A stretch of DNA of 64,000 nucleotides from Hyalella azteca. Lineage: Eukaryota; Arthropoda; Malacostraca; Amphipoda; Hyalellidae. The translations under genes were made by a program, and so were the position numbers. Of the stretch, positions 1 through 64,000 are shown piece after piece. The stretch lies in the NCBI RefSeq assembly GCF_000764305.2, contig NW_025939609.1:62001-126000 (forward strand), read 5' to 3'. How positions within the stretch are numbered: the stretch's first letter is position 1; every line of letters begins with the position of its first letter. The notes below the pieces were generated by a model that searched no databases, was not told the origin of the DNA, and saw only the letters and a list, made by a program, of their open reading frames with translations.

Positions 1-191
1 TAACTTTTACTTAATCAAATTAAACTTAACGGCCTGCGACGTGTTGTGCGCGTCTGCAGCTTGCGGGGGGCGAGGTGATGAAGGGGCGATGGTGAGGTGA
101 TGAGGGGGTGATAGTGAGGTGATGGTGATGAGCTGTTGATGGTGAACTAATAGTGTTGAGTTGAAGAAACGATAAGGTGCTTGTACACGAG

Positions 192-384
192 GTAGATCTG
201 ACAAATGCCAAATGTCTGCCGCTTGGTCCGGCAAGTAAGCTTAGACACGAGGCAAGTTTAAGGTGCCGCCGTGCCGGTATATATATTCGTTACCGGCACG
301 GCGGCACTTTAAACTTGCCTCGTGTCTAAGTTTACTGGCCGGATAGACACCAAGCGGCAGACATTTGGCAACTGTCAGGTCTAC
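192..384. mobile_element. Imperfect fold-back (inverted-repeat) element
   Basis: Two arms of about 85-90 bp (192-273 and about 294-384) are inverted copies around an AT-rich loop near 274-292. Both arms carry the segment GACACGAGGCAAGTTTAA and end near GTAGA(T/C)CTGAC. Arm divergence is low. No convincing target duplication is seen. It resembles a non-autonomous fold-back MITE. The flanks (1-190, 390-1260) hold no recognisable gene. Confidence 0.7.
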
Positions 385-1261
385 TAGCCATCTGCACTGT
401 CCTCGTTTACAGGAAACTATAGTGACAAGGTAAACAGCCGATTGTGGTGTAATGAAGGGCATGATAGTGATAATAAGGTCAGCTGTTAGTGATGAGGTGC
501 AGAGTTTCTATGATGCAATACAGAGCTGTTAGTAACGAGATAGTGAGCAGTAGTTCAATTGTGCGTTAACACGTTGACTACGAAGTGGTACACATGAGTA
601 CCACGAAATGTATTTCTCCAGGACGTAGTGGTACATAATTCAGGTTGCCTAAAATCAGCCTAATCCGCGAACAAAAAAGGCCAAAAAAGGCCGATAACTC
701 AATATATACAGGGTGCGGCGTGGGAACTTACTCTTTTAAAAAAATCACAAAGTAAAAAGTATTAAAGATAGCGTTTTAATTCTTTCTTTTTTACAAAGAG
801 CTACATTTAAAGTTTCGTTGGGTTTACTTACAAGTTTAATTCTTGAATATTACATCTTGTAGGTGAAAACGCGCGCTCCTCTCTCGACCACTGCATGGTC
901 GCAACTGAACTGAGTGGACGAAAAACTTCATAGCCCGCGCACCATATTGCGCATGGCGCCACCTTCCTAGGACTAATGGCCGCCACGTGGCGCGCAATTC
1001 AAATAAGTAAGTTCCCGCGCCGCACCCTGTACTAGTTTATTTGTAGGTTCCACTATAAAAATTCCATTTATTTTCTTTTTGCAGTATTTACAATTCAATT
1101 AGGAAGTATCCCTATTATAAATTTTAGCCGGGCAACGCAATTGAGAAAAACTAAATCACGGAATTTGTCCGGAAAAAATGACCGTCTGGCAACCCTGTTT
1201 AAAAACAGTACAAAAATGAAATAATATAACAAGATGAAGCAATCGGAATCAATGTGTTAAA

Positions 1262-1520
1262 GAGCTGGTAAGGACGGCCGTTATCCGCTTCACCTTCATA
1301 AATAAAGCATGAATGATATACCGCTGCAACTTCATGATATACTGCTTTACCTTCATAAATTAATCGTCAATGATATACCGTTTCACCTTCATAAATAAAG
1401 CATCAATGATATACCGCTTCAATTTCATGATAAACATATACTGCTTCACCCTCATAAGTAAAGCATCAAAGATATACCGCTTCACCTTCATAAATAAAGC
1501 ACGAATGATATACAGCAATG
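1262..1520. repeat. Tandem repeat, ~38-bp unit, ~6 copies
   Basis: Degenerate direct repeat built around GATATACCGCTTCACCTTC followed by ATAAATAAAGCATCAAT. It lies just downstream (gene sense) of the exon ending at 1541. Confidence 0.8.
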
Positions 1521-1540
1521 CTTTATAAGCAACGTCGCAC

Positions 1541-1840
1541 CTGAACCTCAGGCGTAGGCATGGGCAGAGGTACGGTTGCCGCCCCCGACTTGAGGGCGCG
1601 GGAGCCCTCGTGGAACAGCGGCTTCAAGAACACGTCGAACACGAACTGTTCCAGGGGGAACTCCTGCAGATTGTTCCTTCTTTGATCACCTGTAGCCCGG
1701 GCCGGACCTGGACCCGGGGATTTGGAGGGGAAGGAGGAGTTTACGCTGTAATATTCGGTGGGATGACATCCTCCGGGGGTGAAGGATAGGCTGTCCAGTG
1801 CGATGTCCCCCTCGCTGCCTGCCCCGCGGGTGGCGCGGAC
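1541..1840 (-). CDS. Exon: end of MAM5 plus linker of the CUB-MAM-LDLa protein
   Basis: Exactly 100 codons in phase 0, between acceptor GCCATCAG and donor CAG|GTGCGA. It opens with VRATRGAGSEGDIALDSL followed by SFTPGGC, the canonical last strands and final cysteine of a MAM domain (family: RG..GDIALDDI.F..G.C). The remaining ~70 residues are a Ser/Pro-rich then mixed linker (FPLEQFVFDVFLKPLF, PLPMPTPEVQ). It joins the 3773 exon in phase. It is the leftmost exon seen and ends in a donor, so the gene continues beyond the window. Confidence 0.88.
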
Positions 1841-2264
1841 CTGATGGCATGGAACAACACATGCAGTCGAGTAAAATTAATAAAATGTAATTCATTACAA
1901 TAATACTAATAAAATAGATAATAATAAATAATTAATAATTCAAACAACGTGTCTCGAAATAATACCATATAGGGACAAATGTTGAATGTTAATGTTTCGG
2001 GGGCATTACTTAGATTCCCAGCACTTTTATAGAATCTAGACTTCGCCCACTACTGAGGTCTTGTGTAGCGTGATGTTGTCCATGCTGGCTCAGGTCTAGT
2101 ACTGTTCCATCAATTTCTATCACGTCAAGTGAATATTACGTCTGAATTATAATGAATGGAATGAGACGCCTGATTGACATGTGCCCGGACAGCTCTGGTA
2201 ATCCGACGAACGCCGGACGTACATGCAAGTGACAGTGTCTTTTAAAAAGAAACTATTGCCATTT

Positions 2265-3030
2265 AAGACGTACACTTGACATTGTCATATATAAATTAAT
2301 TATAACCACTATCTCAGAACGTACATCTGACACTGTCTTATATAGATAAACTATAACCATTCACGACGTAAAAGTGACGTTGTCTTATACAAGTAAACTA
2401 TAAACATTCATGACGTACCTGTGACGTTGTCCTATATAAGTGACGTTGTGACGTGTATAAGTGACGTAAAAGTGACGTTGTCTTATATATGGAAGCTATG
2501 ACTATTCATGACGTACATGTTACGTTGACCTATACAAGGTAACTATAACAGTAGCTAGCAAAAGGGGTGTATCGTCACACTTTCCATAAACAGCTTAAAT
2601 CATAGGTCACCACAATCATTTACCCTCAAATCTTACCCAACAAAATTAAACAATTACCTTCAATATTATTAAGAACAATTACCCCCAAATCTGCATAAAC
2701 AGCTTAACAGGATCATTTACCACGAATCTTGCCCAACAAAATTAACCAATTACAGTAATTGGTTAATTTTGTTGGGCAAGATTCGTGGTAAATGATCCTG
2801 TTAAGCTGTTTATGCAGATTTGGGGGTAATTGTTCTTAATAATATTGAAGGTAATTGTTTAATTTTGTTGGGTAAGATTTGAGGGTAAATGATTGTGGTG
2901 ACCTATGATTTAAGCTGTTTATGGAAAGTGTGACGATACACCCCTTTTGCTAGCTACTTATAACCATTCACGACGTACCTGTGACGTTGTCTCAAATAAA
3001 TAAATTATAACTATTCACGAAATACTTGTT
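2265..3030. repeat. Tandem repeat, ~60-bp unit, split by an inserted element
   Basis: Repeats of the type TTCACGACGTACATGTGACG / TTGTCTTATATAAGTAAACTAT occupy 2265-2549 and resume at 2959-3030. A palindromic element sits between the two halves, which dates that insertion after the array expanded. From 1845 to 2265 nothing recognisable is present. Confidence 0.75.
2544..2964. mobile_element. Perfect 409-bp palindromic fold-back element with 6-bp TSD
   Basis: The element spans 2550-2958: two 204-bp arms, read base by base as exact inverted copies, around a single central A at 2754. The ends are AGTAGCTAGCAAAAGGGG and its complement. TATAAC occurs directly outside both ends (2544-2549, 2959-2964), as expected of a target-site duplication. 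Each arm holds an internal direct duplication around CCCAACAAAATTAA. No coding capacity; a non-autonomous fold-back transposon is inferred, family unknown. From 3030 to 3770 I see nothing else recognisable. Confidence 0.85.
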
Positions 3031-3772
3031 ACAATGCTTCGTAGAATGAAGTGGTACTCATTTACGATCAGCAACACGATAACGTTGGCAAATAACTGGA
3101 GTTTTTCTACGCGGTCTCACAGATCATACAGTTTTGCTACAGCAACATTCACATGTACACGTCTAGGAAATAGATGTAAAAGGCCGTATCGCAGCAGTTG
3201 AAATGTCTAATGGAAATAAGGCTTTACTGGAGTTTGTCTCAAAGTCTCCAATACAAGTTTCACTTTGATTTACTGCTCCATCATGATAAATTTTTTTCAC
3301 ATAGTGTCGCACGGCTCTCGGCCGTCATTATATTCTCTATAAAAAGAGAATATACTACTACTCACTATAAAAATATATTAATCTCGCGTTCTCCAAAGTC
3401 AAGATAATTATTAATCTAAAAATTTCTTTTATATAATTGATCTTAATATTTATGAATAAAGGGATTCTAACGCAAAAACACTCATTAGTGTTTGATGCTC
3501 ATTCAATTGTGAGTTGGCTATATTCATGAGTGAACGATTTCAGCGACCTTCTGAAATTCATAGGGGTGAATATTCAATACTATTTACAGACATGAAGCGG
3601 TGAATGGAGAGCACCAATTACAGTTATAGGCTTTATTGTACCATACAAACTTCATAGTTCAAAAGCATTGGTTTTCACAGGGAAACCAAATAAATATTCA
3701 TGAACAGTTATTAGGTAATCACTAGATTATTGGAAATAAACTAGATTATTGGAGTATCACAGAAAATCTTAC

Positions 3773-3897
3773 CACGATAACGAAAGGTGCGCTAGGATCA
3801 ACTAAATGTTCAGGATCGATGGAGATCCTTGAGGACAACCACGACAGTCCTTTGGATCCGACTGTACTGTAGAGTACAGTCTCGTGCACCCCGTGAC
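3773..3897 (-). CDS. Exon: MAM5, strand region before the final exon
   Basis: Acceptor CAGTCGCAG, donor GTG|GTAAGA. Enters in phase 1 and leaves in phase 0. It encodes GHGVHETVLYSTVGSKGLSW then LSSRISIDPE...PFVIV, matching the MAM stretch LW...G..G..W....V.I......F.V. The neighbouring exons at 5152-5213 and 1541-1840 fit its phases exactly. MAM domains are extracellular adhesion modules; nothing catalytic is expected. The intron to 5150 holds AT-rich sequence and the repeat at 4805-5100. Confidence 0.85.
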
Positions 3898-4804
3898 CTG
3901 CGACTGTACGCGAAATTTTTATGTAATAAAGGCATGACTGTTGCTGAACCGTAATAATGAATGAGGGAGTTGAAAAAATATTAAGCGCGGTAACAGGACT
4001 GGTGGAAATGCATGAAGGAAGATAATGTATGTTGGGTAGGAGTAAGAAACAGTTTGTGAGATGATGTTAATGAAAAGTAGGTTGGTGGTGGGAAATAAAA
4101 ATGATTACCTGTTATATCGGTTATGTTCATTACATCACTCGTGCCTGTTACATCGCTAAAATCACTTAAATGGCTAATGTTCTTAGGATAGTTAGCTGAA
4201 GCTAAATTATAAGATGTCAAAGCACACAATTAAAGGTTAGGGAGATTCAGGCTCAGACTACGGGTGTGACTTAAGTTTATTGTTCGCGAACACAGAGTTG
4301 GTGCTGAACTGAACCCAGGAGCAAGTTTATGCGACGAGGTTGACACCGAACATGAACATGTTTCTTTAGTGAATTAATTTGAGAAATTTGGATCGCTGCA
4401 GGCCAGGGTGCTAAGGTGTATTACTCATACATGTTATAGCACAATTTTCTAACATAATTTTCGAAAAGGTAAAATTATAAAATGGCATATTTTTTAATAA
4501 TTAGAATTTTAAATTTTACATGCATTGTTTAAAGCAAAACTAATTATGAACGGACACACAGTACATAGTGTCAATAAATTCTAGGGGACAGTGAGTGAAA
4601 TAATGAACACAAATTTGACGCGGTGAATCATATAGTGAAAATTTATAAACTTATCAGAGATAAAATGAATTTTTAACTAAGATTAGCTGTGTGCAATGGA
4701 TAAGCAGCTTCGAGTACAAAAAGTATTATAAATAAGCGTAGGAATAAATGATCATTTAAATCCGCACACAATTGTTTCTTGCCAATTATATAGGCTATAC
4801 TATT

Positions 4805-5100
4805 TCCACTTATTATCTATATTTAAATTCATCATTTAACTTATATCCTAATCTTTATTTATGATCAAATTTAAATTCATCATAAAACTTATATCCTAAT
4901 CTTTATTTATGATCAAATTTAAATTCATCATCAAACTTATATCCTAATCTTTATTTATGATCAAATTTAAATTCATCATCAAACTTATATCCTAATCTTT
5001 ATTATGATCAAATTTGAATTCATCATAAAACTTATATCCTAATCTATATTTATGATCAAATTCATCATAAAACTTATATCCTAATCTTTATTTGCATTCA
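4805..5100. repeat. Tandem repeat, ~47-bp unit, ~6 copies
   Basis: AT-rich unit containing CTTATATCCTAATCTTTATT then TATGATCAAATTTAAATTC. It ends about 50 bp from the donor of the 5152-5213 exon. Confidence 0.85.
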
Positions 5101-5151
5101 TATCACAAGATAATTTCTGCAATATGTGAGAGGAAATATGTACCACCTTAC

Positions 5152-5213
5152 CTGTCTGGCGCAGCAGCACTGACAAGCGGTTGACGTGAGCCCCGAACAG
5201 GAACTTGTAGAAC
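5152..5213 (-). CDS. Exon: MAM5 core strand (short, 62 nt)
   Basis: Acceptor CTTCTTCAG, donor ACAG|GTAAGG. It encodes FYKFLFGAHVNRLSVLLRQT, which matches the MAM hallmark CL.FWYHM.G.HVG.L.V.LR; the preceding exon supplies the Cys-Phe. Phase 2 in, phase 1 out, consistent with both neighbours. The acceptor edge is itself the first unit of a tandem array. Confidence 0.88.
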
Positions 5214-5545
5214 CTGAAGAAGATTACGTGAAGGGTTAATTTAATGGACATGATGTTCACTTCATCTGCACTTTCTTGCACAGCCTGAACAAGATTATGT
5301 GAAGGGTTAATTTAACGTACATGATGTTCACTTCATATTCACTTCCCTGCACAGCCTGGGCAAAGTGATGCCAAGGTTTAATTTAAGGTACATGATGTTT
5401 ATTTAATGTTCACTTCCTTGTACAGCGCGAGCAAAGTGATTCAAGAGTTTAATTTAACGTACATGATGTTCACTTCATCTTCACTTCCTTGCACAGCCTA
5501 AGCAAATGAACGCCAAAGTTTAACTTAACGGGTTTGAGTTCACTT
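5207..5545. repeat. Exon-edge tandem array (acceptor side), ~72-bp unit
   Basis: About five units, each beginning with a variant of CCTGAAGAAGATTACGTGAA and running through GTTAATTTAA and GATGTTCACTTC to a TTGCACAG boundary. In gene sense the first unit contains the real 3' splice site of the 5152-5213 exon, and the other units carry degenerate copies of it. Confidence 0.75.
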
Positions 5546-6354
5546 CAACTTCACTTCCCTATGCAGCCCGAAAAAGATGATGCCAAGGTTCAATTTTAAC
5601 GCACAATATGCGTAAAAATTAACTTCACACTGAAGCCTCACATGTCCTAAAGCTGACTGCTTTCCACTCATTTTATTGCTCGCACTTAAGTTCACGGCCA
5701 ACACTGGAACTTAAGTCTCACACTGAAGTCTCCAGCTCCCGCCACAGCCCCCGGCCGCTGCATGGAACTAATTACAGCGTCCGGACTCATAACGTCGCGA
5801 TGTCCGTAAAGTCGCTTCAATAACGCCACGAAGCTCAAACTTTTCACATCTCGTTCCTAAGCGGGAATTTTGGTGGCTGTTTCTGCTATACGAGGCGAAG
5901 GGCTACGTACATTGCCATGCCAGATTCAAGTCTGTTCTGCCATCTAACTTTGTTATTGCTGTATAAGTCAACATAATAGACGTCGGTGACTTGGAATGGG
6001 AAATTATTCCACGGTTGTTCAATCGACAACATAAAACGTGATTGAATTTGACGGATTTTTCCGTATATGTCGAAAATCTCCAGCATGTAACTCGTTAAAC
6101 TTCGCCACGAACTTAAGAAGGAACTGGCAACTGGAGTTCGCATTCACAAAGCCCTTTCATATCTGGCTGAATATTTTATAACATCAAGAGACAGATTCGA
6201 AAGCTTAACTCGTAAAATTTCCATCAGCACTAAAAATTTGAAGTTTGAAGAAAATTCAAACTTTACCAAACTGTCCAATATTTGTACTCAGGATTAGCAT
6301 GCTTATGAGGCTGGATAACGTTTTTAGTTTAGTAATTTACATGGATGTTTGTGG

Positions 6355-6825
6355 TGGTAAATCTATTGTATTACACGGCTCATCGCAGGGGCAAATGCAT
6401 TGTATTACACGGCTCTTCGCAGTGGCAAATGTATTGTATTTCACGGATTTTTCTGGTGGCAAATGCATTGTATTACACGGCTTTTTCTGGTGGCAAATGC
6501 ATTGTATTACACGGCTTTTTCTGGTGGCAAATGCATTGTATTACGCGGCTCTTTATGGTAGCAAATGTATTGTATTACATGGCTCTCTGTAGTGGCAAAT
6601 GTATTGTATTACACGGCTCTTCGAAGTGGCAAATGTATTGTATTACATGGCTCTATATGGTGGCAAATGCATTGTATTACACGGCTATTCATGGTGGCAA
6701 TTACATTGTACATTACACGGCCCTTTGTGGTGGCAAATGTATTGCATTACACGGCTTTTTCTGGTGGCAAATGCATTGTATTACACGGCTCTCTGTAGGG
6801 GCAAATGTATTGTATTAAACATCAA
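6355..6825. repeat. Minisatellite, ~34-bp unit, ~14 copies
   Basis: Unit GGCAAATGCATTGTATTACA followed by CGGCTTTTTCTGGT. A unit length that is not a multiple of three makes all three plus frames look open, but these ORFs are repeat artefacts. 5545-6350 and 6830-7325 hold no recognisable gene. Confidence 0.9.
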
Positions 6826-7327
6826 GTAGATGAAAGAAGCCCATTTTTTTAATCATGAGTATAAAGATTCTAATGGGCAGGAAACAATTTCTTGTAAGGT
6901 AAGTTAAATTTGTGCACAGCAGTTCTCATTGCAAGTAATGTTATTATTCATTTTATTTATCATAATGTACGCAAGTTAGAGAACAGATTTATTTCTCTGA
7001 CCACACAAATAATTAATTTCTCTGACCTCACAAATCATTAATTTATCTGATCTCACAAATGAAACATTTCCCTGATAACCTTTAATTTTGAAAGAAAGAA
7101 ATGAAATCTATGCAGCAAAATATAATTGTTCTCTGAAAACTTCGATTAGAATGTGGCACATAAAATGGCATGTCACCCACGAAGAGTTTCATCTAGAATT
7201 TTAAATTTGATCGTTCGTTAATGTTCTGATGTTTTGAACAGAGAATGCATGAAATGAAAAATAGTTGAAGATGTTCAACGTTGATAGTTTTCTGTCTTAA
7301 ATTAACGTGAAATTATTTCAATCTCAC

Positions 7328-7703
7328 CTGAAGCAAATAGAGGAATAACTGCTGAGGTCACGGCCTTCATTACCAGCAATAAGCTCTTCGAAAATCCCTG
7401 ATGTGTTGCCTCTGTTTGGCTTCAAAAGTTCTTCAACGTTCCCGTTTTGGTTTTCAACGTTCCCGTTTTGATTTTCAACGTTCCCGTTTTGGTTCTCAAC
7501 GTTCCCGTTTTGATTTTCAACTTTCTCATTTAGATGTTCGGTATTCTTGCTTTGGTTTTCAGTATCGGAATTGGGATTTTTGCATCCCAAATTATTAACT
7601 TTTGTCGAGGACGGAAGCAGCAAGACTGGACTGACCAAATCCGCAAAATCGCCGCTTTCACCGAAGAGAGAATCAGCGAAGATGAACCCAGACGTGCGAT
7701 GGC
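7328..7703 (-). CDS. Exon: MAM5 middle, with a repeat-bearing insertion
   Basis: Acceptor AACATCAG, donor CTTCAG|GTGAGA; phase 1 in, 2 out. It starts HRTSGFIFADSLFGESGDFA then DLVSPVLLLPSS, the MAM pattern GHYM..D.....GD.A.L.SP. It ends SSYSSICFR, the start of the CL.F strand that continues in the next exon. Between these lies an insertion of about 80 residues, hydrophilic and Asn/Glu-rich, containing four tandem ENQNGNV heptads. The usual MAM loop here is only a few residues, so this is a lineage-specific expansion in a surface loop (inference). Confidence 0.88.
7438..7522. repeat. Coding 21-bp minisatellite inside an exon
   Basis: Four tandem copies of GTTCCCGTTTTGGTTTTCAA-type units, read on the minus strand as ENQNGNV. 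The length is a multiple of three, so copy-number change keeps the frame. Confidence 0.9.
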
Positions 7704-7825
7704 CTGATGTTCCTGCTCAACAGCATTCAAATTAAACTGCATTTGACCTCAACGGCAACAATCCAATTGCGGCAAATATTTTTACTAATAAGCGGTGATT
7801 TTTGTGTAGCCGAGAGCCTTTAGAA

Positions 7826-8425
7826 GGGATGGGGCCCTTATCACCATTATAAGAAGGGTTGGGGCTCTTATCACCATTATAAGAAGGGTTTGGGCTCTTA
7901 TCACCATTATAAGAAGGGTTGGGGCTCTTATCACCATTATGAGAAGGGTTGGGGCTCTTATAATCATTATAAGAAGGGTTGGGGCTCTTACATTATAAGA
8001 AGGGTTGGGGCTCTTATCATCATTTTGAGAAGGGTTGGGGCTCTTATAATCATTATAAGAAGGGTTGGGGCTCTTATCACCATTATTAGAAGGGTTGGGG
8101 CTCTTATCATCATTTTAAGAAGGGTTGGGGCTCGTATCACCATTATAAGAAGGGTTGGGGCTTTTATCACCATTATGAGAAGGATTAGGGCTCTTATCAC
8201 CATTATAAGAAGGGTTGGGGCTCTTTTCATCATTATAAGAGGGGTTGGGGCTCCTATCATCATTTCAAGATGGGTTGGGGCTCTTATCATCATTATAATA
8301 AGGGTTGGTTCTCATATCACCATTATAAGAAGGGTTGGGGCTCTTTTCATCATTATAATAAGGGTTGGTTCTCATATCACCATAATAAGAAGGGTTGGGG
8401 CTCTATTCACCATTATAAGAAGACA
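7826..8425. repeat. Minisatellite, 30-bp unit, ~20 copies
   Basis: Unit GAAGGGTTGGGGCTCTTATC then ACCATTATAA, G-rich on the plus strand. ORFs reading RRVGALIIII on either strand are artefacts. It lies in the intron upstream (gene sense) of the 7328-7703 exon. 8430-9360 holds nothing I recognise. Confidence 0.92.
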
Positions 8426-9677
8426 GTTTCCTAGGGTTGGAAGACTAGCGTGGAACTACAGACATCCAAATGTAATGGATAGACTGAATAGATAGATTCA
8501 GTCTGAAATAGAACTGAACTGAACTGAAAAATAGATTAAGTCAGCTACTTGATCCCACTTCTGCGCAATCGTTCGATAACTTGAACTTTTGATTAACTTG
8601 ATCTATTGATTCTTACGTATGTGCTAGTTTGTTGTTTGTGTTGTTATGGAGTTATCGTGCCTGTACGGCCTATGCAATGATTATCGTAATACTTCCCCTT
8701 CTAGCTTTATTATTCACTTCAGGCCAAACGTGGACAGCTTCAGGTTCCGGAAATCTACGCGTATTTTAGGAGTAAAATGGACTTTCTACCGTAGCAGTTG
8801 AACATAAGTTACTAAATATGATTCATTCCATATTCGCTCTATCTCATTAGCATTTAAATAAACTATTTAATATATGAGAAATATCAAAAATCTGACAAGT
8901 ATTTCTAATATCTACAGCTCACAGCGAGCGCTGTTGCGACCGAGTCTAGTCTTCATAAACGACATAATTTTGCACGGTCGCATAAAACCTTATTCGCGGT
9001 TAAACTCAAAGTGCTCTTGCCTTCGACTGCTTCATAACTTTAATATTTATAAATGCGTCCCGAATTCTCAAGCGATGCTGGAAGCTCCTAAATTCATAGC
9101 CCACCGTCGGTTCCAATTAAAATCCCGCGTGTACTGAAGGTTAATACCTCTACCTGCTGGTAGTGGCCAAGGCTGGTCGTAAAGACCTGAACACCTGGAG
9201 CAGCGTGGACCAGCTGGCATCATATTTTACGCGCAGGTGCAATATAATCGTAAAATTCAAGGTTAAATTCAAGCAATAAAAGCTGTGTCTGTAAGCGGAG
9301 CAACCTCCCATTATTGGGCACGGCGGCCAGCAGTGTTTGCTTCCAGAATCTAGAAAATTTCAGTTTAGTTTCACTTGCAGTAGCTAAGATTTCATGGATG
9401 TGGGTGATGGGTGATGTGTGGTGGACTACTTGCGATGGGTGATGTGTGATGGACTGCTTGTGATGGGTGATGTGTGATGGGCAACTCGTGATGGGTAACT
9501 TGTGATGGGCAAATTGAAAATTCATTACATTTAAAACCTGTAAGTTTAAACTGTTGTGGTTAACATGTCAAGTTCACATGTTATGCCTAACCTGTGACAG
9601 TTAACATATAATGCTTAACCTGTAAAACGTTTAAAATGTAATGCTTAACATTTAACGGTTAAAATGTGATACTCAAC

Positions 9678-9806
9678 CAGTTATGGGGCCGGTGCGACGG
9701 GTGTGTGGTGAGGTGTAGGCAAAATTCCAGGCATAGCCGTGGGTTGTGATGGGTTGAGTCCACCCACACCACCACGCCCCGAACTCGCACGACTGAAGCC
9801 CAATGC
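9678..9806 (-). CDS. Exon: start of MAM5
   Basis: Acceptor CTCACCCACTGAAG, donor ACTG|GTTGAG; phase 1 in and out. It encodes GIGLQSCEFGAWWCGWTQPI then TTHGYAWNF. C-x-F followed by CGWTQ and a downstream W is the diagnostic MAM N-terminus (C.FE..LCGW.Q....W). The next exon begins with the expected second strand (HRTSGFIF). The donor GTTGAG is weak, but phase and homology support it. A short GATGGGT-rich simple repeat lies at 9380-9520. Confidence 0.85.
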
Positions 9807-9834
9807 CTTCAGTGGGTGAGATAAGGTTGAACGT

Positions 9835-10440
9835 AATGGGTTGTTTAGTTATTTGTATTTATCTTACAAGTATAATGGGTTGTGTAATAGTTCGTAATTA
9901 TCTTACAAGTATAATGGGTTGAGTAATAATTCGTACTTATCCTACAAGTATAATGGGTTGAGTAATAATTCGTAATTATCTTACAAGTGTAATGGGTTGT
10001 CTAGTCATTCGTAGTTATCTTACAAGTATAATGGGTTGTTTAGTTATTCGTACTTATCTTACAAGTGTAATGGGTTGTCTAGTTATTTGTATTTTTATTA
10101 CATGTATAATGGGTCGTTTAGATATTTATATTTATCTTACATGCATAATAGGTTGTTTAGTTATTTGTACTTATATCTTACTAGTATAATGGGTTGTTTA
10201 GTTACTCGTACTTATCTTACATGCATAATGGGTTGTCTAGTTATTCGTGCTTATCTTACTAGTATAATGGGTTGTTTAGTTATTCCTACTTATCTTACAA
10301 GTAAAATGGGTTGTCTAGTTATTCTTATTTATAATACATATATAATGGGTTGCTTAGTTATTCGTATTCATCTTACATGTATAATGGGTTGTCTAGTAAG
10401 TTTATTCATGATTTTTCGTACATGTATAATGGGTTATATT
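9835..10440. repeat. Minisatellite, 39-bp unit, ~15 copies
   Basis: Unit TATAATGGGTTGTTTAGTTA then TTCGTACTTATCTTACAAG. The array begins about 30 bp from the exon at 9678-9806. Its plus-strand ORFs (MGCLVIR repeats) are artefacts. Confidence 0.92.
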
Positions 10441-10744
10441 GTAAGTAATTCATGATTGTTTTACTTACAGGTCAACACAACAACTTTTACAAATTTTACT
10501 TTTAAGTACAAATATAATAGGTTATCAAGATAAAAATTAATTCATTGAAGTAATATGCATCGCAAAAGCTTAATGGCTACATAATGATTTATTCATGGAA
10601 GTTTTTCATCGTAAAAGCTTAATGTGTTGTCTAATAAGTTATTCATGGTGGACATTTATCGTACAATTATATTGCGCAATCTAGTGAGCCATTTATAGTA
10701 CAAGCGTAATGGAGTCTCTCATACTTAATGCCTGAAGTGCGTAG

Positions 10745-11095
10745 AAGTTCTAACATCATACAATAGATACATCATACAATAGATACAACATCGTACATTC
10801 AATAGATACAACATCATACATACAATAGATACAACATCATACATACAATAGATACAACATCATACCTACAATAGATACAACATCATACCTACAATAGATA
10901 CAACATCATACATACAATAGATACAACATCATACATACAATAGATACAACATCATACATACAATAGATACAACATCGTACATACAATAGATACAACATCG
11001 TACATACAATAGATAAAACATCGTACATACAATAGATACAACATCGTACATACAATAGATACAACATCGTACATACAATAGATACAATAGATGCA
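10745..11095. repeat. Minisatellite, 23-bp unit, ~15 copies
   Basis: Unit ATACAACATCATACATACAA+TAG. It ends about 30 bp from the donor of the 11,125-11,230 exon. Confidence 0.92.
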
Positions 11096-11124
11096 ACATC
11101 ATAAAATATAATGGAAGTGTTCAC

Positions 11125-11230
11125 CGAGTTGAGCGAGTGCTGAGACGTTGCATGTGGTGAAGGAGAGTGAAGTGAAGTGCAGTTGGTGTGATGAGTGTAA
11201 GTGGTCACTCCCACTCACCACAAATGCCAC
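11125..11230 (-). CDS. Exon: end of MAM4
   Basis: Acceptor TTGTTGCAG, donor CTCG|GTGAAC; phase 0 in, 1 out (106 nt). It encodes VAFVVSGSDHLHSS then HQLHFTSLSFTTCNVSALAQ. It aligns with the MAM end F.V.....G......IAL.SLSFT...C, and is most like the MAM5 end at 1840 (ALDSLSFTPGGC). The RG motif is lost. It joins 13,330-13,471 and 9,678-9,806 in phase. Confidence 0.72.
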
Positions 11231-11754
11231 CTGCAACAATAATCATCATTATTATAGATTTACAATTACCGTACGAATAACGTAACAAAATGCTACTGGT
11301 GTGTTTCTAAATCATGTACAGTTTAGGTTGAAATAACGTAACAAAGTCTTGTATGAAATATTCACACAGGAGTGAATGTTGAGATAAAATATTCAATATT
11401 ATTTCAGAGAAATTTAGCGACATTGACTTCAAACATCAATGTTATTTGTGTTTACATCAATGTTGTTTATTATTGATCAATTGCATTTTATTAAAAATGA
11501 AGACGAATGCACCAGCATTGTTTTCTAGAGCTTCAACAACTTTAAATGAACCACAAGTCAAGTTATTATTACATCAAAACTTAATAGCTTGGTACGAAGT
11601 TACAACAAAGGTTAAATAATAAAACACCCTTGTGATTTTGTTATGTTTTTTTCCTACGTATTTTTGGCCTTGAATTTTGGCCATTAGTGATTTTCCTGAG
11701 GATCTCAGGCCGGAGTTTTAATCAGCATTTGCGCGGTGCCCTCGGCCATTATTT

Positions 11755-11965
11755 TGCGATGGGCGCGGGATACGAGGGGACAGATCCTTCGTGTAGCTCA
11801 AGTAATGCGAGGGGCGCGGGATACGAGGGGACAGATCCTTCGTGTAGCTCAAGTAAAGCGAGGGGCGCGGGATACGAGGGGACAGATCCTTCGTGTAACT
11901 CAAGTAATGCGAGGGCGTGGGATACGAGGGGACAAACGAGGGGACAGATCCTTCGAGTAACTCAA
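11755..11965. repeat. Tandem repeat, 51-bp unit, ~4 copies
   Basis: GC-rich unit GGGGCGCGGGATACGAGGGG then ACAGATCCTTCGTGTAGCTC. Open frames exist on both strands because 51 is a multiple of three, but no splice sites or domain support coding. 11,970-12,780 contains only a weak minus ORF (12,261-12,473). Confidence 0.85.
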
Positions 11966-12779
11966 ACAATGCCCCTTACCGTTTAATGCATAACAAAACA
12001 GTAAATTTTACAATAAATTTTCTTTGTATTAATAATTATCGATGTTATGTTCAATTTCGACCAATTGCTTTTTCCAGTTTGTGAGCTAAAAAATTGTTCG
12101 TTATTTTTCTGATAGAGAATACAAAAGTAGGAAACCCTTAAGAAATCGGATACTATAGTGATAAAAAACACGTCGGATACTATAGTGATAAAAACTAACT
12201 CGATAAAAATTGCCCCTGATTATCTCACATCAACAGTCAGGTCAATAGGTAATAATTTGTTTACATGTCATCGCTAAGAATCTTGATGGAGACATTTTCC
12301 TTCTCTCTAAGTTCACTAAATTTAAGACTACAGCTTTCTTTGGTAGGATCGTAATAAGATCTTTCATCGAGTCGGAAACTTTCCTTTAGTTTCATTCTTT
12401 TTTTACGATTCATTGCCTCCGTCATGGGAAAAATTGAGTTTTCATGAAGAAATTCACAGTTTCTCCTTCCCATTAAGAATTCAACATTAACGCCTTCAGT
12501 ATGAAAAATTTATTCGCGGAGTTGTCTAACTAACTTCTCTACATTTTCACATTTATATTTAACTTTACAATTAGAAATGGATTTCTCCTCACACACTAAA
12601 TGTCACTTTTTAATCATAGCATAATAATCGTCAAGATTTAAAATTATTTAAATCCGCACACTATTGCCATTACATAACTTCATGATGTTTCATTTTACAT
12701 ATAAATGTCACACAAGACGCGATAAGAAAAATTCTACTGTGAAATAACCAAATGCCAAACGTGCCCACGTGGGCTGCGA

Positions 12780-12965
12780 AAAGTCAGCTGAAAAATAAAA
12801 GTAGATCTTGGCTGGACAGAACTCAGCATTAAAAATAAAAGTAGATCTTGCCTGGACAAAACTCAGCATTAAAAATAAAAGTAGATCTTGCCTGGCCAGA
12901 ACTCAGCATTAAAAATATAAGTAGGTCTTGCCTGGACAGAACTCAGCATTAAAGATAGAAGGTCT
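12780..12965. repeat. Tandem repeat, 40-bp unit, ~5 copies
   Basis: Unit AAAAATAAAAGTAGATCTTG then CCTGGACAGAACTCAGCATT. It directly precedes the possible plus-strand first exon at 12,975. Confidence 0.88.
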
Positions 12966-12974
12966 AGCCTGCGC

Positions 12975-13154
12975 ATGCGAGATGCAAAACAGGCGACTGA
13001 CGTTCGCAAAACAGAGTCCAAAAGCGGCGGAAATGAGGTGAAGGGACTATTTCCGGACGATGATTATAGCCGCTTGAGAAATGACCTGTTGGCCGATAGC
13101 GACGACGAGCCGCGATCTCGCGAGGGGAATTCGAGAACGAACACAATTTTATTC
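12975..13154 (+). CDS. Possible first coding exon of an unknown plus-strand gene
   Basis: An ATG opens exactly 60 codons ending at a consensus donor, ATTC|GTAAGT. The product begins MRDAKQATDVRKTESKSGG and includes FPDDDYSRLRNDLLADSDDE. It is highly charged, with a dileucine, and ends TNTILF just before the donor. That looks like a cytosolic tail running into a membrane segment encoded by the next exon (inference). I do not recognise the family and found no second exon. Composition is markedly more codon-like than the flanks. The minus strand here is also open but without splice support. It could be a nested gene in an intron of the large gene, or chance. Confidence 0.4.
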
Positions 13155-13329
13155 GTAAGTTTCACGATGCTCGTAGTTTGGAGTCTTCAGAACCAAATTT
13201 GTATCGTTATGTTTCAGCATGAGTAGAATTTTCATAATGATTGCGGGACCCAGGAAAATCTTGAGATTTATTGAGGTTTATTGAGGCTGATTTAGTAGAT
13301 GATCTGCACGTTGACATGCAAAATCCTAC

Positions 13330-13471
13330 CTTGTTTCTGCGCGTGAATGGAGCATGAGGAATAATGACGACTTCTTTCAGCCACTGCCTTCCTTTCCCTC
13401 CAGCCTGCCTCCACAAACTCCAAGCCGAGGCTCCAACGTCTCCAACGCCCCAGTCTTCCACCAGCTCCACA
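13330..13471 (-). CDS. Exon: MAM4, LW...W strand
   Basis: Acceptor CCTAAAAAG (poor tract), donor AACAAG|GTAGGA; phase 2 in, 0 out. It encodes VELVEDWGVGDVGASAWSLW then RQAGGKGRQWLKEVVIIPH, a good match to the MAM segment LW...G..G..W....V.I. The weak acceptor is accepted because the phase from 13,710-13,872 and the domain continuity both require it. Confidence 0.8.
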
Positions 13472-13709
13472 CTTTTTAGGATTAAATTAAATTCCTATGA
13501 CTGTGTCATGTGGTCGATGAACTGTAAATTGTTTACGATAATGCGTCAAATAATTTGGTTCTAAAGATATATTAGGTTTCTCTATTATCATTAGGTAGTT
13601 TGGTGATTTATTTATAGTTTGAATATTCATAGTTAAGAAAGTGGTACCTGATAAGAAAGTTAAGGTACCATAGTTAAGGAAGTGGTACCTGGTACCTGGT
13701 AATTGGTAC

Positions 13710-13872
13710 CTGATGGAAGCGTTGGTAGGTTTGGTCCAGCCGTCGAGCCGGTACCTGAAGAACAGGAGCCCCACCTGGTGGGGGGGCAGGTGGAGGGAGG
13801 GGGTCACCAGACGTGGGGGGGTGTCCGTCTTGCTGCTCTCCGCGCCCCCCACGAGAGAAAGGAAACGCGTGG
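13710..13872 (-). CDS. Exon: MAM4 middle
   Basis: Acceptor GACGGATAG, donor CATCAG|GTACCA; phase 1 in, 2 out. It encodes ATRFLSLVGGAESSKT, then PPRLVTPSLHLPP and VGLLFFRYRLDGWTKPTNAS. These match MAM G.f......G....L.SP.......L.FwY...G.....L. The Cys usual before L.F is replaced by Gly/Leu. The exon with the start of MAM4 (C.F..CGW) should lie between 15,450 and 13,872 in phase 1-1; I could not find it. A KpnI-like GGTACC-rich stretch sits at the donor (13,640-13,715). Confidence 0.82.
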
Positions 13873-14209
13873 CTATCCGTCGGAGGGAGGAGAGGGGAAA
13901 TTGAGGGAGGAGGATGGGAAATTGAGAGAGGCATGTAAAAAAATTTTGCCGCATCACGCGTCCAAAACAGGGTAGGAACCCCGTTTTGGAACCCCTCCCC
14001 CCGTGGGAAATTGGGGGAGGGAAATGGACTTAAAGAGATAAAAGTTGGTGACGAAGCTTGGAGATGATTAATATCAGATCGGAAAAAGGTTTGTAATTTG
14101 GACCTGGTAAGGGCATCATAAGGGTTGATATGGGGGATGAAAGGTTGAAAAGGACATGAAAGTGCTTCGAGGAAACGAAATAGCTCTAGACAATTCATGT
14201 CCGCCTCTA

Positions 14210-15345
14210 TTTCATGTGAATAAAGCCATCATCGATTGAATCGAAACAAAAATCGGCTGATGATGGCGTGAAGAAAGCTGGAATTGCTCCTTTATTGAAT
14301 TAAAGACAGAGCAATGGGAACGCACAACGTTTGAAAGGCGATTAAAAGAGGTCAGAGAAAACAGTGAAGAGGAATAAAGGGAGCAAAAGCAGTAAAGAAT
14401 TATGCATGATAGAATAGGAATGAATAACAATAGGAACGTAAAACATTAGGCAAAAAAAGCCAGTAGAGGACAAATAATCAAGAGAAGTGCTCAGAGGCGA
14501 AGAAGATAGAGGAGCCACAAAAGGATAGAACAAAAAGACAAGATAATAGAAATAGACAGAAGATGATAGGACAAGAGTAGACAAGAAGACAAGACTGTAG
14601 AAAACGACAGAAGATAAGAAAATCGATGAACCCTTGCTAAAACAGGGCAAAAGGAGGAATGAAACATGAATGGGAGAGCAGGATATGAGAAAGGAGGGGA
14701 CATGATGACAATGGGTCAGGAAAAATAAAAAAAATAAAAAGAAGGACAGAGAGGCCAATAATGGGCTAGAAATAGATGGAAATGTAAGATGAGAGGGCGT
14801 GAGGGGGAATATGAGTGAGAAACGGTGGGTGATGGTGAAAAAGAGTGAGAAAGGGTAAGAAAGATGAGGACGGAGGGAAAATGGCGAAGAGGGAGAAAGA
14901 GTTGGAAAGCACCTGAAAGTGCGAGACGAGGTGAAAAGGGTAAGGGTGGGTGAAGAAAGGTACGAAAGGCAAAGCAAGCATGGGAAAGGGTAGGAAAGTG
15001 CGTTGACGGGTAAAAACTGTGAAAAACGCAACAAGACAAGAAGGAAACCAGAGAAAGTTTGATTGAGAGCGCGATACGGGCTTGAAACTTTGGAAACATG
15101 CAAAATGGGGCAAGTACGTGCAATAGGAGGTACGAACGTGAGGGAAATTGCGAAAACAGGCAATGAATGGGAGAAAATTTATCCGAGAAGAAGCAAAAAA
15201 TGTGAAAAATCTTTTTAAACGGTCAAAAAAGAATTGAAAAATTGTCAAAAAGGGTTGAAAATATCAAAAAAGTAACGAGAAATGCTGTAAAAAGATACGC
15301 TAAAGCAGCAAGGAACAGACGCATGAGAACGAGAAAGGATGCGTG
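14210..15345. other. Kilobase-scale polypurine/polypyrimidine intron tract
   Basis: The plus strand is strongly purine-biased (runs of GAAAGGG, AGAAAGG) and the minus strand pyrimidine-rich. The bias leaves minus ORFs of 273 and 160 residues that are low-complexity Ser/Phe/Leu/Pro strings without domains or splice sites; I treat them as artefacts. This is intron between LDLa7 and MAM4. Confidence 0.75.
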
Positions 15346-15449
15346 AGAGTTTGTTTCAAAGTTTGGTTATGTTGTCCATGCATAATGTTTGCTGGTACCT
15401 GAATCATTAACCATAATGGCATAAGTATACAAAACATTCATCGTCTCAC

Positions 15450-16573
15450 CCTGCAGGTTGTCGTCGGGACAGTCGTGCTCATCGTCGCCCAGCAGACAGT
15501 CTTCCTCGCGGTCGCAGACGGCGCTCGCCACGATGCACGACCTCGTCATCGCGCACGAATATTCGTCGGGACGACAGTCGTCGTCCGATACGAAATTCAT
15601 CGGATTTTTGACTGAATTCGGCGGCTCGTACCGATTCAAAGCGAGGTTTTTAGGATCGTATGAATACTGGTCGTGATTTAGGATGGAATTCTTTTGGTTT
15701 TGGGGAGCGTAAACATCCGGGTAGGAATGATGGTTAGGGTTATTTGGGTCTTCGGGGTCGAGGTCGCTCGGAACGAAGATGTTCTCATTATAATTTGTGG
15801 AATCGAGGTTCGTGGCGCTGAAAACATTTGGAATTTTGGGGCGGTAATGAAGGGAGGATAGTGAGTTCAAAGAATCGTTATAAGATGGGTTCAGAGACGG
15901 GCTTAAAGATGGGTTTTGAGATGGTTTCTGAGAAGTGTTCGTGGAAGGGTTTTGAGCTGGGTTCTGAAGTGAATTCAGAGACGAGTCGAATGATGGGTTC
16001 AGAGATGGATTAAGCAGTGGATTCAATGACGGGTTTAGTGATGGATTGTTTGGCGATGGATAGGAGGATGGTACTCGTTGACTACCTGGTGGAGGCTGGT
16101 AGTAACCAGAAGGCTGCGAAGGACTCTGACGCAGTAAGGTAGGAGACTTCCTCCCATGCTGCCCAAGCACCCCAGCAAAGGGGTCCTCAGGATGCTGCCG
16201 ACTGTCTTGGTCGCTCAGGAGTTGAGTTGGGGGTGCGCTCTCATTTCCTGGGCGCTTGACGCTCCCGTCAACAACGGCTTTGTCGAGCGGTGGTGAAGGA
16301 GGTCGCTTGTGGTCAGAATGGCTTAAATTCTCATCACTGGAATAGCCGGATGAAGATTCTCGGGGATCAGATGGAAGAACCAACCGAGAGTTTTGATTTG
16401 CTGATGAGGCTTGAGCAATATTCTGATCTTGTTCACCAGGGAATAACACTCCGTTATTGGCGGAATGCAATGGCACGTGATTTTGGCCGGCTGACGGGGA
16501 GTAATTTATGTCTCCACACTTGCGCTCGTCTTCGCCATTTAAACAGTCGAAGTTTCCGTCGCAGATTTGCCAG
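15450..16573 (-). CDS. Exon: LDLa6 second half, Ser/Pro/Asn-rich region, LDLa7
   Basis: Largest exon (1,124 nt). Acceptor CTTCATGAAG, donor CAGG|GTGAGA; phase 2 in, 1 out. It opens WQICDGNFDCLNGEDERKC, completing LDLa6. About 290 residues of disordered linker follow: first Ser/Asp/Pro-rich, then tandem NPSLNPSLNPLLNPSLNPS degenerating to DSLN/QNPS repeats, then a Tyr/Asn/Pro part. It closes with a full LDLa: CRPDEYSCAMTRSCIVASAV then CDREEDCLLGDDEHDC (six cysteines and the acidic calcium-cage residues). LDLa modules bind ligands or calcium in receptors and proteases. Many Asn/Ser sites suggest heavy glycosylation (inference). Confidence 0.9.
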
Positions 16574-16797
16574 CTTCATGAAGAAATAAAAAAGTTAAGA
16601 ACAACGATTAAGGACAACAAATTTCACTATACCAAAGCTCCTCGAATGGCAGGAGTTGTGCGGTATTTTTTGAAAAAGTCTATTGAATCTGTATTTTTTT
16701 AGATTTTTCTTCCGAATTACATTTCGTCGTCCTACTGACAATACGCAATCACTTAAGTTGTGGGTGGGTAAACGTTGAAATAATTCCAATGACCCAC

Positions 16798-16967
16798 CTC
16801 TGGATGCACTTGTCACACACGTATGTCCCGGGTGGGCAGGCGAAGCAGTGGGTTTCATCTGTGCAGTCAGGCACTGTCATCACCCCGTCACACACCCCAG
16901 ATTGAGGCACGCACACCCCACTCACAGGGCACACGAATTCATTCTCATGGCAGTGCAGGCAACCCGT
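16798..16967 (-). CDS. Exon: LDLa5 and first half of LDLa6
   Basis: Acceptor TCTCCCACCAG, donor CAGAG|GTGGGT; phase 0 in, 2 out. The first Cys of TGC completes LDLa4. Then CHENEFVCPVSGVCVPQSGV and CDGVMTVPDCTDETHC form a full six-cysteine LDLa5. CPPGTYVCDKCIQ starts LDLa6, whose intron falls before the CDG motif. The phase join restores Ser at the junction. Confidence 0.9.
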
Positions 16968-17196
16968 CTGGTGGGAGAAAGAGCTAGGATGTTTTACCAC
17001 AATACTGACGGGAAATCGGAGAAAATTTGTGAGGTATATTTATTTTGAGTATAAATGTAAGACCTATAAGAAGGCGAGTATACCCGGTATACCCTATCAA
17101 AATTCAGGGACCGCCTAGGCTTCGGCCGAATAGTCACTCCACTCGGCGCAAAGTTATTCTGGGTCTGCTTGGCCATCCGATCGAAATCAGTTTCTG

Positions 17197-17340
17197 GGGC
17201 CATACTTTCAAAACTCGCTAAGTGAGCGTAAGTACTTACGCTCTATTTTCTAGTCTATGATTGGTGGATTTTGCTTGAAAGGTCGTCAATGATTGGCTGA
17301 TGAACTTACGATCTCTTAACTTTCTTGAAAGTATAGGCCC
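17197..17340. mobile_element. 145-bp MITE family A, copy 1
   Basis: Ends GGGCCATACTTTCAAAA and its inverse (TTGAAAGTATAGGCCC). The body contains the palindromic GTAAGTACTTAC and TGATTGGTGGATTTTGCTTG. Other copies: 19,126-19,272, 33,651-33,795 (inverted), 48,131-48,275. Non-autonomous, family unknown. 17,345-17,810 is otherwise featureless intron. Confidence 0.82.
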
Positions 17341-17810
17341 TGGTCAGAATCTCCTTCCCGACTTTATAGTCGCCTCAGAGTATGAAGAGGTTTGGCCGAT
17401 CCGAGTCACACCGAGCTAGCAAGCTGCCCAAAGGCTGCCCTTCGAACCCTGGGCCGAAGCTGACATAAAGAAGCTAATTTACGTACTCCCCGCGTCCTAA
17501 GCGGCCCTAATGCAGAGTCACCCATGACTGTAAATTTTGTTAGGATACCCATTATAGATGAGTGGCGGCCCATAGAGGTGAGTGAGAGCTCACAATAGTA
17601 TGAGTGGGGACCCCAAATAGGGACAGAGGAGACCCATAATAGGTGAGTGGGGATCAAGAAAATGTTGAGAGGGAACCCACTAAATGGTGAAAAGGAATCA
17701 GAAGAAGTGTTGAAGGATAATATTAGTGTCACATTACATAAATGGTGAGAAGAGATCAAAAAAAGTGTTGAAGGATAATATTAGTGTATGGTTATCTCAT
17801 TTAATATAAC

Positions 17811-17905
17811 CTCGTCCAGTCCATCGCTGGGACAATCTTTCCTGCCGTCGCAGAGCCAAGTGGCGGGGACGACGAGCCCGTCGCCGCATCTGAACGTCGC
17901 CGAGC
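17811..17905 (-). CDS. Exon: LDLa4 (lacks Cys1 and Cys3)
   Basis: Acceptor GCTATTCCAG, donor GACGAG|GTTATA; phase 1 in, 0 out. It encodes [20 protein letters not shown] then [12 protein letters not shown]; the last cysteine comes from the next exon (TGC). The SDGLDE acidic motif is intact. Two cysteines that normally pair with each other (first and third) are absent. The donor is non-consensus but required by both phase and the DE..C spacing. Confidence 0.83.
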
Positions 17906-18346
17906 CTGGAATAGCGAACTGGATTAACTTAAATATATAAAAATTTATTATTTAGTATTTAGTAGTTATTCAATTCAGTTATTCAATTCAATTCGAGTAG
18001 TTATTGTACTAAAAAAATCAATTAGTTGACAGTAATTTATTTGTTAAAATAGTATTGCCAATTTGCGCATCGGAATGACTCGGAGCTCTCCTGATATCTA
18101 GAAGACTGGATTATTAAAAATTTGACCATTTTCATCAACTAGAATAAAATTAGTCTAAAAATTAAGTAAGAATTCTTACGAGAAATTAGTGAATATTTTT
18201 TTTAAAACATACCATTGTTTATTCATCAACCAGATGTAATGGCCTGCAATCAAATTGAAGTTATTCTCGTAGCTCCAGAAAACAGTTGAGTCATAGCGAA
18301 ACATTCCTGATCAGAAACTATTTACGACATACAGTATACTTCTCAC

Positions 18347-18583
18347 CATCCTCGTCTGCGTTCGATAATATTCCATTTCTTTCATAATTTTTTTGAACAG
18401 AGTTGATTTTATCGGTGTTTGTTTTAGCATGGGGATGCGTTCTGCCGTCGAGGTGGTCTCGCCTCGGTACCACAAAGCCGTTACCAGACCTCAGGTCTGA
18501 AGGGTTCTTGATGTTGGAAAATGAGGCGCCATCTTGGAGTTTTGTAGACATAGTCTGGGAAGAGCTGGCCGTCCTGTGCAGAT
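18347..18583 (-). CDS. Exon: linker between LDLa3 and LDLa4
   Basis: Acceptor TTTTTTTGTTCTAG, donor GATG|GTGAGA; phase 1 in and out. 79 residues, polar and without cysteine (DLHRTASSSQTMSTKLQDGA, VVPRRDHLDGRTHPHAK), so probably an extended spacer. Its polypyrimidine tract is joined directly to a fragment of a dispersed repeat (18,596-18,646). Confidence 0.72.
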
Positions 18584-18595
18584 CTAGAACAAAAA

Positions 18596-18646
18596 AATAT
18601 AACTCAGTACCCACTGCAGTGAGTGACAGAGAGCGCATTTCATTTA
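18596..18646 (-). mobile_element. MITE family B end fragment
   Basis: In gene sense it reads GCGCTCTCTGTCACTCACTG then CAGTGGGTACTGAGTTATAT, matching fuller copies at 40,497-40,650, 49,605-49,757 and 63,366-63,510. It supplies the T-rich run ahead of the 18,583 splice acceptor. Confidence 0.75.
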
Positions 18647-19125
18647 CCGTTATATTAATCCAGAAATTTACATCCAAAATCAATTAACTTTGTGAAAAAT
18701 TGAATTTTATTGATAAATAGGCTCCTGACGAATAAAAAATTTAGTGGCCGTTGGAATTTTGAAAAAATTCTCATCTTCAGAGTAAAGAAGGAAATAATTT
18801 TAAATGATAGACCTTTAAGGGGCTTTTATGCGGGGACAGTTGGAGCAGATTGGGTAACGGCAAGAAGTTTCCACTTTGAATATCTGACTGACAATTTGAA
18901 AAAATTATAAATTCTTATTATCATACATGAATTGTATCAAAATTATCAAAAATTACGTCCAAAATTAAAAAAAAATAATTACCTTAAATTTTGATGTTAG
19001 AAGTATTTGCCACCATTACTTTACGGTTATACTTTCCCAGTGTATATGCACCTTATAACGTACATTAAGGAAGAAAACAGCATTCAGATATTAATTCAAA
19101 TAATCTCAACGCGCGCTATATCCCT

Positions 19126-19272
19126 GGGACCCTCCTTTCAAAACTGGCTAAGTGAACGCAAGTACTTACGCACTATTATCTTGTCTGTGATTGGTGGATT
19201 TTGCTTGAGAGGCCGTCAATGATTGGCTGATGAACTTATGATCTCTTAATTAACTTTTTTGAAAGTATAGGC
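19126..19272. mobile_element. 145-bp MITE family A, copy 2
   Basis: Same body as the 17,197 copy (AGTACTTACG, TGATTGGTGGATTTTGCTTG, ATTGGCTGATGAACTTATGA), more diverged at the left end (GGGACCCTCCTTTCAAAA). It lies in the intron between LDLa3 and its linker exon, about 100 bp from the LDLa3 donor. Confidence 0.8.
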
Positions 19273-19370
19273 ATATAAATAAATAATATATATAAATACA
19301 ATATAAATAAATATAAAATAAACATTATATATTAAATAAATTAATATAATAAATAAATAAATAGTCTGAC

Positions 19371-19568
19371 CAGCACAGAAGGCCTCGTCTTCGCCGGCAG
19401 CGCAGTCGGCGACGCCGTTACAGAGCAGCGGCCGCGCAAGACACGCCCCCGCCACGGCCGCCTCAGGGCAGATGTCGGCGCTGCACCGCACGTCAGAGCG
19501 GCACAAGAAACCGTTGTCCGGACACTCGTACGCTGCGTTCTTCTTGCGGATTTTGGCCGATAACTCTG
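19371..19568 (-). CDS. Exon: LDLa3 (long variant)
   Basis: Acceptor TTTTTGTAG, donor GCTG|GTCAGA; phase 1 in and out. After AELSAKIRKKNAAYE it encodes CPDNGFLCRSDVRCSADICP, EAAVAGACLARPLLC and NGVADCAAGEDEAFC. The domain has the DC..GEDE..C ending and extra residues with two extra cysteines in the middle. It joins 24,912-25,106 in phase, but not the exon at 23,581, which sits between them on the map. Confidence 0.87.
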
Positions 19569-19713
19569 CTACAAAAATACAAATTCTTTTGATTTAACCC
19601 TCAACCGCCTGACATGAGTAACCGGAGCGCAGAACTTGGCCGATAAATACGCTACAAAAATAAACAATTGTTTTGATTTAACCCTCTACCACCTGCCATG
19701 AGTAACCGGAGCA
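19553..19713. repeat. 86-bp tandem duplication of the LDLa3 exon edge plus MITE end
   Basis: Units start at 19,553 and 19,639. Each contains GGCCGATAA (exon), the acceptor GCTACAAAAAT, a T-rich tract, TTAACCCTC and the first 30 bp of the piggyBac-like MITE. The duplication therefore happened after the MITE inserted. Confidence 0.8.
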
Positions 19714-20005
19714 ATATTGTCACAAGCCTTAGTAGTATATTAGTATTACTAATATAATATAATATTAGTAACATTAATAATATTAGTAACCGGAGCAATA
19801 TTGTCACAAGTCTACTTCCCAAAAAGGATACGTTCTAGTGAGCGCAGAATGACTTGCACTGATGGTTGCCGCCACGTACGACAACTTTAAAATGTTCTCT
19901 GTTGCGTACAAACGTCACCAGGTTGCTACACTCAATAGTTTATGTATAATTTTTTAAGTTGAAAGTTATGTTCCCGGAGAGTGACATAAGGCGGTAGAGG
20001 GTTAA
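19678..20005. mobile_element. piggyBac-like MITE (TTAA target), copy 1
   Basis: A 320-bp element bounded by TTAA at 19,678-19,681 and 20,002-20,005. Termini are CCCTCTACCACCTGCCATGA and the inverse GGCGGTAGAGGG. No ORF. TTAA duplication plus CCC-type termini is the piggyBac signature. A second copy is at 57,809-58,128. From 20,010 to 21,400 I see no gene. Confidence 0.78.
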
Positions 20006-21406
20006 ATACATTATAACAATACTAAATTTGATTAAAAATACGATCGAAATTTCGAACAGAAAATAATCTCGTAATGATAGTCGGAGCGAATGTCCCGCGC
20101 CGCATCGATAAAGCGTAAATAATTCTAATTTTATTTTACCTTATAATATTGAAAATAGCTTGTGTGCAGAAGTTGAGAGGGGACTAGGCGACATAATTCA
20201 ATCAAGGACAGGATATGGCTTGACCGCAAGACAACGTCTCATACATATGCGATATATCACGCAATATGCAATAAACTCGCAATATGATATGAAAGCGAGT
20301 TTATTTAAATCGATGGCTGACAAAGGAGAACTCGAAACTAATGCTATAAGTGCTCCGTCCTCTCAGTAGGCTTAACTGTGTGCGACGCCTGCCTATACAA
20401 GGACCTTAAATTTCGCACAAAATTACTACGATTTGTTGTACAGCCTTGCAAATAAGGTCTACAGCCAGCTTTGCAGAGGTAGGTAACGGCTCTGACCGCT
20501 GGCCGGAAATAATGGCCACGAGTGCGGGAGCTGTTATACCGCTGTACGGTTCAACGTGTCTGGTAAAGTAGGAATTTTTAATTTTTTTGTATCGGGTCAA
20601 CTTTTGGCCGCGCTTTTAGTTGCAAGCCGCCGCATTTCTCCGAACATGACCAATGATGAGAAGTACGGGAAACATCTTTCCCTAGACGTAGGGTTCATTA
20701 ATCTGTAATCTCCATTCTTAACTATTATCCTTGATTTGTTCTTACATTTATTACCATTTCTGCACCTTAAGACCGGCTCATCATTGTGGAAGCTCTTTAT
20801 AATCTGTAGCATTATGAAATATATTTCGTGCCCCTTTACTATTTATTAATTTGATCTTCATCAACTTCCTATATTATATAGGAGCAGCGGGCAGAAACAT
20901 TCCATTGTGAATGTAGTGCATTTGCCCCGCTACGATGTGAAGGAGTAAGTAACTGGGCCTAATTTTGTTCAGATTGCCTTTTCTATGCCAGTAGTTTTTT
21001 TCAACTTAATATGCGTATCGATTAAAACTTAAATGTTCTAGTGTTTCATTGCAACCCCCTTTTTGTACTATTTTCGCGGCGGAATAATCATATGCACGCG
21101 AACTTTTTACACGTTTATTCCGAGGAAAAACTGAGGCGCTACGGATGCTACCTGAACAAATAACTGCAAGTTCTGATCAGTGATAAATTATAATAATGAA
21201 GATAATAATTTTCATAGTGAAAATAATAAACTTCATTCATATTTTTATCCAGCGAACTCTTCGGTCATCAGGTATCGTAAGTCGTGTTCCTTACCGCGAC
21301 CAAGCTTGGATATATTGACGACTAATATACATCTTAATCTCATCAGCATCGTCACTTCCTTGGCAATACTTCACTTTCCACTTGGGGTCACATGTTCACC
21401 ATAACG

Positions 21407-21475
21407 CAGTGGTTCCCAAACTTTTTCAGGCTGGCGCCCCCTTTGGCTCCCTATTGAATTTCTATCGCCCCCCAC
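21407..21475 (+). mobile_element. hAT-type transposon terminus (truncated)
   Basis: CAGTGGTTCCCAAACTTTTT then CAGGCTGGCGCCCCCTTTGG is the widespread hAT terminal motif. No inverted partner was found to the right. It follows CACATGTTCACCATAACG, the unit of the satellite at 21,834-21,980, so it seems inserted into that array. Confidence 0.65.
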
Positions 21476-21833
21476 AGACACATATAAAATTATACGCATC
21501 TTTCTTGAAATTTAGTACGCGGCAATTTTAGAAGATAAAGGTTAAACACAAATGTGTCTTTTACAAATAGAACCCCATTTAGTGAACCAATATGTTTTTA
21601 AGCTGTTTTAACTGTTTGAGCCCTAGAAACCTAGGACGTCTTGGGCAAATTTACGGCCGGACTCGTGTCCGGTCGCACGACCAATCTCCAAATTCAATTA
21701 TCAAGTAATATCTCCCAAACTAATGAACGCAGCTCTATGAAACTTGGAACACGTATTCATCAGAACCTAACGGTGATGTTAGCTCGTAAAAATTTTAAAT
21801 TTCACCTTCATTCGTGAGTTATATTGCGATAAA

Positions 21834-21980
21834 NCACATGTTCACCATAACGCATCACATGTTCACCATAACACATCACATGTTCACCATAACGTGCCAC
21901 ATGTTCACCATAACGCATCACATGTTCACCATAACACATCACATGTTCACCATAACACATCACATGTTCACCATACCGAA
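21834..21980. repeat. 21-bp minisatellite, ~7 copies, with an ambiguous base
   Basis: Unit CACATGTTCACCATAACGCA+T. Base 21,834 is N. One further unit lies left of the hAT end at 21,389-21,406. 21,985-23,430 is unique intron-like sequence with no gene I can support. Confidence 0.88.
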
Positions 21981-23429
21981 GCTCCGGGGAAATGTACATT
22001 AAAATAGCCTGAACACGAAGTTGAGATTGACAGTAAAGCTGTGCCGTCAATTAACATAAAAACTTTGAAGAAAATCTAAGAATGTCTGTAAAAAAGTTGC
22101 CGTGGAGTTTAGAATGAAGAAAGCTATTCGCGCGGTGCTTAATTAACAACTTAAGTTTGATGGGCCAACTTTACGAGGCTCTTCCGAGGTCCCGAGGTTT
22201 GCTGAGTGAAACAAACTTGGTTTATCTTATCCAATGTTGAAAATAATTATTATTTTATAATATAATCGTAAAAGTTTAATTTTTCTGAGAACGAAGAAAA
22301 GGTTTTACCACTATTCTCTGGAATTTATATTCTGTATGAAATACAGAAGAGCTTTATGGACGAATCTCGTATTGTTCAAAGAGTGTAGAGTTAATGAGAG
22401 GGAATGTAGAATTGTTTACGAGATATTATTATAAATAATTGCTGCATGAGGGAGCCAAACCTGGAAGGTTTAAATAACCTTTACCTGAATTAACGAAAAC
22501 GTGAACGTTCTAACGAGTCAGTAGACTTTTGCTGACTCGAATTATACTTAAATGTCTCGTCAGTCATAAATGGCTAATGAGTCAATAGTCTTTTAGTGAC
22601 TCGAATTATACATACATAACAACGAAGACAGGATGGAACCTGAATTTTCAATCAAGTTCCTTGAATGGGAACTTTTCATAAAAGGGAAACGAAAGTTAAA
22701 AATTTATCCTATAGTGTCAGCGCTGCATTTTTCCCGTTGAATATTAGACTGTTATACTATTACTCCACTTTACAATAGGTTCCTAAATGTCCAAACTTAT
22801 TTGCACAACCATAATTTTCTTTCAAATATTTAAATTCAGCTACTTTGAAAAGAGAACAAACAAAACGCATCGGAAATACATATCTTAAGCCTTCAATAAA
22901 GTGTTGATGTGAATAGAGATTTCTCACATCACAGGGAAAGAGGCCGGGACTTCCTTTAGATGTGGGAAAATGAGCGAAGAGATCTCCTTTCTGGGACGAT
23001 TGTTCAGGGTAAACATCCCGCAAAATTACCCGGTCTCCGGCCACCGAAATGAAGGTGCGAAATTTAGTCGCTTCTTGGTTAGAGGCGCATCTTGAATAAT
23101 GGGCTGACCTTATTTTTTGAGTGTCTTCAGAACATGTAAGTCTATATGATAATTAGCAAAATATTTGTTCTGCGCCAGGTTGTTTAGCAACGTATCTGTC
23201 AAATAATTTGTTAGGTTATGTAGGGAGCGACATCATTGCCAGTCGGCCATAAACAATGAAGCATAAGCGCATGCAAGATAATCAACATCATAACAAAAAG
23301 CGCGTGTATGTCGTTATACATCGCAATAAGTGAATGAATGGCAATAACCGAACTTTCGGAAATGATAAGCAACATAATGTTGACAAGTTGCAGCAGTTGG
23401 TGGCATGACAAGCAACCCTGAGTTGAATC

Positions 23430-23570
23430 TCCACTGACTGGGAATGTTCAGCTCACCACTGACTGGGAATGACACCTGCACTCCTGCCACGCACACCTGC
23501 ACTCCTGCCACGCACCTGCACTCCTGCCACGCACCTGCACTCCTGCCACGCACCTGCATGCGTGTGCGTG
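23430..23570. repeat. Two minisatellites abutting: CACTGACTGGGAATG type and CACCTGCACTCCTGCCACG type
   Basis: 23,430-23,475 repeats the unit found at 24,803-24,915. From about 23,476 it changes abruptly to CACCTGCACTCCTGCCACGC units identical to those left of the N gap (30,698-30,811). Each of the second units reads CAG|GTGCGT in gene sense, resembling the donor of the adjacent exon. Confidence 0.85.
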
Positions 23571-23580
23571 TTGCAGGCAC

Positions 23581-23678
23581 CTGCACGCACTCTGTCAGCC
23601 AGGAGGAGCCCTTGCTCCTGCACTGCTGCCACAGCACCTGCAGCGCCTCCTGCAGCGCTGGTCCTGAATTTCCTGTGT
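23581..23678 (-). CDS. Exon: MAM3 LW...W strand, misplaced in this assembly
   Basis: Acceptor GTGCTGGTGCAG, donor GTGCAG|GTGCCT; phase 1 in, 0 out. It encodes DTGNSGPALQEALQVLWQQC then RSKGSSWLTECVQ. This is the MAM segment LW....G..W....V, equivalent to the exons at 13,330-13,471 (MAM4) and 3,773-3,897 (MAM5). MAM3 lacks exactly this segment. Its phases fit between 32,674-32,765 (leaves phase 1) and 29,911-29,995 (enters phase 0). They break the phase-1 chain of its map neighbours 24,912 and 19,568, which join perfectly without it. Confidence 0.82.
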
Positions 23679-24659
23679 CTGCACCAGCACAAAATTGCCA
23701 CAATTTTTTATAATTAATTTCAAGAATGAAATCAAGCAAATTAATTTGTCATTAAATTCTGGCCGCACGAGCAGAAAATGGGACAATTTTTTCAATTCAT
23801 TTCATTAATGAAATCAAGATAATTTATTTTTCTTAAAACCCCTGGCCAATCTGCTTTAATAAAAATGAATTACAATGAATCAGACCCATGATCGGCTCGT
23901 TTGAATGTCTTCATATAATTTTATAACAAGTTGCATGTTTTTCAAGTTGCATGTTTTTCAAGTTTTATGTTTGCAAGTTTGTTCAGCGCACATATACGCA
24001 CATATGCAGCTTATCCTGCAGAGAAATACAATAATTTGTTAAATTTGTAGCATATTTCAATTAGGAAAAAGTTTAAATAATATCTTTGATAATTAAAGTT
24101 ATTATATAGGCAAAAATTCCTATTAACTATTCAAATCTGCAAAATTGCAGAGTTTATTTATTTTGACAACAGGGTTTTCAGCATAAAAATTATACCGTTT
24201 TTGCTCTGGTTTCTATTTACTTGCATAGCCCATTTACATGCATAGCCTATTTACATGCATAGCCTATTTACATGCATGCATAGTCAAGCGTACAACGTAC
24301 ATCATGCATTGCTTCACATACAACGTACATCGTGCATAGCTCTATGTCATGTATGTGTGAGAATCTTAAATTAAACATAGTAAATGGATTTATTTGCATA
24401 GATCTAAATCGTTTACACGAGAAATTCCTTCAACAATTTATTTCCAATTAATTTCGTCATTTTATTTTCATTGTTAACCCATGTTAACAGTCCAATTAAT
24501 GCCAGATTAAATGATGGAACATGAAGCAAAATTTTAATGGTTGCTGAACTAAAAATTTATATTTATTTCACTGCAAAAAATTACAAATTTCATAAAAATC
24601 CTGCAAAAACCCAAATGAAATGGCGTGGGACTCTTGTTTGTACAGGGCGAGGGGAGAAG

Positions 24660-24772
24660 CCAATAACCGCGAGCCTTTCTGATGGTGGAGAGTGAGGGGA
24701 GACGGGGCTGTGTAGTGAGGGGAGACAGTGCTGTGTAGTGAGGGGAGACAGGGCTGTGTAGTGAGGGGAGAC
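24660..24772. repeat. GTGAGGGGAGAC...GCTGTGTAGT minisatellite
   Basis: Unit of ~23 bp, a near match to the array at 30,998-31,170 on the right of the N gap. It ends in adaptor sequence. Confidence 0.85.
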
Positions 24773-24802
24773 TATACACATCTAGATGTGTATAAGAGAC
24801 AG
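24773..24802. other. Nextera (Tn5 mosaic-end) junction adaptor left in the assembly
   Basis: TATACACATCT is followed by the complete 19-bp AGATGTGTATAAGAGACAG. This is the synthetic mosaic end in the inverted configuration made by mate-pair circularisation; the first 8 bases are missing. It is an artefact, not genomic sequence. Confidence 0.95.
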
Positions 24803-24911
24803 GCTCACCACTGACTGGAAATCACCACTGACTGGGAATGTACCACTGACTGGAAATGTTCAGCTCACCACTGACTGGGAATGTACCACTGACTGGAAAT
24901 GTTCAGCTCAC
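24803..24911. repeat. Exon-edge array (donor side) of LDLa2
   Basis: Repeats of CAGTGGTGAGCTGAACATTT and CCAGTCAGTGGTACATTCCC in gene sense. Each full unit contains the sequence CAGTG|GTGAGCTGAACATT that forms the real donor at 24,912. Further units lie at 23,430-23,475. Confidence 0.82.
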
Positions 24912-25106
24912 CACTGAGGCCACAGTGCATCTCATCGCTGGCGTCAGGACAGTCGGACATTCCGTCGCAGATCCATTCTTCCAGCAGCGGCCAGCCGTCC
25001 ATACACGACAGTTCGATGGACGGCAGATCATCGGTGGCCGCCTCTGCGTCGTCCACCTCCGCTGTGGACGCTAACGCCACCGATAAAATGTCCGAAACAG
25101 ACGACA
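24912..25106 (-). CDS. Exon: LDLa2 (lacks Cys1 and Cys3)
   Basis: Acceptor CTCCTATTAG, donor CAGTG|GTGAGC; phase 1 in and out. A 31-residue acidic lead (VSSVSDILSVALASTAEVDD) precedes SIELSCMDGWPLLEEWICDG and MSDCPDASDEMHC. The CDG..DC.D.SDE..C core is intact. The first and third cysteines, which normally bond to each other, are absent. It joins 19,568 in phase. Confidence 0.87.
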
Positions 25107-25109
25107 CTA

Positions 25110-25500
25110 ATAGGAGGAAATAAGTTAATTGATTTTTGACTGGGGAAAGGATTTTGAAAATGAAAATGGACATGAATGAGAATGAACGAAAATTAAGGTA
25201 TCGGTAAAAGTAAAAGAATTTCGAAGCATCCGTTATTTGTAATGGGGAGGAAAATAAGTTAATGGATTTTTTATTGGGGAAAATAACTTGGAAATGAAAA
25301 TGGACATGAGAATGAACGAAAATTAAGGTATCGGTAAAAGTAAAAGAATTTTGAAGCATACGTTATTTTTAATGGGGAGGAAAATAAGTTAATTTATTTT
25401 TTATTGGAGAAAGGATTTTGAAAATGGACATGAATGAGAATGGACGAAAATTAAGGTATCGTTAGAAGTAAAAGAATTGCGAAACGTTGGACATTTGTAA
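25110..25500. repeat. Tandem repeat, ~132-bp unit, 3 copies
   Basis: Units contain AGGAAATAAGTTAATTGATT, GAAAATGGACATGA and GAACGAAAATTAAGGTATCG. They start at the acceptor side of the LDLa2 exon. Confidence 0.85.
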
Positions 25501-25651
25501 ATGTTCAGCTCGCAGTAGCAAAGCAGGCGTGTAACGTTCTTTAAAATATTAAAGATTGAATTTAACTTAGATTTAACGCTTTTTTCAACTTTATTTGCCG
25601 GGAGGCAATGTTTCAACATCAACAAATTACTTAATTAAGAAGTTAAATCAC

Positions 25652-25750
25652 CGCAGTTTTGTTCGTCTTCGCCGCCCTTGCAGTCGTCGTAGGAGTCACA
25701 CCGCCAGTCCTCAGATATCATCGTCCCGTCCGCGCACCTGAACTGCCCGC
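25652..25750 (-). CDS. Exon: LDLa1 (lacks Cys1 and Cys3)
   Basis: Acceptor CATGCATCAG, donor TGCG|GTGATT; phase 1 in and out. It encodes GGQFRCADGTMISEDWRCDS then YDDCKGGEDEQNC. The ending DC.GGEDE..C is a good LDLa match. The pair of cysteines expected before F-x-C and after the first turn is missing, as in LDLa2 and LDLa4. Its acceptor edge is copied twice more upstream. Confidence 0.87.
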
Positions 25751-26160
25751 CTGATGCATGCAACAAATTATGTGCATTTCGAGGGAGGACTCAGCAAAAT
25801 ATATATCAATAAACAAATATAAAAAAGATGATATATCATATAAACAAAATAAGGGATAAATTGGGAATACAGTTAATAATACTGCCCGCCTGATTCATGT
25901 AAGAAATAATGTGCAATTCGAGGGAGGACTCAGCTAAATATATATCAGCAAACAAATATAAAAAAAGATGATATATCATATTAAGAAAATAAGGGATAAA
26001 TTGGGAATACAGTTAATAATACTGCCCTCCTGATTCATGTAAGAAATTATGTGCAATTTAAGGACCCGGCAAAATATATATCAGCTAACAATTATAAAAA
26101 TGTTGAAACATCATATTAACAAATTTAGGGATAATTAAGAATACAGTTTTTGCTGAATTT
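25741..26160. repeat. Exon-edge array (acceptor side) of LDLa1, ~140-bp unit, 3 copies
   Basis: CTGCCCGCCTGATGCATG at the true exon edge recurs as CTGCCCGCCTGATTCATG near 25,882 and CTGCCCTCCTGATTCATG near 26,023. Each is followed by the same intron segment (GTGCAATTCGAGGGAGGACT, ATATATCATAT). The splice acceptor is therefore present in three copies. 26,160-26,625 holds only AT-rich intron. Confidence 0.87.
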
Positions 26161-26629
26161 AGGATAGTGATCAATATTTTCAATTGTGGCTTAGATCAAG
26201 AATACAAAAGTTGATATGACAAAGATATTACAACTCAAGTTTGTATTAATAAAGTTTAAAATTTGCAGAAACATTAAAAAGTATCAAATCCAGAATCCAG
26301 TATGCAGAAAATAAGTTCTCGCGCACGAATAACATCACAAAAATCCCATTCATATCGCAAAAGTTATTTATTTCACATATGCTCTCCACAATACCCAATC
26401 CTTCATAATGGATTACGACGAATAAATCATAAACAATCTAAACATTTAATAATATAATAATTTCCATGTACCCTAACATTTACTAGTCTGACGCAGCAAT
26501 ATTTTAATGAGAAAAAGTCGCTGCAACGAATATTTGATCATGTTTATACATATATAACACATTAATTTAGTCATATTTAACTGGAAAACTTACGCTGCAA
26601 TGAATAAAAACTAAAGCCGAGCTTCTTAC

Positions 26630-26740
26630 CGTCGATCTCGCCGCGCTGGTTCATGGCCTTCCAGAAGACGTTGCGGGGAGCCTTCTTGTGGTCCGCGGAC
26701 CTCGCGCTTCTGTCCAGCCCAGCGGGGGGCGTGAATGGAA
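26630..26740 (-). CDS. Exon: linker between MAM3 and LDLa1
   Basis: Acceptor TCGTTACAG, donor GACG|GTAAGA; phase 1 in and out. It encodes VPFTPPAGLDRSARSADHKK then APRNVFWKAMNQRGEID, a basic linker without cysteine. A second frame is open, but only this one joins the LDLa1 frame and the MAM3 end. Confidence 0.8.
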
Positions 26741-27150
26741 CTGTAACGAGCGATATATAAGTTGGTACATTCAATTTATACACTTAATTGCAGTCATTTT
26801 ATCACAACTTTTGTGTGTATAGATTGCCGTCATACGTTTTTCTTAAAAAAATTTTCTGTCTATGCCGGCGGGGGGCGTGAATGGAACTGTAACGAGCAAT
26901 ATATAATTATTGGTACATTCAATTTATACTCTTAATTGAAGGCATTTTATACAACGTTTGCGTTGATAGATTGACGTCATACGTTTTTCTTAAAAAAACT
27001 TCTGTCCGGCCCAGCGGGGGGCGTGAATGAAACTGGGACGAGTTCTATGTAATTATTTGTCTATTCAATGTATAGACTTAATTGCAGTCATTTTGTGACA
27101 ACTTTTGCGTGAATAGATTGATGTCATAGGTTTTTCTTAATAACTATAAT
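26700..27150. repeat. Exon-edge array (acceptor side), ~150-bp unit, 3 copies
   Basis: The first 25-30 bp of the linker exon plus its acceptor (AGCGGGGGGCGTGAATGGAA then CTGTAAC) recur near 26,870 and 27,010. Each copy is followed by the same intron piece (TTCAATTTATA, CATACGTTTTTCTTAA). These copies keep the acceptor but not the rest of the exon. 27,150-27,900 is unique intron. Confidence 0.87.
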
Positions 27151-27899
27151 GGGTTCTAATCTGGTCAAATGACGTCTGGACCACATTCGAATATTGCACG
27201 GTGTTTCGAAAAAACAATATTAGTATTAACTTGATGCTAGTACTTCTGATAAGTTCTTCGCTTAATATTATCATCGTGAATAACTCTTATAATCATCGAT
27301 TTGCCCCGAAATTACCGGTGTTACAGCGAATTAATAATAAAGGCTCTTCCATTGCTGCAATCGTAGGCACTTATTTTTTAGGCTTCGATATCCGCCAAAG
27401 CAGAGGCAAAATTTTACAAAATTCCACTATGGTTGAACTTTTCTGAAACAGTTTTAAGGGTTAAGGTTTAAGTTTAGAAACAGTGACGACATTGATGGCT
27501 CCTGTGGGGCTGGAAACTACGTATAAAATAACGTGATTACTGCATTTTAAAACGCTGTCTCGGTGCTCGTTATTAAAGGTAGCGGGGTATGGATGACAAC
27601 TAAAAACTCTGGATTCCTATAGAATTTCATGATTCTTCAATGTAAATTTAAAATTAGAAATTCGAAAATATTTTTTATGCGAGCTGTTCAGAAGTACTTT
27701 TTTGGTTCGTACTTTACTCTTAAATAATTGTCCTAATGGTAAAAAAATTTGGTTGCAAAGCACACTAAGCAATAGCGTCATGTAAGTTTGTACCAAATGC
27801 AATGTTAAAAACTGTGTTGTTTTCGAGTAATAAACACGATATTTCTTTTTAAATAAAATGTACTATGCTAAAAAAACAGACCCTAATGATGTTCACCAC

Positions 27900-28385
27900 T
27901 TATTAACAACCACCCAATTCACCACTCACCCTTGTTATTAACGACCACCCAATTCACCACTCAACCACCCAATTCACCACTCAACCACCCAATTCACCAC
28001 TCACCCTTGTTATTAACGACCACCCAATTCATGCCACCCATGGGAGGCTGTGTCATGCCACAGAAGGTGTCATGTGCATCACACCACCACTGTGGTGCAC
28101 CAGCACCATACCGCAGTACCTCCAGCGCACCGAAGTGATGAGACTCCAAGTGACTGGAGTACCTGGAGAGATGGGTAATGTGGTGTACATGGGGAGATGG
28201 GTAATGTGGTGCACATGGGGAGATGGGTAATGTGGTGTACATGGGGAGATGGGTAATGTGGTGTACATGGGGAGATAGGTAATGTGGTGCACATGGGGAG
28301 ATGGGGAGATGGGTAATGTGGTGTACATGGGGAGATTGGTAATGTGGTGTACATGGGGAGATGGGTAATGTAGTGTACATGGGGA
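27900..28385. repeat. Simple tandem repeats (CACCCAATTCACCACT; 26-bp GGGGAGATGGGTAATG unit)
   Basis: 27,900-28,030 repeats ACCACCCAATTCACCACTCA. 28,165-28,385 repeats ATGGGGAGATGGGTAATGTG+GTGTAC about nine times. ORFs reading HHITHLP are artefacts. Confidence 0.9.
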
Positions 28386-28889
28386 ATAGATTTACAATAA
28401 CTTTAATTCTATCTATTGTAACTCTAATCGAGCTACTTCATTTAAAACTGTAGTTTTAATATTCAAAAATTAAGTCCAGAAACCAAAAGTGAAGTAGTTA
28501 TAAACTTGTAAATTTTCAGCTGCATAATTCAAAGAGAACAAAAATGGCAGAAGTCCATTTTTCAGTTTATGTAAAAGCCAGATGTGACATTTAAATGTAA
28601 ATGATTTGATGTGACATTTAAATAGCCTTTCGATTGGTGGGCGTAAAATGCAAACTTAATCTGATCGACTTCGTTAAATTTATTTTGACTAAAAAGTAAT
28701 TAAAAGCGATAAAAATAACAAATAAGAAATAAATAGAGATATAACAATTACAAATTAACAAGCTATGTTCACAGAGACAAGAAGTATTAAGTAATGCACT
28801 CGTAAAGACAACCTATGAAATAATGCTGATGTTATATTATTTAGAAGTAAAGTAGAAATATAGTTTGGCGATTTTCTTAACCGAATATG

Positions 28890-29880
28890 TCAAATCTTAA
28901 TAATTAATTCGTAAACTCAAGCGCTTCAGATTAGTAAGAGTGAGGAACTCCTCCCGGAATTCTAAGCTCAAATTAAATGCCAACCTCTAATAAATAATAT
29001 ATTAGTTATCTTAATAATTAAGTTGTAAACTGAAAAGCTTCACATTAGTAAGAAAGAAAACTCCTACCGGAATTCTAAGCTTTAATTAAATATCAACCTT
29101 TAATAAATAATGTATTAGTTATCTTAATAATTGATTTGTAAAGTCAAGCGCTTCACATTAGTAAGAGTGGGGAATTCCTACCGGAATTCTTAAGTCTAAT
29201 TAGATGTCAATAATAAATAATATATTAGTCATCTTAATAACTAAGTTGTAAACTCAAGCGCTTCACATTAGTAGGCGTGAGGAACTCTTACCGGGATTCT
29301 AAAGTCTAATTAAATGTCAATAATAAATAATATATTAGTCATCTTAATAACTAAGTTGTAAACTCAAGCGCTTCACATTAGTAGGAGTGAGGAACTCCTA
29401 CAGGGATTCTAAAGTCTAATTAAATGTCAATAATAAATAATATATTAGTCATCTTAATAACTAAGTTGTAAATTCAAGCGCTTCACATTAGTAGGAGTGA
29501 GGAACTCCTACCGGACTTCTAAGCTCTAATTAAATGTCATACTCTTAATAAATAATATATTAATTATGTTAATAATTAATTTGTAAACTCAAGCGCTTCA
29601 CATTAGAAGGAGTGAGGAATAATAAATAATATATCAGTGTCAATAATAAATAATATATTATTTATCTTAATAACTAAGTTGCAAATGCAAGCGCTTCAAA
29701 TTAGTAGTAGTCAGGAACTCCTACCGGAATTCTAAAATCTAATTAAATGGCAATAATAAATAATATACTAGTTATCATAATAATTAATAATTAATTATAA
29801 ACTCAAGCGCTTCACATTAGAAGTAGTGAGGAATCATAAATAATATATTAGTGTCAATAATAAAAAATATATTAGTTACT
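28890..29880. repeat. Tandem repeat, ~110-125-bp unit, ~8 copies, beside the MAM3 last exon
   Basis: Units carry AACTCAAGCGCTTCACATTA, GTGAGGAACTCCTACCGGAA and AATAATATATTAG. The array runs to within about 30 bp of the donor of the 29,911-29,995 exon. 28,390-28,890 is unique AT-rich sequence. Confidence 0.88.
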
Positions 29881-29910
29881 CAGAAGCGTTCATAGCGGGC
29901 GGAGATGTAC

Positions 29911-29995
29911 GACAAGGTCCTGGTGACGCCCTGAGAGCGATGTCGTCGAGATATATCCTGGACTCTGTGCCTGCTGAACCTGATCTCAGGATGAT
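29911..29995 (-). CDS. Exon: end of MAM3
   Basis: Acceptor ACCCCTCCCCTAG, donor TGTC|GTACAT; phase 0 in, 1 out. It encodes IILRSGSAGTESRIYLDDIA then LRASPGPC, a clear MAM terminus (DDIAL....GPC). A later donor at 29,880 (TCTGA|GTAACT) would extend it by ten residues but breaks the phase with the 26,740 exon. In phase it must be preceded by the exon now at 23,581, not directly by 32,674. Three ~100-bp degenerate repeats occupy 30,015-30,250. Confidence 0.85.
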
Positions 29996-30697
29996 CTAGG
30001 GGAGGGGTAAAGTGAACGTTAGGATTATTTGTTGCATTGGTTAAGAATCATTATTAAAAATCAACTGTACTTTGGAATACTGTCTGAATTCTGATGATGT
30101 AGAAGTATTTGTTGCAATGGTTAAGAATCATAATTAAAAATCAACTGCAATTGGAATACTTTACTTTGGAATACTGTTTGAATTCTGATGATGATCTAGG
30201 CGAGAAATAAATTGAACGTTAGAATTATTTGTTACAATGGTAAATAATGTCTTTCAATGGTAAAAAGTTAATTCATACGGATAAAAATTGCGCATTAATA
30301 AAGGAATGTTCAATTATTTCATGCCATGAATGGTCGAAAAAACTCTAAAACTGATGTAAGCGGCTTCAGTAAAAGCTCCTTTTCTTGGTTATAAAGATGA
30401 GGATAAGAAAAATTTACATAAGGTATCATGGAATTACTCGTAAACAGTGAAATAATTTTAGGTATGAATGAAATTCTACACCGCTGTTGGTTATGTAGGA
30501 AATGTATTCCAAGTCATGAGCTTATGAATGCAATCGAGTAATGTTGTGCATGCCATCCATTTAGCACTGCGTGCTGCGTGGATCTTTTTCTCTGTATGTT
30601 AATTATTTATCCGATTATAATATTGTTGTTTCCGTCATACTTTTATCTTAGGTTTTTCTTAGATAACGAGTACATTTCTTCTTTAGGTGAAGATTTT

Positions 30698-30811
30698 ATT
30701 CCTGCACCTGCACTCCTGCCACGCACACCTGCACTCCTGCCACGCACCTGCACTCCTGCCACGCACCTGCACTCCTGCCACGCACACCTGCACTCCTGCC
30801 ACGCACCTGCA
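30698..30811. repeat. CACCTGCACTCCTGCCACGC minisatellite, left of gap
   Basis: Same units as 23,476-23,570. In gene sense each reads TGCAG|GTGCGTGGCAGGAG. Runs into the N gap. Confidence 0.9.
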
Positions 30812-30997
30812 NNNNNNNNNNNNNNNNNNNNNNNNNNNNNNNNNNNNNNNNNNNNNNNNNNNNNNNNNNNNNNNNNNNNNNNNNNNNNNNNNNNNNNNNN
30901 NNNNNNNNNNNNNNNNNNNNNNNNNNNNNNNNNNNNNNNNNNNNNNNNNNNNNNNNNNNNNNNNNNNNNNNNNNNNNNNNNNNNNNNNNNNNNNNNN
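30812..30997. other. Assembly gap, 186 N
   Basis: Run of N between two different minisatellites. MAM3 lacks one exon precisely across this interval. The exon and both flanking arrays are found together at 23,476-24,772. Confidence 0.98.
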
Positions 30998-31170
30998 GAG
31001 GGGAGCTGGTGCTGTGTAGTGAGGGGAGCTGGTGCTGTGTAGTGAGGGGAGCTGGTGCTGTGTAGTGAGGGGAGCTGGTGCTGTGTAGTGAGGGGAGCTG
31101 GTGCTGTGTAGTGAGGGGAGCTGGTGCTGTGTAGTGAGGGGAGCTGGTGCTGTGTAGTGAGGGGAGTCGT
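30998..31170. repeat. GTGAGGGGAGCTGGTGCTGTGTA minisatellite, right of gap
   Basis: 23-bp unit, about eight near-identical copies; related to 24,660-24,772. 31,175-31,585 is unique intron. Confidence 0.92.
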
Positions 31171-31589
31171 TCAGAATTAAGTTTATCAGAGGGTCGCTGA
31201 TAAACTTAAGTGAGACGTCATATTAACTAATGAAATTAGATCCGTCAATCCTAGAAGGATTTAATTGGAAATAAATCATGACACTTGTGTTCCCTCCTGC
31301 TCTTGTGATCATTTAGTATTATTATTATATATATTATAGCAACAACTCAAGCTATTATTCCAGTTTTGGCGGGATTAGGGGACAGAAATGCCGTCTAAAA
31401 TTGCCCGAGTTATTGCAACGGGAAAAGGAAATATGTATATTCTTGATGGAATTAACCAAGTTACTTGATAAGTATTATTATTAATTTCATTCAATGTTAT
31501 TTAATATCTTTATTTACAGGATATGTCCATCGGAATTTCGGGTGCCAATTCTGTGAGAATATGTTGTTAAGAAAAAATCCTAAGCTTGC

Positions 31590-32205
31590 AAGACCTAAGT
31601 CCTAAGCACACCACACGAGTCCTAAGCTTACATCGATCCCATACCACACGAGTCCTAAGCCTACATCGATCCCACACCACACGAGTCCTAAGCCTACATC
31701 GATCCCACACCTCACGAGTCCTAAGCCTACATCGATCCCACACCACACGAGTCCTAAGCTTACATCGATCCCACACCTCACGAGTCCTATGCCTACATCG
31801 ATCCCACAAGACACGAGTCCTAAGCTCACATATAGATCATCGATCCCACACCGCACGAGTCCGAAGCTTACGTCGATCCCACACCTCACGAGTACTAAGC
31901 CTACATCGATCCCACACCACACGAGTCCTAAGCTCACATATAGATGCTTACGTCGATCCCACACCTCACGAGTACTAAGCCTACATCGATCCCACACCAC
32001 ACGAGTCCTAAGCTCACATATAGATCATCGATCCCACACCACACGAGTCCGAAGCTTACGCCGATCCCACACCACATGAGTCCTAAGCTCACATATAGAT
32101 CATAGATCCCACACCACACGAGTCCTAAGCTTACGTCGATCCCACACCACACGAGTCCTAAGCTCACATATAGATCATAGATCCCACACCACATGAGTCC
32201 GAATT
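31590..32205. repeat. Minisatellite, ~33-36-bp unit, ~17 copies
   Basis: Unit CACACGAGTCCTAAGCCTAC then ATCGATCCCACAC, with a longer variant containing CACATATAGATCATCG. ORFs on both strands are artefacts. Confidence 0.92.
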
Positions 32206-32454
32206 CCTAGTCCCCGGTCACGCTGATGCGCCACCTTCGTCGTCCTCCGTCTCCGAGTCCTCGTCGGATGTAACGTTGGACGTGTTCCGTCTATTTGCCC
32301 TCCTTTGGGCCACCTGATGCAAGATGCTGTTGCTTGTCACTTGCTGAAGGTAATTTCCCATTAGCCTTACACCTCATAAGTCATAAGGCTGCATTGATCT
32401 TGCACCTCGCAAAATCACTTCTTCTTCGTGGTGATTTCTCACAAGCCTGCTACC

Positions 32455-32615
32455 TTCGCATGCAGAACTTATCTCTCATCTCACATAACAATCCTGCTAC
32501 CGACGCATGCAGAACTTATCTTTCTTCTCACATAACAATCCTGCTACCGACGCATGCAGAACTTATCTTTCTTCTCACATAAAAATCCTGCTACCGACGC
32601 ATGCAGAACTTATTT
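32455..32615. repeat. Tandem repeat, 47-bp unit, ~3.5 copies
   Basis: Unit GCATGCAGAACTTATCTTTC then TTCTCACATAACAATCCTGC. It ends about 60 bp from the donor at 32,674. Confidence 0.88.
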
Positions 32616-32673
32616 TTATTCAGTGTTAGATACAAAATATAACAACCACTGCACAATAATTTACGTTGTTCAC

Positions 32674-32765
32674 CTTGTTTTGGCTGGGACTCTGCGCTGA
32701 CGTTCCCTCCGATGTCAGCAACTACGGCGACCTCGAGGCACTGGTCGGTGTCAGCCAGCAGGTAC
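32674..32765 (-). CDS. Exon: MAM3 C-L-x-V strand
   Basis: Acceptor CCTTCACAG, donor CAAG|GTGAAC; phase 2 in, 1 out. It encodes YLLADTDQCLEVAVVADIGG then NVSAESQPKQ, continuing LSFR of the previous exon; the MAM pattern is L.F.Y...D...L.V. An alternative internal donor (AAC|GTCAGC) exists. The phase matches the misplaced exon 23,581-23,678. Confidence 0.8.
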
Positions 32766-33650
32766 CTGTGAAGGAACCGTCGCAAGTAGAATTGGGATCT
32801 CACTTAATAATTTGGTAGTCGCTTTCGATGCTATAAAATACATTTTCCTCTATACTAGTTTATTATTTAACATAAAAACTAGACTTGCAGCAACAACTAA
32901 CACTTTGTATTGGAAAGCCTGTGGATTTAGAAGAAAGCGATACTAGTTTACTAGTGTAATAAGACACAAAAGAAATTAGATGGGCCAGAAATTTTCTAAG
33001 TCAAGCCAGATTATCTTGACGTTTCATCAAGTTAATTACTAGTACACAGGTTAGTATAATACGTATTACATATGATACTAACACACAAAAAGCTTTTATA
33101 AGTAGTAAAATAACCCCAGTGCATTCGTTTTTTCAATTGTGATGACCGTAACTCATTAAGAGCACTGCGTTATTGTAGGTAATTGTTTACTTAGATAGGT
33201 ATTATAAATTATGGTTTAAATAAACCCCTGCTATTTGTTTTACTGAGTTAATTCAACAATTCTTGTAGAGAATTTTAATTTTTCGAGCTATTCATCTGCA
33301 GCTCGAATTGTGCACTAGAATCACTGCAGTAAGAAAATATTTTACCAAAACTTGAACAGTATCCTGAGTTTTCTACGCATTTTTTCCCTTCCGTTATTAG
33401 CTTCACTGATGGAAAGTTTTGGTGGATTACAGAGGATCCAGCCTAGTCTCATCACTGCACTCAAATAAATCGGGGAAATTCCATTCGAAGAAAGACACAC
33501 TTTTACCCTCCCGTTAGTCAAGTTGACCCAGTTACGTATGCCCCAAAAAAACGTATCAGTGCTACATCCTCTTTCTGCTCGTTCTGAGGGAAAGTGGGTC
33601 AAAATTTGGTTAAATTGACACATTAATTGTTTGAGTGGCAGACTCAATCT

Positions 33651-33795
33651 GGGCTTACACTTTCAAAAAAAGTTAAGAGATCGTAAGTTCATCAGCCAAT
33701 CATTGACGGCCTTTCAAGCCAAATCCACCAATCATAGACTAGAAAATCGAGCGTAGGTACTTACGTTCACTTAGACTGTTTTTAATGTATGGCCC
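33651..33795. mobile_element. 145-bp MITE family A, copy 3 (inverted)
   Basis: Opposite orientation to the other three copies. It begins GGGCTTACACTTTCAAAA, contains CATCAGCCAATCATTGACGG and ends TGTATGGCCC. It lies about 110 bp from the MAM3 exon at 33,909. 32,770-33,650 holds no gene. Confidence 0.82.
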
Positions 33796-33908
33796 GAAGA
33801 ACTTCAGGCGAGGCTGTCCCCGCACATCCAACAAAGATAATTCTAATTATAAAGATGCAGTTAATCGTTAAAATAACAATATTTAATTATCCTTAGATGT
33901 TTCGGTAC

Positions 33909-34023
33909 CTGAAACTCAGTACCCTGGCTGGTCCAGGGGGCAGTACGGCGCTTACAAGGTCCGCGGCACCAGCGATACCAGGCAGGGTTACCACACCAGC
34001 ATGGTACTTCTGAGACCCATCAC
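33909..34023 (-). CDS. Exon: MAM3 second strand
   Basis: Acceptor TTCCACCTTCAG, donor TTTCAG|GTACCG; phase 1 in, 2 out. It encodes GDGSQKYHAGVVTLPGIAGA then ADLVSAVLPPGPARVLSFR, matching MAM G........G..A.L.S..L.P.....L.F.Y. The expected Cys before L.F is absent, as in MAM4. A ~50-bp duplication with ATACGTACTACGAAG lies upstream (34,050-34,230). Confidence 0.83.
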
Positions 34024-34489
34024 CTGAAGGTGGAACAACAGGGGCACTGTTCAGTGGGACAAATGAACATTTTCGAAGCAGAAAGAAATAAAAAATGAAT
34101 GGAATAGATATCATTTTGCTATTACAATACGTACTACGAAGAAGAAAGGACAAATGAACATTTTTGCAGCGGAAAGAGAGAAAAACGAATGGAAAAAATG
34201 CCTTTTGGCTATTGCAATACGTACTACGAAAAAGAAAACAATGTTTTGTGACAAATCCTTTACCGAAGTAATGGGACAGGGGCTGGTAATTTTCATATCG
34301 TATATACCAGGCTCCGGGCGGTCCATACTCTTAATTTAAATAAGAACGTATAACGCGATTCCAGGAAAATTTTACTCCATAAATTTAATTCAAAACCTTG
34401 ATTAATATTACAGCGTCGCTCCAGGAGGATATCACAAGACACTTGCGGAGAGGAGAGGTAGGATGAGATGAAAGTTTTTTACTTAGGAT

Positions 34490-35850
34490 AATGTGAATGT
34501 CAGTAAATCTATTGTACATATCAGCAAATCTAATGTGAATGTCAGAATATCTAATGTGAATGTCAAAAAATTTAAGGTGAATGTCAAAAAATCTAATGTG
34601 AATGCCAGCGAATCTAATGTAAATGTCAAAAAATCTAATGTGAATGTCAGATAATATAATGTGAATGTCAGAAAATCTAATGTGAATGTCAGAAAATCTA
34701 ATGTGTAAATATCAGAAAATCTAATGTGAATGCCAGAAAATCTAATGTGAATGTCAGAAAATCTAGTGTGAATGTCAGAAAATATAATGTGAATGTCAGA
34801 AAATATAATATGAATGTCAGAAAATTTAATGTGAATGTCAAAAAATCTAATGTGAATGTCAGATAATATAATGTGAATGTCAGAAAATCTAATGTGAATG
34901 TCAGAAAATCTAATGGGTAAATGTCAGAAAATCTAATGTGAATGTCAGAAAATCTAAGGTGAATGTCAGAAAATCTAGTGTGAATGCCAGAAAATATAAT
35001 GTGAATGTCAGATAATCTAATGTGAATGCCAGCAAATATAATATGACAATCAGCACATATAATATCGATGTTTTCGAATGTGTTTCGAATGTCAGTTAAT
35101 CTACTATGAATATCAGCATATATAATATGAATGTCAGTGAATCTATTGTACATATCAGCAAATCTAATGTGAATGTCAGAATATCTAATGTGAATGTCAA
35201 AAAATTTATTGTGAATGTCAAAAAATCTAATGTAAATGCCAGCGAATCTAATGTAAATGTCAAAAAATCTAATGTGAATGTCAGATAATATAATGTGAAT
35301 GTCAGAAAATCTAATGTGAATGTCCGAAAATCTAATGTGTAAATGTCAGAAAATCTAATGTGAATGTCAGAAAATCTAGTGTGAATGCCAGAAAATATAA
35401 TGTGAATGTCAGAAAATCTAATGTGAATGTCAGAAAATCTAATGTGAATGTCAGAAAATATAATATGAATGTCAAAAAATCTAATGTAAAGTCAGAAAAT
35501 CTAATGTGAATGTCAGAAAATCTAATGTGAATGTCAGCAAATCTAATGTGAATGTCAGAAAATCTAATGTAAAGTCAGCAAATCTAATATGAATGTCTGA
35601 AAATCTGATGTGAATATCAGAAAATCTAATGTAAATGCCAGCAAATATAATATGACAATCAGCACATATAATATCGATGTTTTCGAATGTGTTTCGAATG
35701 TCAGTTAATCTACTATGAACATCAGCATATATAATATGAATGTCAGCAAATTTAGTATGGATGTGTGAACATAAAATATGAATGTTATCAAATCTAATAA
35801 GGGTTTCAGCAAATCTAATATGGATATCCATAAATCTAATACAAATATCA
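34490..35850. repeat. 21-bp satellite array with higher-order duplication
   Basis: About 60 units of AAAATCTAATGTGAATGTCA+G. Variant units recur in the same order at 34,497-35,135 and 35,143-35,745, including the marker TTTTCGAATGTGTTTCGAAT. A ~640-bp block was therefore duplicated as a whole. 35,860-36,375 is unique. Confidence 0.93.
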
Positions 35851-36380
35851 GCAAGTCATATATATGGAAGTGATGTGGTTGGAAAAGCCATTACCCACGT
35901 ATATATTATCTGGACATTCTTTTAAGTCAAGCTAGTTCAACACGTGGTTGTTGGGAACTTAACTTTATTAGCCAATTGAATATGACACGTAGCACTCAAT
36001 ACAGATTATAGATATAACCACTGGCCTGTGATTTTAAATTTTTAGCTTCGTCTATAGTGGTTGCTATTAGATATGAGCTGATTAGTTCTCACGTGTAATA
36101 AGTGAAGCAAGAATCAGTAAACTTATAAAGCCTCAAAATTATCCGTGTAAATTATATCATCCGTGTAAACTTGTGTCAATCTCTGTCAATTTAAATAAAT
36201 TTTTGTCTACCTTAGCTTACTCAGTAGCTGGCAGGCCCGACAATGTAATCCCACAGGCAAAATTACCAAAGCACATTTATTAATTTCATTTCCTCAAGGA
36301 CCACAAAGCGTAACAACCAACCTACAACTGACGCATAACTATCTAATCTAATAGCTACATTAAAATAATTTTCATCTCAC

Positions 36381-36909
36381 CTCGACCAAGTATAGCCCAT
36401 ACAACATTGCCGGAGTGATGCAACCTCCAATTGCAGAATCCATCATCGAAATTGCAATCCACCACACTTCCATTTGGATCTTCTTCAAAAAATCTGTCGG
36501 TACCCAAGCTCGGAGTTGCGCGAGGGTTGTCTTCTTTCAACGCGCTTCCAAACGATAAATCCTGGATGCCACTTAATTCTCTTGCCGACCCATACATTTC
36601 ACGTGATAAACTCGGGTATTTTCCATCTTCTTCTGTTCCAAATAAGTGGTTCCTCAGTGAATGATCTTGGTCTTCTTCATGCATATTTATTCTTAAGCTT
36701 TTTGCTGCGTCATCATTTGTACTGACATGGGGTACTTGAGCCACACACTGCGTGCGTACGGCGAGTCGGACATTCTTAACGATAATTCCTTCATTACTCT
36801 GAATGCGAGTGAACAATGTTTCTCCGCCATCATTTGAAGGCGAATGTTGACGAGAGTTCGAGTTCGGTGTCGAGTGCTCCCCAGTGAAATCACGGGCGCG
36901 GAAAATTAT
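36381..36909 (-). CDS. Exon: end of MAM2, long linker, start of MAM3
   Basis: Acceptor CTGCACAG, donor CGAG|GTGAGA; phase 0 in, 1 out. It opens IIFRARDFTGEHS and runs through GIIVKNVRLAVRTQC, the MAM2 end, with a Ser/Asn insert between. A ~90-residue acidic linker follows (STNDDAAKSLRINMHEEDQD ...). It ends VVDCNFDDGFCNWRLHHSGN and VVWAILGR, an unambiguous MAM start. Ending one MAM and starting the next in a single exon repeats the layout of 38,751-39,177. Confidence 0.88.
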
Positions 36910-37084
36910 CTGTGCAGTTGCGGAATATCAGAATGAATTTAGTGCCTTGGATTATGGAAGTACGATATTATAAACGAATTATACGGAACTATGAGTCAAA
37001 GTTGCATTTAGTGAAGAAATGAAGCAACGTGCTGATGTACGGGTAAAATATTGCTCACTAATAACATAACATAACATAGTGATG

Positions 37085-37187
37085 TCTGCGCTAAAGAGTA
37101 GGCCTGATGTGGCCTGTCGCCGATTCTTGAACTTTTCGTAACTTGTTCACAGAAGATCTAAAATCGTGTTATTTGACCGGATCTTTG
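37085..37187 (-). mobile_element. CR1-like LINE 3' tail fragment
   Basis: Minus-strand sequence AGTTCAAGAATCGGCGACAG then GCCACATCAGGCCTACT matches the tail of the LINE at 50,025-50,560 and of the SINE at 53,218-53,455. Only the 3' end is present. Confidence 0.72.
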
Positions 37188-37394
37188 ACTAATGATTTGA
37201 TTTTGACTGATGATTTTGACTACCGTAATGATTTTGACTAATGAACCCATGAACATGGAGGGCGTGCTTACCGACATCTTGTCCTACTCTTCAGCTATAA
37301 CAAGCTATAAAAAGCTGTAATAAGCTATTTTCAAGCTATAACAGGAATTTATTTGACCATAGTTAATTAAGTAGACATGTCCAATTCGACTCAC

Positions 37395-38032
37395 CTGGGA
37401 ATAATCGCTCACCAGCGACGAGGGTAAAGAAAGGAAAGCATTCAGAGGCTTAGGGGAAATGACTCTTCCGTGCGACCACAGCAGAAACTCTTCGCGGTTG
37501 ACCACAGGCTCTGAATTTCTGTTGGCTTTAAGTCCATCGCTCAACGGCAGTTCATTTATGGCTTCCTCTTCAGAAAACAAAGAAAATGTACTCACACCTG
37601 GCGAGTTCTCATACATGTCCAATTTTGAAGTGAAGTCAAAAGGATATGCAGCTTTTGCTCGATTATTTCCTGGAGCATTTATTCCATTCGGGCTCCTTAT
37701 CAAAACTTGCAGGTCTGCTGAAGGAGACAGGATCTCGTAGGTGAAAAACATGCACAATTCTTTGGCACTTAATGAGGAATTGAATGAATCAACATTCTGA
37801 TTCAGGAAATGCGATTCGCGATCAGCAAATTCTGGAGTTTTGCTCCGTTCTTTCGTGGCATTAAATGATTTATGAGTTTCCATGTCCGATTTGAAAAGTG
37901 AATCCCAGGAATGAATTCCGAAAATTCTTGAAGTGTTCAACGGAGGAGAAATCAAATCAGAGTTTCGTTCAACTTGCGTATTCTTGCGCCGCGCTTGAGA
38001 GCCTTCGGTTAGGGGCGATGTGGCAATCATAC
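37395..38032 (-). CDS. Exon: MAM2 body with large insertion
   Basis: Acceptor GCGTTCGCAG, donor TCCCAG|GTGAGT; phase 1 in, 0 out. It starts GMIATSPLTEGSQARRKN (MAM G..A...P). After about 60 inserted residues it gives ELCMFFTYEILSPSADLQVL then IRSP (the CL.F.Y.......L.V..R strand), another ~50-residue insert, and NREEFLLWSHGRVISPKPL (E..LW...G.......). MAM strands are thus in order, but the exon is much longer than a normal MAM body. Confidence 0.87.
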
Positions 38033-38750
38033 CTGCGAACGCATATGTTAAATATTAAGTAATTATTACACGTTTACTTATTCATCTCGTCAACCTGGAC
38101 ACAGAATGACAACGTCAAAGCCCACCGTGGTGAAGGCCAACGGCGGCAACTCAGTTCGCAGTTGGACCACTTATGTAGGCAAGTTTTTTTCTTTATACGT
38201 TCTTGTAGTGGTGGTTTAGAACCGTTTGAGTTTTGTAGGTAGAAGTAGACTCCGTATTTTTGTGTTTTGAGTGAATACACATGTTTTTAGAAAAAGTATT
38301 TTCGCTCTGTTTGCAACGTTTTCTTAATTTTGCTATTATAGTTTATCACTAAAAATATCGTTTTTCTCCTTCAGTATTTGAGATTTTCGGAGGTCAGGCT
38401 AAGTAATTGAAGTGGCTAAGTTCTCCCACTACTCTACCAATGCCGACGGTTAGCAATGAAGTAAATTTGTCTTATTTCTTCAATATTGACCGTAGTAGTT
38501 GTATAATAGCGAATTTTTTGAAAAAGAGTGTACATAAATCACTTTAAAACATCATATGGCCCATGGATCAATTAACAATAACAAAGGCAACAATCTTCTT
38601 CATGTCGCTGTACTCATTAAAAGCTCTCAATTACAATAACTTTGCATCATAAGAATTAATGAATTTACGTTTACTTAATTAAAGAGTGTAACGTCTGAAG
38701 TTATAAACGCTTCATGAAATTTTCAATATTAATTTTCTGCAAAAACTCAC

Positions 38751-39177
38751 CTTTTTCTGTCAAAAACCAGTTGAACTGATCAACTAATGTGTTAGTCCAA
38801 CCACACATTGATTCTTGCTCGAATTTTCCATGATCTTCAAAATTTTCATCGATATTTTCCTCCCTTGCTTTGCTTTTGGTTCTCCCTTGAATTTTATCTC
38901 GACTACCAATGTTGCCTTGCGTGTCAGCCACATCCTCAACTTCTCGTCCATTTTCTAAGGTTTTTCTCAAATTTTGACTGCCTATTTCTGGTCCCATTTG
39001 TTGCCCAGTTGTGTGGGATGAACTTCCAGGGGTGATGGGGTGACTGGTTGCTGCGAAATCGCAGTTAAAGTCTTGGTGATGATCGAGGTCCTGACCACAC
39101 GGTCCGTCTTTTATGTCCACTTGGTGAATTTGGACCAAATAAAGTGGACCGTAGCCCCTCTCGTACTGGATAAAGAC
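38751..39177 (-). CDS. Exon: end of MAM1, linker, start of MAM2
   Basis: Acceptor CTGCAAATGCAG, donor AAAAAG|GTGAGT; phase 0 in, 1 out. It begins VFIQYERGYGPLYLVQIHQV then DIKDGPC, the MAM1 end (F.G.RG.....I.IDDI..GPC). FNCDFAATSHP opens MAM2, and after a polar insert of about 65 residues ESMCGWTNTLVDQFNWFLTE gives the CGW.....D..W motif. The insert splits the C.F and CGW halves of the MAM2 start. 38,040-38,745 is unique intron. Confidence 0.88.
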
Positions 39178-39656
39178 CTGCATTTGCAGAATGAAGAAAT
39201 GATTTCATACAGAAATAATTAATTCAAATCGCAGTCTTAAGGAAAACTTCTATTGAACTCCATTTTCAATAAATCATCGCTAAAAGAGGGAAATGACATT
39301 ATAAAACAATATTAAAACAATTATACATATAAATATGTGAAATTTTAAGGGAATATTTCCATTTTAAGTTTAGTCCATTTCCGTAATTTAAAAAAAATGC
39401 TGTGGCTCTTTTAAAAATCTCTGTCATACAATGGAAGTATTTTTACTTTATACTAAATATATAACTTATTCTACTGAAGTGTTAACAAGTTACACTAATA
39501 AATTCCCTCATACTTCTGAAAGTATTACTTAGCTGCGCTGTAAATACGTTAATTCATATAGCATGTATGCGAAAATTCATTTCATGCATTACTGAGCATT
39601 CAACGTGATCGATCTGAGCATTCAATGTGAATTTCAGCAGCGGAAGAAACCCTGAC

Positions 39657-40276
39657 CTCAAACGATCCCTCGGCGGTGAAATTGGCAACTCTTCTTATAG
39701 CACCAGCACCATGTGGGCCTTGCACCAATATCACGGTACTTCCACTCTCTTCCACTCCTTCAGAAAAGGTTTGGTAATGGCTTCTCTCCATGTACGCCCG
39801 GCGCCTAAACCGAGACATTCTTGAAACTTTCTTCTCCGTCAAGTGTCTTGGAGACCGAGCGTCGTACACGAATTTGGCTGAATCTATGGCGAACGGAGAG
39901 GTCCGATTCATGACCATATTCACGTTATTCGTGACCAAGTTTACTGGATCCGGAAGAAAATGATCAGCTTTGGAATTATGGTCAAAGACTCTCGAATCAT
40001 AGTCGCCCTTTGCATCGTAAGAATCGTAAACGAGAATCTCTTCCTCTTTTCTTTCTACGTCGTCTTGGAACTCTTTTTCGTAGTAGCGGGTGGGGAAATT
40101 AACAGACCTAAAATGAGAATTGAGATCCCGCTTTGATCTACGATTTGTGGTGAAATGGGATTGAGAATTTTGATGGGATTTAGGTTTTTCTTGTTGCAAA
40201 CTTTTAATGATAACAGAGAGCTGATATGCATCAGGACCGTCAAGCGTGAAGACCAAGGAGATGCACATGGCGTGAT
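39657..40276 (-). CDS. Exon: MAM1 body with ~140-residue insertion
   Basis: Acceptor TTGTTGCAG, donor TTTGAG|GTCAGG; phase 1 in, 0 out. It begins HAMCISLVFTLDGPDAYQLS then VIIKSLQQE (MAM CL.F...G.....L.V). A long charged insert follows (KPKSHQNSQSH ... DHFLPDPVNLVTNNVNMVMN ... FRRRAYMERSHYQTFSEG), then STVILVQGPHGAGAIRRVAN and FTAEGSFE. RRSKR in the insert resembles a basic cleavage site (inference only). The phase-0 join to VFIQYERG supports the donor. Confidence 0.83.
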
Positions 40277-40496
40277 CTGCAACAAATGAATTTCATTTAA
40301 GAGAAAAAACTTCGATGGCAGAATTTTATAACTTACATTCTATTACAAATTTCTAGTTTTATTGAATTCTAATTAAGTATAATTAGATTAGATTATCAAA
40401 TTTCTAATGAAATTGCTAGTTTTAATGAGTAGCATCTTGCTCTATAGTTGCACTAGCGAGGTGATATAGGAATAGCATCTTGCAAAAGTTAACCTA

Positions 40497-40650
40497 TTTT
40501 TCGCGCATTTTCTCATTTGTGGAAAAAATGCACTATTGTGCTCGCCATGTCCGTCTGTCCGTCCTGTCCCGTCCGTGACCTCAAGTTTTCGTCGACGAGA
40601 AAATGCGCTCTCTGTCACTAACTGCAGTGAGTACTGAGTTATATTTTTTT
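40497..40650. mobile_element. MITE family B, copy (inverted relative to 49,605)
   Basis: Ends GCGCATTTTCTC and GAGAAAATGCGC are inverted repeats. The body contains CACTATTGTGCTCGCCATGT, CCGTCTGTCCGTCC and ACTGCAGTGAGTACTGAGTT. Located in the MAM1 intron. 40,280-40,497 and 40,650-40,940 hold no gene. Confidence 0.8.
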
Positions 40651-40944
40651 GTTATCTACAGTAAATTGGCCTGCAATTTACGAGAAATCCCCCAACGAAT
40701 GTTCGCAAGATTTATGGCCCATCAGCGTGACGGAAGTAAATATTATGGAGAAGTTTAACATATTTTCGGTTGGGGAAGTGAATATTATGGCGAATTTTGA
40801 TGCATCTGCGGCGAATGAAGCCAATATCATAGTGAGTAAGGACACATCTACAGCGAAGCGAAGGTTTTTTTTGTGAAATAGTGATCGAGTTAAGACGCAA
40901 CTAAAGCGATGCAAAAATTTTTTTGCGAATTCTCTGAAACTTAC

Positions 40945-41088
40945 CAGTTTTTTGCGAGGATTCCGACACTGCAGGAAGCTGCCCCTGTGTTGGGGAAATG
41001 GGTGGGGAGCGCAGTTGGGCTCGGTAGCCTCTGGGGAGCATAGGACCCTTCTCATCCCCTTCAGTCATGATCATGTGTCCCCCAGCCG
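40945..41088 (-). CDS. Exon: MAM1 second strand
   Basis: Acceptor CAATACACCCAG, donor ACTG|GTAAGT; phase 1 in and out. It encodes AGGHMIMTEGDEKGPMLPRG then YRAQLRSPPISPTQG, the MAM pattern G.YM......G..A.L.SP. The preceding exon supplies WLFD. 41,090-41,550 contains a ~65-bp duplicated AT-rich segment (41,155-41,340). Confidence 0.85.
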
Positions 41089-41549
41089 CTGGGTGTATTG
41101 AGGCAGAAACATTCATATATTTTACACCTCTTGACATTATTCGTTCTAAACGTTTCTCTTAAATACATCAATTCTAGTATTCTTTAACATACAGCAGTAT
41201 TTAGGCAACATAAAAGCTTTGGCAGAAATATTCACGTATTTTAAGTGACATTATTCGTTTTAAATGTTTCTTTTAAATACATCAGTTCTAGTATTCTTCA
41301 ACATACAGCAGTATTCAGACAACATAAAAGCTCTCTTATTTTATATTACAACTCATTGTTGTTGAATTTTATATACAAAAAATACATTTGTTATAGTAAT
41401 TCGCCCGCTAGTAAAATTACTACTATAAAACAAGCCCGTTAGTAAAATTACTATTATAGTAAATTTGTTATAGTAATTTGTTATAGTAGTAATTTTGTTA
41501 CAAATGTTACAAAATATAACTTCTATAGCTATTACAATACTTTTTCGTT

Positions 41550-41788
41550 AGTTAAATCAAAGCCGCATGTTATTGTGAACCATGTTTTTTATGTCTACAT
41601 GACTTGTTTATTAGTTAGATCAAAGCCGCATGTTATTGTGAACCATGTTTTTTATGTCTACATGACTTGTTTATTAGTTAGATCAACGCCGTATGTTATT
41701 GTGAACCATGTTTTTTATGTCTACATGACTTGTTTATTAGTTAGATCAACGCCGTATGTTATTGTGAACCATGTTTCCTATGACCAAC
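41550..41788. repeat. Tandem repeat, ~67-bp unit, ~3.5 copies, abutting an exon donor
   Basis: Unit contains TATTGTGAACCATGTTTTTT and ATGTCTACATGACTTG. The last, truncated unit runs directly into the donor of the exon ending at 41,789, so the intron begins inside the repeat. Confidence 0.88.
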
Positions 41789-41869
41789 CATCAAACAGCC
41801 ACGGAGTGTCTGGAGCAGCAGGAGTGTAGCCGCAGGGGGTCAGGGTGAAATTGCAGCTCCCTTCTCTAA
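41789..41869 (-). CDS. Exon: start of MAM1
   Basis: Acceptor TTTCGTTGCAG, donor GATG|GTTGGT; phase 1 in and out. It encodes REGSCNFTLTPCGYTPAAPD then TPWLFD, the MAM start C.F....CG.T.....W. The tryptophan after the second cysteine is replaced by Tyr. The donor is non-consensus but in phase. Confidence 0.8.
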
Positions 41870-42493
41870 CTGCAACGAAAATGTAATGATACAAACTTCG
41901 ATTATAATGGAACGAGGTCAAAAACGAATTTATTGATAATAAAGTTAACTGAAAATTTTGCTAACTTCCATATTAAGGAAATAAATTTCATTGCCGCCTA
42001 ATACTATAATAAATTATTTCTTTAATTATAATAACTATTTCATATATAATTAATCATTTTGTTCGCAAAATGTACACTGAAATTCGGTATAGGTATTCAA
42101 AATAAATTGCAGATAATTAATGCCAAAATATAAACAATATTATTGATGAATTATTCTGCCAACAAATAACAGCAGAGTTAATCTGCCCAACAAATTTAAA
42201 GTGACCGCTAATCAGTTTTCAGCGTCAATTTTTCTGATTAAAAAGATTAAAAATTGTGAACTTTTTTTAATGATTAAATTGAATTAATTAAATTGCAAAA
42301 ATTTCAAAATTTATCAAAATTAAATAAAAAATTACATTCAAATTTTTATTTCAAATTAAAACTATGGCTGAATGATTGAAAAATTCTCTCTTCGCAAATA
42401 TAATCGAAATTAAATAAAAATATAAATTTAAAATTTTTATTTAATACACTTTTAAGTGTTGTTGAATGATTAACAAATTCTCTTTTCTCTCAC

Positions 42494-42637
42494 AAACGAC
42501 GTATTGGAGCTCAAAGCCACCCTCGTTGTCAGTCTCGTCAGACGAGAAGACGACTGACACTTCAGACGACGCCTGTAGCTCCAGCAGGCGACTGACAGGC
42601 CGCTGGTCAGCTGACAGTTGGTAGACAATTTCACCTG
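42494..42637 (-). CDS. Exon: CUB4 second half
   Basis: Acceptor AATGTCAG, donor GTTT|GTGAGA; phase 1 in and out. It encodes AGEIVYQLSADQRPVSRLLE then LQASSEVSVVFSSDETDNEG and GFELQY. The pattern L.......S...V.F.SD....GF.L.Y is the CUB ending. No cysteine pair is present in this half. An acceptor 11 bp upstream (CTATCAG) would break phase. 42,700-42,960 holds AAAAAGGTGCATCTGGTAGG-type short repeats; 41,870-42,490 is AT-rich intron. Confidence 0.85.
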
Positions 42638-43639
42638 CTGACATTACCTGATAGAAAAATTAATACAAGAATATTGTGATGGTAATTAGAGTGAAACTTT
42701 TCAACCTTAGGTTTTAATCCAAACCTAGCCAAACCTAGACTATGGATTAAAGACCAAGCCAAACCTAGACTATGCGTGGTGTTGACAGAGGTGGTGCGGG
42801 GTGGACAGAAAAAGGAAAGGGGAAATGGAGAGAAAATTAGGAGATGAAAAAGGTGCATCTGGTAGGAGATGAAAAAGGTGCATCTGGTAGGAGATGAAAA
42901 AAAGCAAAAAAGTGGGAGATGAAAAAGGTTTGCTTAGGTTTGAGGAAGGGGGAGGGACCAGTCAGGGACATGGATGGTGTAAATGGGTGGGTGATGGAAG
43001 GGTGGTAGTTCTACATTTACATTATTTACAAGTTTTCGTGCCGTTAAAGGAAATATAGATGATGTGTACGCTCTATTTCCTCGCGTCTAGCTTTCATTTC
43101 CTTTTTGTGTGACATTATTATATTTTTTTACTTTTTTCCCAGAAGGTGTTATGATGACGATGAGAATGATAATGCTGGTGACAATGAAGCGGTCCCATAT
43201 TTCCTAGTGGCACCGCCACCACCACGAGCGCAACGCGTTTTCGTATCCAGTTTACCGCCAGTTGCTCTTCTTTCGAATTGAAATAGATTTTTACGATGGC
43301 AAAATTTGACATTGAATGCGACGATAATTATTTCGATTGTCAACTTTTGGGGAGCTTGAAGATATAAGTGAAATATAGGAAATAATTCGTCTAAATCAGT
43401 TTTGCATCCTTGACGACTGACTGATTATTATATTGAGATCTTTTGGAGTCAGATCAAGCAGAAAAGTTCACCATGTTGCGAGCAACAGGATTGTGAACTG
43501 AGGTCGAGTAGATCCTGCAGAACAATTCAAAATTCAACACCTACAAGGACCCCTGCTTCCCACTCACATCGCCCAAACCAACACTACCTCGCCAGATTCT
43601 CAAAAAGGATAGAGCCTCCGACAACATAATACTAATTAA

Positions 43640-44140
43640 TATTACAACCCGGACCAATCACCTCGACAGATCACATTCTAATCATCGGCACCATCTCCGC
43701 CAATCCAATACAGATCCCAATTCTAACACGTAAATCATTCTTCAGAGTTAACTAGACACAATACAAGGAGCTACTCTCGCACCTTCCAGTACCCTCCATG
43801 CCTGACCATAGTTAGAACTCGAGGTTAGAACTCAGTTAGAACTCGAGGAAATACACTGCTACCTCGGCAACTGGACGAAACTAATTTAAGACGCGACAGA
43901 CAGAGCCATCCCCAGCATCACAAACCGCATCATCCCCGGTATGAAACCAACACACGAAACTCTTCTAATCCAGACACAGTACCAAGCTACTTTGTGGCAC
44001 ATATCAACTCATGGCCCTTCGATAGCTCTCACTGGCCAACTCAAAGCACTGCGTACACAACTACAAACCGCTTAACAACGCCTCCAAACAACAGCATGGC
44101 AGAAAATCATCACACCACTGGAGCTCCAGCTAGATCCTAG
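43640..44140 (+). pseudogene. Decayed non-LTR retrotransposon pol fragment
   Basis: Plus-strand reading with in-frame stops gives a DRAIPSITNRIIPGMKPTHE-like stretch, then LLIQTQYQATLWHISTHGPS and QLKALRTQLQT. This resembles the linker between endonuclease and reverse transcriptase of jockey-type elements. Upstream, SDHILIIGTISANP-like sequence would fit the endonuclease end, but needs frame changes. A composition shift (A/C-rich) marks 43,440-44,880. Family assignment is tentative. Confidence 0.45.
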
Positions 44141-45448
44141 ATGCTAGAATTGGGCCCAACACCACCACCCATCTCCCCATCTACAATTAGTCACAGATAA
44201 AATAACCATCGTCCCCCACACAGGGTCATCTTCAGCTTGGCACTCGTCCTGAACGTCTAGACTCTGTAGGCTGCGGTACATCAATAACAACAGTAACAAC
44301 CACGTCAACAGCAAAACAACAACAGCAACATCAAGAGCAAAAATAACGGCAGCAACAACTTCAATAGTATAAGCAACATCAATAAAAACAGTAACAACCA
44401 CGTCCGAACAACTACACGCATACTCAAACCAACTTCAAGAAGACACATGCTGCGCTCGACCAGCAGTTTTGATGGTCGAATCCGGGTGCGACAGTCCCGA
44501 AACGAGTACTGACTGACTTAACAGAACCGAGAGCGACGCACAATGTGACAAGAGCGCGCTTGACCAATTCTAGTTACCCATAAACACCCACTGTATCCTG
44601 AGCGTGTCGCCACTCATTATCACAATAGAAATCATTATCATCAACAAAGCAAGTGAAAACCAAAGAACCATAAGGTAATGACAAGAACACGATAGCAAAA
44701 ATCACAACATAGTGCACACCTATTACTTCACTCTTTATCGTAATTCGACCTCGATTGCAGCAGCAGTAAATATGGAACCACAATCTAGTCCTCAATCCTT
44801 GGCACAACTAACCAAAGCCCTGACGGATTTCTATCCCCCCAAACCCCAACCAAACCCCTAAAACCGAAAATAAACCCAAATATACGCAATGCGCCTTTTC
44901 ATCTCCAAGGATTTTTATAATGAAGATTTTTTATAAGCCGAGTAAAATCTCCAGCACACAGGGAGTAGGTAACGTATGATTATTTAGCAATATTACACAA
45001 TAATCAGGAACAAATGTAGAATAAGTGGATGTAAATTGAGAATGCTGGATGCGCATCCACTTCTCAGTGAGAAGTGGATGCGATATTCTTTGTATGGAGA
45101 TATAGATTGATTAGTTTATGATGACGAATATTAATTAATTTATTGATTCCCTAACTAGGTAACTTAGCACAAATAACTTCCATTTAAAATTTCCAGCCTC
45201 AATGCATTTGCTTCTCTTAGGCTTGCTTGCAAAAATGTATTATGACGGGATTTGCCAGTTGCTCGTCATTCTTAGTTCACATTCAATTTACATGCTACAT
45301 TTTTGATCGAATCTTGCGACATGGACCATAAATCCGTTTTTAACCTCTGTGTTTATTGTTTAAAGACTAACATTGCGTAAAGCAGGAGAATTTTAGAAAT
45401 TAAAGTTACAGATGGACTAAACGGAACTTAACTCGGTACAAAGCAATT

Positions 45449-46127
45449 TTGACTCCGTATCAAGTCACCGAAGCAAGTATCACACCGTATCAAGTCACCG
45501 GAGCAAGTATCACACCGTATCAAGTCACCGGAGCAAGTATCACACCGTATCAAGTCACTGGAGCAAGTATCACACCGTATCAAGTCATCGAAGCAAGTAT
45601 CACACCGTATCAAGTCACCGAAGCAAGTATCACACCGTATCAAGTCACCGGAGCAAGTATCACACCGTATCAAGTCACCGGAGCAAGTATCACACCGTAT
45701 CAAGTCACCGGAGCAAGTATCACACCGTATCAAGTCACCGGAGCAAGTATCACACCGTATCAAGTCACCGGAGCAAGTATCACACCGTATCAAGTCACCG
45801 GAGCAAGTATCACACCGTATCAAGTCACCGGAGCAAGTATCACACCGTATCAAGTCATCGAAGCAAGTATCACACCGTATCAAGTCACCGAAGCAAGTAT
45901 CACACCGTATCAAGTCACCGGAGCAAGTATCACACCGTATCAAGTCACCGGACCTGAAGTACATCACCGTATTAAGTCACCGTACCTGCAGTACATCACC
46001 GTATCAAGTCACCGTACCTGCAGTACATCACCGTATCAAGTCACCGTACCTGCAGTACATCACCGTATCAAGTCACCGTACCTGCAGTACATCACCGTAT
46101 CAAGTCACCGTACCTGTAGTACATCAC
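45449..46127. repeat. 30-bp minisatellite (~17 copies) merging into ~32-bp exon-edge units (~6 copies)
   Basis: 45,449-45,955 repeats CACCGTATCAAGTCACCGGA+GCAAGTAT almost without change. From 45,955 to 46,127 the unit becomes CACCGTACCTGCAGTACATC. The CUB4 donor at 46,128 lies in the first of these units. ORFs of 232 and 179 residues here are artefacts. 44,150-45,440 holds A/C-rich and AT-rich non-coding DNA. Confidence 0.93.
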
Positions 46128-46280
46128 CGCGGTCGAGGCTGTACTGACGTATGAGCAGGTGCACTGCATGCTGGTACGGCTGGTGCAGAGACCAGGTACA
46201 GTGTACCGACGCTCCATACGCCAGTGGCAGGTACGGAGACTGGATCACTCCATGCGGCGTACGGAGTTCGTGCGTGCAGT
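46128..46280 (-). CDS. Exon: CUB4 first half
   Basis: Acceptor CCCCAATCCAG, donor CGCG|GTGATG; phase 1 in and out. It encodes DCTHELRTPHGVIQSPYLPL then AYGASVHCTWSLHQPYQHAV and HLLIRQYSLDR, the CUB start C...L....G.I.SP.YP..Y.....C.W.I..P......L....F.L. First disulfide pair present. Confidence 0.9.
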
Positions 46281-46404
46281 CTGGATTGGGGGGAAAAGGA
46301 ATAAGACTGGATGTAGTTTGTCAAATGAATTGGGGGATGGAGGTTTATTTGTGAGAACGAAGATTTCCAGTGGAATGTACTAGACATTTTGAATCTTAGG
46401 AACA

Positions 46405-46580
46405 AATTGAGTTGAGTCTTTAGTCTCAGTTGTCTTTAGTCTCAGTTGAGTCTCTAGTCTCAGTTGTCTCAGGTCTCAGTTGAGTTTTTAGTCCCAGTTG
46501 AGTCTTTAGTCTCAGTTGAGTATTTAGTCTCAGTTGAGTCTTTAGTCTCAGTTGAGTCTTTAGTCTCAGTTGAGTCTTGT
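46405..46580. repeat. 18-bp repeat GAGTCTTTAGTCTCAGTT
   Basis: About nine direct copies with small length variants, in the intron upstream (gene sense) of the CUB4 first exon. Confidence 0.88.
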
Positions 46581-46609
46581 CAGTGTTGTGGGACGTTAGT
46601 TTGCTGTAT

Positions 46610-47280
46610 TGCTAGCTTAGCGATGTCGACGTAAGTTTTATTGGTCTTGTCTTTGATTGTATCGGTCTGCATTTGTTATTTGTGTTGAATTTTCTGTTTG
46701 CCGTATGGACAGTTTGCTGAAGGTATATGGTGGTTGTGGTTGCAATTGAGACATTTTTGTATGTTTTTGTGCATTGGGTGTATGTTTGATTCTTGGCAGT
46801 GCATTCGGAGCATGATGGAGTAGTTGAGGTGCATTGGTGGGTTGATTGAACTTCAAATTTGTAACATTTATAACAGATGAAAAGGTGTGTGATGTTCTTG
46901 TTCACATTGTGATGGCATGATTTTGGTGTTGTACGTGTAGAATTCATCGGTTAGTATCCGTTGTGCTATCGTGGTGTCTGTGGTTATTATTTTGATGACG
47001 CGTGTATAGTGTTTTATTTTAAAGACGTCTTGAATGTGCAACCAGTTCTATAGAGTTGATATCTCGTGTTTTATTTCAGCTAGGCTGTGGCAACCTCTTT
47101 GTTCAGTTGTCTAACGAAGATTGTCCTTTATGCACGTAGATCGTGTGGTATGATTGGCGTCAGATTAATTTTGTTGAAGTGTTCGATCGATTTTTTTGAG
47201 GTCAGTTTATCAACTACTGATGCGTTGTCGGTCACTGCGTCAAAGCCTGAAGCGGTGTCGCGGTTAGTCGGATGAGTGGA
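46610..47280 (-). pseudogene. Decayed non-LTR ORF1 (gag-like zinc-knuckle) remnant
   Basis: Read across frames on the minus strand it shows LTSKKSIEHFNKINLTPIIP, then TTDTTIAQRILTDEFYTYNT, then the start of a knuckle (CYKCYKFE) and a later CLNCNHNHHIPSANCPYGKQ. This is the spacing seen in the C-terminal CCHC knuckles of jockey/I-type ORF1. Stops and frameshifts make it inactive. 47,290-47,900 shows no gene. Confidence 0.5.
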
Positions 47281-47911
47281 GCGTCTAGGGATTTACATTT
47301 AGTTTGGAAAATTTTGGGTCGGTCGGCTGCAAGTCTCGGGTCGATTTTCTAAGTTAAATTCTGTAGGTCTGGGGTCTCGAGCGTTCATGAGGGTTTGATG
47401 GTTGATGTGATGACTTCGATGAAGACGAGAGGGCGTGAGGGGGGACGTGATGATAAGGATGAAAGTCGGAGTCGTGGTGGTTGGTTGAGGGACGTGGAGG
47501 CCTTAGCCTCCTGGGACAAGCCCGTCGGGTTCGTGGTGTGAGGGGAGGGGCATGGGGAGAGAGGAAAAGGAGGAAGCTAAAACACAGGTATATGATAGGA
47601 TTGCAGTCGTATATGCAAAAGAAGGGAAGAGACAGAAGCAAAAAGTTCAGTCACTAGTTCCCATAGTGCTAGATGGCTAGATGACACTCACGGCTAGATG
47701 GCTGCAGGCAAATTCAAATACGATGGGTTGGAGGCTGCTTAATTTGTTCGAGGCTTAGAGAGAGCGCCAGAAATCAGAACCACACTAGTTCACACGGGGG
47801 GCCAAAATGCATTCAGAATTATAAGCTAGAAAACGGCGTAAAAATTGGTAAAAAGTGTATGGAGAATATGTAAATCATCCTAAATGGTCTTTTATTAAAG
47901 TGCGTCTGTAT

Positions 47912-48100
47912 CGAGGAGAGGTGGTTGAGCGGTTAAGATCACCAATGAGGGTTTGGGTATCAGACCCGCAGCCAACTATGAAATCGGCGAAGTGGCCGGG
48001 CAGTGAAGCACAGCAATATTTCAGCAGCAAGTTGCGTGTTCGAGAGCTGAAGCATGCTATAAAAATTCTGTGTTGTTTAGGATCGACTACAAGTTTGTAA
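47912..48100 (+). mobile_element. tRNA-derived SINE, copy 1
   Basis: A tRNA-like head with A box TGGTTGAGCGG at 47,922-47,932 and a degenerate B box (GGTATCAGACCCG) is followed by a body, AAGTGGCCGGGCAGTGAAGC then ACAGCAATATTTCAGCAGCA. The body aligns with the SINE at 53,218. Its tail ends near TGTGTTGTTTAGGA. Confidence 0.7.
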
Positions 48101-48130
48101 GAGTATTCTTGTGTGTGTCGTCCTCAGTGA

Positions 48131-48275
48131 GGGGCCATACTTTCAAAACTCGCAAGGTGAACGTAAGTACTTACGCTCTATTTTCTTGTCTATGATTGGT
48201 GGATATTGCTGGAAAGGCCGTCAATGATTGGCTGATGAACTTACTATCTCATAACTTTTTTTGAAGGTACTGTAT
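48131..48275. mobile_element. 145-bp MITE family A, copy 4
   Basis: GGGGCCATACTTTCAAAACT start, GTAAGTACTTACGCTC core, TTTTTTTGAAGG end; the distal GGCCC is lost. Directly downstream of the SINE. Confidence 0.82.
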
Positions 48276-48550
48276 ATGATCAGGACCCCAATGAAACAGA
48301 GACGGTGAAGAAAAATTTCCTATTAGTGACGCGTGTGATTGTAGAGGCAAAAGCATGCTCAGAAAGATTTCTGGGTCATATTGTTCAAAAAATGACTCAC
48401 TTTCCTATCCACAACACGAGCAAAAAGTGGACAGAGAGCCAAAACCCCCAATCTGTCGGGGCAAAGCTTGCCAGGATAACACCACACTACGGTAGAAAGT
48501 GCATCGCTATTTGGACAACGTCTAGCTAATTTTTCTGGATGAATACTGAC

Positions 48551-48713
48551 CCTGGAGAAGCCACTGATACTGGAGCATGAAGCCTGTGTGCTGGCTGGAG
48601 TGAGAGGAAGCGAACTCCAACTCCACGTCGCCGGTCACTGAAATGAAACTTTGCGGTCCAGTCTCCAGTGCTCCACTGAGCTCGAACAGCGTGCTCCAGT
48701 CAGACTCCACAGC
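48551..48713 (-). CDS. Exon: CUB3 second half
   Basis: Acceptor AATGACGCACAG, donor CAGG|GTCAGT; phase 0 in, 1 out. It encodes AVESDWSTLFELSGALETGP then QSFISVTGDVELEFASSHSS and QHTGFMLQYQWLLQ, the CUB ending L..........F.S......GF...Y. An acceptor 54 bp upstream (GATTCAG) gives an immediate stop in the required phase. Confidence 0.83.
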
Positions 48714-49014
48714 CTGTGCGTCATTTATACTTTTATTACAAAAGCTTTTCATGTCTCGCCCATCTCCATAGCCTGAATCATATAAATATATTCATATCAA
48801 CAGGTTTTTCTGTTGTAAAATATAGAACTTAAAAATTATTTCAGTAACTTTGAAATGAGGTTCGTGCTCAAGTTGTATTTTTTATATGATTAAAAATTTG
48901 GCTCCTAGGATGACATGCAATAAAATATTTTCATTTTCGCCATATTTTCTTTTATAAATCATCATTATTCCAGTGGAATCTTATTTTCATGGATAGACTC
49001 ACAAGAATCAAAGT

Positions 49015-49357
49015 GTCGTAAAGTGTCCCTGCTCACCTTGAAGACATCATTATCGTAAGTATTCAAGTATCGTAAAGTGTTTTCAAGTGTCGTAAAGTGT
49101 TTTCAAGTGTCGTAAAGTGTTTCTGCTCACCTTGAGGACATCAGCGTCGTAAGTATTCATGTGTCGTAAAGTATTTTCAAGTGTCGTAAAGTGTTTTCAA
49201 GTGTCTTAAAGTGTTTTCAAGTGTCGTAAAGTGTTTTCAAGTATCGTAAAGTGTTTTCAAGTGTCGTAAAGTGTTCCGTCTCACCTTGAGTACATCAGCA
49301 TCGTAAGTTTTCAAGTGTCGTAACGTGTTTTCAAGTGTCGTAAAGTGTTCCGCTCAC
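49015..49357. repeat. Exon-edge array (donor side) of CUB3
   Basis: Gene-sense units carry ACTTACGACGCTGATGTCCT then CAAG|GTGAGC, a copy of the last 24 coding bases and donor of the 49,358 exon. Copies lie near 49,285, 49,130 and 49,035, separated by CACTTTACGACACTTGAAAA spacers. All three donor copies keep GTGAG. Confidence 0.88.
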
Positions 49358-49563
49358 CTTGAGGACATCAGAGTCGTAAGTATCCAGCACAAAGACCGTA
49401 ACGTTGATCACATATCCATGAGGAGCATATATCCTCCATCTGCAGTGGTCAGGTCCATAAGGAATATGTCCCTCTGTTCTCCATGTTCCATCCACCAGGT
49501 TGTAGCTTGGGTAACCAAGCAGTCCAGCTGGGTCAACCAGCTCCTGGATGGCTGGGTTGCAAG
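49358..49563 (-). CDS. Exon: CUB3 first half
   Basis: Acceptor CTCCACAACCAG, donor CAAG|GTGAGC; phase 1 in, 0 out. It encodes CNPAIQELVDPAGLLGYPSY then NLVDGTWRTEGHIPYGPDHC, RWRIYAPHGYVINVTVFVLD and TYDSDVLK. The pattern C......G...YP.Y......C.W.I.AP.G....V.V......YD.D.L is CUB. A MITE family B copy ends about 40 bp upstream of the acceptor. Confidence 0.9.
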
Positions 49564-49604
49564 CTGGTTGTGGAGGTTAAAGTTCACATTAATAGAGAAA
49601 AATT

Positions 49605-49757
49605 TTAACTCGGTACTCACTGCAGTGAGTGACAGAGAGCGCATTTTCTCGTCGATAAAAACGTGAAGTCACGGACGGACGGTCAAAAGGACAGACGGAC
49701 ACACGGACATGGCGAGCACAATAGCGCCTTTTCCATAAATGAGAAAATGCGCTAAAA
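49605..49757 (-). mobile_element. MITE family B, full copy next to the CUB3 acceptor
   Basis: Bounded by GCGCATTTTCTC and its inverse, with GGCGAGCACAATAGCGCC and ACGGACGGACGGTC inside. The tail CACTGCAGTGAGTACCGAGT then TAAAATTTTTCTCT gives the T-rich tract before the exon at 49,563. Confidence 0.82.
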
Positions 49758-50024
49758 TGATGCAAAATTAAGGCATTTGTGCCAAAATGGAATTCATATT
49801 AAACGCTAAAGAAAACAAAAGGATGACAAGTTTGGGAAAATATGAGGCACAGAAATAAGTCAGTCATAACACAATCGCTGGACTAAACAAGGAATCTGTG
49901 AGTAAATTTTTGGTAAGCTTTGCAAGTGTTAGAATGAGATCTTCATAAACCGACGTTCACATAATGGCCACACGCAAGCCAAATGTCTTCGGTCAAGAAT
50001 AGAATAGAGCAGATGTGTCGGCAC

Positions 50025-50560
50025 TGAAGAAATAGGCCCATGGCCTGTTGCCGATTCTTGAACTTTTCGTGACTTGATTCACAAGGGATCCGGCCTTTGG
50101 AACCCGATCTTTCCATAGCTGACGATTGATTGAGATAGCTGCTGGACTTATTGCCTGCTCCGTAATTTGCTAGGCATTTTAAGACTGAACATATGCTCCT
50201 GCATAGCTTCGTCTAGTCTGTTTTTGAAGATGTTCATACTCGGAGCGTCAACGATGCTATCAGGTAGGCTGTTCCACATGTCGGTGACTCGAAGCGAGAA
50301 GAAATGTTGTCGCATGGATGTGTTCCAACGCTGTTTTTTTAGTTTATAGCCGTGGCCCCTGGTGTTGGTTCTTGTTTCAAATTCTAGTAATCCTTCTGGG
50401 ACCTTGTATAAGTCATGAGTATACTTGTATACTTCAATGAGGTCCCCACGCAGACGTCGATAACTGAGGCTTGGAAGCTTCATAATCTTTAATCTTTCCT
50501 CATAGGACTTGCCTTTCAAGCCCGGAACTATTCTTGTTGCGCGTCTTATGTCTTATATAG
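50025..50560 (-). mobile_element. 5'-truncated CR1-like LINE with ORF2 C-terminus
   Basis: Minus ORF 50,148-50,519 reads KSYEERLKIMKLPSLSYRRL, RGDLIEVYKYTHDL, then TRGHGYKLKKQR and FFSLRVTDMWNSLPDSIVDA, SMNIFKNRLDEAM. This is the stereotyped C-terminus of CR1/L2-clade reverse transcriptase ORFs (YR RLRGD.IEVYK; F..R....WN.LP..VV.A.S...FK..LD). It is uninterrupted over ~120 codons, so fairly young, but RT and endonuclease are missing. Its 3' tail (TTCAAGAATCGGCAACAGGC) is shared with the SINEs. Confidence 0.87.
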
Positions 50561-50959
50561 TTCACGTGTATGGCTAGCGTATCTCTTACGCAAGTCCTGC
50601 TCTGTGCGCCCGAACCATCCTCACCTCCGAAACCAGAAGTTTCATAAGGCACGTCACGCGTGCGTCTTGTTAGTCCAATTAAAGGGACATAAGTGTGGTC
50701 TATTCTCTCACAGCAGTCTTGTGAGGAGGCTTCTTAGGGCCTCTTGTGAGGAGGCCTCGTGGGGCCTGTCGTAATGAGTAATGAGGCCTCGTTGGCCGTC
50801 TTGTAAGGAGGCCCCAGAATTGCACCTCAATTGCCACAGAGAAGAGCATTAGGATGCAGCTTGAGCCTCCGCCAGACAAGCGCTAAGATTGCGCAGCTTA
50901 ATTCGTGCGGCGGTGGCCATTGAGGTGTCAGAGGGACGACAAATGAGCCGCGGCTTAAG

Positions 50960-51200
50960 ATTTACTGAATTACTCACTGGCTCTGGACTTACTGGCTCGA
51001 GAGACTCCATGCATGCACTGAACCAAGGACCGTCAGATTTACTGATTTACTCACTGGCTCTGGACTTACTAGCTCGAGAGACTCCATGTACTGAACCAGG
51101 GACCGTCAGACTTACTGATTTACTCACTGGCTCTGGACTTACTGGCTCAAGAGACTCCAAATACTGAACCAGGGACTGTCAGACTTGCTGATTTACTGAG
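50960..51200. repeat. Tandem repeat, ~65-bp unit, ~3.5 copies
   Basis: Unit contains TACTCACTGGCTCTGGACTT, ACTGGCTCGAGAGACTCC and GAACCAGGGACCGTCAG. 50,560-50,960 and 51,200-51,450 show no gene. Confidence 0.88.
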
Positions 51201-51454
51201 TGCAGGGAGCGATTGGTCTTAAAATTGTACGGCTGGTAGCGTGCAGTGGGCAGCGACGAGCACGCATTTATTTTTGCAAGCTGTGGTCTGCGATTACCTT
51301 TCCATTGGGTTTACGTTTTGCAATAAATGTTGGCGTCAAATTTAGTAGGGTCGTTCTTTCTGACGATATATGCTGTGGTGACGTAATATTTTCTCCAATA
51401 TATAATTATTTCATCAGAAGTTTTGCCATATTTCGTACTGTTAATGCCCCGTAC

Positions 51455-51635
51455 CTCTGTTGACGTAAGTGACGTTGATAAGGAAGCCTGCCCCTCCCCT
51501 GGACCCATCCTCCACCCCTCGCGAGGTGAACCCCAGCATGAGGGGATGCGCCGACTGGATGAGGGGCCACGGGAACCCCTCGCTGCCCCCGTGCTGGATC
51601 AGGCGCTGGGCCCCCGACTGGTCGAAGCGTGTCAC
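51455..51635 (-). CDS. Exon: CUB2 second half
   Basis: Acceptor CCCTCGCCAG, donor AGAG|GTACGG; phase 0 in, 1 out. It encodes VTRFDQSGAQRLIQHGGSEG then FPWPLIQSAHPLMLGFTSRG and VEDGSRGGAGFLINVTYVNR, the CUB ending with F.S.......GF...Y. No second cysteine pair. GC-rich relative to its introns. Confidence 0.87.
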
Positions 51636-51659
51636 CTGGCGAGGGGGGAGGGAAAGGGG

Positions 51660-52140
51660 TGTAATTAGGATGGTGAATTAAGGGGGAAATGGTGAGGGAA
51701 ATAAGGGGGAAATGAGGAGTTATAGAGATAAGGGGGAGATGATGAATTGTAGATAAGGGGGAAATGGGGAATTGTAGATAAGGGGGAAATGGGGAATTGT
51801 AGATAAGGGAGAGATGGCGAATTTTAGATAAGGAGGAGATGTGTGTTATAGATAAGGGGGAAATGGAGAATTGTACATAAGGGGGAGATGGTAAATTGTA
51901 GATAAGGGGCAAATGGTGAATTATAGATAAGGGGGAGATGGTAAATTGTAGATAAGGGGGAGATGGTGAATTATAGATAAGGGGGAAATGGTGAATTATA
52001 GATAAGGGCAAATGGTGAATTAGAAATGAGGGAAAATGATGGTGAGTTAGAGATAATGGGAAATGTTGAATTATAGATAAGGGGCAAATGGTGGATTAGA
52101 AATGAGGAGGAAATGGTGAGTTAGAGATAAGGGGAAAATA
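51660..52140. repeat. Minisatellite GATAAGGGGGAGATGGTGAATTATA, ~26-bp unit
   Basis: About 16 variable copies immediately upstream (gene sense) of the CUB2 acceptor at 51,635. Minus ORFs of Pro/Ile/Ser (YNSPSPPYL) are artefacts. 52,140-52,940 is unique, including short imperfect repeats of the type GTGGTACC(T/A)TCAAGTACCAC. Confidence 0.9.
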
Positions 52141-52944
52141 ATGGATAAGAGAAAATGTGGTAATTATAAAGAAAAGTTAGGTTTAAAAGGGAAAGATTTC
52201 AATGAAAGATGGGTTTCGAAAGGAAAATATTAAAATAATTTGGAAGGAGAAACAAAGTTGAATTCAAATTAGGTAAAATATGGAATACAGAGGTAGAATA
52301 GAGAGAAAAGTTCATGTGATTCAAATTTGAAGATAACAGTTAGTTAATTGATACGCAGTAGATTGTGAATAATACATTTGAGGGAGAGGAGGGATATTAA
52401 AAATGAGAGATGGCAAGAGGCGCATTAAAATATTCTAGCGATTGACAAGGTAATAATGGTAGGTATACAAGGAGGGTGAGTGGACGATGGGAAAATTGAA
52501 ATAGAAATGGATTTTTAAAATAGCAAGAGAAGAAGTTGACGGGTAAAATTAGGACAATACGAGGATGAAGTTATTAGATGAATGGAAGTTGATTAATTCG
52601 AATCTCTATAAAATGGGTGGTTGTAGTGTTCAAATAATGGACAATTTGTCAACCTCCACTTGTGAAAACGGAGGTCAAAACTTGATATAAGGCAGAAAGG
52701 CAAGATGAAGTGTTATAAATGAGAACTACCGTAGAGTTAAGAGAGATGGTATAATGTGGTATACCTTACGTACCACATTCTACTAACAGTCATCTCGTGG
52801 TGCCTTCAAGTACCACGTTCTAATTAGAGGTCTTAAGTGGTATTATCAAGCACCTAATTTAGCTTACAGTCACAATGTGGTACCATCAAATACTATATCC
52901 CACTTAGAGTATTTGTTGTGCCCCAATTAGCACATTGCACTCAC

Positions 52945-53081
52945 AGTCAGCTGGTCCATGGGGTCGGTGCTGAAGGCCACGACGTGCAGCTGTACTATGT
53001 ACCTCGGCTGTACCACGACGTACCAGGTACAGTTCATCTGGGGCTGGTAAGATGCCAGTTCCATCCAGTAGCCTCGGGGAA
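52945..53081 (-). CDS. Exon: CUB2 C-x-W strand
   Basis: Acceptor CCGCTGCAG, donor GACT|GTGAGT; phase 1 in, 0 out. It encodes VPRGYWMELASYQPQMNCTW then YVVVQPRYIVQLHVVAFSTD and PMDQLT, matching CUB Y.....C.W.I..P.......F.......D.L. Confidence 0.88.
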
Positions 53082-53217
53082 CTGCAGCGGAAAAGAAGAA
53101 TACGAGCCTCAAAACTTTCTCCGAGTACATGTAGCAGTCTAATTACATGTAGCTTCCCAAGTACACGTTGCGGGCTAAGTACCTACATGTAGCTTAACAA
53201 GTACATGTAGCGGTCTA

Positions 53218-53455
53218 ATTATCTGGGCAGGGTGGCCCAGGTGTTAAAGTTCAGAGTACCAAGATTGGCGCAGAGAGGCGCGGGTTCGATCCCAGCTCTG
53301 TGCGCCAGTTTCTGGTCATAATCGGCAAGGAGGCCGGGCGGTTGAGCACAGCAAAATTGTAGCAGTGAGTTACGAGTTCGAGACCGCAACATGCTGTGAA
53401 TGTTCTGCGATGTTAAGAATCGGCGACAGGCCTATGGCCTACTAAACGCTGAAAC
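53218..53455 (+). mobile_element. tRNA-derived SINE, copy 2, with LINE-shared tail
   Basis: A tRNA-like head carries the B box GGTTCGATCCC at 53,283-53,293. The body (GGAGGCCGGGCGGTTGAGCA, CAGTGAGTTACGAGTTCGAG) matches copy 1. The tail AAGAATCGGCGACAGGCCTA then TGGCC matches the 3' end of the CR1-like LINE at 50,025, which would explain its mobilisation. Confidence 0.8.
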
Positions 53456-54233
53456 CGCTATTATTTATTTTATTATATATTATAATTACATGTAGCTTCC
53501 CAAGTACACGTTGCGGTCTAAGTACACGTTGCGGTCTAAATATATGAAGCTTCCAAGTACACGTAACGGAAGAAATACGAGTAGCTGCTAAAGTACACGG
53601 AGCTGCTTTTCTTATTCAGTGTGAGAAGATAATTAAAATCCGTCACAGTGTCTCCATCAGGATGGCGCACTATTGTAGACTTAACATCATCAAAAACAAA
53701 GCTAAGCTTAAAATGGCAGTATTTATCTATTTTATTTGATAATTTAAATAATTTATGCTGAATTTTTAATAATTAATTTAAATGGCCCTCAAAAACAGCT
53801 TCGTGCGAGCCTCATACTCTAAGGATTCGTGAGCTATTTTGATCGCACCCACTAGGCATCTGACGTTTGACGTTGAAATAACGTTTATTAAACGATGTTT
53901 CAACGAAATAAACTCGTGAGCAACATTGTTTCTAGTTCATTTGCCGGGAAAGAAAGTAGTTTGAGGAGTGGAAATCAACTTTGTACTAAATTTCATTAAT
54001 GATAGGATGATATGGGTGATTGTCTCAAATAGCAATTTTAAATTGATTTAACGCATTGTGACATATGCCATTTCTAGTCATATACAAAATTTTCAAAATA
54101 AAATTTAATAGTTAATTTCCTAGCAAAAAAAAAACAGTTCTAGCCAAATGCAAACTTTTAAAAATAAAAATTTAATAGTTGATTTCATGAAAAAAGTTTT
54201 TATTTTTCTTAAAGAATGAAATCGAAATCTCAC

Positions 54234-54330
54234 CTCCTCCGGACATCAGGGGTAGCGCCCCCATGGAGGTGACCGCCATGTTTGGGAGAGGGGGAGGGGG
54301 TTCTTCAGGGGTTAGGGGGCCAGGCAGGAT
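54234..54330 (-). CDS. Exon: Pro-rich insert of CUB2
   Basis: Acceptor CCATCCCAG, donor GGAG|GTGAGA; phase 0 in, 1 out. It is the only open frame: ILPGPLTPEEPPPPLPNMAV then TSMGALPLMSGG. No domain; it inserts about 32 residues between the first cysteine of CUB2 and the YP region. 53,460-54,230 is AT-rich intron. Confidence 0.75.
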
Positions 54331-54364
54331 CTGGGATGGAAATAAGGCAGACTATAAAATATTT

Positions 54365-54625
54365 TTATAGATATTGTGAGTAGAACAATTGTGAGTAGAA
54401 CTACTGTCAGTAGAACTATTGTGAGTAGAACTATTGTGAGTAGAACTATTGTGAGTAGAACTATTGTGAGTAAAACTATTGTGAGTAGAACTATCGTGAG
54501 TAGAACTGTTGTGATGGATGTGAGTAGAACTATATAACCTATTGTGAGTAGAACTGTTGTGAGTAAAACTATTGTGATGGATGTGAGTAGAACTATATAA
54601 CCTATTGTGAGTAGAACTATGGTAT
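54365..54625. repeat. 16-bp repeat ATTGTGAGTAGAACTA
   Basis: About 15 copies, some in a longer unit with GATGGATGTGAGTAGAACTA. It contains many GTGAGTAG strings on the plus strand. 54,630-54,950 is unique. Confidence 0.9.
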
Positions 54626-54959
54626 CATAAAAACCTAGTCCCGCAAACCGTGTAACATGGTTGCGAAAAATATGAGAATTTAAGAGTTCTCGCTAAAAAT
54701 GCAGAAATTCAGAGCGCCATGAAGTGCATAGTTCCGTCGATACAATAAACTAATGCAAATCTTGGTTGCGTTCAAAAGTTTGTCGCGGTTGCTTAGAACT
54801 TGAAGACGGCAAAGTTTGATGTTTATGTATTTATGATTCCATGAAGCCAAAAACTCGCACATAATTATTTTACAAATTAATGTACAACCTCAAAAAATGA
54901 CTTTATTGTTAGATAAATTACACTTAATACATTATTAATAAGGTATAAATTATTGAGGA

Positions 54960-55345
54960 AGGCTTATTATTATTATTATTAGGTAGCGCAGCAATCCTAT
55001 TACAATTTTTATTGTTTATTATTATTATTATTATTATTGGTTAGCGCAGCAGCCCTATTACTATTTTTACGGCTTATTAATATTATTAGATGGCGCATCA
55101 GTCCTATTATTATTATAAGACTTATTGTCGTTATTAGTTAGCACACTATTCCTATTATTATTATAAGGCTTATTATTAGTGCGAGATAAAATATGAGAAT
55201 AGCATGGACGGACCCCCTGCAAGTTAATATAATAATAATAATAGTAAGTAATAATAATAGAATGATAATGGTAAGTTGACCTTACTATTATCACTTATTA
55301 CTATTATTACTATTATTATTACTTAATAGTAAGTAATAATAATAG
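54960..55345. repeat. TTA/TAA microsatellite with larger units and a copied exon edge
   Basis: (TTA)n tracts alternate with GGTAGCGCAGCAATCCTATT-type units. At 55,198-55,215 the sequence GGACGGACCCCCTGCAAGTT repeats the donor edge of the 55,368 exon. Confidence 0.85.
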
Positions 55346-55367
55346 TAATGGACCCCCATGGACGGAC

Positions 55368-55438
55368 CCCCTGCAAGTTCCAGGGCGGCAGCGCGATGAG
55401 CTGTTCCTCCACCACGTGCGCCCCTGGCGGCACACACG
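55368..55438 (-). CDS. Exon: start of CUB2
   Basis: Acceptor TCCGGGCAG, donor AGGG|GTCCGT (weak); phase 1 in, 0 out. It encodes ACVPPGAHVVEEQLIALPPW then NLQG, fitting the CUB opening C..G......L. A partial copy of its 3' edge lies 150 bp downstream. The donor is the least certain of the chain, but the length fits the phases on both sides. Confidence 0.7.
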
Positions 55439-55479
55439 CTGCCCGGACACATGATAGGGGTTAGCGTGAGTGTTGTAGC

Positions 55480-56165
55480 ACCACTACTACCATCACCATC
55501 ACCACTCTTGAACATCACCACCATCATCACCACTCTTAAACATCACCACCACCATCACCACTCTTAAACATCACCACCACCACTCTTAAACATCACCACC
55601 ATCATCACCACTCTTGAACATCACCACCATCATCACCACTCTTGAACATCACCACCATCATCACCACTCTTGAACATCACCACCACCATCACCCTGTCTC
55701 TTATACACATCTAGATGTGTATAAGAGAACATCACCACCATCATCACCACTCTTGAACATCACCACTCTTAAACACCACCACCACCATCACCACTCTTGA
55801 ACATCACCACCATCATCACAACTCTTAAACATCACCACCATCATCACCACCCTTGAACATCACCACCACCATCACCACTCTTAAACATCACCACTTCTAA
55901 CCACTAGCACTGCTACCCCTCACCACCACTGCTACGCTCAACACCACCACCACCCTTCACCACCACCACCACCCTTCAACACCTCTGCTGCCCTCACCAC
56001 CACTGCTACCCCTCACCACCACCCCTCACCACCACCCTCACCACCCACCAGCAGGCACGTAGTGGTGAGCCAGCAGGAAGCCATGGTAGGCTGTGTGTTC
56101 ATCACTCGTGAACACCACCCCTCACCACCACCACCCCTCACCACCCACCACCACCACCCTCACCA
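55480..56165. repeat. CAC/CAT-rich repeat tract and duplicated exon piece
   Basis: 55,480-55,910 repeats CATCACCACCATCATCACCA then CTCTTGAA. 55,910-56,050 is degenerate CACCACC. At 56,045-56,118 a ~74-bp piece of the adjoining CUB1 exon (AGCAGGCACGTAGTGGTGAG ... TCATCACTCGTGAACACCAC) is repeated nearly exactly. Confidence 0.88.
55694..55728. other. Nextera junction adaptor left in the assembly
   Basis: Complete CTGTCTCTTATACACATCT followed by AGATGTGTATAAGAGA, 35 of the 38 bases of a mate-pair junction, inside the CAC/CAT repeat. The repeat length here is therefore unreliable. Confidence 0.96.
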
Positions 56166-56170
56166 CCCAC

Positions 56171-56329
56171 CAGCAGGCACGTAGTGGTGAGCCAGCAGGA
56201 AGCCATGGTATGCTGTGTGTTCATCACTCGTGAACACCACCGTCATCACCCGCCCCGGCGTCACCACCTGCCAGGGGGTGCGGGGGAGGTCCCCTGACAC
56301 CCCCAGCAGCTCCTGAGACCTCCCGTCTT
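56171..56329 (-). CDS. Exon: CUB1 second half
   Basis: Acceptor CGGGTCAG, donor GCTG|GTGGGT; phase 1 in and out. It encodes EDGRSQELLGVSGDLPRTPW then QVVTPGRVMTVVFTSDEHTA and YHGFLLAHHYVPA, the CUB ending LG..SG......V.......V.F.SD....GF.....Y. An acceptor 13 bp upstream (TTGGCAG) is out of phase. The last ~70 coding bases are repeated downstream. Confidence 0.83.
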
Positions 56330-56569
56330 CTGACCCGTAGATCTGCCAATATTTAGCATTAATTAAGGAAATTAATTAATAAGGAAATTGATTTAGGTAT
56401 CTGGCCATATTTATCATTACGTGAATAATTGGGAAAGAATTTTGAATTCAAAAATATCACATCAATGTAGCACTCATTCTGATAGAGATTGATTTAAATT
56501 GAACTTTCTCAATTATGGCCAGGTACTTTGATAATTTCGTTTAATTGTCATTGATAAATTCTGTAGAAT

Positions 56570-56870
56570 TATGTAAAATTCTGTAATATTCTGTACTATT
56601 CTGTACTATTCTATACCATTCTGTACTACTCTATACTATTCTGTACTATTCTATACTATTCAATATTATTCTGTACTATTCTATACTATTCTATATTATT
56701 CTGTACTATTCTATATTATTCTATACCATTCTGTACTACTCTGTACTATTCTGTACTATTCTATACTATTCTATATTATTCTATACCATTCTGTACTACT
56801 CTGTACTATTCTATACTATTCTATACTATTCTATACCATTCTGTACTACTCTGTACTAGTCTGCAATATT
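56570..56870. repeat. 10-bp repeat CTGTACTATT / CTATACTATT
   Basis: About 28 copies in the CUB1 intron. Confidence 0.93.
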
Positions 56871-57109
56871 CAGTAATATTCAGGACAAATCCAAGAATAT
56901 TCGAACGCAACTATAATGCTGAAATATTGACGGAAGTTCCGTTTCAGCAAACAACAAACCCTCTAACACGACGGTACACTCCGGATAGGATTTGAACCAC
57001 GACTAAAAATGTATTAAATTCACAGAAATGTACAGTTATAATGGTCAAGATTAGTATTAATGAACATCGACAATAATATTTCCAAATGAACATCGATACA
57101 ATTTGTTAC

Positions 57110-57210
57110 CCACGTGGACGAAGTCGTAGTTGCGCTCCGTGTCGAACTTGAGGAACTTAGCGTGAATGACATGCTGATGGGGCGCTCTGATGACCCATTG
57201 ACACGTCACG
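57110..57210 (-). CDS. Exon: CUB1 C-x-W strand
   Basis: Acceptor GTGTGCAG, donor GTGG|GTAACA; phase 2 in, 1 out. It encodes VTCQWVIRAPHQHVIHAKFL then KFDTERNYDFVHVG, matching CUB C.W.I.AP..H.I...F..FD.E....YDF..V. This is the best-preserved CUB segment. Confidence 0.92.
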
Positions 57211-57244
57211 CTGCACACACGAGAATTAGGGTTAATATGTGATG

Positions 57245-57590
57245 TAGCGTGACATGCTACGTGCATATTAATGTGTGACATGCTAGGGGCTGTAAAAGCG
57301 GGGTGACATGCTACGAGCTGTTGTGTTGTAGCGTGACATGCTACGAGCTGTTGTGTTGTAGCGTGACATGCTAGGAGCTGTTGTGTTGTAGCGTGACTTG
57401 CTACGAGCTGTTGTGTTGTAGCGTGACATGCTACAAGCTGTTGTGTTGTAGCGTGACTTGCTACGAGCTGTTGTGTTGTGGCGTGACATGCTACAAGCTG
57501 TTGTGTTGTAGCGTGACTTGCTACGAGCTGTTGTGTTGTAGCGTGACTTGCTACGAGCTGTTGTGTTGTAGCGTGACATGCTATAGCTAT
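57245..57590. repeat. 30-bp minisatellite GTGACATGCTACGAGCTGTTGTGTTGTAGC
   Basis: About ten near-identical copies, close upstream (gene sense) of the CUB1 exon at 57,210. ORFs on both strands (SRYNTTA, CCSVTCYELL) are artefacts. Confidence 0.94.
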
Positions 57591-57808
57591 TTCAATCGAA
57601 GTTGATAACAGGAAACGGTCTGACCTTCCGTTAAAATGTCGTTAATTTTTTTCAATATCAAAAGGAAAAAGGAACGGTCTGACCTGCAATTAAAACATTA
57701 AATATTTTCAATATCAACAGGAAATCATCGAAGAAGCGCTAAAATCGTTTGTCATGACGCTGGTGCCTTGCTCACGGTCAGAGATTTGCTTTCCACGGCC
57801 GTTCCTAC

Positions 57809-58128
57809 CCCTCTACCGCCTGACATGAGTAACCGGAGCAATATTGTCACAAGTTTGGTAGTATATTATTATTACTAATATAATATAATATTAGTAATAT
57901 TATTAATATTAGTGACCGGAGCAATATTGTCACGCGCCTACTTCCCAAAAAGGATACGTTCTAGTGAGCGCAAAATGACTTGCACTGATGGTTGCCGCCA
58001 CGTACGACAACTTTAAAATGTTCTCTGTTGCGTACAAACGTCACCAGGTTGCTACACTCAATAGTTTACGTGTAATTTAAGTTGAAAGTTATGCTCCCGG
58101 AGAGTGACATACGTCGGTAGAGGGTTAA
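57809..58128. mobile_element. piggyBac-like MITE, copy 2
   Basis: CCCTCTACCGCCTGACATGA at the left, GGTAGAGGG+TTAA at the right. Highly similar throughout to 19,682-20,001 (ACTTGCACTGATGGTTGCCG, AACGTCACCAGGTTGCTACA). The left TTAA is lost. Confidence 0.78.
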
Positions 58129-58249
58129 TACCGATATAACGGTCAGCATTTCTTGTATGCTGCCACAGTATTATAATAAATTTAATTGTGTCTATCTATT
58201 GTGGGGGTGCAGTAGTAAGTATTGTGTTGTGCACCCCTGGTGGGGTGCA

Positions 58250-58410
58250 GTAACAGGTCACCTGGTGGGGTACAGTAACAGGTCACCTGGTGGGGTGCAG
58301 TAACAGGTCACCTGGTGGGTGCAGTAACAGACAGTAACAGGTCACCTGGTGGGGTACAGTAACAGGTCACCTGGTGGGGTGCAGTAACAGGTCACCTGGT
58401 GGGGTACAGC
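58250..58410. repeat. Exon-edge minisatellite (donor side) of CUB1, 25-bp unit
   Basis: Gene-sense unit CCCACCAG|GTGACCTGTTACTG, about six copies. The first contains the last coding bases and donor of the 58,396 exon; the rest are perfect donor decoys. Confidence 0.9.
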
Positions 58411-58516
58411 AGCAGGTTCGTCCAGCGGGCCAGCGCAGAGTCCCAGTTCGCAGGAGGGAAGGCGAGGTGGCTCGTGAAGTTCGAAGGTCCAATCACCAGA
58501 GCGCGTCCGTTGCACT
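58396..58516 (-). CDS. Exon: start of CUB1 (first exon seen in the window)
   Basis: Acceptor GCATTTGCAG, donor ACCAG|GTGACC; phase 1 in, 2 out. It encodes CNGRALVIGPSNFTSHLAFP then PANWDSALARWTNLLLYPT, plausible for the CUB opening C......G...SP..P. It needs an upstream exon leaving phase 1; none could be assigned between 58,520 and 64,000. The 5' end of the gene therefore lies beyond the window or in unrecognised exons. Confidence 0.78.
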
Positions 58517-58756
58517 CTGCAAATGCGGTCATTGATAATTATAAATTTTAATTTAATTAAAAAATTAATTTTCGATGTAAGTGTCTATCAAAATAAATAA
58601 TCAGACATATTCTGACGTTAATATGCACTTACTTATAATCAGACGTTTTAGAAACAGGCGTTTAGTACCAGGATGAATATAAATTAGCCGTTTTTATATA
58701 GCCCGTAATAATCCTTTGAACCTTTTAAAATAAAACAAAAAGTTCTATGCCTGCTT

Positions 58757-58985
58757 TCACAAGTGATCCGGCCTTTGGAACTCGATCTTTCCATAGCTGG
58801 CGATTGATTGAGATAGCTGCTGGACTTATTGCCTGGTCCGTAAGTAGCTGGGCATTTTAAGACTGAACATATGCTCCTGCATAGCTTCGTCTAGTCTTAT
58901 TGCCTGGTCCGTAATTTGCTAGGCATTTTAAGACTGAACATATGCTCCTGCATAGCTTCGTCTAGTCTGTTCTTGAAGGCATATT
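58757..58985 (-). mobile_element. CR1-like LINE 3' fragment with internal 72-bp duplication
   Basis: Matches 50,080-50,225 (GATCCGGCCTTTGGAAC, ATAGCTTCGTCTAGTCTG). The segment starting TTATTGCCTGGTCCGTAA is present twice in tandem. Confidence 0.8.
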
Positions 58986-59404
58986 TCTTTCGATAGGTAA
59001 GAACGCTAGACGCTATAACAGCCTATGAAGTCAAGTGCTCAAAGTCATAACGCCGGATGACCACAGCCATAAAATAAGCTTGCTGAAGGTAAGCACGGCC
59101 ATACTGCATCTGGCCAAACCTCTTCCGGCCTAACCTACGCAAGTTGCAACATTTCTCCACCCAAATTGAGTGGACCTAACCTAACCTCATTGGTTGCAGA
59201 AAGTTAGAAAGGCGGTCCAAGTGTGGTGGTAGAGCCACTCAATTGTGGCTGAAAGAAGGTTGAGAGCCGGGACAGCGTGAATACCGAATAATAAGAGGAA
59301 CAGAGTTGCTTAAAGGTGAACTTTCATAAGTAAAAATTTGTGGTGACATTCTTTCTAAACGCAAGAAATTTAAAGAGCACAAGGCATGAATTTGTGGGTT
59401 GGAC

Positions 59405-59565
59405 CGTCGAATGTGATGCTGTTCTGACCTGCAGGCGAGCTGCAACAGACAAATGTGACGCTGTTCTGACCTACAGGCGAGCTGCAACAGACAAATGTAT
59501 TCTGACCTGCAGGCGAGCTGCAACAGACAAATGTGACGCTGTTCTGACCTGCAGGCGAGCTTCAA
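59405..59565. repeat. Tandem repeat, ~42-bp unit, 4 copies
   Basis: Unit CTGACCTGCAGGCGAGCTGC then AACAGACAAATGTGACGCTG. Minus and plus ORFs here are artefacts. Confidence 0.9.
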
Positions 59566-59569
59566 AATG

Positions 59570-62100
59570 AATGCTGGAGCTCTATATTTTTGTGTAACCC
59601 CTCAGTTTTGTAAGACGAACGCTTGATCTCTGTGCTCTGATATAAGCACTTGGTTTCGAATGACGTGATTCGTAAATGATCCATCGAATGACCGTAAATT
59701 ATTTTTAAGTCATTGCTTGTACATTTTTACATAGAACTCGGCATATTTTTTTACCATTTTCATTTTAAATGGTCTCTCTAAGCTGTTCTTTTTATTTAAA
59801 TTCTATTTTTTCGTGGAATTCATTTTTTAGAACATCCATACGCATTCTTAAATTCGAGGTGGCTTTTATGGGGCATTCTCGTATTTATGACCCTCTTTGA
59901 AACTTGGACTATTTGCGGAGAAAAGGTTGTATTTTTTTGGCTATACAAGCACTTTTGATGTATTTTTCAACCATAGCTATGAGACAATCATGTTTATCTA
60001 TGACCGGATTTCGTTGCGTATTTTCATCCATAAAATGCAGGTATGAATTTCAATGCATAAATAAAATAAAGTCAATAATAATACACAATACACTATACAC
60101 TAAAGTCACTAATACTGTCAATACAACACCAATTTAATATAGGATTGAAGAGGGGAAACTCTAGCCCTGCACCAGGGGTCACTTAGCAGCTGAGATATGG
60201 CCTAAGTTTTGGCTCTAACCATCGGGTAATTGGCGCCCAAACTGCTGTCGCGACAGCGGGTGTCGTGGCTGAAGAATTATGGCCGCTACTTACCTAATAA
60301 ATATGATCGGCAAATAAGGGCGGGTCATTTATAGGTTAACCTGAAATTAGGTACATTTATTGTAGGGTAATTACACGTCGATTGAATTTACGCTTCTTGG
60401 TCGGGGGTTCGATAAATGTGTAAGATACTGAACCTGTACTTTTGTTTTTTAATAGCAAAGAGAAAATTCTGGAAAATTTTTAAATGAATAAATTGAGGTC
60501 TAGCAATTTATAAATATAATGCAATTAAGAAGTAAACTGAAACACATGTATTAGTTCAAGTGAATTTAGTTTACATGGCTGGTGACCGTGAGACGAGTGC
60601 GGGATGCGCGTATTTGACACCTAACAGCTTCGGGACGGGCAACGGCCGAATCTGAGAAGAGGCATCTGATGGGTGGGGGCATGCAAATCTATGTACATAA
60701 TATACCCCCAGTCTAGACGAAAAACATAAAAACTAATTTATCACCGCCGCACCATGATACAAATGGCAAAGAAACCCGACGTTGAGCTGGAAATAATAGC
60801 ACTTATTAACTTATTACAATTATCAACCCCAACTTCCCACATAACCCACAAGTCACAACCAAACATTCTCTAACACTAATCTTAATGTACTTGACATTTT
60901 CACGCAATAATCAGTCCTCAAAGTTCTTCCACAACATTAACAAACAACAGTCTAGTGTCTCTACAAGGCTCAATTTTAATGCATGGACTTTGAGAACAGA
61001 ATCCATTTCACATGGCGTAATTTAAATGTGGTAGCTAATTCCTCTATTTCTAAGGATGGAATAGTAGGGATGAAATAGTAATATTCTTTACTAAAACATG
61101 ATTAACTAATCGCGGTAATTCAATCAAAGGCGAAACCTTCATGCATTCTTATTTCCCATTGCATGCAAATTATCCAGAATGATTTTTTGCTATTAACTGC
61201 CATTTCACGATACGTCACCGGAAAGTTCCGATTCAGTACACGTTTTACAAGGGTCAATAAAATTCTATCAATACAGTGGCTGTGAACATTTCTACGGCCG
61301 AATTGAATATAAACATTCCTACCGCCGAAATTACGTTTGGAATTTGTGACCATTCGAACATTACTATGCTCCATTACAACTTTAGAAATCTCTCCTCTTA
61401 TAAGTTGTTGTTCAACTAAAATAACCCAATACTTCGATTTTCCTCCGGTAATAAACCTGATGATACAATGGAATAAAGCACATAAAAACGGATAACGACC
61501 AACGCAATTACTTACGATTAGGCTAGGCATCTACAATGTACGTTCAATCCTGTATTGCTTGCAAGCGGCCCGGCGCCGGGGTATGAAGACTACCTCGTAT
61601 CGATTCAAAACGTAATCATGCACGCAATTGACTGTGGACAATAATTATTCTAGACTTACGGTTTCACAAATCGATCCAACTATCTTGTCTAATTAGAAAT
61701 AAAACCTATAGTATATGAACACGAGCGAGCTGAAATAAGATGCTTGTGCCAACATATACCCCGAGTTAAAAATTTATTTTACAGCGAAAATTTCGAAGCT
61801 CAACTGTGTGTTTTTGCATGTCGCCATGCCGTGTATTCCAACCGTCAAAGAATTTCACTTTAGGAGACACTGGACATTAAAAACTTGGGAAGTTGCGTTT
61901 CGACAATTTACGAAATTAACATGTTCATCCTTTAAAACAGAATTATTTCCAATTCACCGCTCCACTAGTCATACTAAGATTGAACGATTGTAATGAGAAA
62001 AATATCTCAACCGTAAGTCGAACGCGTCGAAATGCACCAAACTACTGACGCCACATCGTCTACGTCTCCACTCTCCGGCTCTCCGCTGTTGCATTGCCAT
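59570..62100. other. Unique sequence without a supported gene
   Basis: Mixed AT-rich DNA. The minus ORF 61,120-61,530 (136 codons, ...VKRVLNRNFPVTYREMAVNS...) has no domain I recognise and a GTAAGT a few codons in; it may be chance. No splice-linked exon of the large gene was found here. Confidence 0.5.
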
Positions 62101-62121
62101 TGTTTTGAGGTAGTGGGGTAT

Positions 62122-62381
62122 CATGGTTGAACTATATAAGGTTGACCCACCATTATTTCCGTATTTCGGTTCAGCTATCTTGTTAATTAAGTCACTGAGA
62201 CTGAGAAACGGAAACTATCACGCCATTCCCATGACGGATGGGTTGACTGGTTTGATCGCATTTTGGTGGATAGTTAACGCCCGTGACGTCACTGAAATCA
62301 GTGACGTCGCAGGCGAACAACAAACTACATCTGCAAAAATGAGCTTCTCAAGGGTCAACCTTATACTAGTTCAACCATGGT
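62122..62381. mobile_element. Short inverted-repeat element (~260 bp)
   Basis: Termini CATGGTTGAACTATATAAGG+TTGACCC and, inverted at the right, CATGGTTGAACTAGTATAAG+GTTGACCC; about 27 bp of TIR with one small indel. The plus ORF 62,123-62,479 runs through it and is probably chance. Confidence 0.65.
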
Positions 62382-62489
62382 GGGGTAATCTCACCTGTGG
62401 ACAGGGAGTAGCACTATGGGGTTATTTTAGCGGCCTTGCCTCCGATGCGTGGATGTTGAAGCTATTAGTATGCATATAATTTGCTCATG

Positions 62490-62960
62490 TTGCCCAAAAA
62501 AGCAATTCACACGTGTTATCAGAACGCGTCGCACACGTGAAAACAAAAAAGCAACGCAAGCGTGTTTACAGAAAATTTATGTTCGTGTTAAATTACGTAT
62601 TGACGATAACGCAGTTCACGCATGCATGCTCTGTTGAAGACGCATGTGTTGGTGGACACTAATCGCAAACCTGTTGACATAAAAGTAACGCAAGCGTGTT
62701 GAGAAAACGCAATGCCTGCGTGTTTTGCTATGCTCACACAAAGCACGCGCGATAGAAGACACGCACTGCACGCATGTTGAATCTCGCTCAACTCTCGCGT
62801 AAGCAACACGCCCTCAATACAAACGTATTGCAAATAACGCAACGCATGCATGTTGACGCATACGCAATGCAGAAGTGTTGCTACATTGAAACGCTCGCGT
62901 GTTGGGTTTGAAACGCTTACGCGTTGAAACTTGAAACGCTCGCGTGTTGATAAGTTGGAA
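62490..62960. repeat. Degenerate array of CGCGTGTTGA / ACGCAACGCA motifs
   Basis: Irregularly spaced (~24-30 bp) copies of a bipartite motif (ACGCAACGC, CGTGTTGA). Strongly diverged and CpG-rich compared with its flanks. Confidence 0.6.
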
Positions 62961-63114
62961 TCCATGCATAATGCACATGCAATGTCAAAACTAAAGGCAG
63001 GGGATTGTCACGCTCGCGCTAAGAACTCTTGCCTGCTACAGAGCAGGGTAAACAAATGTCGGCTCACCAGTCGCTGATTTCTTGTGTCATTTGATTTATT
63101 TTTTACCATGGAAC

Positions 63115-63240
63115 AATCAAAAGCAGCTCATATATAGCAGCTGAATACAAGAAACGGCCGTTTCACTTGCGATTCACTTCTAATGCGAGCCAAAAGTAGC
63201 TCATATATAGCAGCTAATTCAAGAATTCAAGGAACGGCCG
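63115..63240. repeat. ~70-bp tandem duplication
   Basis: Two copies of AGCTCATATATAGCAGCT followed by GAACGGCCG and ATTCACTTCTAA-like sequence. The copies start near 63,126 and 63,198. Confidence 0.8.
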
Positions 63241-63365
63241 CTAGAAATTCACCTCTAAGGAGAGATTGGCGACGGAAAGGCGCCAGACAGCCGACTCTAA
63301 ATTATGATTGGGTTGTAATACCCTGACATGGAGGAAATAATCAATTGAACGCAACACGTAAAAAA

Positions 63366-63510
63366 ATATAACTCGGTACTCACTGCAGTGAGTGACAAAG
63401 AGCGCATTTTCTCGTCGACTAAAACGTGAAGTCACGGACGGACAGACACAGACAGACGGACATGGCGATCACAATAGTGCATTTTTTCCATAAATGAGAA
63501 AATGCGCCAA
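63366..63510 (-). mobile_element. MITE family B, copy 4
   Basis: Same orientation and body as 49,605-49,757 (ACTCACTGCAGTGAGTGACA, GGCGATCACAATAGTGCATT, GAGAAAATGCGCC). 63,510-64,000 holds nothing recognisable. Confidence 0.82.
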
Positions 63511-64000
63511 AAATGGTCTGCAACACGCATTGTACTTAATGATTTCGGATTGCATTTTATTCAAATCTCTAAGCCACCATTTGTGAATTAATCAAACTAT
63601 ATATTTCTTTTGGTTTCGATAAGAGCTACCACTTCCTCAAAATTAATTCCAACTTATGTTTAGAATTGAAGACCCAAATGAAAATAACTTCACTTTATGA
63701 GAACGAATCCTACGGAACTAATTGGAACGACTCGTTATTGCTAGAAAAAGAAACGTAATAAACGCTAAAATTTCACAGACCTCTTTATAAAAATTGAGGG
63801 TTAATATAAAAAATTCAGAATTTAAAAATTTGCGGTAGGATATTCATAAATTCCCAAGAACGAGATTAATTATTTCCATGGCATTTGATCATGAGCTGAC
63901 GAGACTGCGGCGAGCGTTTCAGACTCTCAGGCTTTGTTTACAAACACACTCTCAAATTGCGCCTCATTTAGCGACGGACGTCTAATTTTACCCTGAAGAA

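Follow-up and report, generated by a model that had tools for sequence, protein, structure and literature searches.

A 1.3-kb block with a MAM exon in a Hyalella azteca scaffold and the 30.8-kb gap to which it probably belongs

The minus strand of the window (the whole stretch of DNA analysed here, 64,000 nucleotides) appears to carry an animal gene that reads as a series of CUB, MAM, and LDLa exons. A single MAM exon lies between two LDLa exons of this gene, in a block that interrupts a minisatellite, which raises the question of whether the block belongs where it has been assembled. The initial annotation held that it is misplaced and has its true home at the N gap at 30.8 kb. This claim is upheld by a junction adaptor at the border of the block, the similarity of its ends to the gap flanks, the completion of the third MAM domain of the gene (MAM3), and the exon phases; from these we infer the true join. 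We put the probability that the block is a local misassembly, made via a mate-pair junction, and most likely belongs in that gap, at about 0.9. The features concerned are listed in Table 1.

Table 1. Coordinates of the block, the gap, and the exons discussed in the text (positions in the window)
Feature	Positions	Strand	Phase in	Phase out	Remarks
Next LDLa exon	19371-19568	-	1		in LDLa frame only with the block exon skipped
Host array, left part	23432-23471	.			CACTGACTGGGAATG; interrupted by the block
Block, probably misplaced	23472-24772	.			1,301 bp, 38.5% G+C; holds a MAM exon and two minisatellite ends
Left minisatellite of the block	23473-23558	.			CACCTGCACTCCTGCCACG; at the exon donor; unit identical to that of 30704-30811
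Putative MAM3 exon 4, in the block	23554-23678	-	1	0	125 bp; encodes (D)TGNSGPALQEALQVLWQQCRSKGSSWLTECVQVPATRTRMQ
Right minisatellite of the block	24691-24772	.			AGTGAGGGGAGACAGGGCTGTGT; unit 87% identical to that of 30998-31166
Adaptor remnant	24773-24802	.			Nextera mate-pair junction adaptor (38 bases), bases 9 to 38, exact; first 8 bases absent
Host array, right part	24803-24917	.			CACTGACTGGGAATG; extends to the LDLa exon donor at 24912
LDLa exon upstream of the block	24912-25061	-		1	
MAM3 C-terminal coding part	29912-29995	-	0		IILRSGSAGTESRIYLDDIALRASPGPC
Left gap flank	30704-30811	.			CACCTGCACTCCTGCCACG array; last 48 bp equal 23473-23520 of the block
N gap	30812-30997	.			186 N; proposed true place of the block
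Right gap flank	30998-31166	.			GAGGGGAGCTGGTGCTGTGTAGT array
MAM3 exon 3	32674-32765	-	2	1	
MAM3 exon 2	33909-34023	-	1	2	
MAM3, N-terminal part of an exon	36381-36465	-		1	VVDCNFDDGFCNW...
Apparent MAM4 equivalent of the block exon	13330-13430	-		0	...SLWRQAGGKGRQWLKEVVIIPHAPFTRRNK; 5' end tentative

Pfam searches recognize three CUB pieces in the gene, with scores of 23.0, 25.9, and 34.4 bits, and LDLa pieces with scores of 26.0 to 47.1 bits. The MAM2 pieces and one supposed CUB piece at 56 kb have no Pfam match, and the labels MAM1, MAM2, and the 56-kb CUB are our own reading only. The MAM domain (Pfam ID PF00629) is known in the receptor phosphatases kappa and mu, neuropilins, and MDGA1; MAM3, with the block exon, covers almost the whole of its profile, yet is divergent and sits in a gene of the CUB/MAM/LDLa type. 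In a protein search with the MAM3-plus-LDLa region, the 7989 candidates sharing the most words yielded 36 matches, each of them listed with the LDLa family and reaching at most 65% coverage of the query. Residues 1 to 1058 of the rough gene model had no match at E values up to 0.1 (7596 candidates), and MAM3 alone had none at E values up to 10 (1247 candidates). These searches found no relative against which the exon order could be confirmed. A phmmer comparison of the partial MAM3 with solved structures returned three matches, the best of them to a fibrillin (E = 0.019), which was taken as chance. Between MAM3 and the first LDLa domain, the minus strand has an open stretch at 27,994 to 28,130 (...WWCDAHDTFCGMTQPPMGGMNWVVVNNKG), followed by a donor-like GTGAGT and an array, that is possibly an exon.

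The block, its borders, and the gap

The minisatellite between the LDLa exons at 24,912 and 19,568 stops at 23,471 and restarts at 24,803. The initial annotation had placed the block inside this array and a Nextera adaptor at its right border, and both observations hold: 30 bases at 24,773 to 24,802 agree exactly with the end of the 38-base Nextera mate-pair junction adaptor. Because this adaptor is synthetic, the right-hand join as written is not genomic. The adaptor begins with the base that follows 24,772, where the block had been said to end, whereas its start is moved 4 bases, from 23,476 to 23,472. At the left border (23,471/23,472), no adaptor and no microhomology are visible; this adaptor-free join counts against a misassembly. 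A second mate-pair junction at this border was considered and rejected by reasoning, since in that geometry 23.47 kb would have to be downstream of 30.76 kb.

The window contains two runs of N; one of them is a single base, and the longer one is the gap at 30.8 kb. When the block was compared with the rest of the window by blastn, matches with E values below 0.01 were found only at the two flanks of this gap, on the plus strand and in the same order (best E values: left flank, 3.5e-38; right flank, 1.3e-22). In order and orientation, the two ends of the block continue the gap flanks. On the left, the 19/21-bp units are 100% identical, and the 48 bp that directly adjoin the gap (30,764 to 30,811) equal 23,473 to 23,520 exactly, in a register that respects the 19/21-bp pattern; there are two alternative registers of this overlap, each with 27-bp runs. 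On the right, the consensus units are 87% identical (an edit distance of 3 in 23), a level that none of 1000 shuffled right-hand units reached. The full units on the gap side are all of one other type (7 of 7), and none (0 of 7) is of the type found in the block. Thus, the claim that the block and the gap are bounded by the same two minisatellites is exact for the left array and correct as to order and orientation, whereas the right arrays are only related.

The two pairs also stand out among the arrays of the window. From 141 overlapping rows, 41 units were picked by hand, giving 417 length-compatible pairs, and the pairs of left (100%) and right (87%) units from block and gap ranked first and second, ahead of the next pair at 70%, in a comparison that omitted some short, low-scoring, or very long arrays and pairs more than 30% apart in length. 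The lengths, on the other hand, disagree: depending on the register, the block needs 1,214 to 1,252 bp and the gap is drawn with 186 N. Runs of N introduced in scaffolding are estimates. The mismatch is a real discrepancy that weakens the assignment of the block to the gap and is still compatible with it.

The block exon and the MAM3 domain

The peptide of the block exon is present with AG/GT borders, as proposed. Its 3' end is most likely at 23,554, with the donor CAG/GTGCGT, 27 bp past the end at 23,581 given in the initial annotation. The acceptor is less certain than the 3' end: each of the sites at 23,678, 23,672, 23,663, and 23,657 is in phase, with the shorter forms slightly favoured in the scan of candidate exons described below. 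Translation bears out the proposed path from 32,674 through the block exon to 29,995, with phases 1, 1 to 0, and 0, respectively; the MAM3 pieces joined without the block exon are out of frame.

The gathering cut-off of the Pfam MAM profile is 26.4 bits. Without the block exon, and with the frame break masked by X, MAM3 scores 22.7 bits in two pieces. Addition of the exon as first drawn (23,678 to 23,581) raises the score to 28.5 bits, and addition of the exon at 23,554 to 23,678 raises it to 45.2 bits, with a match to profile positions 1 to 156 of 158, so that MAM3 passes the cut-off over the whole domain. A control with the longer exon peptide reversed gives 27.1 bits, just above the cut-off. 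For the C-terminal part of MAM3 alone (exons from 32,765 on), the scores are 13.7 bits with the exon as first drawn and 30.4 bits with the corrected one, and there is no Pfam MAM match with no exon or with the exon reversed. By itself, the block exon peptide has no Pfam match, nor is it listed, at E values up to 50, in a search with 'm4', a MAM model built from four structures. A further model, 'm', includes MAM3 itself and is circular; it was kept out of the evidence, and 'm4' was used for the candidate scan only. Judged from its sequence, the block exon completes MAM3. The view that it supplies the missing strand of MAM3 therefore stands as regards the peptide and the completion of the domain, with 23,554 in place of 23,581 as the better end.

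For the candidate scan, 3005 AG..GT intervals of 60 to 200 bp from both strands, open and running from phase 1 to phase 0, were inserted one at a time into MAM3, and the result was scored with an HMM whose only sources were four solved vertebrate MAM domains. The highest score in the window, 18.1 bits, falls at 13,430 to 13,330; the block exon ending at 23,554 comes second, with 15.4 to 14.3 bits, and a place at 3.9 kb third, with 12.3 bits. The form of the block exon that ends at 23,581 is absent among the best 40 of the 3005 candidates. The 13.4-kb exon, which outscores the block exon when placed in MAM3, looks like the equivalent strand of another MAM domain, MAM4. It ends at 13,330 in phase 0 and precedes VRATRGAGSEGDIAL, and the place and phase of the intron are common to MAM3 and MAM4; the exon at 1,840 that comes after it encodes VRATRGAGSEGDIALDSLSF and enters in phase 0. 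That MAM4 has a strand exon of its own and MAM3 has none is what a misplacement predicts. Between the tryptophan and the intron, MAM4 has 17 residues, the corrected MAM3 exon has 15, and the exon as first drawn has 6, which favours the longer exon.

The two MAM4 pieces together, as typed, score 23.5 bits with the Pfam MAM profile and fall under the cut-off, whereas the block exon joined to the last exon of MAM4 scores 29.7 bits. Because of this score, exon scores alone cannot assign the block to MAM3 rather than to MAM4, and the assignment to MAM3 is based on the arrays, the gap, and the position in addition to the score.

At the assembled place, the block exon disturbs the reading frame. When it is skipped and 24,912 is joined to 19,568, two LDLa domains are read through (47.1 bits). 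When it is included, the second LDLa domain is lost from the frame and a single LDLa stretch is found (28.5 bits); if the exon as first drawn is used and X masks the break of the frame, both LDLa domains are kept (42.8 bits). This agrees with the earlier statement that the phases of 24,912 and 19,568 fit only with the block removed. The four signals that had been called independent are not fully so, since the exon and phase arguments share one exon call.

Origin of the block

In a Nextera mate-pair library, the ends of a fragment of several kilobases are joined through a palindromic 38-base junction adaptor. Such adaptors are described as sitting in the middle of the fragment in proper mate-pair fragments (PMC4074385). 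Reasoned from the library design, the downstream end of the original fragment lies on the left side of the adaptor and the upstream end on its right side, so the block should belong on the same strand as 24,803 and downstream of it. With the block in the gap, the fragment would have measured 6,009 bp up to the gap plus 1,252 bp of block, or ~7,261 bp, and 19 or 38 bp less in the other registers. This is a usual mate-pair size. For the Parhyale genome, the mean sizes of the Nextera mate-pair libraries are given as 5.5, 7.3, 9.3, and 13.8 kb, and scaffolding with SSPACE is described (PMC5111886). The computed 7.26 kb would suit a library of that type, which is not counted here as evidence.

Both the origin of the junction in a single mate-pair molecule and the course of the extension are deduced. 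A read crossing the junction, left untrimmed, was probably used to close a gap inside the CACTGACTGG minisatellite. The right half of this read would lie at 24,803, and its left half would come from the sequence missing at the N gap at ~30.8 to 31.0 kb. Extension of the left half may then have pulled in ~1.3 kb of that sequence, with MAM3 exon 4, before being attached to the left contig at 23,471. The CACTGACTGG array would in reality run uninterrupted between the LDLa exons at 24,912 and 19,568, and the block would most likely lie in the 30.8-kb gap.

The block might instead have come from elsewhere in the genome, e.g., from a paralogous gene with related arrays, with the 30.8-kb gap holding something else. 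The palindromic nature of the adaptor makes a merge of two unrelated adaptor-bearing reads possible, and such an origin would sit well with the 3 edits in 23 between the right arrays, with a gap drawn at 186 N against ~1.25 kb, and with an exon score that is not specific to MAM3. It is nevertheless unlikely, given that the left array is identical, with the exact overlap falling at the contig end, and that the exon is the very one missing from MAM3 and has the right phases; the block has no further match within the window, and the array of a paralog would be expected to differ. Still less probable is that the block truly stands where it was assembled, as a recent duplication or shuffling of a MAM exon with its arrays into the LDLa intron, the adaptor being incidental. 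The left border without adaptor would suit this reading, and the block exon could accept splicing from 24,912, both being in phase 1. It has to contend, however, with an adaptor exactly at the right border and with an exon that puts the following LDLa domain out of frame; MAM3 would still need its own copy in the gap, as it would otherwise be left without this strand, and a mate-pair junction would presumably not link a place to its own immediate left neighbour. Contamination from another organism, to which the synthetic sequence at the border might point, is very improbable: the G+C content is 31.3% in the unique part of the block, 31.3 to 32.0% in the sequence next to the gap, and 37.5% in that on the left-hand side of the block; both arrays are common to the block and the gap flanks, and the block exon fits MAM3.

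Misassembly of a sequence that belongs in the 30.8-kb gap thus stands as the preferred reading, and it makes the block a technical artefact of a known kind. Its right border carries an untrimmed junction adaptor of the Nextera long mate-pair type; here, the adaptor survives in the scaffold beside 1.3 kb of displaced sequence, which goes beyond a short insertion. In a test reported with RegCloser, tandem repeats were involved in 75 to 100% of the wrong gap closures made by four tools, and chimeric reads are described there as a source of false overlaps (PMC10265787). The present case differs in that the probable sequence of one gap closed another, which shifted a coding exon. The four assembly defects visible in the window (two adaptors and two N runs) all lie within 3 bp of a minisatellite; with arrays making up 25% of the window, the chance of this is 0.26 to the fourth power, or 0.004, if the defects are independent.

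Minisatellites, splice sites, and annotation

The second Nextera mate-pair junction adaptor lies at 55,694 to 55,728, with 35 of 38 bases exact, inside a ACCACCATCATCACCACTCTTGAACATC minisatellite. The same array is found on both sides of it and no displaced block is evident; under the geometry deduced for the block, it would need an array several kilobases long. The second N run is a single N at 21,834, directly ahead of a CACATGTTCACCATAACACAT array, and is probably a scaffolding join, likewise at a minisatellite. Tandem arrays with a period of 10 or more account for the quoted 25% of positions 1 to 64,000, which seems dense for a gene region.

Some of these arrays adjoin splice sites. At the minus-strand donors 23,554 (block exon), 24,912 (LDLa), and 46,114 and 49,358 (CUB), the array units hold a near copy of the exon end with the GT, and the arrays at 25,742 to 26,148 and 19,553 to 19,712 overlap the acceptor side of the LDLa exons that start at 25,750 and 19,568. 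Acceptor 25,750 has a near copy, with 1 mismatch in 16, within 250 nt upstream; acceptor 19,568 has one with 3 mismatches only. At up to 2 mismatches in 16, 4 of 12 donors have a copy within 250 nt downstream, versus 365 of 1998 random GT sites (18%), in a test for which the four positives had been noticed beforehand, a 13th donor, CUB51, was dropped because the search pattern missed it, and the MAM3e donor is uncertain. Upstream copies were found for 2 of 8 acceptors. A tendency for the minisatellites in the gene to arise from splice sites is doubtful; the pattern is suggestive, and the enrichment is not clearly above chance. A search of the literature for splice-site-seeded minisatellites found nothing on point, judged by titles or the beginnings of abstracts. 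If such seeding were general, exon borders would be the preferred site of damage from breaks in the assembly of this genome, and each array would provide a series of alternative donors.

Automated annotation of the scaffold is likely either to place a MAM strand between two LDLa domains, with a later break of the frame, or to lose the strand and truncate MAM3. Remnants of adaptors inside minisatellites can flag exons displaced in this way, and a cheap means of detection would be to scan scaffolds for junction adaptor beside arrays that also flank N gaps. As a technical artefact, the block is of low biological interest, and with the block put back where it probably belongs, the arrangement of the gene is biologically ordinary.
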